A DNA stretch of 64,000 nucleotides, from positions 62,001 to 126,000 of the forward strand of contig NZ_JAALJI010000009.1 in the NCBI RefSeq assembly GCF_011064595.1. The letters run 5' to 3'. The translations under genes were made by a program, and so were the position numbers. The first letter of the stretch is position 1. Every line of letters begins with the position of its first letter. The notes beneath the pieces are model-generated. The model saw only the letters and a program-made list of their open reading frames with translations, was not told the DNA's origin and did no database searches. The DNA is from Paludisphaera soli (GTDB taxonomy: Bacteria > Planctomycetota > Planctomycetia > Isosphaerales > Isosphaeraceae). Positions 1 to 64,000 of this stretch are shown here, piece by piece.

Positions 1-1242
1 CTGGCCAACGGCCTGCGCGTGATCCACGAGCGGCGTGCGGGCGTCGGCGTGGCGGCGGTCGACTTCTACGTCGAGGGGGGCTGGGTCCGCGAGGCCGCGC
101 CGGGCGCGGCGGCCTTGACGAGCCGGATGATGGAGGAGGGGAGCGAGTCCCGCACGGCTCAGCAGGTCGCCGCGGCGATCGAGGACGTGGGGGGCTCGCT
201 GGAACTCAGCTCCGCCTGGAGCGCCCTCCGGGCCCGCTCCGAGGACCTGGGCCTGGGCCTGGAGATCCTCGCCGACGTGTCGCGGCGGCCCGCCTTCCCG
301 GCCGACGCGCTGGAGTGGACCAAGCAGCGGCTGGTCGCCGAGCTGAAGAGCGACCTGGAGGACCCGGCCTTCCGGGCCGAGCAGGAGTTCCGCCGGCTGG
401 TCTACGGCGACCACCCCCTGGGTCGGGACTATCGCGGAGGGCTCCGCGAGCTGCGCCGGCTCACCCGCGACGACGTGGTCGCGCATCATCGGCGCCACTT
501 CGCCCCCGAGAACGCCTTCCTCGTCGTCGTCGGCGAATTCGACCCGGGGGAGCTGAAGCGGCAGGTCCGGGCTCATTTCGGCGACTGGGAGCGGGGCGGG
601 GCGCCCCCCCCGGCCTGGCCGGAGCTCGGCGAGGTCGGCCCCCCCCGATCGCGGCGGATCTCCTGCCCGGGAGAGCAGGTCCACATCGTCATGGGCCATC
701 GCGGCATCGCCCGGCACGACCCGGACTACGACGCGCTCCTGATCCTGGACCACATCCTCGGCAGCGGCCCCGGCTTCTCCGATCGGCTGGGGCGGATCGT
801 CCGCGACGAGATGGGGCTCGTGTACAGCATCGGCGGCGGGGCGACCGACTCGGCCGACGTGCTGCCGGGCGTCTTCCGGATCTACGCCGGGACCATGCCG
901 GAGGAGGCCGACCGGGTGGTCGAGGCCGTCGCGCAGCAGATCCGGGCCATGCACGACGGCGACTTCTCCGACGACGAGGTGGCGCGAGTCCAGCGCTACC
1001 TGGCGGGGGCGTCGCTGTTCGAACTCCAGACGGTCGAGCAGCGGGCCGAGCGTCTGGTGGAGCTGGAGCGCCTGGGCCTGCCGCTGGACGAGCCGAGGAC
1101 CTGGCCGGGCCGGATCGCGGCCGTGACCCCTGCCCGGGTGCGCGACGCCGCCCGCCGCCGGCTGAGGCCCGAGGGGCTGTTTCGCGTGGAACTCGGCCCG
1201 GCCGCCCGCACGGCGCGCCGGTCGCCCTCGCGGCGCCGTTGA
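1..1242 (+). CDS. M16 family peptidase-like protein, non-catalytic subunit type (5' end outside window)
   Basis: The reading frame is open from base 1, so the gene starts upstream; its first visible residues (LANGLRVI) match the start of the M16 domain, so little is missing. The M16B architecture (two homologous alpha/beta halves) is visible over about 413 residues. The zinc motif HxxEH should lie near residue 40 of the domain, but the equivalent stretch reads AALTSRMMEEGS, with no His pair. M16 enzymes of this class often work as pairs in which one subunit keeps HxxEH and the other supplies the R/Y substrate-binding pair. I infer this is the non-catalytic partner, with the active subunit probably just upstream. 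The C-terminus is Arg-rich. The fold is secure; the partner model is inference. Confidence 0.85.
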   Translation: MANGLRVIHERRAGVGVAAVDFYVEGGWVREAAPGAAALTSRMMEEGSESRTAQQVAAAIEDVGGSLELSSAWSALRARSEDLGLGLEILADVSRRPAFPADALEWTKQRLVAELKSDLEDPAFRAEQEFRRLVYGDHPLGRDYRGGLRELRRLTRDDVVAHHRRHFAPENAFLVVVGEFDPGELKRQVRAHFGDWERGGAPPPAWPELGEVGPPRSRRISCPGEQVHIVMGHRGIARHDPDYDALLILDHILGSGPGFSDRLGRIVRDEMGLVYSIGGGATDSADVLPGVFRIYAGTMPEEADRVVEAVAQQIRAMHDGDFSDDEVARVQRYLAGASLFELQTVEQRAERLVELERLGLPLDEPRTWPGRIAAVTPARVRDAARRRLRPEGLFRVELGPAARTARRSPSRRR

Positions 1243-1248
1243 CCTCGC

Positions 1249-1277
1249 TTGACAGCCGCCCGGCGGTCTTCTACGAT
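1249..1277 (+). promoter_or_regulatory. Sigma-70-type promoter for plsX-fabD
   Basis: A perfect -35 box TTGACA (1249-1254), a 17-base spacer and the -10 box TACGAT (1272-1277) begin just after the M16 stop codon. The predicted start near 1284 leaves a leader of about 200 bases before plsX. The ribosomal protein gene rpmF, often placed before plsX, is not present in that leader. Confidence 0.65.
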
Positions 1278-1484
1278 GGGGCCGCTTTATTTGCGATTGC
1301 TGATGCATCCGACGCGCGCCGCGTCGGTTCGCGTCCGCCGAGGGCCTCGGGACGCTTTTTCGGGATGCGGACTGGGCGAAGCTCCCCGGTCCCGCATCCC
1401 TTCGTCGTTTACCCGACGGCCGGGTCGAGGGCGGCGGGCGGCCTTCGGGCGGTTCATGACGCTGGGAAGATCGGGAGATCGACG

Positions 1485-2531
1485 ATGCGGATAGCCCTGG
1501 ACGCGATGGGAGGCGACTTCGCCCCCGGACCGATCGTCGCGGGCGCGGTGGAGGCGGCGCTCGACCAGGATGGGCTGATCACGGTGCTCGTCGGCGATCG
1601 CGAGCGGATCGAGGCCGAGCTGGCCAGGTTCCCCGACGCCCCTCGCGACCGGCTGCCGATCGTCCACGCCGCCGAGTCCATCGGCATGGACGAGAAGCCC
1701 GTCGAGGCCCTCCGCAAGAAGCGCGACAACTCCATCTCCCGGAGCTGGGCGTTGATGGCCGCGGGCGAGGTCCAGGCGATCGTCTCCGCCGGCAACACCG
1801 GGGCGATGGTGGCCTCGGCCCTGTTCGCCGGCGCCCACGCCAAGATGTTCCTCCCGGGGGTGCGCCGCCCCGGAATCGCCGCCATCTTCCCCTCGCACCA
1901 GGGCCCGATCGTCATCATCGACGTCGGCGCCAACATGGCCCCCAAGCCCGAGGACCTGTACCAGTACGGGCTGATGGGCTCGATCTACGCCGAGGAGATC
2001 CTGGGGGTGACCGCGCCCCGCATCGGCATCCTCAACGTCGGTTCCGAGGAGGAGAAGGGGAACGACCTCACCCGCGCGACGCGCAAGCTGTTCGAGGAGT
2101 CCCCCTGGGCCAGCCGGTTCGTCGGCAACGTCGAGGGCCGCGACATCTACGAGGGCCACGTCCGCGTGGTCATCTGCGACGGGTTCGTGGGCAACGTCCT
2201 CTTGAAGGCGGGGGAGGGGGCGGTCGAGTTCCTCTTCTCCACCCTGCGCGAGGAGCTGGCCCGGATGCTTCCCGAGTTCCCGGTCGAGGTCGGCCACCGG
2301 ATGGCGCACAGCCTGAAGAACCTCAAGACGCGGTTCGAGTACGAGGAGTTCGGCGGCGCGCCGCTGCTGGGCATCCGCGGGGCCTGCATCATCTGCCACG
2401 GCTCGTCCAAGGCCCGGGCCATCAAGAACGCCCTGCGGGTCGCCGACCTGATGGCCGCCGACCGCATCAACTCCAAGATCATCGAGCAGCTCGGGGCGAG
2501 CGTCGGCGACGCCGACGAGCCCCGCGCCTGA
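1485..2531 (+). CDS. plsX: Phosphate acyltransferase PlsX
   Basis: A 348-residue protein starting MRIALDAMGGDFAP, the invariant PlsX N-terminus. PlsX converts acyl-ACP to acyl-phosphate for glycerolipid synthesis at the membrane surface. Other family signatures are the GNTGAM segment, DVGANM and the C-terminal GGAPLLGI region. The frame stays open far upstream, but only the ATG at 1485 gives the normal length and N-terminus. fabD follows after 28 bases, the usual pairing of PlsX with the fatty-acid initiation enzyme. Transcription probably starts at the promoter at 1249-1277. Confidence 0.96.
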   Translation: MRIALDAMGGDFAPGPIVAGAVEAALDQDGLITVLVGDRERIEAELARFPDAPRDRLPIVHAAESIGMDEKPVEALRKKRDNSISRSWALMAAGEVQAIVSAGNTGAMVASALFAGAHAKMFLPGVRRPGIAAIFPSHQGPIVIIDVGANMAPKPEDLYQYGLMGSIYAEEILGVTAPRIGILNVGSEEEKGNDLTRATRKLFEESPWASRFVGNVEGRDIYEGHVRVVICDGFVGNVLLKAGEGAVEFLFSTLREELARMLPEFPVEVGHRMAHSLKNLKTRFEYEEFGGAPLLGIRGACIICHGSSKARAIKNALRVADLMAADRINSKIIEQLGASVGDADEPRA

Positions 2532-2559
2532 CCCGATCCGACCGTCGCGAGAGATCCCC

Positions 2560-3471
2560 ATGTCCAAGATCGCCTTCCTCTTCCCCGGCCAGGGCGCGCA
2601 GGCCGTCGGCATGTGCCGCGAGCTCGACCAGGAGCTGCCCGCCGTCAAGGACCTGTTCGACCGCGCCGCCGAGGTCCTCGGGATCGACCTCCGCAAGCTC
2701 TGCCTGGAGGGCCCCGCCGAGGCGCTGGAGGCGACGGACGTCAGCCAGCCGGCCATCTTCGTCGCCAGCCTCGCCGCGCTGGAGAGCCTGAAGGCGACCA
2801 GCCCGGACGTCGTCGCCGCCTGCCAGGGCGCCGCCGGCCTCAGCCTGGGCGAGTACACGGCCCTCACCTTCGCCGGCGCGCTCGACTTCGAGGCCGGCCT
2901 GGAGGTCGTCCGCCGTCGCGGACAGGCGATGCAGGCGGCCTCGCTCGCCTCCCCGAGCGGGATGGTCAGCGTGCTGGGACTCGACGAGGCCAAGGTCGAC
3001 GAGCTGTGCGCCCGGGTCGCGCCCCACGGCCGGATTTGGAAGGCCAACATGCTCGGCCCCGGCAACATCGTCGTCTCGGGCGACGCCGAGGCGCTCGGCC
3101 ACGTCGAGCCGATCGCGCAGGAGCTGGGCGCGATGAAGGTCGTCCGGCTCGCCGTCGCCGGCGCGTTCCACACCCCCTTGATGAAGCCGGCCGACGAGCA
3201 GCTCGCCGAGGTCCTGAACCGCGTCGAGGTCCGGGCCCCGCGGATCCCGGTCTACTCGAACGTCGACGCCTCGCCCCACGACGACCCGGGCGCGATCCGC
3301 GAGATCCTCGTCACGCAGGTCCTCCAGGGGGTGCGTTGGGACGAGTCGATGCGGCGGATGATCGCCGACGGCTTCGACACCTTCTACGAGATCGGCCCCG
3401 GCCGGGTCCTCACCGGCCTCCTCAAGCGGATCGACCGCAAGACCCCCTGCACGAACGTCCCCGCCCGATGA
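2560..3471 (+). CDS. fabD: Malonyl-CoA:ACP transacylase FabD
   Basis: A 303-residue acyltransferase that loads malonyl groups onto acyl carrier protein for fatty acid synthesis. The N-terminal FPGQGAQ motif, the nucleophile elbow GLSLGEY with Ser95, and the catalytic His204 in AGAFHTPLM are all present. The elbow has Leu where many enzymes have His (GHSLG); that residue is not the catalytic base. It is co-oriented with plsX 28 bases upstream and probably in the same operon. The gene ends convergently with the STAS gene on the other strand. Confidence 0.96.
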   Translation: MSKIAFLFPGQGAQAVGMCRELDQELPAVKDLFDRAAEVLGIDLRKLCLEGPAEALEATDVSQPAIFVASLAALESLKATSPDVVAACQGAAGLSLGEYTALTFAGALDFEAGLEVVRRRGQAMQAASLASPSGMVSVLGLDEAKVDELCARVAPHGRIWKANMLGPGNIVVSGDAEALGHVEPIAQELGAMKVVRLAVAGAFHTPLMKPADEQLAEVLNRVEVRAPRIPVYSNVDASPHDDPGAIREILVTQVLQGVRWDESMRRMIADGFDTFYEIGPGRVLTGLLKRIDRKTPCTNVPAR

Positions 3472-3525
3472 CGAAGCGGGGCGGGGGGCGTCCCGCGGGG
3501 GATCGCCCCTCGCCGGCCGGTTCGC

Positions 3526-3912
3526 TCAGGAGGCGACGGCCGTCCCGGCGAACGCGGCGAGCGCCTCGGCCTCGGTCGCGCGGATATCGGCCAGCCGATC
3601 CAGGCCGATGATGTCGGCGCCGATGCGGACGTCCTGGCTCATGCCGCAGAACTTGACGGCGTGTCCGAGCTCGGCCGCCCGCTTCACCACCCCCACCAGC
3701 ACCGCGTACGCCGTGCTGCCGATGTAATGGACGCGGCTCAGGTCGATGAGCGTCTTCTCGGCCCAGTCCTGCGCGGCGACCAGGCCCAGCTCGTACGAGA
3801 GGGCCTGGGCCTGCGTCGGGAACCGCAGCTCGTGCGTGAGCACCTGGGCCACGGCGACGTCGCCCACCATGTTGAGGGTGAGCAGCTCGAATTCGGGGGG
3901 GCTCGGGGGCAT
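3526..3912 (-). CDS. STAS-domain protein (anti-anti-sigma-like)
   Basis: A 128-residue protein that is a single STAS domain. The segment LIDLSRVHYIGSTAYAVL aligns with the helix-1 region where SpoIIAA-type proteins carry the phosphorylated Ser; Ser66 is kept, but the usual DSSG is GSTA. STAS proteins bind anti-sigma or switch kinases in partner-switching pathways. No RsbW-type kinase or phosphatase is in the window, so the partner is unknown. The ATG at 3912 is preceded by GAGGA at about 8 bases. It starts 41 bases after the opcA-like gene ends and is likely co-transcribed with it. Confidence 0.8.
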   Translation of the reverse strand: MPPSPPEFELLTLNMVGDVAVAQVLTHELRFPTQAQALSYELGLVAAQDWAEKTLIDLSRVHYIGSTAYAVLVGVVKRAAELGHAVKFCGMSQDVRIGADIIGLDRLADIRATEAEALAAFAGTAVAS

Positions 3913-3953
3913 CGGAGCGGTCCTCGGTCCGTTGGTGGTGGAGCGACGCAGGG

Positions 3954-5138
3954 TCAGGGGAGGGGGGCGACGGCCTGGGCGTGCTCCAGCATCCAGAGCA
4001 GGAACGGGGTCGCCTTCTCGAACGGGGGGTCGAACCGCGACAGCTCGAGCGCCGCGGCGACGCGATGCGCCGGGTCGAGCTCGTCGGCGTGAACGGTGTT
4101 GGGGATCCGGCAGTAATCGGGCGCCTCGACGTGGATGCGGACGTCCGGCGACTCGGGCGTGGGCCGCTGGAGGCGGAACGACTCGGGGCCGTCGTCGCCG
4201 CGCGCCGTGAGCGCGACGCCGACCAGCCGAGGAGTGCTGGGCAGCCCCGCCGACAGCGGCCCGGTGCCGATCTCCAGCCGGACCGGGCCGGCCGGTCCGT
4301 CGAACTCGGCGCGGAACGTCGAGCCTCCGTCCTCGGCGACGACCTCGGGCGTCCCCCTGCGGGCCCAGCCGAGCTGGGCGGCGAGCCAGGCCGCGAGCCA
4401 GAGCGCCAGACGGGGGGGCGAGCCCGGGGCTGGGGAGAGGGCGTCGATCCGGACCGACTCGATCCGGCCGAGGCTCCTGCGGTGGATCGGGCAGTCGAAG
4501 ATCTGGGCGACCAGCTCGCGCCAGTGGGTGAGCCCGTACCAGACGGCGTCGCGACGGCAGGGGCCGACGGCCGGGTCGAGGCCCAGCCGGAGCGCCGCGG
4601 CCGAGGTCCCCGGGTCGGGGAGGTCGAGCATGATCCGGCTGCTCTCGGCGGCCAGGTCGCGGTAGAGCTTCTCGCGCGGGACCGGGTCGGTGGTCCACCA
4701 GAGGATCATCGGCAGGTCGGCTTCGAGCAAGGGCCGCACGGCCCCGGGGAGCAGGTCCAGTGCGTCGGGCCCGGCGCGCAGGACGATGCGCTCGGCGCAG
4801 ACCTGGGGCGAGCCCGGCTCGGGGAGGCTGCAGACGGCCGACACCTCGGCGAGCACCTGCCGGCCCGGGTCGTCGGACTGGCGGATGACGATGGCCCGGC
4901 AGGGGAAGCGGCCGACCACCGTCTCGACCACCGGCCGGAGCGATTCGGCCTCGTGGGCGAGCCGTTCCACGACGAGGTTCGCCAGCACGACCCGAGTGAC
5001 CGTGGGATTCTCCAATTCGGGCCCCCCCACGCGCTCGGCGGCGGGCCCCCAGAGCTTCTCCAGGGTCGCGTCGATCTGCGCCAGGGGGACGGGGATCCCC
5101 TGACCTTCGAGGAATGCGTCGGAACTGGTCTCGGGCAT
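3954..5138 (-). CDS. opcA: Glucose-6-phosphate dehydrogenase assembly protein OpcA-like
   Basis: A 394-residue protein with the OpcA layout: an N-terminal segment containing NPTVTRVVLANLVV, a central sulfur-poor beta region with ERIVLRAGP, and the hallmark DLPMILWW followed by a basic patch. OpcA activates or assembles glucose-6-phosphate dehydrogenase at the head of the oxidative pentose phosphate pathway. The ATG at 5138 is preceded by AGGAGG with a 7-base gap. zwf is not in the window, although its usual neighbours often include opcA; rpiA lies about 10 kb away. The STAS gene follows closely. Confidence 0.8.
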   Translation of the reverse strand: MPETSSDAFLEGQGIPVPLAQIDATLEKLWGPAAERVGGPELENPTVTRVVLANLVVERLAHEAESLRPVVETVVGRFPCRAIVIRQSDDPGRQVLAEVSAVCSLPEPGSPQVCAERIVLRAGPDALDLLPGAVRPLLEADLPMILWWTTDPVPREKLYRDLAAESSRIMLDLPDPGTSAAALRLGLDPAVGPCRRDAVWYGLTHWRELVAQIFDCPIHRRSLGRIESVRIDALSPAPGSPPRLALWLAAWLAAQLGWARRGTPEVVAEDGGSTFRAEFDGPAGPVRLEIGTGPLSAGLPSTPRLVGVALTARGDDGPESFRLQRPTPESPDVRIHVEAPDYCRIPNTVHADELDPAHRVAAALELSRFDPPFEKATPFLLWMLEHAQAVAPLP

Positions 5139-5380
5139 GGTCGCCGCCTCCTGGCTGGGCTCGCCGGCTCGTCCATCGGGATCGAGGGTCGCGGAACGTC
5201 CGACGCCGGCTCCACGATCATTCTACTACAGCTTACGTCGTCCGACCGCTCCCCGGTCGTCGGACTCGATCCGATCGAAAATCCGCCGAGGATTGTCTCC
5301 GGCGCGGGGGCGTGCGCAGGTTAACCTGATGAGGGCTTACGGACGCCGCGACGTTTCGACGCCATCGAGGAGGCTACACC

Positions 5381-5932
5381 GTGAAATCCGCCATCGCCAT
5401 GCTCGTGGCCCTGGGGCTGCTCTCGTCGGCCGCTCGGGCCGATTTCGTCGCGACGGCGACGCTCACCGGGGCCGAGGAGGTCCCGCCGAACGCCTCGCCC
5501 GCCGTCGGCTTCGTCACGATCGTGTACGAGGCCGCTTCGGAATCCCTGGCGTACTCGATCAGCTACGGGGGCCTCTCGGGCGACCTCGCTGGGGCGCACA
5601 TCCACCTCGGCCCGATGGGCGTCGCCGGGCCGATCCTGTTCCCGTTCTCCGGCGTCCCCGCAGGCCCTTCGGGGCTGCTGGCCGGCGTCCTGACCGCGGC
5701 CGAGTTCGTCTCCCAGCCGGGCGCGGCGACGTTCGCCGACGCCGTCGTCGCGATCGAGTCTGGCGGGGCTTACGTCAACCTCCACACGGCCGACTTCCCG
5801 GCGGGCGAGATCCGGGGCCAGCTGAGCGTCTTCGCGACGCCCGTCCCGGAGCCCGCCGGCCTGGCCCTGATGGGGATCGGCGCGGCGGCTTTCGGCACGC
5901 TCGCCCTCAGGCGACGGCCGGCCGGGACCTGA
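5381..5932 (+). CDS. Secreted CHRD-domain protein with PEP-CTERM anchor
   Basis: A 183-residue exported protein. A signal peptide ends near residue 20 (SSAARA). A CHRD domain fills residues 21-145, recognisable from LTGAEEVPP at its start, AHIHLGP in the middle, and NLHTADFPAGEIRGQL at its end. The C-terminus is a PEP-CTERM sorting signal: VPEP, a hydrophobic helix and an RRR cluster. CHRD domains occur in chordin and in bacterial surface proteins; no enzymatic role is established. It stands alone between the divergent opcA gene and the GT39 gene. The 242 bases upstream show no clear promoter. Confidence 0.9.
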   Translation: MKSAIAMLVALGLLSSAARADFVATATLTGAEEVPPNASPAVGFVTIVYEAASESLAYSISYGGLSGDLAGAHIHLGPMGVAGPILFPFSGVPAGPSGLLAGVLTAAEFVSQPGAATFADAVVAIESGGAYVNLHTADFPAGEIRGQLSVFATPVPEPAGLALMGIGAAAFGTLALRRRPAGT

Positions 5933-6000
5933 GCCGGGGGGGGCGGAATTCCCCGCGACCGCCTGCGGGGGAGGGCGGCCCCGCGATAGAATCGTCCCCC

Positions 6001-7671
6001 ATGAAGCCAACCGACCGCCTCGCGGAAGCTCGATCGACCCGCCGCGAAGGGGCCTTCGTCGCCGCGACGACGATGCTCGCGCTGATCGTGCGCATCTGGG
6101 GACTCGGCCGGCTCGGGCTCGTCCACTTCGATGAAGGGATCTACGCGATCGCCGGCCTCTGGCCGCTCGGGCCGGGGGGGATGGATCCGCTGGTGATCCC
6201 CTACGCCCCGGCGGGGTTCCCGGGGCTCGTCGGCCTCGCGTATCTCCTCCTCGGCCCGAGCGACGTGGCGGCGATCCTGGTCTCGGTCGCGACGGGGACG
6301 CTCGCCGTGCCGATCGCCGCTTGGCTGGCCCGGCGGACGTTCGGCCCAGGGGCGGGCGCGGCGGCCGCGGCGCTCGTCGCGCTCTCGGGCTTCCACGTCG
6401 CCTTCTCGCGGATGGCGTTGACCGACGCGACGTTCGAACTCGCCTGGCTCCTCGGCCTGATCGCCGGCCAGCGGTTCCTGGAGCGGCCCGGTGCGGTCTC
6501 GGCGATCGGTCTCGGCGCGGCGACGGGGCTGGCCCAACTCGTGAAATACAGCGGGTGGACGGTGGGCGTCGCCGTGATCCTGGCCGTCGCGGCGATCTCG
6601 GCTTTCGACGCTTCGCGACGCAATGGAGACTTCCAGACGCGGGCCTGGGGCTGGGGATCGCTGGCGGCGCTCGTCGCGGCGCTGGTCTACGCCCCGTGGT
6701 TCCGGTTCGTCGAGGCCCACGGCGGGTATGCGGGGCTCATGGCCCATCATCGCAGCTACATGGGCTCGGCGGCGACCTGGCTGCCGCACTGGTCGCTCCA
6801 GATGGAGCAGGTGGGGATCCTCTCGGGAGGTTTCGCGTGGAACGCGGCGGGATGGGCCCTGGCCCTGCTCGGGGCGTTGTGGGTCCTTGGCGTCCCCCGG
6901 CCGTCGCGATGGGACGCGATCGGCCTGGTCGTCCTGAGCGCTTCGGCGATCCTGGCCCCGACGACCTTGTGGTGGCTCGGCCTGGCTCGGCTGGTCTTTC
7001 CTGGGCGCGAGGCCTCGCCGGGGCTTCGATTGCTGGGAGTCGCCTGGGTCGGGCTCTCGATCCTGACGCCGTTTTATCATCCCTATGCGCGGCTCTGGCT
7101 GCCGATCCAGGCGCTCGGCTGGATCGCGGGGGCGGGGTTGATCGCGGAGCGGCTCAGGGCAGAGGCCCGCCCGGGCGAGATCCTGCGTTGGCGTCGCCTG
7201 CCGCTGCTGACGGCCTGCTGCGCCGCGGCCATCTCCCAGGCCCTGGTGACGGCCACCTCCGGCCCGACGTCCGATCGGCCGGGACTGCTGGCCCCGAGCG
7301 ACCCGCTCCGGACGGCCGCGGCCCGGCTGCTGACCGACGTCCCCGAGGCCGCGCCGGGGCTCCGCGTCCTGGCGCGTCCTCCGGTCACGTTCTATCTGGG
7401 GGGCAGGGCGGGGGCCCGGGTCGAGGCCGACGTCGAAGACCTGCTCGACAAGGGGGGCGGCGCGTGGGCCCTTGTGGACGTGGCGCAGCTCCGTCAATCT
7501 GGGGACGTGTCGAGCCTTGAGGCCAGGCTGCTGGAGCGTTGGGAGAAGGTCGGCGTGTATCCGACCACGCTGAACCTCCCGACGTGGCTCGACGTCGACC
7601 CGGGCGCCGATGCCAGGTCGGCCGACGCGCCGCTCTGGCTGCTGCGCCCGCGATCTCCGGGAGGCCCTTGA
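6001..7671 (+). CDS. GT39-type (ArnT/PMT-like) membrane glycosyltransferase
   Basis: A 556-residue polytopic membrane protein with about ten hydrophobic segments. The first periplasmic loop carries HFDEG (Asp44-Glu45), the acidic pair that serves as catalytic or metal-binding site in GT-C enzymes of the PMT/ArnT type, which move a sugar from a polyprenyl-phosphate donor. The C-terminal 150 residues form a soluble extracytoplasmic domain. The ATG at 6001 gives a normal short cytoplasmic N-terminus; longer upstream frames run through the CHRD gene and are not credible. Its stop overlaps the start of pncB (ATGA), so the two are translationally coupled. The acceptor is unknown. Confidence 0.85.
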   Translation: MKPTDRLAEARSTRREGAFVAATTMLALIVRIWGLGRLGLVHFDEGIYAIAGLWPLGPGGMDPLVIPYAPAGFPGLVGLAYLLLGPSDVAAILVSVATGTLAVPIAAWLARRTFGPGAGAAAAALVALSGFHVAFSRMALTDATFELAWLLGLIAGQRFLERPGAVSAIGLGAATGLAQLVKYSGWTVGVAVILAVAAISAFDASRRNGDFQTRAWGWGSLAALVAALVYAPWFRFVEAHGGYAGLMAHHRSYMGSAATWLPHWSLQMEQVGILSGGFAWNAAGWALALLGALWVLGVPRPSRWDAIGLVVLSASAILAPTTLWWLGLARLVFPGREASPGLRLLGVAWVGLSILTPFYHPYARLWLPIQALGWIAGAGLIAERLRAEARPGEILRWRRLPLLTACCAAAISQALVTATSGPTSDRPGLLAPSDPLRTAAARLLTDVPEAAPGLRVLARPPVTFYLGGRAGARVEADVEDLLDKGGGAWALVDVAQLRQSGDVSSLEARLLERWEKVGVYPTTLNLPTWLDVDPGADARSADAPLWLLRPRSPGGP

Positions 7672-9041
7672 TGACGCCCGAGCCCTTCGTCTCGCTCTGG
7701 CCCGACCCCGAGGCCCTGGGGACGGTCACCGACCTGTACGAGTTGACGATGCTGGCCGGCTACCTCGCCGAGGGGATGGGGTCGAAGTCGGCGACCTTCG
7801 AGATCTTCGTCCGCCGCCTGCCCCCGGATCGCTCGTTCCTGGTCTTCGCCGGCCTGGAGCAGGCGATCGGCGACCTGGCGCGGCTGGCGTTCTCCAGCGA
7901 GCAGGTCGAGGCGATGCGACGCTGGCCCGCGTTCCAGGGCCTGCCGGCCACGTTCTTCGAGACCCTCCGCCGCTTCCGGTTCGAAGGCGACGTCTTCGCG
8001 ATCCCCGAGGGGACCGTCGTCTTCCCGGGGGAGACCCTCGTCCGGGTCACGGCCCCCCTCCCCCAGGCGCAGTGGGTGGAGACCTTCCTGCTGGCCTCGC
8101 TCGGGTATCCGACGCTCGTCGCCTCGAAGGCGGCTCGCATGGTCCTGGCCGCGCGGGGGAAGCCGCTGTTCGAGTTCGGCGCCCGCCGCGCGCACGGGCC
8201 CCAGGCGGGGCTGCTGGCGACCCGTTCGGCGTACCTCGCCGGGTTCGAGGCGACCAGCCACGTCGAGGCCGCCCGCAGGCTGGGCATCCCCTGCGTGGGG
8301 ACGATGGCTCATTCCTGGGTCCAGTCCTTCGCGACCGAGGCCGAGGCGTTCGAGGCCTACTCCCGAGTCTTCCCCGCCTCGACGACGCTCCTGGTCGACA
8401 CCTACGAGACGCTGGAGGGCGTCCGGCTGGCGGCTCGGATCGCCCCGCCGTCGTCGGCCGTCCGCATCGACAGCGGCGACCTGGCCGAGCTGGCGAAGAA
8501 GGCCCGCCTGATCCTCGACGAGCACGGTCGCGGGGACGTGCGGATCATCGCCTCGGGCGACCTGGACGAGTCCGCGCTGGAGGATCTCGCGGCGGCCGGG
8601 GCTCCGATCGACGGCTGCGGCATCGGCACCGAGCTGGTGACCTCGCGCGACGCCCCGGCGCTGTCGATGGTCTACAAGCTCGTCGAACTGGAAGGGGCGG
8701 GGCGGGTCAAGCTCTCCCCCGGCAAGAAGACGTATCCGATGGCCAAGCAGGTCTACCGCCGTCGCGACGCCTCGGGCCGGTTCGTCGGCGACCTCGTCGC
8801 CCGCGCCGACGAGCCGACGCCCGACCAGGGCGACGAGCCGCTCCTCGTCCCGGTCCTCCGAGGCGGCGAGCCGGCGCGACGCCCGCCCGGGCTGGAGGAG
8901 ATCCGCGCCCGGTGCCGGGACCAACTCGCCGCCCTGCCCGAGGCGGTCAAGGCCCTGCGGTCCGAGGCCGTCTATCCGGTGTCGTACAGCGACCGCCTCG
9001 AAGCGGACGCGGAGCGGCTGATGCGACAGCGATCGGGATGA
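7671..9041 (+). CDS. pncB: Nicotinate phosphoribosyltransferase
   Basis: A 456-residue enzyme that makes nicotinate mononucleotide from nicotinate and PRPP in NAD salvage. Family marks are VTDLYELTM at the N-terminus, the segment EFGARRAHGP with His175 (the residue phosphorylated in the family), and VRIDSGDL and GIGTELV in the phosphate-binding barrel. The ATG overlaps the GT39 stop codon. The length suits the short clade of bacterial enzymes. The link to a glycosyltransferase is positional and has no obvious metabolic logic. Confidence 0.93.
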   Translation: MTPEPFVSLWPDPEALGTVTDLYELTMLAGYLAEGMGSKSATFEIFVRRLPPDRSFLVFAGLEQAIGDLARLAFSSEQVEAMRRWPAFQGLPATFFETLRRFRFEGDVFAIPEGTVVFPGETLVRVTAPLPQAQWVETFLLASLGYPTLVASKAARMVLAARGKPLFEFGARRAHGPQAGLLATRSAYLAGFEATSHVEAARRLGIPCVGTMAHSWVQSFATEAEAFEAYSRVFPASTTLLVDTYETLEGVRLAARIAPPSSAVRIDSGDLAELAKKARLILDEHGRGDVRIIASGDLDESALEDLAAAGAPIDGCGIGTELVTSRDAPALSMVYKLVELEGAGRVKLSPGKKTYPMAKQVYRRRDASGRFVGDLVARADEPTPDQGDEPLLVPVLRGGEPARRPPGLEEIRARCRDQLAALPEAVKALRSEAVYPVSYSDRLEADAERLMRQRSG

Positions 9042-9251
9042 TCCGGCAAGGTGGCGGGCCGCGGTCGTCCTGGCCGATCCTGCCGATCGCGTCGGGCGGT
9101 CGCGCCGGTCGAGTCTGCCCCACTTGCCCGGCTTCCGGGGGAGGGGAGCGAAGCCGAGCCGCACCGCGAGTCGAATCGAGTTTCCGCCCGCATCAGCCGA
9201 TGAATCCGCACAGGAGGATCGCCGGAGGCTTCCGCGGGAAGGATGGTGGGG

Positions 9252-9998
9252 ATGGCCAAGATCATCAGCGTGGCCAATCAGAAGGGGGGGGTGGGGAAGA
9301 CGACGACCGCGATCAACATCGCCGCCGGCCTGGCGAAGTCCGGGCGGACGGCCCTCGTGATCGACGTCGACCCGCAGTGCAACGCGACCAGCGGGCTGGG
9401 CGTGGAGCCGGCGCAGCGGCATCCGCTGCTCGCGGGCAAGCCGCTGGCCGAGACGGTCGTCGAGACGACGCAGGCCAACCTGTTCGTCCTGCCGGGCTCG
9501 CAGAGCCTGGCCGACGCCGACGCGCTCTCGGCCTCGAACCGCCAGCGGGCGTCCACCCTCCGCCAGCAGCTGAATGGGGAGCTGAGCCACTTCACCTACG
9601 TCCTGATCGACTGCCCGCCGTCGCTGGGGCAGTTGACCCGGGCGTCGCTGGGGGCCTCGGCCGAGATCTACATCCCCATCCAGTGCGAATACTTCGCGAT
9701 GGAAGGGCTCTCGCAGATCATCGAGCTGGCCCGACAGACCAAGGCCAAGGACAACCACCGCCTGGAGATCGGCGGGATCGTGCTGACCATGTACGACCCG
9801 GCCCTCGACCTGGCGAACGAGGTGGTGAACGAGGTCCGTCAGTACTTCGACGAGACGGTCTTCGATTCGCTCATCCCGCGCGACGTGAGCATCAGCGAGG
9901 CGCCCAGCCACGGACGGAGCGTCCTCGACTACGCGCCGAGGGCGAGGGGCGCCAGAGCCTACACGGAACTTGTCATGGAGGTCATCGACCGTGAATAA
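9252..9998 (+). CDS. parA: Chromosome-partitioning ATPase ParA (Soj)
   Basis: A 248-residue ParA/MinD-type ATPase. The deviant Walker A motif KGGVGKTT is at residues 11-18, followed by VIDVDPQCNATSG (A' box) and LIDCPPSLG (Walker B). It lacks the N-terminal HTH of plasmid type Ia ParA, so it is the chromosomal type. I chose the ATG at 9252 over the one at 9243: AAGG at 9239-9242 lies 9 bases ahead of 9252 but overlaps the other. parB overlaps its 3' end by 8 bases. Confidence 0.95.
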   Translation: MAKIISVANQKGGVGKTTTAINIAAGLAKSGRTALVIDVDPQCNATSGLGVEPAQRHPLLAGKPLAETVVETTQANLFVLPGSQSLADADALSASNRQRASTLRQQLNGELSHFTYVLIDCPPSLGQLTRASLGASAEIYIPIQCEYFAMEGLSQIIELARQTKAKDNHRLEIGGIVLTMYDPALDLANEVVNEVRQYFDETVFDSLIPRDVSISEAPSHGRSVLDYAPRARGARAYTELVMEVIDRE

Positions 9999-10872
9999 AC
10001 GACGCCTGGGACGTGGGCTCGAGGCTCTCTTGGGCCGCGAAGAAGGGGGATTCGAGCCCGGGTCGCTGGAGGAATCCGAGCTGCTCCACGTCGCCGTGGA
10101 CCAGATCGACCCGAACCCGTATCAGCCCCGCCGCCACTTCGCCCCGGCCGAGCTGGCCACGCTCGCCGACTCGATCCGCCAGCACGGCGTCCTGATGCCG
10201 ATCCTGGTGCGGGCGGTCGGCGACCGCTACCAGCTCATCGCGGGCGAGCGTCGGCTCCGCGCCAGCATCGAGGCCCAGCTCCACGACATCCCCGCCCGGG
10301 TGATGGAGCTGGACGACCAGCGGGTCTTCGAGCTGGCGATGGTCGAGAACCTCCAGCGCGAGGACCTCAACGCCGTCGACAAGGCGACCGCCTTCCGCGA
10401 ATACCTCTCGCGCTACGGCGGCACGCAGGAGGAACTCGCCGGTCGGCTCGGCCTCGACCGCTCGACGATCTCCAACCTCATCCGGCTGCTCGAGCTGCCG
10501 GAGGAGATCCTCAACGCCGTCCGCGACAACGACATCACCCAGGGACACGCCCGCGCTCTGCTGGGCCTGCCGGAGGCCGAGACCCAGGTCGCCGCCTGCC
10601 GTCGCGTGATCGCCGAGCGGCTCTCGGTCCGCCAGACCGAGGCCCTCGTCGCCACCGGCGTCCCGACCCCGGCGAAGACCCGGGTCCGCAAGGACGCCGC
10701 GCACACGGTGGTCAAGGCCCCTCACCTCGTAGAGCTGGAGCAGCACCTCCTCCAGAGGTTCGGGACGCCCGTGGTCATCCGCTCGCGGACCGCCGAGAAA
10801 GGCCAGTTCGTGATCGACTACAATAACCAGGAAGAATTCGACCGCGTTTGCTCGCTCATCCGAGGTTCCTGA
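9991..10872 (+). CDS. parB: Chromosome-partitioning protein ParB (Spo0J)
   Basis: A 293-residue ParB. It starts with the ParA-stimulating peptide (NKRRLGRGLEALLG). The CTP-binding N-domain follows, with GERRLRAS near residue 85 and VENLQREDLN, then the HTH that reads parS (QEELAGRLGLDRSTISN) and a C-terminal dimerisation domain. The GTG at 9991 is inside parA and has GGAGG 9 bases upstream, a better start than the in-frame ATG at 9970. A strong intrinsic terminator follows. I saw no consensus parS (TGTTTCACGTGAAACA) in the window. Confidence 0.95.
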   Translation: MNKRRLGRGLEALLGREEGGFEPGSLEESELLHVAVDQIDPNPYQPRRHFAPAELATLADSIRQHGVLMPILVRAVGDRYQLIAGERRLRASIEAQLHDIPARVMELDDQRVFELAMVENLQREDLNAVDKATAFREYLSRYGGTQEELAGRLGLDRSTISNLIRLLELPEEILNAVRDNDITQGHARALLGLPEAETQVAACRRVIAERLSVRQTEALVATGVPTPAKTRVRKDAAHTVVKAPHLVELEQHLLQRFGTPVVIRSRTAEKGQFVIDYNNQEEFDRVCSLIRGS

Positions 10873-10947
10873 GAAGACTCGCCCAGGGTATCCCACTTCC
10901 CATTTGCGGGCTTCGTGTCGATTTCGAGAAACCCGATAGCCGCTCCT

Positions 10948-10992
10948 GAAAGGGCGTGGCCCGTCCCAGCGGGCCACGCCCTTTCTGTTTTC
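10948..10992 (+). terminator. Intrinsic terminator after parAB
   Basis: A perfect 16-bp stem (10948-10963 with 10970-10985) with a 6-base loop, followed by TGTTTT. It closes the parA-parB unit. The rest of the gap 10873-11270 holds only a likely promoter (11114-11143) and no gene. Confidence 0.88.
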
Positions 10993-11113
10993 CCCCTTCT
11001 CGGGGGCCCCAACGGCTTCGCGTCCAATCGGCGTCTGATTTGCATTCAGCATGCCCGAGCATTCCTCCAGAAACCGCCAAGGTGCCGCGATTCGATCGTG
11101 AGAGGTCGCACAC

Positions 11114-11143
11114 TTGCCGGGCTGGTCGGATGCTTGCCATAAT
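11114..11143 (+). promoter_or_regulatory. Candidate promoter for the histidine-kinase-like gene
   Basis: TTGCCG (11114-11119), an 18-base spacer and CATAAT (11138-11143) lie about 120 bases ahead of the start at 11271, in the only AT-rich patch of this gap. Confidence 0.45.
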
Positions 11144-11270
11144 ATGCCATCTCTCGAGATGACGGGTCTTACCGCGATCAGGGCGGGGACGGTCGCCCAG
11201 GTACCGGAAGGTGCAGGGCTAGGCATCCCGCGCCCGACGGCGGCTCCACGACGTTCAGGTGCCAAACTCG

Positions 11271-12035
11271 ATGTCGATACACCCGCATGACGGATCGGCG
11301 GACGACGGATTGAGCGCTTCCTTGCTCCGATTCATCGACGACGGCCAGCTTGAACCGCTCCGACAGGCCCTCAGCGGGTTCAATCACCGCTGCCGCAACA
11401 TGCTGAACAGCATGAAAATGGGCTTCTACCTCACGAAACGAGCCGCCACCGGCCCGCTCCCGGAACGTTGGGACGAGCTGAACCGCACCTACATCGAGGT
11501 CGAACGCCTGTTCGACCTCATCCAGTCGATCTACCGCACGATGTCGCTGACGCTGGTCAGGAGGCCCTTCGGCGCGATCGTCGAGGAACGCCGGCTGTGC
11601 TGGGTCGCAGCCTTCGATCGCCACGATCTCACGCTGCGGATCGAGCCGCCCGACGAGGAGGAGGCCGGGGAGTTCGACGCCATGCGCCTCTCCGCGGCGC
11701 TCGACGCGTTCGTGAGCTGGCGGGCCGAGAGTCTCGCGCCCGGCGGCGAGGCCGTGCTCTCCTGGACGACCACGCCGGGGGGCTTCGAGGTGGAATGGGC
11801 CGAGTCCGCATCGGCCATGTTCGACGGGACGCCGCGCCGGCCGACGTCCGCCCATGAGTCGCTCGCCTCCACGACGCGCTCGCTGGCCCTCCCCTTGCTC
11901 GCGCGTGTGGTCGCCGAGCATCGCGGCCGCCTCGACTGGTCGCCTCGCCCCCGCGTGCAGGCGAGCCTCCGCTGGCCCCTGACCGCCGCGACGGACCACG
12001 GACGGATCGAGGTCCCCTCGCTCGCGCGGAGCTGA
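11271..12035 (+). CDS. Histidine-kinase-like protein with degenerate ATPase domain
   Basis: A 254-residue soluble protein. Residues 35-60 contain FNHRCRNMLNSMKM, which resembles the H-box of histidine kinase dimerisation helices (His-x-x-Arg-Asn-x-Leu-Asn). The C-terminal half resembles a HATPase_c domain: SLALPLLARVVAEHRGRLDW matches the G2-box helix and the strand after it. The N-box should carry the Mg-chelating Asn, but here reads LDAFVSWRAESLAP, and no clear G1 box is visible. I infer a pseudo-kinase or phosphotransfer scaffold rather than an active kinase. The start is either the GTG at 11259 or the ATG at 11271. No cognate regulator adjoins it. Confidence 0.6.
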   Translation: MSIHPHDGSADDGLSASLLRFIDDGQLEPLRQALSGFNHRCRNMLNSMKMGFYLTKRAATGPLPERWDELNRTYIEVERLFDLIQSIYRTMSLTLVRRPFGAIVEERRLCWVAAFDRHDLTLRIEPPDEEEAGEFDAMRLSAALDAFVSWRAESLAPGGEAVLSWTTTPGGFEVEWAESASAMFDGTPRRPTSAHESLASTTRSLALPLLARVVAEHRGRLDWSPRPRVQASLRWPLTAATDHGRIEVPSLARS

Positions 12036-12071
12036 CTCGTCGGACGCGGGCCGGGGCGGGCGGGCCTTCCC

Positions 12072-12101
12072 TTGACCGCCCCCGCCCCCGCCGCTTAGGA
12101 T
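12072..12101 (+). promoter_or_regulatory. Promoter of tRNA-Pro
   Basis: TTGACC (12072-12077), an 18-base GC-rich spacer and TAGGAT (12096-12101) end 17 bases before the mature tRNA, the usual short leader for a tRNA gene. Confidence 0.65.
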
Positions 12102-12118
12102 GCCTGTGTCTCACGCCG

Positions 12119-12192
12119 CGGGGCGTAGCGCAGCCTGGCAGCGCGCCTGCTTTGGGAGCAGGAGGCCGTGGGTTCGAATCCCACCGCCCCGA
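12119..12192 (+). tRNA. tRNA-Pro (anticodon TGG)
   Basis: A full cloverleaf: 7-bp acceptor CGGGGCG/CGCCCCG, D-arm GCGC/GCGC, anticodon stem CCTGC/GCAGG with loop TTTGGGA (anticodon TGG), and T-arm GTGGG-TTCGAAT-CCCAC. The discriminator is A and no CCA is encoded. Confidence 0.96.
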
Positions 12193-12282
12193 CTTGGATC
12201 CCCCGCAACCGAGGATTCTCCCGTCCGCGCGGAGCGGCCTCTCCTGGCACCGTCGATCATTTCGCAGGGGGGCGGTGGACGG

Positions 12283-12480
12283 ATGAGAATCGCCGGCCTG
12301 ATTCTGATCGCCCTGGGCGCCTTGATGACGATCACCCGGGTCGCGGCCATCGTCCTGCGGCAAGCGCCGCTCTCCCCGCACGAGTCGAGCAAAATGTTAG
12401 GGGCGGTCGGCTTCTCCGCCCTGGTTCTGGTCGCGGGGCTGCTCCTTCTCCAGAGATCCCGAGGCAATCCCTCGGGCTGA
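12283..12480 (+). CDS. Small two-helix membrane protein, unknown function
   Basis: A 65-residue protein with two hydrophobic segments (residues 4-26 and 39-58) joined by a short polar loop and ending in a basic tail. It starts 90 bases after tRNA-Pro. A GTGGACGG stretch serves as a poor ribosome site. I do not recognise a family. Coding status rests on the clean two-helix pattern and GC3-rich codons, so it is plausible but unproven. Confidence 0.5.
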   Translation: MRIAGLILIALGALMTITRVAAIVLRQAPLSPHESSKMLGAVGFSALVLVAGLLLLQRSRGNPSG

Positions 12481-12655
12481 GGCGGAGCCGGTCGAGGCTC
12501 CTCCCCTCGCTTGTCTCGTCCCTCGGCCATCCTCCCAGGCCACGTCAGGGACCCTCGAAACCAACCCCATCCCGAGCCGATCGGCCGTGCCTCAGGACCC
12601 GTCGAGGGTCCAAGGCTCGGGGTCGACGGCCGCCCGTGTGTCGCAAGGAGACTCC

Positions 12656-13279
12656 ATGAGTTCCGGGTCCAAGTACCGTCGCCTCGATCGCAACGACGCC
12701 GCCGTGCTGCTCGTCGACCATCAGTCCGGGCTCTGCAACCTCGTCCGCGACTTCTCGACGGACGATTTCAAGAACATCGTGCTGGCGCTGGCGAACTCGG
12801 CTAAGTATTTCGAGCTGCCGACCATTCTGACGACGAGCTTCGAGGCCGGGCCCAACGGCCCCCTCATGCCCGAGCTCAAGGAGCTGTTCCCGGACGCCCC
12901 CTACATCGCCCGGCCGGGGCAGATCAACGCCTGGGACAACGAGGATTTCGTCAAGGCCGTGAAGGCCACCGGCAAGAAGCAGCTCATCATCGCAGGCGTG
13001 GTCACGGAGGTCTGCGTGGCCTTCCCCGCGCTCTCGGCGATCGAGGAGGGGTTCGAGGTCTTCGTCGTCGCCGACGCCTCGGGGACGTTCAACCAGACGA
13101 CGCGCGAGGCCTCCTGGGCCCGGATGCAGGCCGCCGGGGTGCAGCTCATGACCTGGTTCGCCGTCGCCTGCGAACTGCATCGCGACTGGCGGAACGACAT
13201 GGAAGGCCTCGGCGCCCTGTTCGCCAAGCACCTCCCCAGCTATGCCAACCTCATCACCAGCCACAACGCCCGCAAGTGA
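12656..13279 (+). CDS. Isochorismatase-fold hydrolase, YcaC-like
   Basis: A 207-residue cysteine hydrolase of the isochorismatase-like superfamily. The triad Asp sits in LLVDHQSG near residue 22 and the Cys is Cys120 in GVVTEVCVAFPA, preceded by the family's cis-peptide loop. The long form with LPTILTTSF and a C-terminal helical tail matches YcaC-type proteins, whose physiological substrate is not known. AAGGAG at 12645-12650 decides the start. It is monocistronic by spacing. Confidence 0.88.
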   Translation: MSSGSKYRRLDRNDAAVLLVDHQSGLCNLVRDFSTDDFKNIVLALANSAKYFELPTILTTSFEAGPNGPLMPELKELFPDAPYIARPGQINAWDNEDFVKAVKATGKKQLIIAGVVTEVCVAFPALSAIEEGFEVFVVADASGTFNQTTREASWARMQAAGVQLMTWFAVACELHRDWRNDMEGLGALFAKHLPSYANLITSHNARK

Positions 13280-13394
13280 CCCGCCGGGCGGGCCCGTCCG
13301 TCCCGCGAGTTCCCTCGCGCCCAACCGTCTCCTAGGCTCGTCTCGGCCGACCGAAGTCGATCGGCCGTGTGGACGCACCTGGAGGTTGGGAACA

Positions 13395-14438
13395 ATGGAC
13401 GCGAAACGACTCGTCGGGATGATCATCGGGCTCGCCTGCTTCGGCTCGGTCAAATCGGAAGCATGCACGCGGTGCGTGTATCTCGGGCCCGAGGGCCGGG
13501 TCCTCGTCGCCCGGTCGATGGACTGGATGGAGGACCCCGGGACGAACCTGTACTGCTTCCCCAGGGGGGTGGAACGCGACGGCGCGGCCGGCCCCCGCTC
13601 CCTGAAGTGGACGAGCAAGTACGGCAGCCTGGTGGGCTCGTTCTACGAGGTCGCCGGCGTGGACGGAATGAACGAGAAGGGGCTGGTCGCGAACACGCTG
13701 TACCTCGTCGAGTCGGACTACGGGGCCGACAGCACGCGGCCGACGCTCTCGATCGCCGCCTGGACCCAGTACGTCCTGGACAACTTCGCCACCGTCGCCG
13801 AAGCCGTCGAGGCCCTCCGCGACGAGCCATTCACGATCGTGGCGCCGATACTCCCCAACGGTTCCCCGGCGCAGGGGCACCTGGCGATCGTCGACCCTTC
13901 GGGCGACTCGGCGATTTTCGAGTACGTGAAGGGGAAGCTCGTCGTCCACCACGGCCGCGAGTTCCAGGTCATGACCAACTCGCCGACCTTCGACCAGCAG
14001 CTCGCGCTCAACGAGTACTGGAAGGAGATCGGGGGGGAGGCCATGCTGCCGGGGACCAGTCGCGCCGCCGACCGCTTCATCCGGGCCTCGTTCTACATCG
14101 ACGCGGTCCCCAAGACCGGCGACGCGGGGCGGGCGCTGGCCGCCCTGTTCGGGATCGTCCGCAACACCTCGGTCCCGATGGGGATCACGTCGCCCGGGCG
14201 GCCGAACATCGCCAGCATGGTCTGGCGGACCGCTTACGACCTGAAGGATCGGACCCTCAACTTCGACTCGGCCGTCAGCCCGTCGATCTTCTGGGTGCCG
14301 CTGTCGGCGATGGACTTCGATCCCGCCGCCCCGGTGAAGCGGCTGACCCTGAGCGGCGGGCGGACCTTCGCCGGCGACGCCTCGTCGGGGTTCCAGCCCG
14401 CGGAACCGTTCCCATTCCTCCCCGGGAAGCCGGATTGA
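13395..14438 (+). CDS. Secreted choloylglycine/penicillin V acylase-type amidohydrolase
   Basis: A 347-residue Ntn-hydrolase of the linear-amide C-N hydrolase family (bile salt hydrolase/penicillin V acylase). The nucleophile is Cys24, which immediately follows a signal-peptide-like N-terminus (residues 1-23, ending KSEA). Removing that peptide would both export the protein and expose the catalytic N-terminal Cys. Downstream are R(S)MDWMED (the Arg and Asp of the active site) and the conserved Asn/Arg region near TNSPTFDQQ. GGAGG at 13381-13385 sets the ATG. Related Gram-negative enzymes can degrade acyl-homoserine lactones, but the substrate here cannot be read from sequence. Confidence 0.88.
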   Translation: MDAKRLVGMIIGLACFGSVKSEACTRCVYLGPEGRVLVARSMDWMEDPGTNLYCFPRGVERDGAAGPRSLKWTSKYGSLVGSFYEVAGVDGMNEKGLVANTLYLVESDYGADSTRPTLSIAAWTQYVLDNFATVAEAVEALRDEPFTIVAPILPNGSPAQGHLAIVDPSGDSAIFEYVKGKLVVHHGREFQVMTNSPTFDQQLALNEYWKEIGGEAMLPGTSRAADRFIRASFYIDAVPKTGDAGRALAALFGIVRNTSVPMGITSPGRPNIASMVWRTAYDLKDRTLNFDSAVSPSIFWVPLSAMDFDPAAPVKRLTLSGGRTFAGDASSGFQPAEPFPFLPGKPD

Positions 14439-14609
14439 CGGCGAGGCGGCGTTGGCGGGTGGCCAAGGCCGAGGGAAGTCGTTCTAATGGCTGGTTCGGC
14501 GATTCGGCGCGAACGAGCAACGGGAACTTTGACGTCACGCGTGCGGGCGGCGTCGACCCCGGCCGGCGGCGACCGGCGGGGACTTCCCCCCACCCCCCCT
14601 TGAAGGCTT

Positions 14610-15332
14610 ATGGTCGTGGCACTCGAAGCTGACGTCGCGAAGGTTCACGCGGCGCGGAGCGCGGCGGATCTGGTGCAGCCGGGGATGATCGTCGGGCTGG
14701 GGTCGGGTTCGACCGCCGCCCTGATGGTGAAACGGCTGGGCGAGCGGGTGGCCCAGGAGGGCCTGGATTTCGTCGGCGTGCCCACCAGCGTCACGACGGC
14801 GGAACTGGCCCGCGACCTCAACATCCCCCTGCGGGACGTCGACGACGTCCCGTCGGTCGACCTCAACATCGACGGGGCCGACGAGATCGACCCCCAGTAT
14901 CGGATGATCAAGGGGCGGGGCGGGGCCTTGCTCCGCGAGAAGCTCGTCGCCTGCGTCGCCAAACGCCGGGTCACGATCGTCTCGCCCGAGAAGATCGTCC
15001 CGCGCCTCGGGGCCGAGTCCCCGGTCCCGGTCGAGGTCAGCCGCCTGGGCTACCGGCACGTCGAGCAACGTCTCCGGCGTCTCGGCGCGACGACCTCGCT
15101 GAGGCGATCGCCCGAGGGGATGCTCTTCATCACCGACGGCGGCAACCTCATCATCGACTGCCGGTTCTCGACCCTCGCCGACCCCGAGACGCTCGAGGCC
15201 GGCCTCAAGTCGGTCGTCGGCGTCTTCGAGAGCGGGCTGTTCCTCGGCCTCTGCGACGTGCTGGTCGTCGGCCGGCCCGACGGGGCCGAGCAGATCGTCA
15301 CCCACGCCCGCCGCTGGACCGGGTGCGCCTGA
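14610..15332 (+). CDS. rpiA: Ribose-5-phosphate isomerase A
   Basis: A 240-residue RpiA that interconverts ribose 5-phosphate and ribulose 5-phosphate in the non-oxidative pentose phosphate pathway. Conserved blocks are GLGSGSTA (phosphate loop), NIDGADEID (catalytic Asp) and KGRGGALLREK (catalytic Glu, Lys). The C-terminal block FLGLCDVLVVG replaces the usual 'GLFxxxAxxVIVG'. The ATG at 14610 gives the standard length and has GAAGG close upstream. The 170 bases ahead have no clear promoter. Confidence 0.95.
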   Translation: MVVALEADVAKVHAARSAADLVQPGMIVGLGSGSTAALMVKRLGERVAQEGLDFVGVPTSVTTAELARDLNIPLRDVDDVPSVDLNIDGADEIDPQYRMIKGRGGALLREKLVACVAKRRVTIVSPEKIVPRLGAESPVPVEVSRLGYRHVEQRLRRLGATTSLRRSPEGMLFITDGGNLIIDCRFSTLADPETLEAGLKSVVGVFESGLFLGLCDVLVVGRPDGAEQIVTHARRWTGCA

Positions 15333-15401
15333 GGCTCGACCCGGCGGATTTCGGGGAGTTTTTCGGATTCCTGGAATTTCCGGGCGAGACCTGCTGATCG
15401 T

Positions 15402-15449
15402 CCTGGGTACAGCACGCGAGTCGGTCGCGTCAGCCGAGCCGTACCCAGG
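15402..15449 (+). promoter_or_regulatory. Inverted repeat in the leader of the TPR gene
   Basis: Exact 9-base arms CCTGGGTAC (15402-15410) and GTACCCAGG (15441-15449) are separated by 30 bases and end 11 bases before the ATG. The right arm contains most of the ribosome site (AGGA, 15447-15450), so a folded leader would hide it. It could instead be an operator with two half-sites. Confidence 0.45.
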
Positions 15450-15460
15450 AGTCGCTCGCG

Positions 15461-16123
15461 ATGAAGACGAAGCCGTGGATTCAGACCCGCTGGAACCGCC
15501 TCCGGGCCGCGCATCGGGCCGGGCTGCCGTCCCTGACCGTCGCGAGGGCCCGGCAACTCCTCGACCGCCATCCCGACTGCGGGCCCGCCTGGAAGCTGCT
15601 GGGCTCGGCCCTGATCGAGCTGGCCCGGTTCGATGAGGCCAAATCGGCGATCCGCCGGGCGCTGGGCCTCTGCCCCGCCGAGAAGCTCTGGATCCCGCTG
15701 GCCGAGATGGGGCACCTGTGCAAAGCGACCGGCGACCTCGGCGGGGCCGCGATCTGGTACCGCCGGGCGATCGACGCCGCGCCCGAGGAGGCCGGGGCCT
15801 GGATCTACCTCGGCGGCGTGCTCGCCCAGGCTGGTAGGCTCGAAGAAGCCGAGGCCGCCCTCCTCGCCGCGACGCGCTGCGAATACGGCTGCCGCGATGA
15901 GGCGCACCTCAACCTCGGCCTGGTCCTCCGCGCCCTCGACCGCCACGGCGAGGCCGCCCTCTGTTTCGAAGCCGCCCTCCAGATCGACCCGAAATACCAG
16001 GCCGCCAAGCAGGCCCTCCGCGACGTGCGGCAGGCGATACGCGTCCCAAAGGCGAGGCGACGCGGGCCGGCCGCGCGAGAGAACGGCGACCTCCTCAAGC
16101 CTGCGGAGGTCGCCGCCGCGTGA
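15461..16123 (+). CDS. Tetratricopeptide-repeat protein
   Basis: A 220-residue cytoplasmic TPR protein with about four to five consecutive repeats over residues 25-190 (for example AWKLLGSALIELARFDEAKSA, and AHLNLGLVLRALDRHGEAAL). It lacks a signal peptide or membrane segment. TPRs form protein-binding superhelices and no enzymatic domain is attached. The C-terminus is basic then acidic. It converges on the ECF gene with 20 bases between stops. Translation may be controlled by the inverted repeat at 15402-15449. Confidence 0.82.
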   Translation: MKTKPWIQTRWNRLRAAHRAGLPSLTVARARQLLDRHPDCGPAWKLLGSALIELARFDEAKSAIRRALGLCPAEKLWIPLAEMGHLCKATGDLGGAAIWYRRAIDAAPEEAGAWIYLGGVLAQAGRLEEAEAALLAATRCEYGCRDEAHLNLGLVLRALDRHGEAALCFEAALQIDPKYQAAKQALRDVRQAIRVPKARRRGPAARENGDLLKPAEVAAA

Positions 16124-16143
16124 GCCTGCAGGTGCGGTGGCCG

Positions 16144-17799
16144 TCAACGCATGCCGCCGCCCATTCCGCCCATGACGCCGATTCCGCCCGTGCCGCGCGG
16201 CACCGCGACGCCGTCGAAATAGGCGCCGCCCGGGCCAACGATGACCTTTTCCGGGTACCGAGCCATCAGCTCCTTCTGGACTTCGAGCAGCTCCTGCTGG
16301 ACGCCTTCGAGGGAGCTGATGATCAGGACGCCGTCCCGGATGCAGTAAGCCAGGCCGAGTTGCTTGAGCATCAGCCGGAGCGAGAACTTCAGCGGCACGT
16401 CCTCCAGGTCGATCGTCACCGAGGAGTCGAGCGCGGCGTCGGCGTCCCGGAGACCGACCGGGTCGACGTAGACCGGCAGCCTCTTGCCGTCGGCGATCTT
16501 CACGGACTGTTTAATCAAGTCGAGCATGTCGCGGAGCGTGGAGTCCTCATCCGACTTCAGGGTGAAGGGCAGGGCCAGGGCTTCTCCGAGCTGGGCGTCC
16601 GCGCTCGCTTGGTCGTACTTGGCGACCGAGGCCGCGAGCCCGGCGATGTTCTGGCGGATCTCCTCGGGGGAGGGGCCGGACATCCCGCCGCCCCCGCCAC
16701 CGCCGAATCCGCCCGACTGGGACTGTTTCGCGGGCTTCGGCTCGTCTTCGGCTTCGGTCTTCGCCTCCTCCTCCGGTTCGGGCTTGGGCTGGTCGTCGAC
16801 CATCTCGGCCTCTTCGGTCTGCGGGTCCGCGACCGGGGCGGCGGGGGCCTCGGCCGTAGGCCGATCGGCCCCGTCTTGCGGCGAGTAAGCGAGGCTCGCG
16901 CCGGCGGCGAGCAGGCCCGCCGATAAGGTCAACGCGGGGAGGGCCAACGTTTTGATCTGGGAGTAGAACATGGCCTGGAGGGCTCCTTCGGTGAGGGTGC
17001 GGACCGAGAGCGAGATCGCCGGGGTGGTCATCCAGGCGGCGGACGGGGATGCGGAGACGGCCAGGGCGTGACGGACGGCGTCGGCGGCGAGCGGGATCGG
17101 GACGGCGGCGCGAAGCTCGGTCGACGCCAGGGCCGTCGACAGCGCGCCGGCCGTGGCCGTCGCGCCGCGAGACTCCAGACGCCGACGAAGCAGGTCGCGG
17201 GCTCGCGAGAGCCGGCCCTTGACCGTGCCGACGGGGCATCGGAGCCGGGCCGCCGCCTCCTCGTGCGTCCTCCCCTCGAAGTAGCAGGCGACGACCGTCG
17301 AGCGGTAGCGATGCGGGAGCCGCCGTACCTCCTCGTGGAGCAGGACCCACTCCTCGCGATGCGCCATCGCGTCGACCGGATCGGGAGCCTCGGGACGACG
17401 CGGGTCGACGTCGAGACGGTCGCCCCCGTCGGTCACGAGCTTCTCGCCACGCCGGACGCCCGCGATCCGGGCGCGAGCCGCGACGCGGCAGGCCACGCCG
17501 AACAGCCAGTTCCCCAGCAGGTCCCGGCTCCGCAGGCCGCCGGCCTTGCGGGCGAGGACGAGGAAGACGGCCTGGAAGGCGTCGTCGACGTCGTTGGGGT
17601 CGCGGAGGAATCGCCGGCAGACGCCCAGGACCATCGGCCCGTGTCGTTCCACGATCGCCGCGAAGGCGGATTCGTCGCGACGCTGCACGAACCGATCCAG
17701 GAGCTGGGCGTCTGAACAACCGACCGCCGAGCCCTCGTCGAAGAGCCGCTCGAACGACCTGGCAAGCTCATCGCGCCGTGGACCCGTCAGCCGCGTCAT
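16144..17799 (-). CDS. ECF sigma factor fused to a membrane helix and extracytoplasmic STN-like domain
   Basis: A 551-residue protein. Residues 30-110 are sigma region 2 (RHGPMVLGVCRRFL; DVDDAFQAVFLVLARKA) and residues 150-205 are region 4, with the HTH THEEAAARLRCPVGTVKGRL. A hydrophobic helix lies near residues 285-305. Next come an acidic/Pro/Glu linker, a Gly-rich stretch and a 150-residue C-terminal domain containing VTIDLEDVPLKFSLRLMLKQLGL and DGVLIISS, the pattern of the STN domain at the start of secretins and TonB transducers. C-terminally extended ECFs are known in planctomycetes. I infer the extension is a built-in sensor. No separate anti-sigma gene adjoins it. Confidence 0.85.
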   Translation of the reverse strand: MTRLTGPRRDELARSFERLFDEGSAVGCSDAQLLDRFVQRRDESAFAAIVERHGPMVLGVCRRFLRDPNDVDDAFQAVFLVLARKAGGLRSRDLLGNWLFGVACRVAARARIAGVRRGEKLVTDGGDRLDVDPRRPEAPDPVDAMAHREEWVLLHEEVRRLPHRYRSTVVACYFEGRTHEEAAARLRCPVGTVKGRLSRARDLLRRRLESRGATATAGALSTALASTELRAAVPIPLAADAVRHALAVSASPSAAWMTTPAISLSVRTLTEGALQAMFYSQIKTLALPALTLSAGLLAAGASLAYSPQDGADRPTAEAPAAPVADPQTEEAEMVDDQPKPEPEEEAKTEAEDEPKPAKQSQSGGFGGGGGGGMSGPSPEEIRQNIAGLAASVAKYDQASADAQLGEALALPFTLKSDEDSTLRDMLDLIKQSVKIADGKRLPVYVDPVGLRDADAALDSSVTIDLEDVPLKFSLRLMLKQLGLAYCIRDGVLIISSLEGVQQELLEVQKELMARYPEKVIVGPGGAYFDGVAVPRGTGGIGVMGGMGGGMR

Positions 17800-18027
17800 G
17801 ACCGTCCGCCCCCCTTCACCCCCAGGTTGACCGGACGTTTACTGCAGCTCCGGCACCCGTCGGTTACGCGACTTCGTCCCAAAAACTTCCCGGAGGAGGT
17901 CTCGAATCCCCGCCCGTCGCGAAAAATCAGGGCGCTCCCTGTCCCCGTTTCGCGGATCGTGCGTAAGATTACTGAAGTCGACCCTGAGTGCTTGCTTTGA
18001 TGCAGGGCCTGGTGGCCCCGGGAGACG

Positions 18028-18492
18028 CTACTGCCGAACCTGGAGCAGCCGTCGGGTCCGATCGCGAAGGCGCGACCAGGGGGCTTCAAGTTCCTCGGGG
18101 GCCTCGGGAGGCCCGTCGGCGAGGGGTTCGGGACGACCTTGGAGATCGACGTGGACGAACTGCATGACGCCATCCATCCAGGGGGTGGACTTGCCGTTCA
18201 AGGGGGTCCCCCAGAGGGCCACGACGATCTGGGCGCTGCCGCGGTGGATCTGACGGCCCCGAATCTGGATCACGCGGCCGATGGGAACCGGGACGTAGCA
18301 GCGGAGGTCCAGTACCCTTTTCAAGACAAGGTTGGCGTCCAGGCCGGCGGCATGGTAAGCCGTGGAGTAGCCGGCCTCCAGAGCCAGCGAGAGCAGCGAG
18401 CCGGCGTAGAGCGTCCCGTGATGGTTGGCGTCGCGGGGCAGGACGAGTCGGTGCGTGAGCGTCTCGGCGTCGTGCGTGTGCGAAGGTGCCAT
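18028..18492 (-). CDS. Hotdog-fold acyl-CoA thioesterase
   Basis: A 154-residue single hotdog domain of the acyl-CoA thioesterase (YciA/BFIT-like) group. The N-terminal HRLVLPRDANHHGTLYAGSLL matches the conserved 'PxxTNxxGxxxGG' region with the active-site Asn-His and backbone helix. The later segment VVALWGTPLNGKS corresponds to the 'vvFvaVd' strand. It probably hydrolyses acyl-CoA esters in the cytoplasm. The last 30 residues are a charged tail. The 228-base gap to the ECF gene has no visible site. Confidence 0.82.
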   Translation of the reverse strand: MAPSHTHDAETLTHRLVLPRDANHHGTLYAGSLLSLALEAGYSTAYHAAGLDANLVLKRVLDLRCYVPVPIGRVIQIRGRQIHRGSAQIVVALWGTPLNGKSTPWMDGVMQFVHVDLQGRPEPLADGPPEAPEELEAPWSRLRDRTRRLLQVRQ

Positions 18493-18564
18493 ACGCGTCC
18501 CATCCCCAGGTTCCGTCGCCGCGTCTCCGTCTCTGGACGTGGCCCGACCGCGATCACCGCCTTG

Positions 18565-18593
18565 AATCTAGCACGATCCCGGGCAAGTCGCAA
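18565..18593 (-). promoter_or_regulatory. Candidate promoter of the thioesterase gene
   Basis: On the minus strand TTGCGA (18593-18588), a 17-base spacer and TAGATT (18570-18565) lie about 70 bases upstream of the ATG. Confidence 0.4.
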
Positions 18594-18736
18594 CCATTGA
18601 CGGCTGGTGAGGAAACGTCGAGACAGAGGAGCTTCGACGAGACATGGCATGCTCGACTTCGAGACCGAAGACGGCGGATGAGGTGATCCAAGGGGGATCA
18701 CGGGGGGGACATGGGGATGATAAGGTGGGAGTGAAG

Positions 18737-18809
18737 TTGCGCCGGTAGGAATCGAACCTACGACCTCCAGGTTATGAGCCTGGCGAGCTAGCCGCTGCTC
18801 CACGGCGCA
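18737..18809 (-). tRNA. tRNA-Met, elongator type (anticodon CAT), copy 1
   Basis: Minus-strand cloverleaf: acceptor TGCGCCG/CGGCGCA, D-stem GAGC/GCTC, anticodon stem CCAGG/CCTGG with loop CTCATAA, and T-arm GTAGG-TTCGATT-CCTAC. A normal T1-A72 pair and a mixed anticodon stem rule out the initiator, which has an unpaired 1-72 and GGG/CCC. A lysidine-modified tRNA-Ile (CAT) cannot be excluded by eye. The transcript's downstream side has a hairpin (18683-18701) without a U-run. Confidence 0.93.
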
Positions 18810-18991
18810 CTGGAATCCTAACCCATGGCACCCCGAGATGGAAGGGGCTACCGCCTGAAACCGAGAAACAACGGACACGCGGGACGCGGACCCTGGCGGG
18901 GAAGCCTCGAATTTGAGGAGCGCGGCGGCGGAGGACTCGCGGCCCGAGTGGGGACCGACCAAGACGTTCGCCAGGTTCAGCACACCGAGCC

Positions 18992-19020
18992 AAAAAGATA
19001 AGGGAGCCCGAAGGGGCTCG
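18992..19020 (-). terminator. Intrinsic terminator for the second tRNA-Met transcript
   Basis: Reading the minus strand, a 6-bp stem GAGCCC/GGGCTC (19019-19014 with 19009-19004) with a 4-base loop is followed by a T-run matching the AAAAA at 18992-18996. It separates the two tRNA genes. The rest of the 313-base spacer (18810-19122) shows no gene. Confidence 0.65.
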
Positions 19021-19122
19021 GACAGAAAGGCCTTCGAAGAAGGAAGGCCACCGTCAGGATTTCCGCCGCGATCGCCGGGGAGACGAACGCGGGAAGAGGA
19101 GGGGATGAGAGTGGGAGCGAAG

Positions 19123-19195
19123 TTGCGCCGGTAGGAATCGAACCTACGACCTCCAGGTTATGAGCCTGGCGAGCTAGCCGCTGCTCCACGGCGCA
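19123..19195 (-). tRNA. tRNA-Met, elongator type (anticodon CAT), copy 2
   Basis: Identical over all 73 bases to the copy at 18737-18809. The 5' flank (AGGATTCCAG before the mature end) and about ten bases of the 3' flank are also shared, so the duplicated unit is roughly 95 bases. TAGGAT in the common 5' flank may serve as the -10 box. Confidence 0.93.
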
Positions 19196-19448
19196 CTGGA
19201 ATCCTAACGGATAAGGTCCGCGGGCGGAAGGGGGCACCGTCGGCTTCCGACTCATTTCTGGGAAACGGCGGCGTTCCAATGCGAGAGCCCTCGATTCCGT
19301 AGAGAGGGGGGCGGGAAGGCGGCCGGGACCGCGGCGGGGGTGGGATGGGGCAAATGGGTTGGGGTCATGCCGGGATGATGCCGAAAGAGGGGGATGGCGG
19401 GGTCGGCCGAAGACGACCGCCCGGACGTGCGAACGATTGGCGGGGGCC

Positions 19449-20339
19449 ATGGACGTGAAAGCTCGAATCCAGGCGTTTTTGGACCATCTGCGGGTGGAGC
19501 GGCAGTCCTCCGTGCATACTCTAAGGTCGTACGAAGACGACCTGGCCCTTTTCCTCCACTTCCTGGAGGAGACCTCGGGGCCGTCCGGGGACCCGGCCTC
19601 GATCGACGCCCGCCGGCTGCGGCGGTACTCGGCGTGGCTGACCGGTCGGGGCTACGCCGCCTCGACCGTAGCTCGACGGCTCGCCAGCCTCCGCTCGTTC
19701 TTCCGATTCCTCCGCCGCGGCGGCGAGGTCGACGCGGATCCGGCTGCGGCTCTCCGGAACCCCAAGCAGCCGAAACGCCTGCCGAAGCTCCTGAGGGTCG
19801 ACGAGGTGGTCCGCCTCCTGGATTCCATCCCGGTGGGCGACGCGCTGGGGTGCCGGGACCGGGCGATGTTCGAGACGTTGTACGGGGGGGGCCTGCGAGT
19901 GAGCGAAGTCGTCGGCCTCGACCTGGGAGACCTGGACCTGGATGAGGAACTCGTGCGCGTCCGGGGCAAGGGGAAGCGGGAGCGCCTCTGCCCGATCGGG
20001 GGGATGGCGGTCCACTGGATCCGGCTCCACCTGCGTTCGCGGACGCCGAGGCACGCCGACGAGGCCGCCCTGTTCCTCAACCGGTACGGCGACCGGCTCA
20101 CGGCCCGCAGCGTGGGAAGGCTCCTGGAGGACCACCTCGCCCGCGCGGGCGTCCGCGGCGACGCCAGCCCGCACACGCTCCGCCACAGCTTCGCGACGCA
20201 CCTGCTGGACCGCGGGGCCGACCTCCGGAGCGTCCAGGAGCTGCTCGGCCATCGCAACCTGACGACGACTCAGATCTACACCCATGTGACCCAAGAACGC
20301 CTCCTGGAAGCCTACCAGGGGGCCCATCCGCGAGCCTGA
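19449..20339 (+). CDS. Tyrosine recombinase, XerC/XerD type
   Basis: A 296-residue recombinase. A SAM-like N-terminal core-binding domain (residues 5-90) precedes the catalytic domain with Arg150 (GGLRVSE), Lys about 175 (GKGKRE), His242-x-x-Arg245 (HTLRHSF), a second His near 268 (LLGHRN) and the nucleophile Tyr277 (TQIYTHV). Length and motifs match the housekeeping Xer proteins that resolve chromosome dimers at dif. Although tRNA genes lie just upstream, no att repeats or mobile genes support an integrase role. XerC cannot be told from XerD without a tree. Confidence 0.92.
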   Translation: MDVKARIQAFLDHLRVERQSSVHTLRSYEDDLALFLHFLEETSGPSGDPASIDARRLRRYSAWLTGRGYAASTVARRLASLRSFFRFLRRGGEVDADPAAALRNPKQPKRLPKLLRVDEVVRLLDSIPVGDALGCRDRAMFETLYGGGLRVSEVVGLDLGDLDLDEELVRVRGKGKRERLCPIGGMAVHWIRLHLRSRTPRHADEAALFLNRYGDRLTARSVGRLLEDHLARAGVRGDASPHTLRHSFATHLLDRGADLRSVQELLGHRNLTTTQIYTHVTQERLLEAYQGAHPRA

Positions 20340-20366
20340 CCGCGGTCGGGGGCGGGCGAGTTCTCT

Positions 20367-20395
20367 TTGACGATGATGCAACCGTGACATAGACG
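20367..20395 (+). promoter_or_regulatory. Candidate promoter of the receiver/AAA+ gene
   Basis: TTGACG (20367-20372), a 17-base spacer and TAGACG (20390-20395). The -10 match is only three of six, so this is tentative. The predicted leader to the ATG at 20576 is about 175 bases. Confidence 0.35.
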
Positions 20396-20575
20396 TTCAT
20401 TCAGAGAGACATGCGAGTCGAACGATCGTTCCGGCGTTGCAAACGAAAGACGCTGAACGATTTCCGGCTCGCCGATCCGTCCGGGGCGGATCGGCGGGGG
20501 CTCGTCATCCGTCCACCCGAGGCTCGCCGTCGTCGGCCGCGCCTCCGGCGGGAACACCGAGAGAAAGCGACCGAG

Positions 20576-22186
20576 ATGTCCAAGAGTCGGATCCTCATCG
20601 TTTGCCCGGATTCCAGCGGGCTGGCGCTGCTGACTTCGATGCTGAAGTCGCTGGGCCACGTCATCGAAGAAGCGCCGAACGACCGCGCGGCGGTCCGGCT
20701 GCTGGAACGCGACCCGGTCGACCTCGTGCTCGCGAGCGTCGACCCGGGGGACGCGGACTGCCTGGAGCTGCTGACCTACGTCCGCCGCAAGCACGGCGGC
20801 ACGCCCGTCGTCCTGATGTTCCCCCGGCTCCATCTGGAGCGGGCGAAAGAGGCGATGAAGCAGGGGGCGGCGGCCGTCCTCCGCTATCCTGCGCCGGCCG
20901 CCGAGCTTCGGGCGGCCGTCCTGCAGGCCCTGGAGCAGGCGGCCGACCGCCGCCCGTCGCCCCCGCCCCCGCCCCCGCCCCCGGCCTCGCCCTCGCCGTT
21001 CGCGACCGTCGGGGCGGGCGATTCGACCTTCGCGGTCCGGCCGTACTTCGTCGGATCCCCGACGGTGCCCGCCTCTCCGGACGGATCGGCCGCCCCGAGC
21101 CCGAGGGGTGATGCGACGGCGACCGCGACCGCGGCGGCGACCGTGCCGGCTGCGAGCGGCGACCCAGACCTCGAACCGGCGGACCCGGCCCGCGGTCAGG
21201 ATCTGGTCGGGGCCGACCCGTGCCTCCGCCAGATCATGACGATGGCCGCCGCGCTCGCCTCCGCCCCGGCGACCGTCCTGATCGAGGGCGAGCCCGGCAC
21301 CGGCAAGTCGGAACTCGCCCGGCGGCTCCACCAGGGCTTCGGCCAGGGCGACCGCCCGTTCGTCGCGATCCACGCCGCCGAGCTGATCGAGCCTCCGGCG
21401 ACCGAGGACCAGGACGGCCCGGCCTCCCCCCAGCGCAATCTCGGCCTGGAATGGGCGAACAAGCTGTCGCGGGCGGCGGGGGGGACGCTCTTCATCGAGG
21501 AGGTCGGCGCCCTCGACCCGCAGCTCCAGCTCCAGCTCCTCCGGGAGATCCAGCTCCAGGACATGGAGGCCGCCTCGGGCCGGTCGGGGGGCTACAAGCG
21601 GGCGATGGCGAGGCTCGTGCTGTCGACGAGCGAGAACCTGGGGGCGCTGGTGGAGCAGGGGAGGTTCCGCCAGGACCTCTTCCATCGGATCAGCTCCATC
21701 CGCCTGACCGTGCCGCCGCTCCGCCATCGCGGACAGGACGTCGAGCTGCTGGCCGAGCACTTCCGCTCGCGGTTTGCCCGCCAGTTCGACCGAAACGTGG
21801 TCGGCTTCACGCGGGACGCGCTGGAGGTCCTCCAGCGTCACGACTGGCCGGGGAACGTCCGCGAGCTTCAGGGAGTCGTCCAGCGGGCCGTCGTGCTCTG
21901 CCACGGGCCCCGGATCACCGCGACCCACCTCGGGCCGATCCTCAATCCCCATCGCGGGGCCCGGGGCTCCCGGACGAACTCGGGGCGTCCCCACCTGCCC
22001 ATGGGCATCCGGCCCCTCAAGGAGGCCCTGGAGGAGCCCGAGAAGCAGATCATCATCCAGGCCCTCCAGGCCCTCAACTGGAACCGCCAGGAGACCGCCC
22101 GGATGCTCGACATCAACCGCACGACGCTCTACAAGAAGATGAAGAAGTACGGGTTGCTGGTCGACGAGCCGATGTGGGTCGACTGA
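20576..22186 (+). CDS. NtrC-like regulator with dead receiver and no GAFTGA loop (REC-AAA+-Fis)
   Basis: A 536-residue protein. Residues 4-120 fold like a response-regulator receiver, but Ser54 replaces the phosphorylated Asp (DLVLAS), the N-terminal acidic pair is CP, and the conserved Lys region reads RYP. A Pro/Ala/Thr-rich linker follows (residues 125-205). The AAA+ domain has Walker A GEPGTGKS near residue 240, a Walker B-like TLFIEEVG and the R-finger region FRQDLFHRI. The GAFTGA loop, which touches sigma-54, is absent: the segment reads PQRNLGLEWANK. The C-terminus is a Fis-type HTH (RQETARMLDINRTTLYKKM). I chose the ATG at 20576, directly before the receiver. It probably binds DNA, but not as a classic sigma-54 activator. 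Confidence 0.85.
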   Translation: MSKSRILIVCPDSSGLALLTSMLKSLGHVIEEAPNDRAAVRLLERDPVDLVLASVDPGDADCLELLTYVRRKHGGTPVVLMFPRLHLERAKEAMKQGAAAVLRYPAPAAELRAAVLQALEQAADRRPSPPPPPPPPASPSPFATVGAGDSTFAVRPYFVGSPTVPASPDGSAAPSPRGDATATATAAATVPAASGDPDLEPADPARGQDLVGADPCLRQIMTMAAALASAPATVLIEGEPGTGKSELARRLHQGFGQGDRPFVAIHAAELIEPPATEDQDGPASPQRNLGLEWANKLSRAAGGTLFIEEVGALDPQLQLQLLREIQLQDMEAASGRSGGYKRAMARLVLSTSENLGALVEQGRFRQDLFHRISSIRLTVPPLRHRGQDVELLAEHFRSRFARQFDRNVVGFTRDALEVLQRHDWPGNVRELQGVVQRAVVLCHGPRITATHLGPILNPHRGARGSRTNSGRPHLPMGIRPLKEALEEPEKQIIIQALQALNWNRQETARMLDINRTTLYKKMKKYGLLVDEPMWVD

Positions 22187-22205
22187 GCTTGCTCGGTCGA
22201 CCCAC
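22174..22205. terminator. Hairpin between convergent genes
   Basis: Exact 10-base arms (22174-22183 and 22196-22205, GTGGGTCGAC and its complement) with a 12-base loop overlap the stop codon of the AAA+ gene. There is no U-run on either strand, so termination is inferred only from its place between convergent genes. Confidence 0.4.
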
Positions 22206-22283
22206 AAGCCTCCCCCCCTCAAGACTTCCGCCTCGCAGCACACCGCCCTCCAGCCCGCCCGCCGTCGCGTCGATCGCCCGGCT

Positions 22284-23789
22284 TCAGGCCTCGAACTGCT
22301 TGAGGTCCAGGTCGGGGAGCATCGCCCCCGTCTCCAGGAAGTTGTTGCAGAGCTCGAAGCAGCGCCTCATGTCGTGGCGAAGGTGGCCCATCGGCGCGGT
22401 TTCGAGGTAGTGGTGGAGATACGGACGATAGGCCGGGTGCGCGCAGTGGTCGATGATCGCGCGGGCCCGGGCCATCGGGGCGAGCCCTCGGAGGTCCGCC
22501 AGGCCCTGCTCGGTCACGATCACCTGGACCGAGTGCTCGCTGTGGTCGACGTGGGTGCACATCGGCACGATGGTCGAGACCCGCCCCCCCTTGGCGACCG
22601 AGGGGCACATGAAGATCGAGAGATAGGCGTTGCGCTCGAAGTCGCCGCTCCCCCCCAGGCCGTTCATGATCTGGGTGCCGAAGAAGTGCGACGAGTTGAC
22701 GTGGCCGTAGACGTCGACCTCGATCGCCGTGTTGGTGGCGATCACCCCCAGCCGCCGTGCGACCTCGGGGTTGTTGGAGATCTCCTGCGGCCGGAGCACG
22801 ATCTTGTCGGCGAACTCGTCGAAATGGTCGTACAGGAACCGGAGCTTCTCATCCGACAGGCTGAGGGAGCAGGTGCTCGCCCCCAGGACCGACCCCCGGC
22901 CGATCAGGTCGACCACCGTGTCCTGGAGGACCTCGGTGTAGATCTTGAACCGGGGGAAGTCCGGATTGGACGAGAACGAGGCCATCACGGCGTTGCAGAC
23001 GTTGCCGACGCCGCTCTGCAAGGGCAGGAAGCCCGGCGGGATGCGGCCCGCGGCCATCTCGTCCAGGAGGAACCGGCAGACGTGCTCGCCGATCGCCGCG
23101 CTCGTCGCGTCCGGCGCGGCGAAGGGCCGGCCGCCGTCGGGCAGGTCGCTGGCGACCACGCCGACGATCTTCCGCGGGTCGACCGCGGCGTAGGTCGTGC
23201 CGATCCGGTCGAGCGGGTCCTGGATGGGGATCGGGTCGCGGTGCGGGGGGCGGGGGAGCGTGTAGATGTCGGCCAGCTCGGCGATCCGGGCCGGGTGGAA
23301 CGTGTTCTTCTCGATGATGACCCGTTCGGCCTGCTCCAGGAACGTGGGCGCGTTGCCGATGCCCGTCGTCAGCAGGACGCGGCCGTCCACGGTGACATCG
23401 GCGGCCTCGACGATCGCGAAGTCCATCTTGCCGAGGAACCCGCCCGAGGTCATCTGGGCGACGTGCGAGAGGTGCATGTCGATGAAATCGATCCGGCCCG
23501 AGTTCGCCAGCTTGCGCAGCGGCCCCGAGGTCATGTAGGGCGCCCGCCAGCTGATCGCGCCGGCCTCGGCCAGGGCGTCGTCGCAAAGCGCGCCGGTCGA
23601 CGCGCCGGTGAGGAGCCGGATCTGGAATTCCTCGCCCTTCTCGTGCAGGGCCCGGGCCCGCTTCGCCAGCGCGGCGGGGACCACCTTGGGCGAGCCGGCG
23701 GGCGTGAAGCCGCTGGTCCCCACCATCGCGCCGTGCGGGATCAGCTCGGCCGCCTCCTCGGCGGTGAGGGTCGGAAATGGACTTCCCAT
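22284..23789 (-). CDS. Acetyl-CoA hydrolase / CoA-transferase family protein
   Basis: A 501-residue class I CoA-transferase-fold protein of the acetyl-CoA hydrolase or succinyl-CoA:acetate CoA-transferase type. The N-terminal half contains GFTPAGSPKVVP (CoA loop). The family's catalytic Glu is likely in KIYTEVLQD, and the C-terminal block has GLGGSGDFERNA and VTEQGLADLRG. Such enzymes exchange or release CoA on acetyl or succinyl groups in acetate metabolism. The ATG at 23789 starts the conserved domain; upstream in-frame residues look non-coding. It lies downstream of ilvB on the same strand, with 312 bases and a hairpin between, so probably separately transcribed. Confidence 0.9.
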   Translation of the reverse strand: MGSPFPTLTAEEAAELIPHGAMVGTSGFTPAGSPKVVPAALAKRARALHEKGEEFQIRLLTGASTGALCDDALAEAGAISWRAPYMTSGPLRKLANSGRIDFIDMHLSHVAQMTSGGFLGKMDFAIVEAADVTVDGRVLLTTGIGNAPTFLEQAERVIIEKNTFHPARIAELADIYTLPRPPHRDPIPIQDPLDRIGTTYAAVDPRKIVGVVASDLPDGGRPFAAPDATSAAIGEHVCRFLLDEMAAGRIPPGFLPLQSGVGNVCNAVMASFSSNPDFPRFKIYTEVLQDTVVDLIGRGSVLGASTCSLSLSDEKLRFLYDHFDEFADKIVLRPQEISNNPEVARRLGVIATNTAIEVDVYGHVNSSHFFGTQIMNGLGGSGDFERNAYLSIFMCPSVAKGGRVSTIVPMCTHVDHSEHSVQVIVTEQGLADLRGLAPMARARAIIDHCAHPAYRPYLHHYLETAPMGHLRHDMRRCFELCNNFLETGAMLPDLDLKQFEA

Positions 23790-24034
23790 CGGTAGGACTC
23801 GAACTTTCTTGGGTCGATGAGGCCCTGGCGCATCCCCCACGTCGGCGGTCGGGGGACCCCTGCGGGAAGGCGGGGCGGTGATCGACGGCTTGCGCCCGGG
23901 GCTCCGGGCGGCGCGTCGATCGGGGAGTCATCGGTGGAAATGGAGGGCGCGGTCGCCGGTCCCCCGGGGGACCCTCCAGGCCTTCCATTGTCCCCGATCG
24001 CCGGGGCGGTGCAAGGACCCGGCGCCGGAAACGA

Positions 24035-24070
24035 CGACGGCGGCCGGCCCGGGTGGGGCGGCCGCCGTCG
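24035..24070 (-). terminator. GC-rich hairpin after ilvB
   Basis: Exact 12-base arms (24035-24046 and 24059-24070) with a 12-base loop, 31 bases past the ilvB stop. Only TCGTTT follows on the minus strand, a weak U-run. The remainder of the gap 23790-24101 shows nothing else. Confidence 0.45.
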
Positions 24071-24101
24071 GAGTTCGAGATCCATCAGCCGATCGGGCCG
24101 G

Positions 24102-25871
24102 TCAGCTCTTGATGATGTCGCGGACGGTGCCGCCGGCGGGGATCATCGGCAGGACGTGCTCCTGGTAGGGGACCAGGACGTCCAGAACGTACGGGCCCTT
24201 GTGGGCGATCATCTCCTTGAGGGCGTCCACCAGCTCGGCCTTCTTGCGGACCTGGCGGGCCGCGACGCCGAAGCCCCTGGAGACGGCCACGAAGTCGGGA
24301 TAGGTGACCGCCGGAAGCTCGCCGCCCCCCTGGCCGACGGCCTCGGGGTGGTCGACGGGGCCGAGGTAGGTGTGGGCCCGGTTCCCCTGGTGAAAGCGGT
24401 CCTCCCACTGGACGACCATCCCCAGGTGCTGGTTGTTCAGCACGATGATCTTGACCGGCAGGTTCTCGCAGAAGACCGTCGCCAGCTCCTGGATGTTCAT
24501 CACGAAGCTGCCGTCGCCGTCGATGTCGACGACGAGCGCGTCCGGGAACGCCGCCTGCGCGCCCATCGCGGCGGGGAGGCCGTAGCCCATCGAGCCCAGC
24601 CCGCCCGAGGTGATCCAGGTCCGGAGCTTGTTGAACTTCGTCCACTGCGCGGCCCACATCTGATGCTGGCCGACGCCCGTCGTCATGATGAACTCCCCGC
24701 CCGTGAGCTTGGAGAACTCGTCGAGGACGTACTGGGGCAGGATGGCGTCGTCGCGCTGGTCGAACGTCATCGGGTCGGACGCCCGCCACTCGTCGACCTG
24801 CTTGTGCCAGGCGCGGTAGTCGCCGGTGGTCGCCTGCGGGGTGATCTCCGTCAGGAACGACTTCACGTCGGAGTGGATCGGGATGTGGGCGAACTTGTTC
24901 TTGTTGATCTCCGAGGCGTCGATGTCGACGTGGACGATCCGGCCGTGCTTGGCGAACTCGCTGAGCTTGCCGGTCACGCGGTCGTCGAACCGGACGCCCA
25001 GCGCCAGCAGCAGGTCGGCGTGGTTGACCGCCATATTGGCGTAGACGGTGCCGTGCATGCCGAGCATGCCGAGCGACAGGTAGTGGTCGCTGGGCATGGC
25101 GCCCAGGCCGTGGACGGTCATCGCCACCGGGATGCCGGTCTTGGCGGCGAAGTCGCGGAGCATCTCGCCCGCGTTCGAGGCCAGCACGCCGCCGCCGCAG
25201 TAGATGATCGGCCGCTCGCTGGCCTTGAGGGCCTCGAGCACCTCGCGGATCTTCTCCGGCGTCGGCGCGGGGGGGAGGCTGTAGCCGGGGAGGTCCATCT
25301 CCACGTCGTAGTCGGGGTTCGACACGATCGTGTTCTGGACGTCCTTGGGCATGTCGATCAGGACCGGGCCCGGCCGGCCGGTGGTGGCCAGGTAGAAGGC
25401 CTCCTTCACCACGCGGGCCACGTCGCGGGCGTCCTGCACCAGGTAGGCGTGCTTGGTGATCGCGCGGCAGACCTCGACGGTCGGCGTCTCCTGGAAGGCG
25501 TCGGTGCCGATGACGTGGGTCGGCACCTGGCCGGTGATGGCCACCAGGGGGATGGAGTCCATCTTGGCGTCGGCTAGGCCGGTCACCAGGTTCAGGGCGC
25601 CTGGGCCCGACGTCGCCATGACGATGCCCGGCTTGCCGCTGGCCCGCGCGTACCCCTCGGCCGCGAAGACGCCCCCCTGCTCGTGGCGGGGGAGGATCGT
25701 GCGGATCCGGTCGCGGTAGCGGGTGAGGGCCTGGTGCATCGGCATGCTCGCCCCGCCCGGGTACGCGAACACTACGTCGACGCCGTGCCTCGCCAGCGAT
25801 TCGACCAGGACGTCCGCCCCGGTCGTCGGCCTTGTAGCGGTCGGAACCTTCATCTTGTCTGTGGCGGCCAC
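24102..25871 (-). CDS. ilvB: Acetolactate synthase, large (catalytic) subunit
   Basis: A 589-residue thiamine-diphosphate enzyme catalysing the first common step of valine, leucine and isoleucine synthesis. Glu64 ([15 protein letters not shown]) is the cofactor-activating Glu. FQETPTVE is the substrate channel, the central FAD-binding domain carries [11 protein letters not shown], and [12 protein letters not shown] with NNQHLGMV forms the ThDP/Mg site. These are biosynthetic AHAS marks, not catabolic ALS. The GTG at 25871 has GAGG 8 bases upstream; the ATG at 25853 is an alternative. The usual regulatory subunit ilvN does not follow and is not in the window. Confidence 0.95.
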
Positions 25872-25968
25872 GTGCAGTCCTCGTGTCGTTCGCCGATGCC
25901 TTCAAGATTCCGCGTCCGAAAACGCGGGACGCGCGACCGGGGCCGGCGATCCGCCCCGGAAACGCATC

Positions 25969-25998
25969 ATTCTAAGCGATCGCCTCGCGGGCCGACAA
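25969..25998 (-). promoter_or_regulatory. Candidate ilvB promoter
   Basis: On the minus strand TTGTCG (25998-25993), an 18-base spacer and TAGAAT (25974-25969) lie about 100 bases ahead of the GTG start. Confidence 0.45.
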
Positions 25999-26585
25999 CC
26001 CGACCCGCGTCGAGAACCCGGGCTGCCGCCCTGCGAGGCGACGCTCTAGAGCCTTCGGACCCTCGCGAGGTTCGCGCCCCGGCGCTGGCCCAGGGCCCCC
26101 GCCATCCCTAGCATATCGCGAGCCGCCCGCCCGGGATTCGCATGCCGAGTGGTCGACGTTGTGATATTCATGGGTGTCGTGTTGACGAATTCATTCGGAT
26201 AAGGCTTGCGAGCGGGTGGAGCTATTGTTTAACTATAAATTTGAAGCCATTTCAAATACCTTGACCCGGCCCCCGTCAATCGCCGGTAACGATGAACGAG
26301 TGGCGCTAGTTCGGGGATATTCGCCCCCGGTGGGGCGGGCCTCAACGGAAGGTAGGCGGGCGTGCCGCCCCTGACGCCGGCCGGAACCAGGTCGGTCAAG
26401 GAGTCCGACAGGCGATCAGCCCGTCCGTACGACCACGATCGTCGGCGGGATCGGTACGGAGAGCCCCATAGAGGAGGCGGAGCAAAGCCGGGCCGGCCGC
26501 CTCCGGAGGGCATCCGCGATCGGGATTTTCTCGATTCGAGCCCGAAGTGAGGGCGAGTTCTCGCGCGATCGGTCTCGCCCCAAGG
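25999..26585. other. Intergenic region with a low-GC patch
   Basis: No convincing gene in nearly 600 bases. Bases 26155-26275 are clearly richer in A and T than the surroundings, with runs such as TTTAACTATAAATTTG, and may hold a promoter or the trace of inserted DNA. Short open frames here lack codon bias and known motifs. Confidence 0.5.
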
Positions 26586-26915
26586 TCAGTCGTCCGACGA
26601 GGTCCCCGCCCAGCCGATCGGCTCCTTGAGCGATCGCAGGAAGTGGGTCCCCTTTCCCTTGGCCTTCAGCTCGGCGATCTTGGCTTCGGCCTCGGCCTTC
26701 TGCGGGAAGTCGAACTTGGCGACGGTCCGGCCGCCGATGTCGCATACCGCCCAGACGATCTTCATCCGGGGCGCGGCCGAGGGTTTCGGCTTGAGCCCCG
26801 AGGAGTCCGAACGGGGCCGCGACCGCGAGCCGGAGTCCCGCCCCAGCGGGATCCCCCGCGCTTCGGCGGCCTCCGCCGCCGCCCTCAGGTCCCGCCGATT
26901 CAGTGGCCTTCCCAT
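26586..26915 (-). CDS. Conserved small hypothetical protein
   Basis: A 109-residue protein. Residues 1-50 are basic and low-complexity. Residues 51-109 form a compact domain (MKIVWAVCDIGGRTVAKFDF, then an Ala/Glu/Lys helix, then THFLRSLKEPIGW). The C-terminal part has the look of a small alpha/beta domain that I associate with planctomycete hypothetical proteins, but I cannot name it. It has no signal peptide. It lies alone between two long non-coding stretches, and coding is supported by codon use in the second half. Confidence 0.6.
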   Translation of the reverse strand: MGRPLNRRDLRAAAEAAEARGIPLGRDSGSRSRPRSDSSGLKPKPSAAPRMKIVWAVCDIGGRTVAKFDFPQKAEAEAKIAELKAKGKGTHFLRSLKEPIGWAGTSSDD

Positions 26916-27312
26916 CCCGCCCCCCTCCCTTTCCCCGATCCGTCATGTCTCGCGTCACGAATTTATCATAGATCCCGGTCAAATCGACCCTCGGATCCCC
27001 CGAGGATCCACGCCGAACCCGGCGACCCGTCGGGCGGCCCCGGCCGCGCCCCTCGTCGCGACCGAGTCGGAGGAACCCGCCCCAGAAGCCAGCTCGCGGA
27101 AACGGAAGGATCGTGAACGCATGCAGGCTGGGCGTCCGGGAAACATCGGATGTCTTCCAGGAACGTGTTTCATCCTCTTGCGCGATGTGATCGATGAGCC
27201 ATGAATCATTCGTTTCGATCGCTTGCACGTCGATCATCTCGCATAGCTGATATTCACAGAAGCCATGAAGTCGCGTTTCTTGATGGACTCCGAATTTCTA
27301 AGGAGTGTGGCC
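26916..27312. other. Intergenic region upstream of the DUF1559 gene
   Basis: About 400 bases without a supported gene, falling in GC toward its right end. Only the promoter candidate that follows stands out. Confidence 0.5.
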
Positions 27313-27340
27313 TTGATGTTGCGATTTGACGCTGTATTAA
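27313..27340 (+). promoter_or_regulatory. Candidate promoter of the DUF1559 gene
   Basis: TTGATG (27313-27318), a 16-base spacer and TATTAA (27335-27340) in a low-GC patch, about 95 bases ahead of the start codon. Confidence 0.4.
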
Positions 27341-27434
27341 TGAAGGTTACGGACTTGTCCCCTTCATCAAAACGACGTCCGTGCCCTGTCGTGCTCGAAT
27401 CCCTTCTCCTTCCCTCTCTCGGGAGATCCAGCGG

Positions 27435-28529
27435 ATGGCTGTCGGTCTATCACGTAAGCGCGTCGGTTTCACCCTGATCGAACTCCTGGTGGTCATCGCC
27501 ATCATCGCCGTGCTCATCGCCCTCTTGCTCCCCGCCGTGCAGTCGGCCCGCGAGGCCGCCCGCCGCGCCCAGTGCATCAACAACCTGAAGCAGCTCGGCC
27601 TCGGCCTCCACAACTACGTCTCGCAGCAGAACAGCTTCCCGCCGCTTTGCGGCAACATGTGGGAGACCGGGCCCGCCTCGCCCGCCATGGGCAACTGGCC
27701 GCTGGGCTGGGCCGCATCGTTGCTGCCGAACATGGAGCAGCAGCAGATCGCCAACGCGGCGAACTACTCGTTCGGCGCGGACCAGCCGGCCAACTTCCAG
27801 ACGATCTGCCGGGCCCGCGTGGCGACGTTCATCTGCCCGTCGGAGAGCCTCGCCCAGGGGCCGTGGCTCGCGTCGTCGTGGATGAACTACGCCGGCAACA
27901 TCGGCGGCCCGGCCTCCATGGCGAGCTGGAGCGGGATCATCATTCCGATGAGGGAGGAGCCCGGCCGGACGCGGGTCGGCACGAACTACCCGAACAACCT
28001 CGGCACCGTTGGCATCCAGAGCGTCACCGATGGCACGTCGAACACCGTGGCCTTCAGCGAGCGGCTGGTCGGCGTGGCGAGCGGCGACTTTACTATCAGC
28101 TCGGCCAACGCGAAGCGGGTCGTCTTCGCCGTGCCGAGCGCCGGCGTCACGGCGGACACGGGCGGGGTCGTCCAGGCCCAGGCGTTCGTGGCCGCCTGCC
28201 GCTCCTTGCCCGGCACCACCTCCACGGCCGGGACGACGAACAACGGCTGGATCGGCGGCGCGGTTTGGGCGGGCTCGCACGCCAACACGCTCCGGTTCAA
28301 CACTTACTCCCACGTGAACTCGCCCAACGGCATCTCCTGCATGGCCGAGAACTACCCGCCGGGCCAGGCCATCGACGCCATGTCGCCCAGCAGCAACCAC
28401 TCGGGTGGCGTCAACGCCGGCATGGCGGACGGCTCCGTTCGGTTCATCAAGGACAGCATCTCGCTCCCGACATGGTGGGCGCTCGGCACCCGAGCCGGCG
28501 GCGAGGTCATCAGCGCCGACTCGCTCTGA
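27435..28529 (+). CDS. DUF1559 protein with prepilin-type N-terminus
   Basis: A 364-residue member of the large planctomycete DUF1559 family. The type IV prepilin/pseudopilin signal is complete: a basic leader, a cleavage site between Gly11 and Phe12 (GFTLIELL), Glu at position 5 of the mature form, and a 20-residue hydrophobic helix ending AREAARR. The globular domain has the family's [16 protein letters not shown] start, a Cys pair near CICPSES-like residues, and the closing motif [17 protein letters not shown]. It is likely assembled by a type II secretion/type IV pilus machine at the envelope. A small lipoprotein gene follows by 77 bases. Confidence 0.93.
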
Positions 28530-28606
28530 TCGGCCACTTGCGGGCCGGGCGTCGCCGACGTCCGGCCTTTCCCTCTCCTGACGAAGATTGCGAAGAGGAT
28601 CGTCCC

Positions 28607-28798
28607 ATGTCTTTCGTGCGAATCGCGTCGGTCGGCCTGATCCTGGCGGCGTTCTCCGCCCTCCCCGGCTGCGGTGAAGGCGGTAGCGGGGGATCGGCCC
28701 CGGTGGTGGACGAGACCCGCCCGGACGCCGGCCTCGAAGCTTCGAAGAAGCTCCAGCAGATGCAGCCTCCCCCGCCGCCGGGCAAGAAGGCCCGCTGA
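28607..28798 (+). CDS. Small lipoprotein downstream of DUF1559
   Basis: A 63-residue protein with an N-terminal hydrophobic segment and lipobox LPGC (Cys at residue 22), then a Gly/Ser spacer, an acidic/helical piece and a PPPPPGKKAR tail. Lipid attachment at the Cys is expected. Tiny lipoproteins often sit after DUF1559 genes in planctomycetes; their role is unknown. Shared transcription with the upstream gene is likely because the strong terminator comes only after this gene. Confidence 0.75.
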   Translation: MSFVRIASVGLILAAFSALPGCGEGGSGGSAPVVDETRPDAGLEASKKLQQMQPPPPPGKKAR

Positions 28799-28836
28799 GC
28801 GGGATCACCCCCTCGGTGTGGTGAGAATTCCTCAGG

Positions 28837-28886
28837 GACGCCCGGCCTCCTCGCCTCTCGCGAGGAGGCCGGGCGTCTTCGTTTTT
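28837..28886 (+). terminator. Strong intrinsic terminator after the DUF1559 unit
   Basis: A perfect 18-bp stem (28837-28854 with 28860-28877), a 5-base loop, then TTCGTTTTT. It is the best terminator in the window. Confidence 0.92.
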
Positions 28887-28942
28887 GGCGCATGAATTGC
28901 TCTGCAGGACGGGACGAAGTCGCCCCCCTTGAGAGACGAATC

Positions 28943-30676
28943 ATGCGCTACCATGTCCTCGCCGCCGATTATGATGGGACGCTGGCCACCGACGGCCGCG
29001 TCGACCCGCCGACGATCGACGCCCTGCGTCGGCTGAAGGAGTCGGGCCGGAAGCTCGTCATGGTCACCGGGAGGGAGCTGGACCAACTCCTGGAGATCCT
29101 GCCGGAGATCGACCTCTTCGATCGCGTCGTGGCCGAGAACGGGGCTCTGCTCTACCGGCCGAGGGAGAAGGAGGAGGAGACGCTGGCGGAGGGACCGCCG
29201 GCGGAGTTCGTCGAGCGGCTGAAGGCGCGGGGCGTCGGGCCGATCTCGGTCGGCCGGGTGATCGTGGCCACCTGGGAGCCGCACGAGTCGACGGTCCTGG
29301 ACGTGGTGCGGGAGATGGGCCTGGAGCTGCAGGTCATCTTCAACAAGGGGGCCGTCATGATCCTCCCCTCGGGCGTCAACAAGGCGACCGGGCTGGAGGC
29401 GGCACTCCTCGACCTGGGGCTCTCGGCCCACAACGTGGTGGCGATCGGCGACGCCGAGAACGACCACGCCTTCCTGGCGTCGAGCGAGTGCGGCGTGGCG
29501 GTCTCCAACGCCCTCCCGACTTTGAAGGAGCGGGCCGACTGGACCACCGCCGGCGACCACGGCCGGGGCGTCGTGCAGCTGATCGAGGGGCTGATCGCGG
29601 ACGACCTGGCCTCCCTCGAACCGAAGCTGACGCGCCACGATCTCTTGCTGGGCGAGGACGAGGAGGGGCGTGAGGTCCGGATTCCGTCCTACGGCCGCAA
29701 CGTGCTGGTCGCTGGGACGTCGGGGGGCGGCAAGTCCACGCTGACGACCGGCCTGCTGGAGCGGCTCAGCGAGTCCCGCCATCAGTTCGTCATCATCGAT
29801 CCCGAAGGGGACTATGACGAGCTGGAGCTGACCATGAAGCTCGGCGACCCCAAGAACGCGCCGACGGTCGACGAGGTGGAGGAGCTGCTGGCGAGGCCCG
29901 AGAAGGAGGACGTGTCGGTCAACATGCTCGGCATCGACCTGAGGGACCGCCCGGCCTTCTCGGACCAGCTCATCCCGAGGCTCCAGGACCTTCGAGCCCA
30001 TACCGGGAGGCCCCACTGGATCGTGGTGGACGAGGTCCACCACCTGATGCCCGCGAGCTGGCAGCCCGCGCCGCTGGTGATCCCCAAGGACCTCCACGGG
30101 GTGCTCTACATCACCGTCGAGCCGGACAGCATCGCCCCGGCCTTGCTGGAGGCGGTCGACGTGCTCCTGGCTGTGGGGGGCGAGCCGGAGAAGACGATCC
30201 GCCGCTTCTGCGAGGCCACCGGGCGTGCCGAGCCGAAGGGCCTGAAGCCGGTCGAGCTGGAGCGGGGCGAGACCCTCGCCTGGTTCGTCGGCGAAGATCG
30301 CCCGCCGGTGAAGGTGAAGACCACCGCGCCCAAGTCCCAGCGCCGGCGGCACAGCCGCAAGTACGCCGAGGGGAATCTCGGGCCCGATCGCAGCTTCTAC
30401 TTCAAGGGTCCCGAGGGGAAGCTCAACCTCCGCGCCCAGAACCTGGTGGCGTTCCTCCAACTGGCCGAAGGGCTCGACGACGCCACCTGGGATCACCACC
30501 TCCAGCAGGGGGACTACGCCCTCTGGTTCCGGGAAGGGATCAAGGACGACGAGCTGGCCGAGGCCGCCGAGCAGGTGGCGGCCTCGGGCCTGGCGGCCGA
30601 CGAGAGCCGGGCGAAGATCAAGGAAGCCGTCGAGGAACGCTACACCCTCCCCGCCGAGCGCGTCACGTCGGCCTGA
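28943..30676 (+). CDS. HAD phosphatase fused to a HerA-type P-loop ATPase
   Basis: A 577-residue two-domain protein. Residues 1-235 are a Cof-type (C2-cap) HAD hydrolase: catalytic Asp9 and Asp11 in AADYDGTLA, the Thr motif VMVTGRE, and the metal motif GDAENDHAF near residue 172. Residues 240-470 are a P-loop ATPase with GTSGGGKS (Lys264), the HerA/FtsK-clan phrase VIIDPEGDYDE and a Walker B WIVVDEVHH. The last 100 residues (FKGPEGKLNLRAQNLVAFL, DDATWDHHL) form a separate helical domain. The ATG at 28943 begins the HAD fold. HAD enzymes of this class dephosphorylate sugars or nucleotides. How this couples to a DNA-translocase-like ATPase is unknown. Confidence 0.85.
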   Translation: MRYHVLAADYDGTLATDGRVDPPTIDALRRLKESGRKLVMVTGRELDQLLEILPEIDLFDRVVAENGALLYRPREKEEETLAEGPPAEFVERLKARGVGPISVGRVIVATWEPHESTVLDVVREMGLELQVIFNKGAVMILPSGVNKATGLEAALLDLGLSAHNVVAIGDAENDHAFLASSECGVAVSNALPTLKERADWTTAGDHGRGVVQLIEGLIADDLASLEPKLTRHDLLLGEDEEGREVRIPSYGRNVLVAGTSGGGKSTLTTGLLERLSESRHQFVIIDPEGDYDELELTMKLGDPKNAPTVDEVEELLARPEKEDVSVNMLGIDLRDRPAFSDQLIPRLQDLRAHTGRPHWIVVDEVHHLMPASWQPAPLVIPKDLHGVLYITVEPDSIAPALLEAVDVLLAVGGEPEKTIRRFCEATGRAEPKGLKPVELERGETLAWFVGEDRPPVKVKTTAPKSQRRRHSRKYAEGNLGPDRSFYFKGPEGKLNLRAQNLVAFLQLAEGLDDATWDHHLQQGDYALWFREGIKDDELAEAAEQVAASGLAADESRAKIKEAVEERYTLPAERVTSA

Positions 30677-30710
30677 CCGCCGGGCGCGCCCGAGGGGAGG
30701 AGAGGGGGGC

Positions 30711-31535
30711 TCAGGCCGTCGCCGTGTCGAGGCGGCGGCGGGTCCGCAGGCGGTTCCGGAGCGCCAGCGCCGAGACGACGAGGCCGCCGATCGCCGACAG
30801 GGCGAGGCTCCCCGGCTCGGGGACCGCGGCGTTGAAGCGATACTCGAAGACGCCCGAGTCGCCGAACGTGCCGCTCAGGTCACGCAGCCGGAACGACGCG
30901 ACGTAGTCGCCGGGGGCCGCCGCGGCGAAGATCGGGGCGAAGTCGAGCGAGGCGACGCCCAGCCCGAGCGCCAGGGTCGAACCGGCCCCGAACAGCGAAT
31001 GGCCCGAGGCGTCCAGGATCGACAACCCGGCCGTCGCCCCCACCAGCTCGATCACCAGGTCGGCCTGCGCGATCGAGCCGTTCCAGCGACCGCCCGACGA
31101 GTTCAACAGGATCGTCTCCTCGGCGTCCGCCGGGAAACCCATGAGGGCGTCCACCGAGCCGAACCGGATGTCCGAGCCCTCGACGTCCGGCGTCTGGCCG
31201 GAGACGAGCATCCCGGCGAAGACGCCCGAGCCCGGGGTGAGGGCGAACGGCGGAGCGGAACCCTCCGGAAGGTAGTTCGACGGGCTGATCCGCACCTCGG
31301 TGTCGACGCCGACGTTCGGCCCGGTGTAGACGAAGATCCCCTTCGAGTGGTAGTGGTCACCGTGGTTGTAGAGCAGGGTGAGCCGTCCGGCGTTCGGGTT
31401 GGCGAGCCCGGCGTAAGTCCCCGATGCGATCGTCGCCAGCGAATCGACGCCGATGTAATAGTTGACCATGTCGGCACGTGTGGAGGACGCGGCCCCGAGC
31501 AGGGCCAGGGCGCAGACGATCGAGGAAGTCTTCAC
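30711..31535 (-). CDS. PEP-CTERM surface protein, All3515-like
   Basis: A 274-residue exported protein. The GTG at 31535, with GGAGT 6 bases upstream, opens a signal peptide (VKTSSIVCALALLG, cleaved near residue 20). The mature start NYYIGVDSLATI and the His-rich NHGDHYHSKGIFVYTGPN match what I recall of the All3515 family of Zur-repressed PEP-CTERM proteins. The C-terminus is VPEPGSLAL, a hydrophobic helix and RTRRR. The His cluster suggests zinc binding at the surface; this is inference, and no Zur box was found upstream. It probably shares a transcript with the small cysteine protein gene 246 bases upstream. Confidence 0.8.
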   Translation of the reverse strand: MKTSSIVCALALLGAASSTRADMVNYYIGVDSLATIASGTYAGLANPNAGRLTLLYNHGDHYHSKGIFVYTGPNVGVDTEVRISPSNYLPEGSAPPFALTPGSGVFAGMLVSGQTPDVEGSDIRFGSVDALMGFPADAEETILLNSSGGRWNGSIAQADLVIELVGATAGLSILDASGHSLFGAGSTLALGLGVASLDFAPIFAAAAPGDYVASFRLRDLSGTFGDSGVFEYRFNAAVPEPGSLALSAIGGLVVSALALRNRLRTRRRLDTATA

Positions 31536-31781
31536 GGGACACTCCAATCGGGAAACGAACGGACCGTGGCCGAGGCGCGGCCGGGACCGATGCTGGTCCA
31601 GAAAGCGGCCGCGCAGGCCGGCTGATTGGTTCCCCCGGACACCGCGCGGAGCGATGCGGCGGGGCGTCTTCGCCCGCCGTCGCCGGGGTGGGGCGACGGA
31701 CGCGAGGACGTCCAATCCAGAGAAACGAGGGGACGAGGGGGGCGGGGCCGTGGGGCGGCCGCGACCTCGACGACGTGGGGA

Positions 31782-32114
31782 TCAGCCCCGACGCGGAGGG
31801 CCTCTCGACGAGGCGACGAATTCCACGGGACCGTCGGCCTGATGAGGACCGAGTTGGAGCGGAGCCGGGGCGGCCGGTGAGTCCTGGGCCATCGTCGGCG
31901 GTTCGAGGACGACCTGAGCCTGACCGAAGAACCGGCAGGCTGCGCAGGAGTCGTCCTCGCCCGGCTCATCGAGCCGGCGGTCGGGGTCGTCGAGACCCGT
32001 CTCGTCGGCGTGGGCCGTGATCGTCAGGGCGTGAAAGCCGCGATCCCCCAGCGACAGGAGGCCGAAGAGGCAGGCCAGGGTCCAGAGGATGATTCGCTGG
32101 CTTGACGGTCGCAT
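31782..32114 (-). CDS. Small exported protein with SCAACRF motif
   Basis: A 110-residue protein with an N-terminal hydrophobic segment (residues 8-26), then HALTITAHADETG, an acidic stretch, and SCAACRFFGQAQ (a C-x-x-C pair) followed by a Pro/Ala-rich tail. The CxxC after a His-containing segment suggests metal or haem-less redox binding. It resembles small DUF2946-like metal proteins in layout only. Same strand as the All3515-like gene, supporting a metal-related unit. The family is not recognised; coding is likely but unproven. Confidence 0.5.
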   Translation of the reverse strand: MRPSSQRIILWTLACLFGLLSLGDRGFHALTITAHADETGLDDPDRRLDEPGEDDSCAACRFFGQAQVVLEPPTMAQDSPAAPAPLQLGPHQADGPVEFVASSRGPPRRG

Positions 32115-32240
32115 CGTTCTCGGGCCGGCCTGGGTCTCGGGTGCTCGTCGCGTTGACGTCTACCTGAGAACTGCCCGCGGCGCCGGAGAAGTTCCCTCGT
32201 CATCCCGCACGGCCCGGAGAGGTCGGCCCCGAAACGAGAA

Positions 32241-32271
32241 CGTCCACCCCGGGCGCGGAGCCCGGGGTGGA
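32241..32271 (-). terminator. Terminator of the CYSS-repeat gene
   Basis: Exact 13-base arms (32241-32253 and 32259-32271) with a 5-base loop lie 40 bases past the stop codon. On the minus strand the stem is followed by GTTCTCGTTT, a weak U-run. Confidence 0.65.
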
Positions 32272-32310
32272 CGCGGGAGTCTGTTCGATCGAACGGCCCG
32301 GCCGAGGTGA

Positions 32311-32994
32311 TCAGGGCTGGGCGTTCGGGGCGGGGGGCGGGGTCACCGACTGGAGCGCGTCGTCGACGGCGGAGGCCGGCGAGGGCGGCGGAGGAGGCGT
32401 GGACGAGGGGGCTGCCGTCTCTTCGGCCGGGGCGGGCTTGGGCTCGTCGCTCGGGGCCGGGGCGGGGGCCGGAGCGGCCGGAGCCGGGGTCGCCGGGGCT
32501 TCGCTGGCAGGGGCCGCCTGCATCGAGGGGGCCGCGTACATCGACTTCGAGGGCGCGCCGATCACCTGGGCCGAGGCCCAGGGGGTCTCGTAGATCGGCA
32601 TCGAGCTGCCGAAGACGGCCGGCTCGTAGGCCGAGGAGTAGCAAGACGAGTAGCAGGAGGAATAGCAAGACGAGTAGCAGCTCGTCTCGACGTACTTCCG
32701 GTGGTGCTTCTTGAACAGCCCGCCGTGGAACAGGTTCTTCAGGAAGCAGCCCTTCCGCTGGCTGTAGCAGCTGGGGAAGGCGTCGGAGTAGCAGCTCTCG
32801 CTGTAGCACCCGCCGATGTAGTCGGCCGAGGAGTAGCAGCCGCTGTAGTAGGTCGGCTCGACCGAGGAGTAGCAGCTGCTGTAGCAGGCGTCGGAGACGC
32901 TGCTGTAGCACGACGGGACGTAAGCCACGTCCGCGTGCTTGTAGTGACAGCCCAGGCCGCTGAGGGCCATCAGCATCACAACCGTCCCATGCAT
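32311..32994 (-). CDS. Secreted CYSS-repeat protein, unknown function
   Basis: A 227-residue protein of very unusual composition. A short hydrophobic N-terminus (MHGTVVMLMALSGLGC) could be a signal or lipoprotein peptide, but the -3 residue is not ideal for a lipobox. Residues 25-135 contain eight CYSS tetrads plus CYSE, CYSD and CYSQ variants; four stand in direct tandem. A basic block (KGCFLKNLFHGGLFKKHHRKY) splits the array. The C-terminal 90 residues are Pro/Ala-rich with PAP runs. The ATG at 32994 has GGAG 9 bases upstream and a good promoter. Disulfide cross-linking or metal binding in the envelope is a guess. Confidence 0.75.
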   Translation of the reverse strand: MHGTVVMLMALSGLGCHYKHADVAYVPSCYSSVSDACYSSCYSSVEPTYYSGCYSSADYIGGCYSESCYSDAFPSCYSQRKGCFLKNLFHGGLFKKHHRKYVETSCYSSCYSSCYSSCYSSAYEPAVFGSSMPIYETPWASAQVIGAPSKSMYAAPSMQAAPASEAPATPAPAAPAPAPAPSDEPKPAPAEETAAPSSTPPPPPSPASAVDDALQSVTPPPAPNAQP

Positions 32995-33110
32995 GTCGTT
33001 GCTCCCGTTGCGGATTCGTGTGAGCGAGCCGTCGCCGTTTGGAGGTCGTGCGCGTCCGTCTCGCAGCCTGTGGGTCAATGTGATCGGCATTCTCTGTCCA
33101 GGCAGCCCAA

Positions 33111-33139
33111 ATTCTAATACCCGTTCGCCGGTCGTTCAA
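33111..33139 (-). promoter_or_regulatory. Promoter of the CYSS-repeat gene
   Basis: On the minus strand TTGAAC (33139-33134), a 17-base spacer and TAGAAT (33116-33111) about 115 bases ahead of the ATG. The gap 32995-33338 otherwise shows no gene. Confidence 0.55.
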
Positions 33140-33338
33140 CCAAAACTTGGGTGATTAGGAAGACCTGGTCGTCTGGATAAAGAGTTCCTGTCGTCTTTCG
33201 GGGTTGGATGAGTCCGACGGCGGTCTTCGGCCGGGGGATCGACCCGCGGGGTTGCCTCGGGCCGATAGGTTATGATGGACCTTTGCGAGTCGCGCGCCGC
33301 GCCGCATCGCAACGAGGCTACGGCGAAAGGGGGATCGC

Positions 33339-34043
33339 GTGGGGAGGAAGCCGGGAGTTCGCAGGACGTCGGAGCCCGCCGGGGCGTCGCCGTCGGTCGT
33401 CGAGGAGGTCGCGTCGGCCCCGGCCGCCCCGACCGAGGAGCCTGGGCCTGCCTGGCCGGCGTGGGCGCGTCGGGCGGCGACCGTGGCCATCGCCGTGCAC
33501 ATCGCGGCGGTGGCGGGGGGGGCCCTGGGGGTGCCGCCGTCGTCGCTCCTGCAGCGTCGGTTCGCCGACCTGTTCACCTGGCATCACGGCCTGTTCGACC
33601 AGGGCTACGCCTATCGGTACTACGCGGAGCCGCCGCCGACCCCGGTCGTGGTGGCGACCCTCCGCCGGGCCGACGGCTCCGACGAGGTCGTCCGCATCCC
33701 CGAGCGCGAGGTCGCCGGGCCGCCGATGCGCCGCCAGCGCCAGCTCGCCCTGGCCAACGCCCTCTTCGCCAGCACCCGCTCCGGGCACGAGGGCCACGAT
33801 CACGGCGACGACGACGGCGGCGACGAGGAGCCCCCCTGGCTGGCCCGCTCGTACGCGAAATACCTGGGCCGGGCCCACCCCGGCACGTCGAGCGTCACGC
33901 TCAAGGTCCAGCAGCACCTGATCCCGGGGCCCGACCGGGTCCTGGAGATGAAGGAGGAGACCGGCGGCCGGTTCGACCTCTTCGACAAGTCGCTCTTCAC
34001 CTCGCCCCGATGGATCGGAGACTTCCCGTGCGACGGTTCCTGA
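33339..34043 (+). CDS. Membrane-anchored protein preceding the HTTM gene
   Basis: A 234-residue protein. A Pro/Ala-rich cytoplasmic N-terminus (residues 1-42) leads to one membrane helix (43-65), then a soluble domain with FTWHHGLFDQGYAYRYYAEPPP. A His/Asp-rich loop (HEGHDHGDDDGGDEE) near residue 150 looks metal-binding. The GTG at 33339 has AAGGGGG about 5 bases upstream. It overlaps the HTTM gene by 16 bases, so the two are coupled. I infer a partner subunit of that membrane enzyme; I do not recognise a family. Confidence 0.65.
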   Translation: MGRKPGVRRTSEPAGASPSVVEEVASAPAAPTEEPGPAWPAWARRAATVAIAVHIAAVAGGALGVPPSSLLQRRFADLFTWHHGLFDQGYAYRYYAEPPPTPVVVATLRRADGSDEVVRIPEREVAGPPMRRQRQLALANALFASTRSGHEGHDHGDDDGGDEEPPWLARSYAKYLGRAHPGTSSVTLKVQQHLIPGPDRVLEMKEETGGRFDLFDKSLFTSPRWIGDFPCDGS

Positions 34044-35494
34044 TCGACGCGGCCGCGTACCTCTCCGGCCTGGCCTCGGGCTTCGCCCGGGGGTGGTCGC
34101 GGTTCTTCTTCCGCCCGGCCGACCCGACCCCGCTCGGCCTGATCCGGGTCGCCGTGGGCCTGCTCGGCTTCTGGAGCCTCTTCGTCCTGGGCCTGGACCT
34201 GCACGCCTACCTGGGCTCGCAGGGCTGGGCCGAGGCCGAGGCGTCGTATCAGTCGTTGCCTCCCTATGCCTGGTCGTTCTGGTTCTTCGTCCCCGACTCC
34301 CTCCTGCGCGCGGCGTGGCTCGCCTGCCTGGGGGTCTTCGCCCTGCTGGCGCTCGGGCTGTTCAGCCGGACGACGGCGGTGCTGGCCTGGGTGATCGTGG
34401 TCTCGACCGTCCGGCGGGCGCCGGTGGCGGTCTTCGGCTTCGACCAGATCCTCTCGACCCTGGCGCTCTACCTGGCGGCGACCGGGGCGAGCGGCCAGGC
34501 GGTCTCCCTCGACCGCTTCCTGAGGCGTTATCGCGAGGCGAGGCTGCGGGCGGCCGTGGTCCGTCCCCAGGGGGCCCGCGTCGTCGCGCCGGCCGAGCCG
34601 GGCAAGCCCCGGCCGACGACCTCGGCGAACCTCGGCCTGCGGCTGATCCAGCTCCACCTGGCGTTCATCTACGGCATGGCGGGCCTGGCGAAGCTGCAAG
34701 GCCCCTCCTGGTGGAATGGCATGGCACTCTGGGGCACGATGGCGGCCGGCGAGTTCGTCGCCTTCGACTTCACCCCGCTGGCGGCCTGGCCGGTCGTCCT
34801 GAACGCGATGACCCACGGCAGCCTGGCGCTGGAGATCGCCTATCCGGTCCTGATCTGGTTCGCCGCGACCCGGCCGCTGATGATCGCCGGGGCGGTCCTG
34901 CTCCATCTGGGGATCGCGGTGGTGAGCCCCGGGCTGACCGAGTTCGGCCTGGCGATGGTCGCGGCGAACCTGGCGTTCGCCTCGGGGACCTGGCTCCGCA
35001 GCCTGGCGGCCGGCCGCGAGGACGAGCAGCCTGCGCTCCGGGTCCTCTTCGACGGGGCCTGCCCCCGCTGCCGGGCCTCGATGGCGCTGGTCACGGCGGC
35101 CGACCCCGACCGCGTGATCGAGCCGATCGACCTGACGGCCGTGGACGTGGCCTCGATCCATCCTTCGCTCAGGCCTGAGGATTGCATGAGGTCCATGCAC
35201 GTCGTCTCCCGGTCGGGGAGGGTGTCGGCGGGGTTCGACGCCGTGGTGCGGGTCGCGTCCTGGCTGCCGCTCTTCCGGCCGCTGGCCCTGATCGGGGGCT
35301 TGCCGGGGGTCGCGTCGCTGGGTCGGATCGTTTATGATCGGATTGCGTCCTCGCGGCCGCGCGACGCGGCCTGCACGGACGACGTCTGCGGGATCCACCC
35401 CCCGGCTTCCTCGTCTGATTCGGCCCCCCTCTCTCCCGATCGCGCCTCTCCGCCGTCCGGGGGCCTTGTCCGGGACCTTTCGCAAAAACGCTGA
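34028..35494 (+). CDS. HTTM membrane protein fused to a DCC-family thiol oxidoreductase
   Basis: A 488-residue protein. Residues 20-325 have multiple membrane helices with the HTTM (vitamin K-dependent carboxylase-like) layout: PLGLIRVAVGLLGF at the start, QLHLAFIYGMAGLAKLQGPSWWNG in the middle and a late helix with ALLHLGIA-like sequence. Residues 335-445 are a DCC (DUF393) domain with FDGACPRC, i.e. Cys345-x-x-Cys348. GTG at 34028 has GGAG 7 bases upstream; an ATG at 34010 has none. HTTM proteins are related to gamma-carboxylase and epoxide-recycling membranes; a fused thiol domain could supply redox power. This is inference. Confidence 0.85.
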   Translation: MRRFLIDAAAYLSGLASGFARGWSRFFFRPADPTPLGLIRVAVGLLGFWSLFVLGLDLHAYLGSQGWAEAEASYQSLPPYAWSFWFFVPDSLLRAAWLACLGVFALLALGLFSRTTAVLAWVIVVSTVRRAPVAVFGFDQILSTLALYLAATGASGQAVSLDRFLRRYREARLRAAVVRPQGARVVAPAEPGKPRPTTSANLGLRLIQLHLAFIYGMAGLAKLQGPSWWNGMALWGTMAAGEFVAFDFTPLAAWPVVLNAMTHGSLALEIAYPVLIWFAATRPLMIAGAVLLHLGIAVVSPGLTEFGLAMVAANLAFASGTWLRSLAAGREDEQPALRVLFDGACPRCRASMALVTAADPDRVIEPIDLTAVDVASIHPSLRPEDCMRSMHVVSRSGRVSAGFDAVVRVASWLPLFRPLALIGGLPGVASLGRIVYDRIASSRPRDAACTDDVCGIHPPASSSDSAPLSPDRASPPSGGLVRDLSQKR

Positions 35495-35503
35495 GAGAGC
35501 GCC

Positions 35504-35851
35504 ATGAACCAGCAGAACCGATACACGGCCACGTCGGGGTCCGACGCCAAGCCCTCTGCGGATCGCGAGGCGGGGAAGCGCCTCTTCGTCCACGAGCCGG
35601 GCTGGCGGATCAGCATCAAGCGCGGCAGCGACCGCGTCTTCTGCCACATGATGGCCCCGGGGCAGGACTACTATCACCGCCTGATGGACGGCGAGCTCTA
35701 CCTCCACCAGGACTCCGAGCGTATCTGCCTGAGCTGCGCCTCCCGTCGCGGCATCATCTCGTATGAGGCCCGTCGCCTCCCCGACGAGGGCCCCAAGTTC
35801 CTGATGGATTCCGGCGACCTGCCCGTCTTCGTCATCGACGAGAAGAAGTAA
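35504..35851 (+). CDS. Conserved small hypothetical protein
   Basis: A 115-residue protein without signal or membrane segment. It has a central WRISIKRGSDRVFCHMM, a stretch YYHRLMDGELYLHQD, and a Cys pair in ICLSCASRRG (C-x-x-C). The C-terminus is DLPVFVIDEKK. The CxxC plus an upstream CH may hold zinc. It follows the HTTM-DCC gene by 9 bases, so it is likely in that operon. No family is recognised; strong codon bias supports coding. Confidence 0.7.
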   Translation: MNQQNRYTATSGSDAKPSADREAGKRLFVHEPGWRISIKRGSDRVFCHMMAPGQDYYHRLMDGELYLHQDSERICLSCASRRGIISYEARRLPDEGPKFLMDSGDLPVFVIDEKK

Positions 35852-36091
35852 GTCCCCCCGCCTCTCCCGAGCCGCGACGCCGCGACTCCTTTCCCCCTCG
35901 CCCTTCTCCGGGCGCAGGACGTCGCTCGCCGGCCTGAAATCCGACCCACAAGTCCGAAACCCTTCGGCGGCCGAATACGGCCCCGACGGTTCGCCCTGCG
36001 CGCCCGTGGCGGGTGGTTGTGGCGGGCCCGCCTTTCGGACCAGAATAGGCCCCATTCCGAAGCCCAGGGACGACTGCGGGAGTTCGAGACG

Positions 36092-37390
36092 ATGCTGCAT
36101 GCGCAAACGACCGGCCGAAGGATGTTCCCCCTGGCGCTGGCCCTGATCCTGGTTTCGGCCCCGGTCGGCGGGCTCCGCGCCGAGGATCCCGCCGAGGCGA
36201 GGCCGCCGCTCCCGCCTGTTTCCGAGCGGGCCCGGGCCGTCCACGCCGCCGGGATGCTGTTCGACGGCCACAACGACTTCCCCTGGCTGATGCGGACCCA
36301 GAACGACCTGGGGATGACGAAGTCCGACTTCGCCCAGCACGTCGACGGCCAGACCGACGTCCCCCGGCTCCGCGAGGGGGGGCTCAAGGCCCAGTTCTGG
36401 TCGGTCTACATCCCCAGCGAGCAGCCCCATCCGACCAAGACCGTCGTCGAGCAGATCGACTTCGTGAACCGGCTGGTCGAGAAGTATCCCGACGACCTGC
36501 AACTGGCCCTCACCGCCGACGACGTGGAGAAGGCGGTCAAGGCCGGCAAGATCGCCAGCCTGATCGGCATCGAGGGGGGCGTGGCGATCGACGACAGCTT
36601 CGCCGAGCTTCGGGCCTTCTACAAGCTGGGGGCCCGCTACATGACCATGACCCACAACAAGACCCTGGCCTGGGCCGACGCCGCCACCGGCGAACGCCAG
36701 CACGGCGGCCTCAGCGAGTTCGGCGAGCGCGTCGTCGCCGAGATGAACCGCCTGGGGATGCTCGTCGACATCTCCCACGTCTCGGCCGAGACGATGGAGG
36801 ACGTCCTCCGCGTGAGCAAGGCCCCGGTCATCGCCAGCCACTCCAGCGCCTTCGCCCTCTGCCCGGTCCCCCGGAACGTACCCGACCCGATCCTGGCAGG
36901 GCTCAAGACCAACGGCGGGGTGGTGATGGTTAACTTCTACTCCGCGTTCCTCGTCCCCGACGCCAACAAGAACGCCCGCGCCGCCAAGGACGCCATCCGC
37001 AAGGCCCACCCCGACGACAAGGCCGCGCGCGATAAGGCGATCGCCGAGTGGTACGAGAACGAGCCTGGGACGATCCGCGGCACCGTGGCGACGGTCGTCG
37101 ACCACATCGACCATATCGTGAAGGTCGCGGGAATCGACCACGTCGGCATCGGCTCCGACTTCGACGGGATCGACAGCTGGCCCGTCGGCCTCGACGACGT
37201 CTCCGCCTACCCCCGCATCACCGAGGAACTCCTCCGTCGCGGCTACTCCGAGCCCGACGTCCACAAGATCCTCGGCGGCAACGCCCTTCGCGCCCTCCGC
37301 GAAGCCGAGACCGTGGCCAAACAGCTTCAGGCGACCACCGCCCCCCAGGTCGACGACATCAAGCACGTCCGCAAGAACGACGACGACTGA
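36092..37390 (+). CDS. Secreted M19 (renal/membrane-type) dipeptidase
   Basis: A 432-residue metallopeptidase. A signal peptide (residues 1-31, ending GGLRAED) directs export. Zinc ligands of the M19 family are present: His-x-Asp in FDGHNDFP, the bridging Glu in LIGIEGGVA, His in VDISHVS, His in ASHSSAF, and Asp in GIGSDFDGI. M19 enzymes cleave L-D or L-L dipeptides in the periplasm. The C-terminal 25 residues are a charged tail. An interspersed repeat begins 2 bases after the stop codon. Confidence 0.92.
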   Translation: MLHAQTTGRRMFPLALALILVSAPVGGLRAEDPAEARPPLPPVSERARAVHAAGMLFDGHNDFPWLMRTQNDLGMTKSDFAQHVDGQTDVPRLREGGLKAQFWSVYIPSEQPHPTKTVVEQIDFVNRLVEKYPDDLQLALTADDVEKAVKAGKIASLIGIEGGVAIDDSFAELRAFYKLGARYMTMTHNKTLAWADAATGERQHGGLSEFGERVVAEMNRLGMLVDISHVSAETMEDVLRVSKAPVIASHSSAFALCPVPRNVPDPILAGLKTNGGVVMVNFYSAFLVPDANKNARAAKDAIRKAHPDDKAARDKAIAEWYENEPGTIRGTVATVVDHIDHIVKVAGIDHVGIGSDFDGIDSWPVGLDDVSAYPRITEELLRRGYSEPDVHKILGGNALRALREAETVAKQLQATTAPQVDDIKHVRKNDDD

Positions 37391-37392
37391 GA

Positions 37393-37518
37393 CTGGCTTC
37401 GATTGGGTTCGTTCGCGCCGACGTGGGGATGAGCCCGGTCGACTCATGTTCTTTTCCAGGAATGACTTAAAACTGGCTTGCAGCCGTCAAGAATTGGCTT
37501 CGTTCGGCGCGCTTCGCC
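37393..37518 (+). repeat. Interspersed repeat, unit 1
   Basis: It begins TTCGATTGGGTTCGTTCGC and ends with an AATTGGCTTCGTTC block, with about 75 bases of diverged AT-richer sequence between. The two ends are echoes of each other (TTGGCTTCG and TTGGGTTCG). Confidence 0.7.
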
Positions 37519-37629
37519 ACGCGGTCTCGGGCGGATCGCCCCCTCCGGCCTGCTGATCGATGGCTCCCGTCGACGCGACCGCGGCGAACTCAGCAGGCCC
37601 GCCGGCGACCCCGGCCGGGCTCATCGGGG

Positions 37630-37735
37630 TCGGCTTCGATTGGGTTCGTTCGCGCGCCGCGATTTTCACCGTAAGTGGATTCCTGATTGGAGTTTAACGA
37701 CTCAAAGAAATTGGCTTCGTTCGCGCGCTTTCCCT
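37630..37735 (+). repeat. Interspersed repeat, unit 2
   Basis: Same order of blocks as unit 1 with a shorter middle: TTCGATTGGGTTCGTTCGCGC at the left, and AAAGAAATTGGCTTCGTTCG at the right. The 21-base left end is identical to that of unit 1. Apparent frames here give peptides such as RTNPIE and NEANF that I recall from spurious planctomycete protein predictions. The non-coding stretch 37391-38115 holds both units and nothing else I can support. Confidence 0.7.
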
Positions 37736-38115
37736 TGGTTTTCGGTGGACGACGCGGTGTCAAGGCGTCCCGCGAAGCCTCGGTGGAGGGAATTCGGGAG
37801 TTTCCGCTTCCCGCTGCATGAGTCGCCTCCCCTCGAACGCCGCGGCTCGATTGTCGCGCCCGTTCGGCGCGCGACGGCCCTTGATTGGACGATGGCCCTC
37901 GATCCGGGATCGCTGACGCAAAATCTCGCAAATCGTCCACGCATCCCGAATCCCGGCGGGTCGATGTGGGGCGATTCGCGGGGAGCGACGATCCGAGGTG
38001 CCGCACGAACCGGCGGCGAGGCCTCGGTGTCGGGTGCATGCCCGAAGGGCGAACGCCGCCGCCTCGCCCCGACCTACCTCAGTTCGTGCCTTCCGCCCTG
38101 GGGGAGTCTCCCGCG

Positions 38116-38619
38116 ATGCCCATGTTCGTCCATCTGGCCCCGGAGTCGCGGGCGTCCCGGATCCGTCGCCGCGGCATCGGCCGCCTGAGGAGGCCCGACG
38201 ACGGACACTCCGGCGGCCTCTTCGCGATGCCGATCACCAGCGACTTCTTCGTCACCCACCAATGGCTTCGCGAGCTGAGACGACGCGGCCGAGGGGCGAT
38301 CGTCGGGATCGACTTCCGCATCGCCGACGACGAGCCGGTCTGGGTTGGTCGCTACGCGCACGAGCATCGGCAGGTGACCGCAGCCGTCGCCGCGGCGATG
38401 TTCGCCGAGCCGGAGCCTCGTCTGGGCTGGGAGGTCGTCATCCCTCGGCGCGTCGCGGCGAGCGAGATCCACCGGATCCGCGCCCTGCCGCAGGTGGTCG
38501 GATGGCGTTATTTCCCGACCGCCAAGGGGCGGCGGCCCTTTTGCACCTGCAAGTTCTGCACGCGAGGCGAGTACGGAGCGGCCCGGCTGCGCGAGCGGCT
38601 CGGCACCCCGGACTCCTGA
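38116..38619 (+). CDS. Hypothetical protein, possible ADP-ribosyltransferase-like fold
   Basis: A 167-residue soluble protein. The layout MFVHLAPESRASRIRRRGI at the start, GGLFAMPITSDFFVTHQWL in the middle and WEVVIPRRVAASEIHRIRALPQVVGWRYFP near the end recalls the KptA/DarT-like ADP-ribosyltransferase plan, where an early His-containing strand is followed by a helix ending in '(I/L)xxGI'. The C-terminus has CTCKFCTRGE, a Cys cluster. The fold call is a guess from pattern only. I chose the ATG at 38116 because upstream frame sequence is compositional noise. The gene at 38690 follows by 70 bases. Confidence 0.55.
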   Translation: MPMFVHLAPESRASRIRRRGIGRLRRPDDGHSGGLFAMPITSDFFVTHQWLRELRRRGRGAIVGIDFRIADDEPVWVGRYAHEHRQVTAAVAAAMFAEPEPRLGWEVVIPRRVAASEIHRIRALPQVVGWRYFPTAKGRRPFCTCKFCTRGEYGAARLRERLGTPDS

Positions 38620-38689
38620 CGTCGAGACCGCGATCGATCGAGGTGGGAAGTTCAGGGCAAGCAGCCGGAGTGCGGAGTCGCCGAAGAAG

Positions 38690-39124
38690 ATGCAGTACGA
38701 TCCGGATCGTTTGTTGGAGATCATCCGAGAGGGCGCGGAGATTCATCAAGAGTTGGACGATCGGTCCTACGTCGACTTCGTCCGGGGCTGCGGCGAAGAA
38801 GGGCTTCGAACGATCACCGAAATCCTGAAGGCCCAGGTCGACGAGACGGACGAGTCGATCGCATGCTATAGCGCCAACTTGATCATCCGATCCCAATTGC
38901 CGGGCCGCGTGGGCGTCATCCTGGAAACCCTACGCCTGCCCTTCCGGAACCCGGGGGTGAGGGACGAGGTTCTGGAGACGATCTTCGACGAAATCGTGGG
39001 CGACCCGGAATTCCTGAGGGACGCGGAAGTCGTTTCGGAGGCCCGACGCGTCGAGGCCGGCTATCCATGGGTCAGGGAGCAGATCGGGCGATTCCTGAGG
39101 AATGCTACGGACATGGACGCCTAG
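38690..39124 (+). CDS. Helical hypothetical protein paired with the preceding gene
   Basis: A 144-residue, mostly helical acidic protein (IIREGAEIHQELDDRSY; GLRTITEILKAQVDETDESIACYSANLII). The repeated amphipathic helices suggest a short HEAT/ARM-like solenoid. It has no signal peptide. Codon use is less GC3-extreme than its neighbours. With the preceding gene it forms an isolated pair behind a repeat-rich region, the arrangement of toxin-antitoxin or effector-immunity pairs; nothing in the sequence proves this. Confidence 0.55.
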   Translation: MQYDPDRLLEIIREGAEIHQELDDRSYVDFVRGCGEEGLRTITEILKAQVDETDESIACYSANLIIRSQLPGRVGVILETLRLPFRNPGVRDEVLETIFDEIVGDPEFLRDAEVVSEARRVEAGYPWVREQIGRFLRNATDMDA

Positions 39125-39374
39125 GGATTCGCAGTGAGAGCGGGTGCGGCCAACCGGCGGTCGGGACGATCGCTCGGACGTGGGTGAAGCCGAGGCGGCG
39201 TCGGCTCGATTCCGAGTCGTCGATCGGCCATCAACTCTCGGCTTGACCTGCCTCCAGAGAGTCGACGATTTGTCGCGGCGCGACCTCTAAGCAGGGTATG
39301 GACCCGCGATCCGTCTCCCGCGGGAACGGCTCGCCGGGATGTGACGGGCTGGCCTTGGTCGAGCCGCCCCGCGG

Positions 39375-40748
39375 TCAGAGCGTCTTGAGGTACTCGATCA
39401 GGTCGTCGCGGTCGGCGTCGCTCAGCTTGTCGCCGAAGGTGTGGCCGCCGTTGCCCAGGCCGTAGCGGGAGGCGTCGAAGAGGCGGCGGGGTTCCTTGAC
39501 CTCGGCGCCGGCGGGGACCTGGGCCTTCCAGCCGACGTCGCGCCGGTCGTAGTGCTCGAAGTCGGTCGATGGCGGGCGGAGGTAGCGGGCCGGGCGGCGG
39601 GGGGAGTCGAGCAGGGCGCGGAGGGTCGGGACGGAGCCGTTGTGGAGGTACGGGGCGCTGGCCCAGATCCCGACGAGGGGAGGGGCCTGGTAGCCGCGCT
39701 CGGAGTCGACGTCGACCGGGTGCTTGGCGGCGAACCAGGTCGCGTTGTAGTGCTCGACGAAGCGGTCGGAAAGCCCCTCGATCCGCGCGGGGTCGGTCTT
39801 CACCACGTCGAGAGGGACGACCTCGCCGGGGTAGTCGACCGTCTCGCCGTAAGTCCCGTGGCAGCCGGCGCACGACTTCTCGAACACGGCCCGGCCGCGA
39901 GCGGCGGATTCCGCCTCGATCGGGAAGGGGTACTTCGGGGCCTCGATGCTCTGGATATAAGCGTGGATGTCGGCGAACGTCGGCTCCAGCTCCTCGAACT
40001 CGGCCGCCGTCTTCTCGGCGAGCAGGAACTGCATGATCGAGCGCGACGAGTCGGCCGGGGTGCGGCCGTCGTAGTACATCTTCGTCTTGTACTTGAGGAC
40101 CCACCACGGCGGGGCGTCCAGCTCCGGCAGGTTGGAGCCCATCGCCAGGGGGAACGTCCGCGACGAGAGGTCGGTGTTCCGCAGGCTCATCAGGACCACC
40201 GACATCATCCCCGCGTTGGTCGTCCCCCTCGCGCTGTTCAGGACGAACGGCATCAGCGGCGTGCGGCGGCCGTCGGCGCGGAAGAGGTCGAGGAAGAAGC
40301 CGGTGTAGTCGATCTGCGTGTTCGGCAGGCCGACGTAGCTCGTTCCGCCGATCGACCCGCCGTGGCAGGCCAGGCAGTCGACCTGCATCCCCCGGGTCTT
40401 GCCGTCGGCCTTGACCGACCGCTTCAGCCCCATCGGCAGGCCGTCGTTCGGGAACGGGGCGGGGTGGAACCCGTACCGCTTGGCGAAGGCCCGCGCGTAG
40501 CCTTCCGGGTCCTTCTCCGGATCCGGCGCGGGCTCGTCCCAAAATCGTGCGACCCCCTTGTAAGCCTCGTCGGCCCACTCGGCCTTGAGGAAGCTCCGGC
40601 CCAGGAGCGCCTCGCGACCGCGCTCGACGGCCGCCGGATCGGGAGCGGAGGGTGCGTCGGCCAGGGCCCGTTTCGCGAAGGCCGCCCCGACGATCAGGGA
40701 CGCGAGGACGACCAGGCCGGGGCGGAGTCGGTTGGTTGCTGTTCGCAT
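39375..40748 (-). CDS. Exported di-haem cytochrome c, peroxidase-like
   Basis: A 457-residue periplasmic protein with a signal peptide (ending near ALADA) and two c-type haem sites: CLACH (about residue 122) and CAGCH (about residue 300). The spacing and the late motif GYQAPPLVGIWASAPYLHNGSVPTL match the cytochrome c peroxidase/MauG-related family, in which that His or Met region ligates the second haem. Physiological role is unknown: it could be peroxide removal or an electron-transfer oxidoreductase. An ATG at 40772 would add eight residues; I prefer 40748 for a normal signal peptide. It is divergent from blaI, with the operators between. Confidence 0.85.
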   Translation of the reverse strand: MRTATNRLRPGLVVLASLIVGAAFAKRALADAPSAPDPAAVERGREALLGRSFLKAEWADEAYKGVARFWDEPAPDPEKDPEGYARAFAKRYGFHPAPFPNDGLPMGLKRSVKADGKTRGMQVDCLACHGGSIGGTSYVGLPNTQIDYTGFFLDLFRADGRRTPLMPFVLNSARGTTNAGMMSVVLMSLRNTDLSSRTFPLAMGSNLPELDAPPWWVLKYKTKMYYDGRTPADSSRSIMQFLLAEKTAAEFEELEPTFADIHAYIQSIEAPKYPFPIEAESAARGRAVFEKSCAGCHGTYGETVDYPGEVVPLDVVKTDPARIEGLSDRFVEHYNATWFAAKHPVDVDSERGYQAPPLVGIWASAPYLHNGSVPTLRALLDSPRRPARYLRPPSTDFEHYDRRDVGWKAQVPAGAEVKEPRRLFDASRYGLGNGGHTFGDKLSDADRDDLIEYLKTL

Positions 40749-40842
40749 GGGTCCGGATCGAGGGGTGTGCATCGGGGCTCGTCACCGGGGGATTCTATAC
40801 CCGGCCCCCGCGCCGGCCAAGTCGCGGCGAGCGATCGGCCTC

Positions 40843-40866
40843 AATGTGCGGGAGATCCTGCACATT
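40843..40866. promoter_or_regulatory. Operator 1 (probable BlaI site)
   Basis: A dyad AATGTGC-N10-GCACATT with exact 7-base arms. Its centre is 42 bases from that of operator 2, four helical turns. Confidence 0.75.
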
Positions 40867-40884
40867 TTCCTGGACGTCGGATCC

Positions 40885-40908
40885 CATGTGCGGTAGTTTC
40901 TGCACATC
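40885..40908. promoter_or_regulatory. Operator 2 (probable BlaI site)
   Basis: A dyad ATGTGC-N10-GCACAT with the same arm core and spacer as operator 1, ending 26 bases before the blaI ATG. It is placed to block that promoter and so to autoregulate the blaI-M56 unit. Confidence 0.75.
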
Positions 40909-40933
40909 GTCGATTCGGAGGAGGGGAGGGGCC

Positions 40934-41329
40934 ATGTCGCGACTGACGCCGGGCGAGTTGAAGGTGATGCGCCTGCTCTGGGAGCACGGCGAGATGAAGC
41001 CGGCGGAGCTTCAGGAGAGGTTCCCCGAGCCGATCAAAAACCCCGCGCTGCGGTCGCACCTGACGACCCTGCTGGAGAAGGGGCACGTCACGCGACGGCT
41101 GGTGGGGAAGGCGTACTTCTACAAGCCGACGACGCGGCGGAGGTCGGCGTTCCGGACGATGCTGGGCGAGCTGGTCGACGCCTACTGCGGCGGTTCGATG
41201 GAGAACCTCGTCCTGAACATCATCCGGTCCGAGAAGCTCAGCGAGGACGACCTGATCGCCCTGCGGAAGCTCGCGGAGGAACAGCCGGACGAGCCGAATC
41301 CCAGGGCCGACGAAGGGAGGCGGAAATGA
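40934..41329 (+). CDS. BlaI/MecI/CopY-family repressor
   Basis: A 131-residue winged-helix repressor. LTPGELKVMRLLWEHGEMKPAELQERF is the DNA-binding N-terminus of the family and LRSHLTTLLEKGHVTRR the recognition helix and wing. The C-terminal dimerisation helices follow (residues 85-125). Family members are inactivated by cleavage when the partner M56 membrane protein senses its signal. The stop overlaps the start of that gene (ATGA), so the pair is translationally coupled. The two operators upstream are the likely targets. Confidence 0.93.
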   Translation: MSRLTPGELKVMRLLWEHGEMKPAELQERFPEPIKNPALRSHLTTLLEKGHVTRRLVGKAYFYKPTTRRRSAFRTMLGELVDAYCGGSMENLVLNIIRSEKLSEDDLIALRKLAEEQPDEPNPRADEGRRK

Positions 41330-44300
41330 GCGCGACGGCGATGTTCGGCTGGCTCGCGGACGCCCCCTCGGGGCTCCTGCTGGTCCTGAAGGCGACGGCC
41401 GTCCTGACGGCGGCGTGGGGCGCGTCGTGGGCCGTTTCGCGACGCAACCCGCGCTGGCGGGTGCTCGCCTGGCGGGCGGCGGCGGTGGGGCTCGTCGCGA
41501 TCGTCGGCCTGACCTTCGCGCCGCCGCTGTTCCGCTGGCGGGTCGCGCCGCCGGCCCGGACCGCGGTCGAGCGGGTCTCGGCCGCGGCGGTCGCGGAGAT
41601 GGCGGCGACCTCTTCGGAAACCCCGATCGGATTCCCCTCGGTCGAGGTCGCCGGGCCGATCCGGCCGGCCGCCTCGCCGCCGGCGCCGGTCGCCGCGCCA
41701 GTCGTCCCGGCGCGGCCGCCGCTCGCGCCCGGGACCTGGCTGCTCGTCGGCTGGGGCGTCGGATGTACGGTCTTCGTTCTACGCCTCGCGATCGGGGCGT
41801 GGCGGCTGTCGCGCGTCGTCCGCCGGGCCGACGCCGCGCCCGAAGCCGTGCAGCAAGCGGCCCGCGCCGCCGCCGAGCGGCTGGGGATGACGAGGCCGGT
41901 CCGCGTGGTCGAAACCCGGGCGATCGCGTCGCCGTGCCTGACCGGCGTCGTCCGGCCGGTGATCCTGCTGCCGGCGGGGAGGGGCCTGGACGCCCCCGGG
42001 CCCGACCTGGACGCGGTGCTCGTCCACGAGCTGACCCACGTCCGCAACGGCGACCTGTTCTGGAACGACGCGCTTCACCTGGCGTCGATCGTGCTCTGGT
42101 TCCACCCGCTCGCCTGGCGGATCCGCGCCGCGCACGCCTCGGCCTGCGACGCCGTCTGCGACGCGGTGGCCGTCGACCAGCTCGGCGACGTCGCGACCTA
42201 CGCCCGCGCCCTGGCGCGCCTCGCCCTCCAGGCGGCCCACCGCCCCCCCGCCCGGGGCCTCGCCATGGCCCGCGCCGGGGACGTCCGCCGCCGAATCGCC
42301 GCGCTGCAACGGATGGTCCACCGCTCCCCCCTCCCCAGGAGTCTCGTCATGCCCGCGCTCCTGCTCTGCACCGCCCTCGCCGCCCTGATCGGCGGCACCG
42401 CCGTCCTCCGCGCCCAGGACGAGCCGCCGGCCGCGAAACCCGACGCACCCGCGTCGAAAACGCTCACCGTCCGCGCCCTCGACGCCGAGACGGGCGAGCC
42501 GCTGGAGGGGGTGGAGGTCGAGTTCCAGTATTACCTCGGAAGTACTTCCAAATCGGTCGTGACGAAGGTGCTCACGTCGAAGGCGGGCGAGGCTCGCACG
42601 GAGTATGATCGGGACGCCTATCTGAGCCGCTTCTCGTTCTCGCTCCGGAAGCCCGGGTTCGTGCCGGCCTTCGTCTCCTGGACGACCCGGCGGCCGATCG
42701 TAGTCCCGGACGTGAAGGAACTGAGGCTGGCCCGCGGGAGGGCGCTGGGGGGCGTCGTCTTCGATGCGGCGGGCGCGCCCATCGAGGGGGCGGAGGTGAA
42801 GCTGTCCCTCCCCGCCACCGAGTCGGACATCGGACAGTACAACTTCATACTCTCCACCGCCAAGACCGACGCCCGGGGCCGCTGGGGGATCGGCGAGGCA
42901 CCAGCGGACCTCCGGCGGGTGTCCGGGTGGGTCCAGCATCCCGACTACATCCGGGGGCACGTCGAGGCGCTCGGGTCGGGCGAATCGACGGTGGTGTTGC
43001 GGGAGGGGGCGACGGTGACCGGCCGCGTCGTCGGCCCCGACGGCAAGCCCGCGGCCGGGGCGAAAGTGACGCTCGGGGGCGACCGCTTCCGTTCCAACCC
43101 GCCGGAGTCGACGACGGACGCGGAAGGTCGTTTCTCCTTGAAGCCCTGCGAACCAGGCGCGGGCTGGGTCTTCGTGGAGGCCCCCGGCTTCGCCCCCGCG
43201 ATGGCGGACGTCCTGGTGCGTGCGGAGGGGGAGACGCCGCCGGCGACGCTGACGCTGGAGCCGGGCTCCACGCTCCGCGTGCGGGTCGTCGACCGCGAGG
43301 GAAAGCCACTGGAGGGCGTCGCGATCGGGGCCGAGTCCTGGCGAGACCGGGGTTTGATCTCGTTCCGGGGTGAGACCGACGCCGAGGGGCGGGTGACCTG
43401 GAAGGACGCCCCGCGCGACGCCGTGCAGTTCTCCCTCTATCGCCGCGGCTTGATGGCCGGGCGGAAAATCCCGCTGTCGGCTTCGGACGAGGAGCACGTC
43501 GTGACGATGAACCCCGAACTGGCCGCCTCCGGGAGCGTGATCGACGCCGCGACCCGCAAGCCGATCCCGAGATTCCGGGTCATCCAGGGGATCCTCTTCG
43601 AAGGTCGTGACGAGATGTACTGGCGGCGAGGCGAGGCGAGCGAGTCGACCGACGGCCGCTACTCGGAGCGCTTCAACGAACCCAATGACGGCGTGCGGGT
43701 GCGGATCGAGGCCCCCGGATACAAGCCGGCCGAGTCGCGCGTCTTCCGCGCCGACGAGGGCGCCGTGACGGAGGACTTCGCGCTGGTGCCGCAGGCGGGG
43801 CTCGAGGGCGTCGTCCTGGGGCCCGACGGCAAGCCGGCGGCGGGGGCGGAGGTCGCGCTCGGGCTGCCTAACGTCTACGTCGGCCTGGAGGGGGCTTCGT
43901 TCGGCCGGGCATACAACACGCCGATCGCGACGACCGACGCCGAGGGCCGCTTCTCGTTCCCCAAGCCGGAGGGCGACTTCCTCGTCGTGGCCGCCGGCGA
44001 GGCGGGCTTCGCCGAGGCGACCCCCGCCCAGTTCGCGAAGTCGCCCACGATCCGGCTCGCCCCCTGGGGGCGGATCGAAGGCCGGGTGATGATCGGCAAG
44101 AAGCCGGGCGCGGGCGAGCTGGTGACGTATCAGCCCGACCTGAACCAGGACGCCTTGGGGAGGCCGCAGATCAACGTCGGATACAACCCCGAGGTTCGTG
44201 CCGACTCGGAAGGGCGCTTCGTCATCGACAAGGTCGTGCCGAAGCCCGGCCGCGTGGGCCGGGTGCTGATCACCAAGCTCACGAAAGGTATGACGTCCCA

Positions 44301-46587
44301 CATGCCGGTCGGGATGAAGGCGGTGGACGTCAAGCCGGGGGAGACGGCGCGGGTCGACCTCGGCGGCGACGGCCGGACCGTCGTCGGCCGAGTAGTCGCC
44401 CGAGAGAAGCCGGAAAGGCCGATCGACTGGGGCCGGAACCAGCCGGCGCGGATCATGGCCGAGGCCGGCTTGCTCGGCCGGCTCTTCGGCGGCGGCGTCG
44501 ACGTCTGGAAGAGTTACGGCGGGAACTTCGATGCGGACGGCCGGTTCCGCGCCGAAGACGTGCCGCCGGGGCGCTACAAGCTGATCGTGTCCGTCGACGC
44601 CCCCGCCCGGGCCGGGGCGCGGACGATCGAGGCTCCGCTCGGGAGGGCGACCCACTCCTTCACCGTCCCGGAGGGGGACCAGGACGCGCCGGTCGACATC
44701 GGAGAAGTGCCCATCACGCTCGACGCGCCGCAGGATCCCGCCGCCTTTGTCCCTCTACCGAGGATCGTCGTTCCCGGGCCCGTTGAGGCACCTAAGGCTC
44801 CCCCCGCCGGGGCCGCCGCGAACGGCGGGCGGAGGCTGCGGGGGAAGGTCTTCGACGAGGAAGGCCGGCCGGTCGCGGGGGCGGTGGCGGTGCTGGGCGC
44901 CAACGTCCTAGAGCGGCCCGGCGTACCGGCGGCGACGACCGACGAGGACGGCGAGTTCGTGTTCGAGGGCCCCGAGGTCGGGCCGACTTACGTCACGGTC
45001 CAGGCCGGGGGCCACGGCCCCCAGTGGCAGGGGGTCCGCATCGAGGAGGCCGGCGAGTCGCCTCCGGTCGTCATCACGCTGGGCCCGCCGACCACCTTGC
45101 GCGTCCGCGTCGTCGACTCTCAGGGCGCCCCGGTGGCCGACGCCCGGGTCGCGGCCCACACGTGGCGCGGTCGTCGCGTCCTCCGGTTCGAAGGGCGGAC
45201 CGACGCCGAGGGGCGGCTTGTTTGGCCCGACGCCCCGAGGGACGGGGCGACCTACCACGTCTCCAGGGCCGGTTACATGACGAGCCCGGGGATCGACCTC
45301 GGGGGAGGCCGTCAGGAATACGTCGTCGAGCTTCGCCCCACGCTGAGGATCTCGGGCAAGGTCGTCGACGCGGCGACGGGCCGGCCGATCCCCCGGTTCA
45401 CGGTCGTGCCGGGCTACGAGCGAGGCCGGCCCCCGGGGACGTTCTGGTCTCGCGACGACGCGTGGGAGTCGCGCGACGGCGCTTTTTCGCGCGACTTCGG
45501 CGTCCCGTACGCCGGCTGGCGGATCCGGATCGAGGCGTCGGGGTACAGGACCGCCTCGTCCAGCGTCGTCGCCGCGGGCGAGGTCGCGGCCGAGCGGGAC
45601 TTCGCGCTCGAAGTCGAGCCGACCGACGAGGGACTGGTCCTGCTCCCCGACGGCAAGCCCGCCGGCGACGCCCAGGTCGTGATCGTCAAGCGTGGATCGT
45701 CGGCCCGCCTGGTCGGGACGAAATTCGACCCGCGGCACTCCCCGAAGATCGGCGCGACGGAGGCGGACGGCCGGTTTCGCCACCCCCGCGCGGACGGTGA
45801 ATGCCGCGTCTTCGCCGCCTCGCCGGCCGGCTTCGCGGAGCTTTCCGGCGAGGCCTTCGCGGAGGATCGGACCTTGAGGCTCGCCCCCTGGGGACGGGTC
45901 GAGGGCCGGGTCCTGATCGGCAGGCGGCCGGGCGCGGGCGAACGGATCGACTACGAGCCCGACCACCAGGCCTACGCCACGCGACTGCCCAGACTGGCGA
46001 CCGACTATGGGGCGAGGGCCGACGCCGACGGTCGCTTCGTCCTGGACAACGTCATCCCGGGACCGGGCACGCTCTACCGCACGATCGAGACGCCGACCTA
46101 CGACAACGTCGGGTCGAGCATCGCCTGGCAGGGGCGGATCGAGGCGAAACCGGGGGAGACGACGACCGTGACGATGGGCGGCCAGGGCCGGGCGGTGGTC
46201 GGCCGGGTCCGGCTGGAAGGCGGCCCGCCCGGCGAGCCGCCGATCGACTGGCGACAGGTCGGGCCCGTCGAGATGATCCCCGCGGGCGAGGGGGACGACC
46301 CGGTGGAGATCGAGAAACTCCAGCGGACCGCCCAGATCCGCCACGCCGCCCCGTTCGACCCGGACGGCCGGTTCCGGATCGACGACGTGGCGCCCGGCCG
46401 ATACTGGCTGACGGCGTTCCTGCACGGGCCGGTGGAGTTCCGAGACCATCCCATGCCCCGCGTCGACCGCCAGGCCGCCAGGCTGGTCGTGGTGCCGGAG
46501 GGGGAAGACTCGGTCCCCGTCGACGCCGGCGAGGTGGCCGCCAGGCCGTCGAAGGGACCGATCGGTGGGCCGCCCGCGCCGGGCTGA
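41326..46587 (+). CDS. BlaR1-like M56 metallopeptidase with giant repeated extracytoplasmic region
   Basis: A 1753-residue protein. Residues 1-360 are the M56 membrane peptidase: N-terminal helices, zinc motif HELTH (234-238) in LVHELTHVRNGDLFWN, and a final helix near residues 340-360. The remaining 1390 residues are carboxypeptidase-regulatory-like beta-sandwich units (for example GRVVGPDGKPAAGAKV, LRVRVVDREGKPLEGV). Two consecutive blocks repeat the same six-unit order, about residues 560-1160 and 1167-1745. Normal BlaR1 has a single beta-lactam sensor domain, which is absent here; the ligand is unknown. It is coupled to the BlaI-type repressor upstream. Confidence 0.9.
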   Translation: MSATAMFGWLADAPSGLLLVLKATAVLTAAWGASWAVSRRNPRWRVLAWRAAAVGLVAIVGLTFAPPLFRWRVAPPARTAVERVSAAAVAEMAATSSETPIGFPSVEVAGPIRPAASPPAPVAAPVVPARPPLAPGTWLLVGWGVGCTVFVLRLAIGAWRLSRVVRRADAAPEAVQQAARAAAERLGMTRPVRVVETRAIASPCLTGVVRPVILLPAGRGLDAPGPDLDAVLVHELTHVRNGDLFWNDALHLASIVLWFHPLAWRIRAAHASACDAVCDAVAVDQLGDVATYARALARLALQAAHRPPARGLAMARAGDVRRRIAALQRMVHRSPLPRSLVMPALLLCTALAALIGGTAVLRAQDEPPAAKPDAPASKTLTVRALDAETGEPLEGVEVEFQYYLGSTSKSVVTKVLTSKAGEARTEYDRDAYLSRFSFSLRKPGFVPAFVSWTTRRPIVVPDVKELRLARGRALGGVVFDAAGAPIEGAEVKLSLPATESDIGQYNFILSTAKTDARGRWGIGEAPADLRRVSGWVQHPDYIRGHVEALGSGESTVVLREGATVTGRVVGPDGKPAAGAKVTLGGDRFRSNPPESTTDAEGRFSLKPCEPGAGWVFVEAPGFAPAMADVLVRAEGETPPATLTLEPGSTLRVRVVDREGKPLEGVAIGAESWRDRGLISFRGETDAEGRVTWKDAPRDAVQFSLYRRGLMAGRKIPLSASDEEHVVTMNPELAASGSVIDAATRKPIPRFRVIQGILFEGRDEMYWRRGEASESTDGRYSERFNEPNDGVRVRIEAPGYKPAESRVFRADEGAVTEDFALVPQAGLEGVVLGPDGKPAAGAEVALGLPNVYVGLEGASFGRAYNTPIATTDAEGRFSFPKPEGDFLVVAAGEAGFAEATPAQFAKSPTIRLAPWGRIEGRVMIGKKPGAGELVTYQPDLNQDALGRPQINVGYNPEVRADSEGRFVIDKVVPKPGRVGRVLITKLTKGMTSHMPVGMKAVDVKPGETARVDLGGDGRTVVGRVVAREKPERPIDWGRNQPARIMAEAGLLGRLFGGGVDVWKSYGGNFDADGRFRAEDVPPGRYKLIVSVDAPARAGARTIEAPLGRATHSFTVPEGDQDAPVDIGEVPITLDAPQDPAAFVPLPRIVVPGPVEAPKAPPAGAAANGGRRLRGKVFDEEGRPVAGAVAVLGANVLERPGVPAATTDEDGEFVFEGPEVGPTYVTVQAGGHGPQWQGVRIEEAGESPPVVITLGPPTTLRVRVVDSQGAPVADARVAAHTWRGRRVLRFEGRTDAEGRLVWPDAPRDGATYHVSRAGYMTSPGIDLGGGRQEYVVELRPTLRISGKVVDAATGRPIPRFTVVPGYERGRPPGTFWSRDDAWESRDGAFSRDFGVPYAGWRIRIEASGYRTASSSVVAAGEVAAERDFALEVEPTDEGLVLLPDGKPAGDAQVVIVKRGSSARLVGTKFDPRHSPKIGATEADGRFRHPRADGECRVFAASPAGFAELSGEAFAEDRTLRLAPWGRVEGRVLIGRRPGAGERIDYEPDHQAYATRLPRLATDYGARADADGRFVLDNVIPGPGTLYRTIETPTYDNVGSSIAWQGRIEAKPGETTTVTMGGQGRAVVGRVRLEGGPPGEPPIDWRQVGPVEMIPAGEGDDPVEIEKLQRTAQIRHAAPFDPDGRFRIDDVAPGRYWLTAFLHGPVEFRDHPMPRVDRQAARLVVVPEGEDSVPVDAGEVAARPSKGPIGGPPAPG

Positions 46588-46719
46588 GGATTTCGACGAA
46601 GCGACATGCGAGAATCTGCACGGAAGTCCATCGACAGGGGACATGCGCGCGCCTAGAATCGACTTGATGTACGGATGTCGGGAAGACGCGCGCAATCCGT
46701 CCGTCGGGGAGGGCCACGC

Positions 46720-47166
46720 ATGGGACCTGCGGAGATCGTCGCCAGCCTGCAGCAGCTCTGCGAGGAGCACGGCCCTCGGATCGTCACCGAGCAGATCGTG
46801 GTCTGGATCGAGGACGTCGGCGGGTTCGAGTCGGACGCCGAGCTGATCCGGTTCGCCAAGAAGATGAAGGCCCGGCAGTACGCCCGGATGCTCGAATACG
46901 ACGACGCCGAGAGCGGCCGCCGCATCAAGCGGCTCTGGAGCTTCCGCGACCGTCGCCGGGGCCGCCGGTCGTATACGGACATCACCAAGCTCCCGGACGA
47001 GCGGCGTCGCAAGCTCGTCCAGGAGTACATCAAGTTCGCCGGCCAGATGCGGTCGGTGCGGCGGGCGATGACCGACTCGATCGCCGGCCAGAACTTCTTC
47101 GACTTCTACGCGGACGAGGACGCCGAGCACGAAGAGGTCGAGCTGCCGGCCGCGACGAAGGCCTGA
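46720..47166 (+). CDS. Conserved small hypothetical protein
   Basis: A 148-residue, highly charged soluble protein. An N-terminal helical region (AEIVASLQQLCEEHGPRIVTEQIVVWIEDV) precedes a basic middle (RRIKRLWSFRDRRRGRRSY) and an acidic C-terminus. The basic middle might bind nucleic acid. The ATG at 46720 has GGAGG about 8 bases upstream; an in-frame ATG at 46675 would add a basic tail. Not recognised as a family; it appears to be a planctomycete-type protein. Confidence 0.65.
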   Translation: MGPAEIVASLQQLCEEHGPRIVTEQIVVWIEDVGGFESDAELIRFAKKMKARQYARMLEYDDAESGRRIKRLWSFRDRRRGRRSYTDITKLPDERRRKLVQEYIKFAGQMRSVRRAMTDSIAGQNFFDFYADEDAEHEEVELPAATKA

Positions 47167-47196
47167 GTCGCCCGCGTCGCGGCCGGGTCGTGGGCG

Positions 47197-48063
47197 TTAG
47201 GCCGCGCGACGACAGGCGCGGAGGGCCGCCGTCACGAGCAGCCCGATCCCGGCCAGGGCCAGGCTCGACGGCTCCGGCACGGCGGCCGGGGCGGGCGCGA
47301 AGTTGATCACGCCCACGCCGGTCAGGTCGAAGCCCGACGAGCCGAACGGCGTGGCGTACGGGTCGTTGACCAGGTTGCCGAGCGAGTCATAGCTCCCGTA
47401 GGCCGGGTCGATCGAGCCCACCACGTCGACGATCCGCACGAAGTTGACGTTCCTCACGTCCAGCAGCGGCGAGACGCCGGCCAGCTCCGCCAGGTCGAAG
47501 CCCGTGCCGTAGCCGGCGACGTACTTGCCCGCCAGGTTGTCCAGGTCGCGGGCGTCGAGCATCCCGAAGCCGCCGACCTGCGTGCTCGTCTGGGTCAGCG
47601 AGGTCGCGGCGAACCGGAAGAAGTTGACGCCGTCGGTCGAGACCTCGACGAACGCCAGCTCCAGGTAGGCCAGGAAGCTCCCGGCCGAGGCGAGGAAGCC
47701 GTTCTCGAAGACGGCGAAGTCGGCGCCGGCGCCGTCGGCGATCGGGGCGTCGAAGCCCAGGGTGATCGAGCCGCCGTCGCCGAGCGAGACGAGGCCGCTC
47801 GAAGGATCGCCGAGCGCGTTCTCGGGCGTGCCGACGTTGGCGAGCGGCCCGGCGGGATTGGCCGCATTCTGCGGCCCGCGCTCGAAGCCGGCCACCGAGG
47901 TCGCCCAGCCCTGGAACAAGGGGCTCGTCGCCGCGATCCCCTTCGATCCGGGCTGGCCGATCTGGGGGTCGAAATCGGCGCGGGCGGGGGCCGAGGCGGC
48001 CAGGGCGAGGGTGCCGCACAGGGCGGCCGGGATCATCGAACGAAACGTCGCGAGGCGATTCAT
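47197..48063 (-). CDS. PEP-CTERM surface protein under a cobalamin riboswitch
   Basis: A 288-residue exported protein with a signal peptide (MNRLATFRSMIPAALCGTL, cleaved near residue 29, APARA). The mature domain has GTPENALGDPSSGLVSLGDGGSITLGF and DFAVFENGF then AFVEVSTDGVNFFRF, a jelly-roll-like surface domain I recall in proteins near B12 uptake loci. The tail is VPEPSSLALAG, a hydrophobic helix and RACRRAA. AGGAAAGGAA precedes the ATG by about 8 bases. A B12 riboswitch lies 418 bases upstream on the same strand, so cobalamin capture at the surface is a reasonable inference. Confidence 0.8.
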   Translation of the reverse strand: MNRLATFRSMIPAALCGTLALAASAPARADFDPQIGQPGSKGIAATSPLFQGWATSVAGFERGPQNAANPAGPLANVGTPENALGDPSSGLVSLGDGGSITLGFDAPIADGAGADFAVFENGFLASAGSFLAYLELAFVEVSTDGVNFFRFAATSLTQTSTQVGGFGMLDARDLDNLAGKYVAGYGTGFDLAELAGVSPLLDVRNVNFVRIVDVVGSIDPAYGSYDSLGNLVNDPYATPFGSSGFDLTGVGVINFAPAPAAVPEPSSLALAGIGLLVTAALRACRRAA

Positions 48064-48480
48064 CTGCGTTTCCTTTCCTGTCGTCGAATCTCTTGGGGAC
48101 GCTGGAGCGCGCACCGCCCCCGGTCCCAGGTCGCCACGGTCGCGGCGACGGGTTTCGGGTGGGTGCACGCCCCCCGGGGGCGGTCGGATCGGCGCGGGCT
48201 CAGGCTCCTCGGCGGCCGTCGGGCCTCGCTCGGCGCGCGGCGAGGCCGCGGGGTCCCCTGGGCTTCCCGAAGGGGAGGCGCGAGGGGGCGACGGGCGCTG
48301 GCCGTGCGGCGACGCGGATCGACGAGGGCGGGGAGTCCAAGGGCGAGCCTTTCCGGGGCCTTTCGGGGGACGGCCTCGCGGAAAGAAAAAGGGCGCGGGC
48401 TCGGCCGGCGCACGGAGGGCGCGCGGCGAGACGCCTTTTCCCCCGGATGCTTGAGGCCGAAGCATCGACCGGGTGTCCGA
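48064..48480 (-). promoter_or_regulatory. Long leader between riboswitch and PEP-CTERM gene
   Basis: About 417 GC-rich bases with no credible ORF. A hairpin (48447-48478 region; GATGCTT and AAGCATC arms) follows the aptamer and could be the expression platform, but it lacks a U-run. A pyrimidine run CCCTTTTTCTTT further down has no matching stem. Confidence 0.45.
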
Positions 48481-48665
48481 AGGGCCGTATTCTGGCTCGC
48501 GAGTCGATCGGCCCCCGGACGCCTTCCCACGGGCCGTCGGCCCGCAGTGGCGTTTCGTCCGGGGACCTCCTCGCTTACAGCGGCGGTCCCGCGCCGGATT
48601 CTCACCGGCTTCCTGTCCGACGCCTTCGCGCCGGACGCCCATCGGATTGGCCGGACTTTACCCCG
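48481..48665 (-). ncRNA. Cobalamin (B12) riboswitch aptamer
   Basis: On the minus strand the conserved elements occur in the right order. GAAGCCGGTGAGAATCCGG (core, 48612-48594) is followed by GCGGGACCGCCGCTGTAA (48592-48575), CCACTGCGGG (48550-48541), GGGAAGGCGTCC (48528-48517) and GAGCCAGAATAC (48498-48487). Arms P2 and P1 extend to about 48665. These match the adenosylcobalamin riboswitch consensus. The only same-strand gene below is the PEP-CTERM gene at 48063. Confidence 0.88.
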
Positions 48666-48793
48666 CGCGGCCTGGGCTCCGCAAGGCCACGCCCCCTAGA
48701 ATGCTCGGGGACCTCGTCGCGATCGAGGAGGCGCTGCCATCCCCGGCGGCCGTCTGGTAACGTGGGGCGATCGACTTCGAGGAAGGAGCTGCC

Positions 48794-51643
48794 ATGGTTC
48801 ACGGGACGTTCATCGTGCTGGCGACGCTCGTCGCCCAGGCGGGCGGCGGGGCCGACGGGGACGAGGCGAGGCGGCTCATCGCGAGCGGCCGGTACGCCGA
48901 GGCGGACGAAGCCTACGAGGCGCTGGCGGAGGCGGCCGGCAAGAAGCCCGACGGCCTCACGCCCGAACTGGAGCGGACGATCGCGCTCGGCCGGGCCGAG
49001 GCCAAGGCCGCCCAGGGGGAATCCGACGAGGCGGTGAAGCTCCTGGAGGCCGCCGAGGCCAAGGGGCCGAAGTCGGCGAAGGTCCCCGCGAAGCTCGCCG
49101 AACTGCACTTCCTGCGGGGCCGCTGGGAGGCCGCCGACGAGGCCGTCGCCCGCGCCCTGGCGATCGACGGCGACGACCTGCTCGCCCGCTGGATCGCGGT
49201 CCGGCTGCTGGAGTCGCGCGGCGAGCTGGAGAAGGCGGTCGACGCCTGCAAGTGGTTCGTCGACCGCTACAACGCCCGCCGCGACGACGTGGCGAAGGAC
49301 GCCGAGGCCCTCGTGCTGATCGGCCAGGCCGCCGAGCGCTACTACCGGGCGTCGGCCCGGGGCGAGGAGCTGGCCGAGTCGCTGAACGACGTGATCAACG
49401 AGATCTACGAAGGAGCCCTGCGGGCCGACCCGACCTGCTGGAAGGCCCCCTGGCTCGAAGGCCGGCTGTTCCTGGCCGGCTATAACGAGCGGGCCGCGTC
49501 GAAGGAGCTGGCGCGGGCCTCGCAGCTCAACCCGCTCGCGCCCGAGGTGCTGGTGACGCTGGGCCAGGCCGATTTGCAGGGCTACCGCCTGGCCTCGGGC
49601 CGGGCCAAGGCCGAGCGCGCCCTGGCGGTGAACCCGAACTACGGCCCGGCGCACGTCCTGATCGCCGACCTGAACATCTCCGACGAGCGGTTCCTCGACG
49701 CCCTCGAAGCGGCGAAGAAGGCCGTCGCCGCGAACCCCCGCGACGAGGACGCGCTGGCGCGCCTCGCGGCCTCGTGCCGCCTGCTGGTCGACCCGGCGGG
49801 CGCCGCCCTGGCCGAGCTGACCGCGTACGCGAACAACCCCCGCCCGGCGAACTTCCACGCGGCGCTCGCCGAGCGCCTGGCCGACCGCCGCAAGTACTTC
49901 ACCGCCGAGCGCGCGTTCCTGCTCGCCGCCCAGGCCGACCCCGGCCGCGCCGACGTCCCCATCGGCCTGGGGATGCTCTACATGCAGATCGGTCGCGAGG
50001 ACGAGGCGTCGAGCCTGTTCAACGCCGCCTTCGCCGCCGACCCGTTCAACGTCCGCGCCGACAACATGATGAAGGTGCTCAAGCACATGAGCACCTACAA
50101 GGCGCTCGAGACCGACCACTTCATCACCACCTACGTCCCCGGCCAGGACGACCTGCTGGCGCGTTACATGTCGGGCTACCTCGAATCGGTCATGCCCGAG
50201 CTGACCGCCATGTTCGGCTACACGCCGCCGAGCCGGACGAAGATCGAGATCATGAAGGACCACCAGTGGTTCAGCGGCCGGACGATCGCCCTGCCTTTCA
50301 TCCCCACGGTCGGCGCCTGCACCGGCAAGGTCGTCGCGATGGCCAGCCCCCGGTCCACCAACAAGCCGTACAACTGGGCGCGGGTGATCAAGCACGAGTT
50401 CGTCCACGTCGTGACCCTGCAGCAGACCGAGTTCAACATCCCCCACTGGTACACCGAGGCCCTGGCCGTCGAGAGCGAAGGGGGGCCCCGGCCGCAGGAG
50501 TGGAACAAGCTGCTGCTGGACCGCGTCCCCTCGCGCAAGAAGCTGCTGAACCTGGACAACATCAACCTCGGCTTCATCCGCCCCGACGAGGCCGACGACC
50601 GCCAGATGGCCTACTGCCAGGCCCAGCTCTACGCCCAGTACATGGCCAAGAGGTTCGGCCCCGACGCCCAGATCAAGATGCTCGCCGCCTACCGCCGCGG
50701 CCTCTCGACCGATCGCGCGATCCAGGAGTGCTTCCACGTCGACAAGGAGGACTTCGAGAAGCAGTACCTCGCCCACCTCGACGAGGTAGTGAAGTCGATC
50801 CGGACCCGCGTCGACGCCGAGGAGCCGATCAAGTTCTCGCAGCTCGAACGCGAGCTGAAGGCCAAGCCCGACGACGCCGACCTGAACGCCAAGATGGCCT
50901 ACGAGCACTTCGCCCGCCGCGACCTCAAGGCCGCGCGGCCGCTCGCCGACAAGGCGCTGAAGCTCAAGGAACACCACCCGCTCGCCAGCTACGTCAAGGC
51001 CCGGCTGCTGACCTCGATCGGCGACGACGACGCGGCGCTCGCGCTGCTGGAGCCGGCCCTCGACCCCGAGCACCCCGACGAGCGCGTCGTCGACCTCCTG
51101 GGCGAATTGACGCTCAAGGCCGGGCGGCTGGAGGAGGCCGAGCGGCTCTACGAGATGGCGCGCAAGGACGACCCCCAGCGCACCAAGTGGATCGCCAACC
51201 TGGCGCGGGTCCACCTGCGGCAGAAGCGGCCCGACGCGTTCCTCGCCGACCTGGCGCAGATCGCCGAGAACGACGCCGACAACCTCTCCGTCCGCACCAA
51301 CCTCGCCGAGCGCTGGCTGGCCGCCGGCGACGCCTCCGAGGCCGAGAAGTGGGCGCGCGAGTGCCTGTACGTGGACGTCTACAGCCCGACCTCGCACGTC
51401 CTCCTGGCCGACGCCCTGGCGATCGCCAAGAAGTACGCCGAGGCCGTCGAGGAATACCGCGTCGCGCTGGAGCTGAAGCCCAAGAAGCCGGCCGACATCA
51501 AGGTGAAGCTCGCCCGCGTCCAGATCGACATGGGCCGAAAGGACGAGGCCCGGGCCACCCTCGACGAGGTGCTCAAGGCCGACCCGGAACATCCCGAGGC
51601 CAAGGCGCTCCGCGACGAGGCGGGCGGCGGGACGGCCGGCTGA
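48794..51643 (+). CDS. TPR protein with a gluzincin-type HEFVH peptidase domain
   Basis: A 949-residue exported protein. After a short signal-like N-terminus come TPR repeats (about residues 30-430). Residues 440-640 are a peptidase-MA-like zinc domain: HEFVH (534-538) with PHWYTEALAV about 20 residues on, where the Glu is the third ligand. More TPRs fill residues 660-940. Predicted zinc proteases of this kind are often surface or periplasmic. AAGGAG 6 bases ahead supports the ATG. A glycosidase gene follows after 19 bases, so the two form an operon. The substrate is unknown. Confidence 0.85.
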   Translation: MVHGTFIVLATLVAQAGGGADGDEARRLIASGRYAEADEAYEALAEAAGKKPDGLTPELERTIALGRAEAKAAQGESDEAVKLLEAAEAKGPKSAKVPAKLAELHFLRGRWEAADEAVARALAIDGDDLLARWIAVRLLESRGELEKAVDACKWFVDRYNARRDDVAKDAEALVLIGQAAERYYRASARGEELAESLNDVINEIYEGALRADPTCWKAPWLEGRLFLAGYNERAASKELARASQLNPLAPEVLVTLGQADLQGYRLASGRAKAERALAVNPNYGPAHVLIADLNISDERFLDALEAAKKAVAANPRDEDALARLAASCRLLVDPAGAALAELTAYANNPRPANFHAALAERLADRRKYFTAERAFLLAAQADPGRADVPIGLGMLYMQIGREDEASSLFNAAFAADPFNVRADNMMKVLKHMSTYKALETDHFITTYVPGQDDLLARYMSGYLESVMPELTAMFGYTPPSRTKIEIMKDHQWFSGRTIALPFIPTVGACTGKVVAMASPRSTNKPYNWARVIKHEFVHVVTLQQTEFNIPHWYTEALAVESEGGPRPQEWNKLLLDRVPSRKKLLNLDNINLGFIRPDEADDRQMAYCQAQLYAQYMAKRFGPDAQIKMLAAYRRGLSTDRAIQECFHVDKEDFEKQYLAHLDEVVKSIRTRVDAEEPIKFSQLERELKAKPDDADLNAKMAYEHFARRDLKAARPLADKALKLKEHHPLASYVKARLLTSIGDDDAALALLEPALDPEHPDERVVDLLGELTLKAGRLEEAERLYEMARKDDPQRTKWIANLARVHLRQKRPDAFLADLAQIAENDADNLSVRTNLAERWLAAGDASEAEKWARECLYVDVYSPTSHVLLADALAIAKKYAEAVEEYRVALELKPKKPADIKVKLARVQIDMGRKDEARATLDEVLKADPEHPEAKALRDEAGGGTAG

Positions 51644-51662
51644 TCTTCTGCAGGAGGCTGCC

Positions 51663-53894
51663 ATGACCCTCTCCGCCCCTCGGCTCCTCGCATCCCTGCT
51701 GGCGGCCGCGCTGGCCGCCGGCCCCGTCCGGGCCCAGCCGACGCCCCCGCCGCCGACGATCCCCGACGGGCTCGGCGTGAACATCCACTTCACCGACGCG
51801 GCCCCCGGCGAGATGGAGCGGTTCGCCGAGGCGGGCTTCCGGTGGGCCCGGATGGACTTCTTCTGGCAGGGGATCGAACGCGAGCCGGGGAAGTACGACT
51901 TCTCGGCCTACGACCGGCTGCTGGGGCACCTCGACAAAGTCGGCGCCCGCGCCTACTTCATCCTCGACTACAGCCATCCCCGGTACGACGACGGCCTCTC
52001 GCCGCACACCCCCGAGGGCTGCGCGGCCTTCGCACGGTTCGCAGGGGCTGCGGCCGCCCACTTCAAAGGCCGGGGGGTGATCTGGGAGATCTGGAACGAG
52101 CCCAACATCAGCTTCTGGAAGCCCGAGCCCAACGTCGACGACTACGCCAAGCTCGCGCTGGAGACGGCGAAGGCGATCCGCGCGGCCGACCCGAAGGCGT
52201 TCGTCGCGGCCCCGGCCTCGTCGGGCTTCCCCTGGGAGTTCTTCGAGAGGCTGTTCGCGACGGGCCTGCTCGATCACGTCGACGCCGTGTCGGTCCACCC
52301 CTACCGCGAGAGCCACCCCGAGACCGCCGCCGAGGACTACGGCCGGCTCGCCGCGATGATCGCCCGATCCGCGCCGCCGAGGCGAGCGCTGCCGATCCTC
52401 TCGGGCGAGTGGGGCTACTCCACGGCCGAGAAGCGGTTCAGCGAGGCCGAGCAGGCCCGCTACCTCGTCCGCCAGTACCTCTCGAACCTCGCCAACGGCG
52501 TCGACCTCTCGATCTTCTACGACTGGAAGGACGACGGCCCCGACCCGAAGGAGAACGAGCACCGGTTCGGGACCGTCCGGCAGGACCTGACGCCCAAGCC
52601 CTCGTTCCTCGCGGCGAAGGAGCTGATCCGGAAGCTGCGCGGCTACTCGTACCGGCACCGACTCCTCGGGTCGGGCTCCGCCGAGTGGAGGTTGCTGTTC
52701 CAGCAGGAAGACGGCCCGCTGGCGATCGTGTCGTGGACGACCGACGCGGCCGATCCCGAGTCCGCCCGAACGCCCGCGATCCGCCTGGTGAAGGACTCCG
52801 ATCCGGAAGCGGCCGACCTCCGCACCCTGGCCGCTATCCGGATGAGGCCGGGGCCTCGCGTGGAGGGTGCGGGCGTCGAGCCGAGACTCGACTTCCTGCT
52901 GGCGGCCGGCGTCTCGGGCGCGAAGGACCTCACGCTCCGGATCGCGGGACGTCCCCGGATCATCGATTTCTCATGGGAGATGGTCGACGGAGTCAGGATG
53001 GCGTCCTACATGCTCCCGCAGGAATCGCGGCGGGCGGCCCACCGCGAAATCGCCCTCGAATTCCTTTACAAGGGGAAGCCGCTGCCGGCGATCGCCCCGC
53101 TCCAGTTCTGGCGGATCGACCCGCTGACCCTGGCGATCGCCCCGCGCGGCGAGGCGTTCGAAGCCTCGATCGCCAACCCGGCCCGGCGGGCGTTCCACGG
53201 CCGGCTGGTCGCGAAGGGGCCGGACGGCGCGGAGGCGGCATCGGCCGGGGTGGCGATCCAGGCCGGCGAGGCGGAAGCTCGCGTGAGCCTGGCGACGAAG
53301 TCCCGGGACGTCGACCTCGTCCTGCTGGATGCGGACGGCCGCGAGGTCGTCGAGCCGGTGTCGGGGCGTTTCGAGCCGATCCGGGGGGCAAGCGGCGGCG
53401 ACCTCCTCGACGTCCTGCACGCGGTGCTGCACGTCGAGAACGCCCCGACGCCCGCCACCCCGCTGACGGCTTCGAAGGTGGAGGCCGACGGCCGGGAGGG
53501 GCGGGCCGTCGCGATCGGCTTCGCCTTCGACCCGGGCTGGCGGTATCTCACCGTCCAGCCCCGCGAGGCCCTGCCGATCCCGGAGGAAGCGGTGGAGGCC
53601 CTGTTCTGGATCAAGGGGGATCGCTCGAACGCGTACGTCCGCTGCCGGTTCCGGGATGCGTCCGGGCAGCCGTTCCAGCCCGACCTGGGGCGGCTGGACT
53701 TCGAAGGCTGGCAACTCGTCCGCGTCCCGCTCGACGGCTCGGCCCCCGGGGGCCGTTGGGGGGGCGCCGGCGACGGCGTCCCCCACGGCCCGCTGAGCTG
53801 GGAGGCCGTCCTCCTGCTCGACTCGCCGGACCGCGAGAAGGGGGGGGCGGGCTCGGTCTCGCTGGCCTCCCCCTCCTACCGCCTGGGGCGATGA
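51663..53894 (+). CDS. Secreted clan GH-A glycoside hydrolase
   Basis: A 743-residue protein with a signal peptide (residues 1-24, ending VRAQ). A TIM-barrel glycosidase domain spans residues 35-330: acid/base Glu146 in IWEIWNEPN and nucleophile Glu249 in LSGEWGYS, the GH-A spacing, closest by eye to GH39 or GH5-type enzymes. Two further beta-rich domains (residues 340-560 and 590-740) may bind carbohydrate or anchor the protein. AGGAGG (51652-51657) precedes the ATG. It follows the TPR-peptidase gene by 19 bases and probably acts with it on a glycoprotein or polysaccharide; the substrate is unknown. Confidence 0.88.
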   Translation: MTLSAPRLLASLLAAALAAGPVRAQPTPPPPTIPDGLGVNIHFTDAAPGEMERFAEAGFRWARMDFFWQGIEREPGKYDFSAYDRLLGHLDKVGARAYFILDYSHPRYDDGLSPHTPEGCAAFARFAGAAAAHFKGRGVIWEIWNEPNISFWKPEPNVDDYAKLALETAKAIRAADPKAFVAAPASSGFPWEFFERLFATGLLDHVDAVSVHPYRESHPETAAEDYGRLAAMIARSAPPRRALPILSGEWGYSTAEKRFSEAEQARYLVRQYLSNLANGVDLSIFYDWKDDGPDPKENEHRFGTVRQDLTPKPSFLAAKELIRKLRGYSYRHRLLGSGSAEWRLLFQQEDGPLAIVSWTTDAADPESARTPAIRLVKDSDPEAADLRTLAAIRMRPGPRVEGAGVEPRLDFLLAAGVSGAKDLTLRIAGRPRIIDFSWEMVDGVRMASYMLPQESRRAAHREIALEFLYKGKPLPAIAPLQFWRIDPLTLAIAPRGEAFEASIANPARRAFHGRLVAKGPDGAEAASAGVAIQAGEAEARVSLATKSRDVDLVLLDADGREVVEPVSGRFEPIRGASGGDLLDVLHAVLHVENAPTPATPLTASKVEADGREGRAVAIGFAFDPGWRYLTVQPREALPIPEEAVEALFWIKGDRSNAYVRCRFRDASGQPFQPDLGRLDFEGWQLVRVPLDGSAPGGRWGGAGDGVPHGPLSWEAVLLLDSPDREKGGAGSVSLASPSYRLGR

Positions 53895-53906
53895 GCGGGC
53901 GCGTGC

Positions 53907-54662
53907 TCAGACCTCCTCGGGGGGCTCGCCGCCGTCGCCGTGGTGCAGCAGCCATCGGACGTACCAAGCGAGGAAAAGCGACAGGACCGCCGGGAAGGCG
54001 AAGCCCTCGTGCGTCACGAACGGGAAGACCAGGACGGCGATCATCGAGCCGCCGGTGAAGGCGACGATGATCTTGGTCCGCAGCCAGTTCGCCAGGACGA
54101 GCGGCCTCCGGCGCTCGTCGTCGCGGGGCAGGGTCCAGATCTTCGCGGCGGTGAGGCCCAGGTCCGTGGTCGGGCCGGTGAGATGGGTGGTCCTGACCTG
54201 CCCCGACGTCAGCCCGGTGAACAGGCCGTTCTGCAGGCCGCAGGCGAAGCAGAGGGCGAACAGCAGGAAGACGTCGCCCTGGAGTTCGAGCGGCTCGCCG
54301 AACTGGCCGAGGTATCCCGAGATCTCCGCCAGCCAGATCACGACGTTCGCGAGGGCCAGAGTGAGGATGCCGCGCTCCACGAGCGGCTCGACGCCGAGCA
54401 GAAGCCGGCGGTCGACGAGCCATCCGGCGTAGACCGCCCCCATGCAAAAGAAGGCCGGTGCGAGGGCCATCTCGAAGAAGATGAGGTAGTCCCGTTGTCC
54501 CAGGGCGACCCCCGCGTAGGTGCCGTAACCCGTGACGTGCGAGACGAAACGGCCGCAGGCCAGGAAGCCCCCGGCGTTCATGAAGCCGGCCTGGAACGCC
54601 AGGCTGAGCCAGAGGAACTGATTGCGGCGGCCGAAGACGTTCTTGAAGACGTCCGTTCTCAT
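53907..54662 (-). CDS. DUF1275 (YoaK-like) membrane protein
   Basis: A 251-residue integral membrane protein with about seven hydrophobic segments. NAGGFLACGRFVSHVTGYGTYAG and the later CGLQNGLFTGLTSGQVRTTHLTGPTTDLG are DUF1275 signatures. The function of the family is unknown. AGGA 9 bases ahead selects the ATG at 54662 over an upstream in-frame ATG at 54719. It is divergent from the bestrophin gene, with a 15-bp palindrome between. Confidence 0.88.
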   Translation of the reverse strand: MRTDVFKNVFGRRNQFLWLSLAFQAGFMNAGGFLACGRFVSHVTGYGTYAGVALGQRDYLIFFEMALAPAFFCMGAVYAGWLVDRRLLLGVEPLVERGILTLALANVVIWLAEISGYLGQFGEPLELQGDVFLLFALCFACGLQNGLFTGLTSGQVRTTHLTGPTTDLGLTAAKIWTLPRDDERRRPLVLANWLRTKIIVAFTGGSMIAVLVFPFVTHEGFAFPAVLSLFLAWYVRWLLHHGDGGEPPEEV

Positions 54663-54733
54663 CGAGATGATCCTGCCTTCTGGTCGCGGAGATTTAGGGG
54701 TTTTCATAATTCCATGCATCTGGAGCGGATCAG

Positions 54734-54748
54734 TCTATCATTGATAGA
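54734..54748. promoter_or_regulatory. Palindrome between divergent DUF1275 and bestrophin genes
   Basis: TCTATCA-T-TGATAGA, an exact 7-1-7 inverted repeat in the AT-rich centre of the 188-base divergent region. The 7-1-7 spacing is that of Fur-family boxes, but the sequence does not match Fur or Zur. Confidence 0.5.
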
Positions 54749-54850
54749 ATCGATCGTCAGCCGCGGTCGGCCCGGACGGCGCCGCGGGGGCAGGGACGCA
54801 TCGAGACGCCAGGCCCCGGGGCGGGGCCGCCCAAGAGGATCATCGAGGCC

Positions 54851-55822
54851 GTGAGATTCCGCGACAAGGAAATGCTGTTCTGGGTGGAGGTGTTCGGCAT
54901 CCAGGGGTCGGCGATGCCGCTGACCCTGCTCCGGGTGTTCGCCTTCGGGGCGTTCGCGACCCTCGTCACGGCGCTGCACTTCAGCGACCACTTCATCGAC
55001 GGCCTGCACATGGGCGTGGGCCCGCACGAGGTCGCGGGCGCCGCCCTGGGCCTCTTGCTGGTGCTCCGCACCAACGCCGGCTACGAGCGCTGGTGGGAGG
55101 CCCGGAAGCTCTGGGGGGGGATCGTCAACCAGTCGCGGAACATCGCGATCGAGGCGCTGGCGTACGGCCCGGCCGAGCGCGGCTGGCGCGAGCAGTTCGT
55201 CCGCTGGTCGGCGGCCCTGCCGCACGCCATCCGGCTGAGCCTGCGCGACCAGCGGCACAGCTCGTCGCTGGTCGCCCTGCTGGGGCGCGAGCCCGCCGAC
55301 CGACTCTTCGCGTCGCATCACATGCCGAACGCCGTCGCCCTGCACCTGGCCAACCTCCTGCGGGAGGCTCACGAGAGGCTGGGGATGAGCGCGTTCGCCT
55401 TCCATCAGGCGGAGAACCAGCGTGCGATCCTGATCGACCACATGGGCGCCTGCGAGCGGATCCGCTCGTCGCCGCTGCCCCTGGCGTATCGGATCGAGAT
55501 CCGCCGGTTCATCATGCTGTTCCTGGTGACGCTGCCGTTCGCGCTGCTGGACGACGCCGGCTGGCTCACGCCGCTCGTGACCATGCTCGTCGCCGCCCCG
55601 GTGCTGGCCCTGGACAAGATCGGCACGGAGTTGCAGTTCCCGTTCTCGGAGACGAGCCTCAACCACCTGCCGTTGGACCAGCTCTGCCATAAGATCGAGA
55701 CCGACCTGCTGGCGATGCTCGACCGCGGCGACACCCTGTCTCCGGCCGCCCCCGATTCCCGCGCCCGCGAGGACGGCCTGCCCGGCCCTTCGCCGGCGCT
55801 CCTGCGGACCAAGGCGTCCTGA
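54851..55822 (+). CDS. Bestrophin-family anion channel
   Basis: A 323-residue membrane protein of the bestrophin/UPF0187 family. Marks are LLVLRTNAGYERWWEARKLWG with SRNI (neck region), ILIDHMGACERIRSSPLPLAY and a C-terminal LDKIGTELQFPFSETSLNHLPLDQLC. Bacterial homologues form pentameric anion or cation channels. GTG start with AGAGGA about 10 bases upstream. The C-terminal 35 residues are variable. Function beyond ion flux cannot be read. Confidence 0.9.
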   Translation: MRFRDKEMLFWVEVFGIQGSAMPLTLLRVFAFGAFATLVTALHFSDHFIDGLHMGVGPHEVAGAALGLLLVLRTNAGYERWWEARKLWGGIVNQSRNIAIEALAYGPAERGWREQFVRWSAALPHAIRLSLRDQRHSSSLVALLGREPADRLFASHHMPNAVALHLANLLREAHERLGMSAFAFHQAENQRAILIDHMGACERIRSSPLPLAYRIEIRRFIMLFLVTLPFALLDDAGWLTPLVTMLVAAPVLALDKIGTELQFPFSETSLNHLPLDQLCHKIETDLLAMLDRGDTLSPAAPDSRAREDGLPGPSPALLRTKAS

Positions 55823-56072
55823 ACCGAACGCCGCGCCCACTCCCCCAGGGCCCGCACGACGGCGACCGTCCCCCTTGCAAAATCGCGGGCGGGCGGTCAC
55901 GATGGACCCTGCCTTTTGCGATCCGACCTGCACCATCCCGCCCGATATCCGGAGTCGCTCGAAACCGCCGCCGGGGCCGGAAGGCCGCTGGTCGCGCCCG
56001 GCTTTCGAGCGATCCGCCCGATCCCCCATGCATGCATCGAGGACGCCCTCACGTCGAAGGGGCGAGGCGACC

Positions 56073-59000
56073 ATGGCGACCGCCTGCGAGAGCGACTCGG
56101 ATCAGGGCTCGGGCGGCCGCCCCCCGACCGGAGGGACGGGCGACGCGACGTCCCCCGCCCCCTCGTCGTTCGGCGACTATGAGATCGTGCGCGAGGTCGG
56201 CCGGGGGGGCATGGGCGTGGTCTACGAGGCCTGGCAGGTCTCGCTCGGCCGCCGGGTCGCCCTGAAGGTCCTGTCGATGGGGCTGAGGGACGCCAAGCGT
56301 CGGCGGCGGTTCGAGCGCGAGGCGAGGGCCGCCGGGCGGCTCCACCACACCAACATCGTGCCGGTCTTCGGGGTGGGCGAGTACGAGGGGACGCCTTACT
56401 ACGTCATGCAGTTCATCTCCGGGGTGGGGCTGGACGCGGTCCTCGACGCCTCGCGGCGGCCGCCGTCCCGGCTGGACGCGACGGAGCCCCTGGACGATCC
56501 GTCCCGGTCCCCGGGGGGCGGGAACGGTCGCGGTCGCGGTCGCGGTCGCGACGAGGGTCGGGGCGTCGAGCCCGACGATACGGCCGAGGGGGCCCCGCCG
56601 GTCGACACCCAGATCGACGCGGGCGGCGACCGGTCGTTCCTGGCGGTCGCCCGCTCGCTGATGGGGCGGGGGCATACCGAGTGCGACGGCGCCGACGACG
56701 GCTCCGGGCCGGCCGACGGGCCCTCGGACCCCTCGGAAGCCGACGGGCCGCCCCCCGCGGAGGCGGAGGCGGGCGAGCGGGAGACCGAGCCGGAGGTCGG
56801 CCGGGACCACTGGAAATGGGTCGCCCGCCTGGGCGTGCAGGCGGCGGGGGGGCTGGATTACGCCCACTCGCAGGGGATCCTCCACCGCGACGTGAAGCCG
56901 TCGAACCTGATGCTGGACGAGCGCGGGACCGTCTGGGTGACCGATTTCGGGCTGGCGAAGTGGGACGACCCCCAGGACCTCACGCAGAGCGGGGACGTGG
57001 TGGGGACGCTCCGCTACCTCTCCCCCGAGGCGTTCGACGGCAAGTGCGACGCGAGGTCCGACGTCTACGGGATGGGGCTCACCCTGTATGAGCTGCTGGC
57101 GCGTCGGCCCGCGTTCGACGAGCGCGAGCGGGCCCGGCTGATCCGCCAGGTGACGGAAGCCTCGCCGCCCCGCCTGCGGAAGCTCGACCCCCGGATCCCG
57201 CTCGACCTGGCGACCGTCGTCGAGAAGGCGATCGAGAAGGCCCCGGAGAGCCGCTACCCGACGGCCGCCGCGTTCGGGGCGGACCTCCGGCGGTTCCTGG
57301 ACGACCTCCCCGTCCTGGCGCGGCGGGCCTCGCCGGTCGAACGCTACTGGCGATGGGCGCGGCGGAACCCGACGATCGCGATCCTGGGAGGCGTGCTGAC
57401 GGCGCTCCTGCTGCTGATGACCGTCGGCTCGCTGATGGTCGCGCGGCAGTTCCGCGACCGGGCCGACGAGGCGAATCGGCTGGCCGAGACGGCGAGCCAG
57501 CTGGCCGCCCAGAGCGAGGCCCGGAGCCTCGAGGCCAAGGCCGCCCAGGAGCAGGAGGCCGGGGCCCGCCGCCTCGCCCAGCGGACCCTGGAGGACCTGA
57601 ACGAGACCCAGGCGGCGCTCGACGAGACCCTCTACGCCACCCGCTCGAATCTCGCGTCGTCCGCCTGGGAGGGGGACGAGTACGGGGACTTCCGCACCCA
57701 GCTGGATCTGATGCGCCCCGGCCCCGACGAGCCCGACCGCCGCGGCTGGGAGTGGCGCTATCTCCGGGGGCTGGACGGCCAGGAGCGGCTGGCGGTCAAG
57801 ACCCCCGGCGAGCGGCTCGTCGCGACGGCGATCTCCCCCGCTGGGGGCGACTTCGCCACGCTCTCTATGGAGGGCGCGATCCGGACCTGGGGCCTGGACG
57901 ACGGCCGCGAGCGGCGGTCCTTCCAGCAGCCGTCGACCGACCGACGTCCGGCCGACCTGCGCTCGGGGGTCCATGCGCTCGCCTACAGCGCGGACGGGAA
58001 GCGGCTCGCCGGGCCGGCCCCCGGAGGGGAGTTCGCGGTGGGGGTCTACGACGTCGCGTCCGGCACCCTCCAGCAAACCCTGGACGTCGACCGGCGCGCC
58101 GTCCTGAGCCTCGCCTGGACGCCCGACGGGAAGCGCCTTGCCGCCGCCTGCTCCGACCACGTCGTCCGGATCTGGGACGCCGAGACCGGCGCGGAGCGGC
58201 CGTGGCCCCCCGGCGGCCACGAAGGGCCGATCTCGGCGATCGACGTCAGCCGGGACGGCCGCTTCGCCGTCACGGCCGGGCTCGACGGCCGGGTCAAGAT
58301 CTGGGACCTCGCCGGACGATCGGGCGTCGTCCACCAGCTCGACGATCACGAGGGGGAGGTGCGGGTCGCGGCCTTCAGCCCGGACGGCGCGAGGCTCGTC
58401 ACCGCGGGGCTCGACGGCACCGTCCGCTTCTGGGACGTCGCCACCGGGACCTCGGTGATGGTGATCCAGGCGCACCAGGGGGGCGTCCTCTGCCTGGCCT
58501 ACCCGCCGACCGGGGGCTGGGTGGCGTCCGGGGGCAACGACGACGCGATCCGGATCTGGGACGCCGCCTCGGGCCGCCTCCTGCGCAAGTTCCTCGGCCA
58601 CACCGGGGGTGTGCGCGGGCTGGCGGCGAGCCCGGACGGCCGGGCCCTGGTCTCGGTCTCGACCGAAGGGGTGGCGAGGGTCTGGGACCCGTCGAGCCCG
58701 CCCCGCCCGTTGACGCTCAAGGACGCCCCGGTGCGCCGCTTCGGCGGCTCGGCCGGCTGCCTGGCGATGACCGACGACGGCCGGTTCCTGGCCTCCGGGC
58801 ACGACGACGACGTGATCCGCCTCTGGGAAGTCGGCTCGGGCCGCCTCGTCCGCCAGCTCAAGGGGCTTGCGTCTCGGGCCCGGTCCCTGAGCTTCAGCCC
58901 GGACGGGATGCGGCTCGCCTCGTCCTCGGGGGACCCCGAAAAGCCCCCCGAGCAGAGGGGCTCCGTGACCATCTGGGACGTGGCGACCGGCCGGTCGATC

Positions 59001-59621
59001 CGCGAGTACCGGGGGCACGGCGAGGTGGTCGACGCGGTCGTCTACCTCGGCGTCGGCGCCCTGGTCGCCTCCGGCGGCGGGAACGGCAAGATCCACGTCT
59101 GGGACTCCGAGACCGGCGAGCTGGCGCGGGTCCTGGAGGGCCACGAGGACGCGGTCCGCCGGCTCGCGCTGAGCCGGGACGGCCGGCGGCTGGCCTCGGG
59201 TTCCAGCGACCGGTCCGCGATCGTCTGGGACCTCGCCTCGGGGAAGGTGGCCGCCCGGCTCTCGACCGAGGGAGATGTCCTTGCCCTGACGTTCGACGAG
59301 ACCGGGGACGCCCTCGCGACGGCCTCGCACGGAGGCCCGGTCAGGCTCTGGGACCTGACGGACCCCGGCGTCTCGCGGCCCCTCGACGGCCATCTCGGCG
59401 ACGTCCTCGGCCTGAGCTTCACCCCGGACGGGCGGCTGGCGACCGCCGGGATCGACAAGGCCGTATGCCTCTGGGATCGGGAAGGCGGCCGGAAGCTGCT
59501 CAGCCTCCGAGGCCACGCCGCGCCGGTGATCGCCCTGTGCGTAAGCCGCGACGGCGGCGTCCTGGCCTCGGCCAGCCTCGATCGGACCATCAAGCTCTGG
59601 GCCGCCCCCCCCGCCGAATGA
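56073..59621 (+). CDS. Ser/Thr protein kinase with membrane helix and 14 WD40 repeats
   Basis: A 1182-residue protein. An N-terminal acidic/Ser-rich tail leads to the kinase domain: GRGGMGVVY loop, VALKVL (Lys near 63), [13 protein letters not shown] and SPE. Between the N-lobe and the catalytic loop sits an unusual 120-residue insert (roughly residues 115-235) of Arg/Gly, Asp and Pro/Glu runs that includes four tandem GGTCGC units at the DNA level. A membrane helix (about residues 435-458) and coiled coil follow. The C-terminal 600 residues hold 14 WD units, enough for two seven-bladed propellers. Probably a sensor kinase with a cytoplasmic kinase and a beta-propeller output or input domain. 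The ATG at 56073 precedes the conserved region. Confidence 0.93.
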
Positions 59622-59649
59622 GCAAGCGAGGCCGAGCGACCCGCCCTCA

Positions 59650-60435
59650 TCAGCGGCGGAAGTACAGCGCGGCCGCGGCGATCGCGGCCGCGAGGGTCGC
59701 GAGCAGGGCCGCGGCGCGGAGCGGCCGGAGCCGGACCCCTTCGCGGACGATGGTCCGGAGGATCCGACGGCCGTCGCGGAAGGCCCGGAGCTTGCTCTCG
59801 GTCCCGGCGATCCGGGGGTGGTACGGCACGTCGATTTCCAGAGTCGGGAACCGGCCGGCGGTCGCCGCGACGGCCAGCTCGGTCTCGATCTCGAACCCCT
59901 CGGAGCGGAGGTCGGCCGACTCGACGAACCACCGGCTGAACGCGCGATAGCCGGAGAGCAGGTCGCCGGTCCCGGGACCGATCAGGACGCGGAAGGCCCC
60001 CCGGATCAGGAAGTTCCCCAGCGCCCGCACCGGGGCCATCGCCTGCGCGCCCGGCACCGGCCGCCGCGCCCCTACGGTCATGGCGGCGCGGCCGTCCAGC
60101 ACCGGCGCGATCAGCTCGCGGACGTGGTCCGCCGGGTAGGTGCCGTCGCCGTCGGCCATGACCACCACGTCGTAGCCGCGCAGGGCCGCGAACGCCGCGC
60201 GGACGGCGAAGCCCTTGCCCCGGTCGGGGACGGGGACGACGCGCGCGCCGTGGGCGGCGGCGATCGCGGCCGTGTCGTCGTCGGACGCGTTGTCGAAGAC
60301 CACCACCTCGGCGCCCGGCAGGTGCTCGCGGAAGTCGTCGACCACGCGGCCGACGGCGGCGGCCTCGTTATAGCAGGGGATGGCGACGGCGATCGTCGCC
60401 GATCGCCCCGGTTCTTCGGATGCTGGCGCTGTCAC
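59650..60435 (-). CDS. Family 2 glycosyltransferase with membrane tail
   Basis: A 261-residue GT2 enzyme. VAIPCYNEAAAVG starts the Rossmann-like fold, DNASDDD and MADGDGTYP (metal-binding DxD) follow, and PYHPRIAGTESKL closes the domain. A C-terminal hydrophobic helix (about residues 235-258) anchors it. The closest recognisable relatives are dolichyl- or polyprenyl-phosphate mannosyl/glucosyltransferases. GTG start. It lies 44 bases after the PVC haem gene on the same strand, so probably co-transcribed, though the functional tie is unclear. It converges with the kinase gene (28-base gap). Confidence 0.87.
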   Translation of the reverse strand: MTAPASEEPGRSATIAVAIPCYNEAAAVGRVVDDFREHLPGAEVVVFDNASDDDTAAIAAAHGARVVPVPDRGKGFAVRAAFAALRGYDVVVMADGDGTYPADHVRELIAPVLDGRAAMTVGARRPVPGAQAMAPVRALGNFLIRGAFRVLIGPGTGDLLSGYRAFSRWFVESADLRSEGFEIETELAVAATAGRFPTLEIDVPYHPRIAGTESKLRAFRDGRRILRTIVREGVRLRPLRAAALLATLAAAIAAAALYFRR

Positions 60436-60478
60436 GGGGTGCGGTCCCGACTCGTTCGTGGACGCGGTTGGGGGGCGA

Positions 60479-63400
60479 TCATCGGCCGGCCGCCTCGGCG
60501 CCGTCGGCGTCGAAGGCGATCGGCTGGGGGGCGACGATGGTGGCGACGAGGCCCGCCGCGTCGCCGTTCCCGCCGCCCACCCGGATCAGGAGCGACCCCC
60601 GACCTTCCGGCAGGTCCAGCTCGGCCGAGGTCCACGTCCCTTCGGCGGACCTGGACAGCTCGACGGGCCGGCCGTTCAGCCAGGCGGCGACCTCGGCCTG
60701 GGCGTCGACGACGAGGGTCGCCTTCTGGGCGGCGGGCGAGACGATCGGCGCGTGGGCGAAGGCGTGCGCGGCGGCCGCCCCGCCGGGGGGCAGGAACGTC
60801 CGCAGGTCGGCGCGGCCCTCGGCGTCGGCCTCGACGCGGCGCCACGAGAGCGAGCCGCCGGCGCCGTCGGGCGCCGCGGCGTCGAGGTCGAGCCGGGCGG
60901 TCGGGTCGAATCCCTCGCCCGTCATCGGGCCAAGGACGCGGTAGCGGCCGACGACGCTGACCGGCCGTCGCAGCGAGCCGAGGTACGCGACGAGGTCGAC
61001 CAGCTCGCCGTCGGTCATCGTCCCCGCGAGGTTCTCGGGCATCAGCGAGACCTCGCTGAAGCGACGCTCCTCGACGTCGGCCGCCGGCACGACCAGGCGC
61101 TCGCCCTGGGCGGTCTTGATCGTCGTCGACCCGTTCGACTCCTCGACCGGCAGGCCGGTGAGGATCCGGCCGTCCTCCAGGGCGAGGATCACCGAGCGGA
61201 AGTTGTAGCTGATCGCGGCGCTGGGGTTGAGGATCGAGCGGAGCAGCTCGTCCTTGCCGTACTTCACGCCGATCGTCGACAGGTCCGGGCCGACCCACCG
61301 GCCTCGGCCCTGAACGCGGTGGCAGGCGCCGCAGGACTCGGAGCCCTGCCGGAAGAAGACCTGCTCGCCGCGCGCCGGGTCGCCCTGGCGACGCAGCAGC
61401 TCGCCGAGCGGCGGCAGGGGACGGCCCCCGGCGGTCGCCGGCGGGGGGAGCACGCTCGCGGCGGCCTCGCGGACGCGGGGGTCGCCCAGGCCGTGCAGGG
61501 TGGTGGTCGCCTCGGTCCTCAGGTCGTCCGGGAGCTTGCCCCCCTTCGCCAACTCGATGATCCGCATCCCGCCTTCGGGGAGCCGCGCGAGCGTCCGAAG
61601 GGCCTCGCGACGCAGGGCGGTCGGGAACGCGCGGTCGGTCAGGAGCCCCGACAGCCGGTCGCGGGCGTCGGACGTCTTCGGCAGGGTGCGGACGGCGGCC
61701 TCGGCGCGCGGGTTGGAAGGCTTGCCCGAGGTCGCGTCGATCAGGGCGGCGAGGACCTTGTCGGGCGTCCCGCCGAGCGAACCCGTCGCCTCGACGGCGG
61801 CGGCCGCGACCTCGTCGGGGACGGCCGGGTCGACCGCGAAGCCCTCCACCGAGGCCCGATAGCGGGCGTCGCGGCTGGCGGCGGCCATCGCGATCCCCTG
61901 GCGGCGCCAGTCGGGCTCGCCGAGGGCCGCCTCGATCGTTCGGACGACCGGCGGGCGCCCCTTCGCCTCGTTCCAGGGCCCGGCGAGCTGCGTCGCCAGC
62001 ATGTCCAGCAGGATGCGGCGGCGGGCCGGGTCGGCGGCGCTCGCGGCCAGCAGCGCCGCCACGTCGGCCGCGTAGGGGGAGCGGACCCGGAGCAGCACGT
62101 CGTCGCCCGCCTGCTGGAGGCCGGGCGCCTTGAGCTGCGGGAGCACCTGCTCCAGCAGCGGCAGCGCCTCGGGCCGTTGCAGCCGCCACAGGAAGCCGAG
62201 CAGCTTGCTCAGGGCGTTGGCCTCGGGCTCGGGGGCGCCGAGGGGGATGTACGCCTCGTTGCGGTCGACGGGGAAGTACGGCGGCAGGGCGACGCGGTCG
62301 TCGGCGGCGAGCTTCGCGAAATCGCCCGAGCCGCCGAACAGCGAGGGGTCGATCAGGCTCGTGATGAACTCGGGCTCGCGGCCGTCGAGGGCCAGGCCCA
62401 GGGCTTCCAGATACGTGCGGTCGCGACCGTCCCAGCCGGCGATCAGCTTGCGGAGCGCCTCGGCCGCCTTCGGCGTCGGGACCTTCCGGAGCGCCAGGAT
62501 CAGCTCGCGGCGGACGCCCGGATCGGGGTCGTCGGCCAGGGGGAGCAGGAGGTCGAGGTGCGCCAGCGCCGGGGCGGGCTTGCGGGCCTCGGGGTCCTTG
62601 TATTCGACGATCCCGTTCTCGCGGCAGTCGCGGCCGAGGATGCGGACGGCCAGCTCGCGGAACCGCGGGTCGTCGCCCCGGAACGCTTTCGGATTCCGCA
62701 GCATGTCGGCCGCGATCGAGGCGAGCTTCGGGACGGCCGTGGCGGTCCAGATCGCCCTCGCGGCCTCCTCGGGGGAGCCTTCGCGGATCAGGGTCGCGAG
62801 CGAGTCGGCCGAGGCGTCGCCTCGCGCGATCAGGGACCGCCGGGCGGCGTCCTGGGTGGCCACGCAGGGGGACTTGAGTCCCTCGATGAGGCCGGCGAGG
62901 GTGGCGAAGTCGGGCTTCGCGGCCTTCGGCCCGGCGCCCTTCGGCGCGACGCGGTAGATGCGGCCGGTGTCCTGGTCCGCGAAGGCGTGGCCGCCGACGC
63001 CCGCGTCGTACCAGTCGGCGACGAAGACGGAGCCGTCGGGGGCCACGGTCATGTCGACGGGGCGGAACCACGGGTCGTCGCTGGCGAGCAGGACCTGGGA
63101 CTCGGCCCGGAAGGTCGCGCCCTGCCGGGTGATCGGGAAGAAGTTAATCTGGCGGGTGCCGGCCTCGGCCTCCAGCAGGCCGCCGAAGTAGGAGGCGGGG
63201 AGGAGCCGGCCTTCGTACACGGCGATCCCGCAGGGGCTGCCGTTGCCGGTGCCGACGAGCTTGGGGACGTTGCCCGGCACGTCCTCGCCCCAGTGTCGGG
63301 GGCTGCCGGGGGTCTTGTAGCCGAACCGGCCGCCGTCCATGGTATGGATCACGCGGCAGCCGCGGTTGCCGTCGTCGTCGTTGTCGCTGGTGAAGCCGTT

Positions 63401-64000
63401 GCCGAAGGCGTCGCGGCAGGTCTCGTAATTGTTGCGCTGGCCGTCGCAGACGACCTCGAATTCGGTGCCGTCGCGGTTGACGCGGAGGGTGTTGGCGTAC
63501 TTGTCGGCGACGACGTGGCGGCCCGAGGCGTCGACCACGTCGAAGTTCTGGTAGCGTTCCGAGCGATCCCCCTGGACCGAGCAGCAGCCGTCGCCGTGGG
63601 TGAAGTAGAGCTTGCCGTCGAGCCCCAGGGCCACGCCGTGGACGCCGTGGTCGGAGTCGAGCCCGCCGAAGCCGGTGAGCAGCGGGTACCGCTTGTCGGC
63701 CCGGTCGTCGCCGTCGGTGTCTTCCAGCACCAGCAGGTCGGGGCTGTTGCCGACGTAGACCCGGCAGCCCCGGTACTTGCCGGCCTCGTCGTAGCGTTCC
63801 TCGACGGCCAGGCCCATGGGGACGGGGAAGATCCGGTCGGCGAAGACGGTGACCTTGTCGGCCTTGCCGTCGCCGTCGGTGTCCTCCAGGATCTTGATTT
63901 TGTCCGACTCCTCGATGCGGGCGAACTTCTTGTTCCCGCCCCGCGTGAGGCGGTAGTTGAGCCCCTCGGAGACCCAGACCCGGCCTCGGGAGTCGACGTC
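60479..64000 (-). CDS. PVC-type haem-binding dehydrogenase with HEAT repeats and cytochrome c domain (5' end outside window)
   Basis: The frame is open to the window end, so the start lies beyond 64000; the visible part is about 1173 residues. Order from the N-terminus: a sorbosone-dehydrogenase-like six-bladed propeller (DTDGDGKADKVTVFADRI, LTGFGGLDSDHGVHG, MTVAPDGSVFVADWY), a HEAT-repeat region, a cytochrome c domain with CGACH and later DGELVDLVAYL, and a C-terminal domain typical of the large planctomycete family. It is probably exported and involved in sugar or small-organic oxidation linked to electron transfer. A GT2 gene follows. Confidence 0.9.
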   Translation of the reverse strand, partial: DVDSRGRVWVSEGLNYRLTRGGNKKFARIEESDKIKILEDTDGDGKADKVTVFADRIFPVPMGLAVEERYDEAGKYRGCRVYVGNSPDLLVLEDTDGDDRADKRYPLLTGFGGLDSDHGVHGVALGLDGKLYFTHGDGCCSVQGDRSERYQNFDVVDASGRHVVADKYANTLRVNRDGTEFEVVCDGQRNNYETCRDAFGNGFTSDNDDDGNRGCRVIHTMDGGRFGYKTPGSPRHWGEDVPGNVPKLVGTGNGSPCGIAVYEGRLLPASYFGGLLEAEAGTRQINFFPITRQGATFRAESQVLLASDDPWFRPVDMTVAPDGSVFVADWYDAGVGGHAFADQDTGRIYRVAPKGAGPKAAKPDFATLAGLIEGLKSPCVATQDAARRSLIARGDASADSLATLIREGSPEEAARAIWTATAVPKLASIAADMLRNPKAFRGDDPRFRELAVRILGRDCRENGIVEYKDPEARKPAPALAHLDLLLPLADDPDPGVRRELILALRKVPTPKAAEALRKLIAGWDGRDRTYLEALGLALDGREPEFITSLIDPSLFGGSGDFAKLAADDRVALPPYFPVDRNEAYIPLGAPEPEANALSKLLGFLWRLQRPEALPLLEQVLPQLKAPGLQQAGDDVLLRVRSPYAADVAALLAASAADPARRRILLDMLATQLAGPWNEAKGRPPVVRTIEAALGEPDWRRQGIAMAAASRDARYRASVEGFAVDPAVPDEVAAAAVEATGSLGGTPDKVLAALIDATSGKPSNPRAEAAVRTLPKTSDARDRLSGLLTDRAFPTALRREALRTLARLPEGGMRIIELAKGGKLPDDLRTEATTTLHGLGDPRVREAAASVLPPPATAGGRPLPPLGELLRRQGDPARGEQVFFRQGSESCGACHRVQGRGRWVGPDLSTIGVKYGKDELLRSILNPSAAISYNFRSVILALEDGRILTGLPVEESNGSTTIKTAQGERLVVPAADVEERRFSEVSLMPENLAGTMTDGELVDLVAYLGSLRRPVSVVGRYRVLGPMTGEGFDPTARLDLDAAAPDGAGGSLSWRRVEADAEGRADLRTFLPPGGAAAAHAFAHAPIVSPAAQKATLVVDAQAEVAAWLNGRPVELSRSAEGTWTSAELDLPEGRGSLLIRVGGGNGDAAGLVATIVAPQPIAFDADGAEAAGR

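Follow-up and report, generated by a model that had tools for sequence, protein, structure and literature searches.

A cobalamin riboswitch upstream of a gene for a predicted surface-anchored, divergent BtuH-like protein in the planctomycete Paludisphaera soli

In Paludisphaera soli, a cobalamin riboswitch lies upstream of the gene for an exported protein, P0001, whose predicted fold and profile relationships identify it as a divergent, exosortase-anchored BtuH-like protein. The explanation that best accounts for all observations, with a probability of about 0.8, is that the riboswitch controls one gene for a surface-anchored protein of this type that catches cobamides. P0001 would probably serve to capture cobamides at the cell surface under repression by B12, binding and regulation both being predicted. 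The window, that is, the whole stretch of DNA analysed, comprises 64,000 nt (GCF_011064595.1, NZ_JAALJI010000009.1, positions 62,001-126,000 of the forward strand), and all coordinates below are window positions. The protein-coding features are the following.

47197-48063, minus strand: gene for P0001, the exported BtuH-like PEP-CTERM protein of 288 residues (open reading frame and translation)
47977-48063, minus strand: signal peptide, residues 1-29, ending in APARA (read by eye from the sequence)
47302-47913, minus strand: BtuH-like beta-sandwich domain, residues 51-254 (AlphaFold, VIA-align and hhalign)
47695-47703, minus strand: N121-G122-F123, aligned with N399-A400-F401 of BtuH2 (alignments)
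47206-47283, minus strand: PEP-CTERM sorting signal, residues 261-286 (PF07589, 27.1 bits against a cut-off of 20.7)

The open reading frame layout places a plausible gene downstream at 46675-47166 (plus strand) and another upstream at 48794-51643 (plus strand). Because the former is convergent with and the latter divergent from the P0001 gene, P0001 appears to be the sole gene of the riboswitch transcript. The leader between the aptamer and the ATG is about 420 nt long and contains the following elements.

48477-48645, minus strand: cobalamin riboswitch aptamer from P1 to P1' (RF00174 core together with P1/P2 covariation in related leaders)
48613-48487, minus strand: RF00174 core match, model positions 47-167 of 189 (69.3 bits, gathering threshold 31.5, E 5.2e-15)
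48645-48637 and 48485-48477, minus strand: 5' and 3' arms of the P1 helix, with one U-U mismatch in the window copy
48459-48456 and 48584-48581, minus strand: CGGC of the P13 loop and GCCG in L5, a putative L5-L13 kissing loop (complementarity seen by eye)
48466-48446, minus strand: P13-like hairpin GATGCTT-CGGCCTC-AAGCATC, its stem invariant in 8/8 leader rows (seven distinct loci)
48371-48444, minus strand: putative expression platform (from folds only)
48390-48382, minus strand: TTTTTCTTT, which follows a GC-rich hairpin located after P13; part of the putative platform
48377-48371, minus strand: GAGGCCG, exact complement of the P13 loop CGGCCTC, downstream of TTTTTCTTT

Relatives of P0001 were taken from two scans. 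In the near-relative scan, 59 genomes including P. soli were searched and 16 of them matched at E <= 1e-3; of 17 matches, the 15 that involve the domain (L001-L015) were used, and the tail-only matches L016 and L017 were left out. The named-genome scan yielded at least 447 relatives, the best 80 of which were taken as a non-random sample selected independently of riboswitches. Three loci among these 80 repeat loci of the first set (L023 is L004, L024 is L007 and L028 is L010).

The first-pass annotation had described a B12 aptamer on the minus strand and, below it, an exported protein of 288 residues with an exosortase-type anchor. Both descriptions were borne out, the RF00174 covariance model scoring 38 bits above its threshold and the sorting tail exceeding its PF07589 cut-off. 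An Rfam cmscan of the whole window detected a single cobalamin riboswitch. The aptamer extends beyond the Rfam match, as P1 and the P13-like hairpin both lie outside it. An alignment of eight leader rows from seven distinct loci (L004 and L023 being identical) gave 77 pairs in RNAalifold, of which 13 are changed on both sides, including four in P1 and three in P2. The seven pairs of the P13 stem show no variation across the eight rows, and P1 contains broken pairs in L004/L023. When folded as a single sequence, the window leader has a z of -3.86 and contains P1.

Repression by B12 is the established behaviour of the cobalamin riboswitch class. With the start codon about 420 nt past the aptamer, P13 is unlikely to act simply by occluding the ribosome-binding site. 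The GAGGCCG motif recurs by eye in all six leaders from L001 to L006, and a run of at least four T follows a hairpin in four of the six (L001, L003, L004 and L005; absent from L002 and L006). A consensus terminator scan of the leaders found no terminator. The predicted leader folds are compatible with a terminator-type switch, and switching of this type in the P0001 leader is proposed from these folds.

Three PF09721 matches above cut-off mark exosortase genes in the P. soli genome. With a tail over the cut-off and exosortases encoded in the same genome, P0001 has the features of a PEP-CTERM/exosortase substrate, and its sorting is predicted from sequence. A T9SS tail is present in 27 of 45 aligned family members. 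Residues 96-159 of P0001 weakly match NF033170, the LIC_13355 family lipoprotein model (23.1 bits against a curated cut-off of 120), and 18 of the 45 family members match this model at E <= 1e-3.

AlphaFold, given 45 sequences (P0001 plus 44 from the 80 named loci), produced a model with a pLDDT of 89.9 and a pTM of 0.81. The sole match in a Foldseek search of the PDB at E <= 1e-3 is 8BLW, and the C-terminal part of 8BLW, where P0001 matches, is a BtuH domain according to its authors (PMC10404256). VIA-align placed 7BIZ (BtuH2) at the top of 982 chains (Z 12.6, rmsd 3.2, 161 aligned residues, 19% identity) and 8BLW (BtuG1) second (Z 11.9); the next chains are CBM32/discoidin (F5/8-type-C) domains, with Z from 9.4 downward. 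The modelled fold of P0001 is that of the discoidin/CBM32-like sandwich of BtuH, as distinct from DUF4465 and from the BtuG propeller.

By sequence, P0001 alone found no relative in the PDB (best E 0.84). When 15 homologues were combined in a profile, 8BLW was retrieved at E 5e-4; a 45-row profile retrieved it at E 0.004, ranked under matches to T9SS tails. In a direct comparison of profiles, the untrimmed 45-row alignment and BtuH were aligned through their T9SS tails only, and the 15-row alignment and trimmed domains were used. The BtuH alignment was made from homologues collected from Bacteroidales, among which 27 of 149 genomes match the BtuG1 fragment; it includes 22 of 30 loci, leaving out L148 and L151, plus L155 and L157-L161 (longer and more divergent). 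When BtuH was compared with the 15-row P0001 family by hhalign, the probability was 95.4 across residues 51-144; for trimmed domains of the 45-row alignment it was 91-93 when they were aligned locally and 69 and 43 when they were aligned globally. Residues 145-254 resemble BtuH by fold only, and the profiles give no reliable alignment there. The logic of the Bacteroides BtuG/BtuH proteins had been invoked in the annotation as an analogy. For BtuH the relationship goes beyond analogy, since the two BtuH domains rank first and second by fold among 982 chains and the profiles agree over residues 51-144. The BtuG1 H-domain fragment, a query that works on 27 of 149 Bacteroidales genomes, found close matches in none of the 50 genomes carrying the P0001 family, so this family is not a mere companion of BtuH.

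Identity of P0001 with DUF4465 was considered and rejected: none of the 15 family members matches PF14717 at E <= 1, in contrast to five DUF4465 neighbours or genome partners, which score 138-190 bits. A model of the L092 fusion protein made from its single sequence reached a pLDDT of 31.7 and was left out.

The BtuH2-B12 complex has been described with polar contacts from Q333, N399, H476, Y510, W511 and W577 and van der Waals contacts from F401 and L578; a KD of about 6 pM for B12 was reported, a figure treated cautiously by its authors (PMC8941943). With BtuH2 numbering anchored on the PDB chain (chain position + 100), the BtuH segment DFKVYGNAF aligns with DFAVFENGF of P0001, so that N399 and F401 correspond to N121 and F123. 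N121 is invariant in both alignments (15/15 and 45/45), and F123 is present in at least 90% of the sequences in each. The alignments place no counterpart of Q333, H476, Y510, W511 or W577 in P0001, which has no Trp beyond residue 53. Because these contacts are unplaced and Trp is missing past that position, the pocket must differ from that of BtuH2, and it is probably remodelled, as far as the sequences tell. The name BtuH-like is preferred to BtuH because the other contacts are unplaced and because no TonB receptor barrel or plug was found in the P. soli genome.

The differences in the pocket bear on the possibility that P0001 belongs to the B12 uptake regulon without binding the vitamin, acting as a structural or assembly factor like BtuL of B. 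theta. Such proteins exist: BtuL, a lipoprotein of the B. theta cobamide uptake operon, shows no detectable cobalamin binding and promotes vesicle release, and BtuK2 is non-binding whereas BtuK1 binds (PMC12751083). Several BtuH2 contact residues are indeed unrecognisable in P0001. However, N121 and F123, the equivalents of ligand contacts, are among the best-conserved positions of the family, and the nearest folds are two BtuH domains, which makes a non-binding role unlikely. Less probable still is another ligand for P0001 in place of cobamides, whether a glycan, in the manner of CBM32/discoidin domains, a cobalt complex or a precursor of B12. The chains that rank next after the two BtuH domains, with Z up to 9.4, are CBM32 and F5/8-type-C folds, many of which bind sugars, but BtuH2 stands about 3 Z units above these sugar binders, and the consistent context of B12 riboswitches with TonB-receptor, DUF4465 and DUF5074 genes, described below, also argues against another ligand. 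Binding of cobamides by P0001 is the preferred reading.

The first-pass annotation had asked whether homologues recur behind B12 riboswitches or btuB, and they do. Among the 15 planctomycete loci, window included, an Rfam riboswitch lies upstream on the same strand by coordinates in 12, and a 13th locus, L010 (the same as L028), has one about 2 kb upstream; L012 and L015 have no riboswitch within 1.5 kb. An even draw of 294 planctomycete genomes contained 33 with a profile match, several of them to the sorting tail only. For 20 further, more distant planctomycete loci scoring at least 44 bits, the riboswitch was found in 10 within flanks of up to 1.5 kb, again upstream and on the same strand by coordinates. 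The proposal of a surface protein of planctomycetes holds in that the family is present there, but it also occurs in Bacteroidota and Verrucomicrobiota: by label, the best 80 loci belong to Bacteroidota (60), Verrucomicrobiota and Planctomycetota, together with one Chthonomonas (L026), one unplaced bacterium (L028) and one woesearchaeote (L081).

A covariance model, R1, was built from 15 planctomycete riboswitches, L006 with its long insertion being left out of 16. On the 80 loci (1.23 Mb, both strands) R1 gave 70 matches, all 70 on the strand of the homologue, the weakest four scoring 28-32 bits. An upstream riboswitch is found in 67 of the 80 loci at a median of 1360 nt; of the other 13, ten have less than 3 kb of upstream DNA, and L072, L093 and L095 have more than 5 kb. 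The Rfam model was applied to 50 genomes, each reached through one of the 80 loci: 49 of the 60 loci labelled Bacteroidota were used (the other 11 were left out) and, among the differently labelled loci, L081 alone. These genomes contain 69 RF00174 riboswitches, and 44 of the 50 homologues have one upstream, as matched by coordinates with contig numbers unchecked; the independent model R1 also gives 44. Exactly one riboswitch is present in 39 of the 50 genomes, and in 36 of these it precedes the homologue. Chance alone would give about 0.07 such loci when 6 kb are allowed, the count of 44 itself having allowed 7 kb. That the riboswitch is real and the P0001 gene an incidental neighbour in P. 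soli, as the leader of about 420 nt and the single riboswitch-gene pair in the window might suggest, can practically be dismissed, because 67 of 80 loci and 44 of 50 genomes keep this arrangement, against about 0.07 expected, which contradicts chance pairing at the level of the family.

Genes adjoining the homologues, TonB-receptor and DUF4465 genes among them, point in the same direction. A TonB-dependent receptor is encoded in all three Bacteroidota operons scanned (L047, L054 and L098); in L054 and L098 it has a plug and is accompanied by a BtuG-like DUF5074 propeller (PF16819). L054 additionally encodes a DUF4430 protein with a sorting tail, and DUF4430 is a family linked to transcobalamin-type B12 binders. 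A home-made HMM from domain-only seeds places a DUF4465 domain no more than 1.5 kb away and on the same strand in 36 of the 80 loci, while in two further loci the domains overlap or are fused (38/80); for L092 and L025, Pfam confirmed a fusion in a single ORF. Among the near relatives, DUF4465 lies in the same open frame in L008 and is adjacent in L011 and L014. Members of DUF4465 have been reported to bind B12, including one from Mucisphaera calidilacus, and the PF16819 propeller family is named beside DUF4465 genes in the same source (PMC13398666); M. calidilacus is a planctomycete (PMC8882080). More than 80% of btuH homologues have been reported in an operon with btuB (PMC8941943), so that a btuB neighbourhood is typical of BtuH but not absolute.

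The P. soli genome contains five RF00174 sites. By position and strand, their targets are the P0001 gene, two DUF4465 PEP-CTERM genes, a DUF1559/N-methylation gene and a btuCDF-type run. The run at the fifth site encodes DUF1289/DUF6925, FecCD permease, ABC ATPase and periplasmic binding protein domains, and the permease, ATPase and binding protein are read as btuCDF from their domain matches. P0001 had also been regarded as the sole target of the riboswitch; it does stand alone at its locus by the open reading frame layout, but the genome has four further B12 riboswitches, one of them before btuCDF. Of GATase_3, a family that bears on B12 synthesis or salvage, three matches are present in the genome, two above cut-off, and this family also matched 14 of 14 controls.

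In this genome, which is 99.97% complete, a search for the barrel (PF00593) and the plug (PF07715) of TonB receptors came back empty; the same search was positive on the controls E. coli, Caulobacter and Bacteroides. B12 has a mass of about 1355 Da. The negative TonB result agrees with a 2012 survey, which lists Isosphaera pallida and several other planctomycetes as having neither TonB nor its receptors (PMC3422733). Porins are described as passing molecules of up to about 600 Da, and crateriform structures with their fibres have been speculated to serve the uptake of macromolecules (PMC5394234). A tentative proposal, somewhat more likely to be wrong than right, is that TonB-less planctomycetes of this kind take up B12, probably too large for general porins, by an undescribed outer-surface route, in which riboswitch-controlled, exosortase-sorted binders (the BtuH-like protein and the two DUF4465 proteins) act with the riboswitch-linked DUF1559 pseudopilin-like protein to capture B12 on surface fibres or crateriform structures and pass it to the periplasm for BtuCDF without BtuB.

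The mechanism proposed for P0001 is as follows. At low intracellular B12, the leader would permit expression. After export, and after cleavage and sorting via its PEP-CTERM tail by one of the three exosortases, the protein would be exposed on the cell surface; there its discoidin-like sandwich, whose pocket retains the N-x-F motif seen in BtuH, would bind cobamides and raise their local concentration for the next step. Its partners would be the BtuCDF importer and both DUF4465 PEP-CTERM proteins, encoded behind other riboswitches of the same genome, and B12 would presumably be handed over from P0001 to the importer. In the Bacteroidota relatives, the next step would probably be the neighbouring TonB receptor. 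When B12 is plentiful, the riboswitch would shut expression off, most likely within the long leader before the distant start codon.

BtuH of gut Bacteroidetes has been described as a domain without known structural homologues. The present analysis ties BtuH to a wider family that spans at least three phyla and bears other anchors, so a B12-related role is predicted for at least 447 encoded relatives. Its distant kinship with BtuH and its position behind a B12 riboswitch suggest that P0001 catches B12 on the outside of a cell whose genome showed no known outer-membrane gate for the vitamin. How a cofactor of about 1.35 kDa enters a Gram-negative-type cell in which no TonB receptor can be detected has become a testable question, and the five B12 riboswitches of the genome name a likely parts list for such uptake.

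Surface B12 binders, B12 riboswitches and PEP-CTERM scavengers are each already known separately. The literature searched, which did not include most subscription journals, contained nothing joining BtuH or cobalamin riboswitches to planctomycetes, or PEP-CTERM to vitamin B12 and a riboswitch; for the pairing of cobalamin riboswitches with PEP-CTERM there was one paper, on reactor ecology. As far as searched, the new elements are a multi-phylum BtuH-like family, the exosortase- and T9SS-anchored forms in which it occurs, its association with DUF4465, and its membership in the B12 regulon of a genome where no TonB receptor could be detected.

Among known systems, ZepA is a PEP-CTERM zinc-scavenging exoprotein under nutrient control that is also found in the PVC superphylum (PMC10957091). 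P0001 resembles it as a PEP-CTERM exoprotein under nutrient control for a scarce nutrient, its scavenging being predicted, but ZepA is linked to zinc and Zur whereas P0001 is linked to B12 and a riboswitch; the likeness is one of description. Like the DUF4465 family (BtuJ1/BtuJ2, D5EK51 and the planctomycete 'Pan'), P0001 is an exported protein of a B12 locus, and the DUF4465 proteins of its genome are also PEP-CTERM anchored; unlike them, no member of the P0001 family (0/15) matches the DUF4465 model. The closest likeness in fold is to BtuH of Bacteroides thetaiotaomicron (BtuH1/BtuH2 and the BtuG1 H-domain; 7BIZ and 8BLW), with which P0001 shares the N-x-F element, export and a position behind B12 riboswitches, and the sampled Bacteroidota homologues of P0001 share an operon with a TonB-dependent receptor. 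In contrast to BtuH, P0001 has no PKD domains, and a PEP-CTERM tail, or in 27 of the 45 aligned family members a T9SS tail, takes the place of the lipoprotein anchor. The two also diverge in most pocket residues and in the C-terminal half of the domain, and the P0001 family extends to Planctomycetota and Verrucomicrobiota.

The P0001-type cobalamin riboswitches, named after the BtuH-like exported PEP-CTERM protein encoded behind the window copy, carry the junction sequence CAGAAUACGGCC past the last aptamer helix in the window and in the planctomycete relatives L002-L006 and L008, with a variant, CAGAACACGGCC, in L002. In contrast, the same junction reads CAGAAGACCUGCC in the other four B12 riboswitches of the window genome. 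This difference might affect ligand choice.

48494-48483, junction after the last aptamer helix, window copy

A B12 riboswitch of the window genome directly precedes a DUF1559 gene whose product bears a pseudopilin-like motif for N-terminal methylation. In four further loci (L011, L014, L028 and L033), a DUF1559 gene is located between the riboswitch and the BtuH-like gene.

L167:6911-7879 (G000 contig C1), (-), DUF1559 gene of the window genome, directly behind the riboswitch
L011:355-1365, intervening DUF1559 gene
L014:268-1410, intervening DUF1559 gene
L028:8299-9168, intervening DUF1559 gene
L033:7774-8763, intervening DUF1559 gene

Methyltransferase genes flank the BtuH-like gene in L027 and L033, and a diphthamide-synthase-type gene also flanks it in L027.

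L027:6094-7080 and 8533-9429, flanking diphthamide-synthase-type/methyltransferase genes
L033:10795-11592, flanking methyltransferase gene

In some loci the BtuH-like unit is joined to DUF4465, a separate B12-binding family. In L008 and L025, a single open frame encodes a BtuH-like unit together with a DUF4465 PEP-CTERM unit and has a signal-peptide-like stretch in its middle, and a 651-aa ORF of Lentimicrobium sp. combines both domains with a T9SS tail. Structure prediction of this ORF without an alignment gave no usable model.

L008:1474-3234, (-), joint DUF4465 PEP-CTERM/BtuH-like frame
L025:8972-10891, (+), joint DUF4465 PEP-CTERM/BtuH-like frame, Aquisphaera insulae
L092:9959-11911, (+), BtuH-like/DUF4465/T9SS-tail ORF, Lentimicrobium sp.

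Elsewhere in the window, two tRNA gene copies of equal score and identical aligned sequence lie on the same strand, with a start-to-start spacing of about 390 bases.

18737-18809, (-), tRNA gene copy
19123-19195, (-), tRNA gene copy

Of the 45 aligned family members, 18 match the NCBIfam model NF033170 (LIC_13355 lipoprotein) at E <= 1e-3, far under its cut-off, which points to a distant relationship with the LIC_13355 proteins. In L054, the riboswitch is followed by a gene whose DUF4430 product has a T9SS tail, and then by the BtuH-like gene; DUF4430 is presumably kin to the transcobalamin-type B12 binders.

L054:8761-9942, DUF4430 protein gene with T9SS tail, between the riboswitch and the BtuH-like gene
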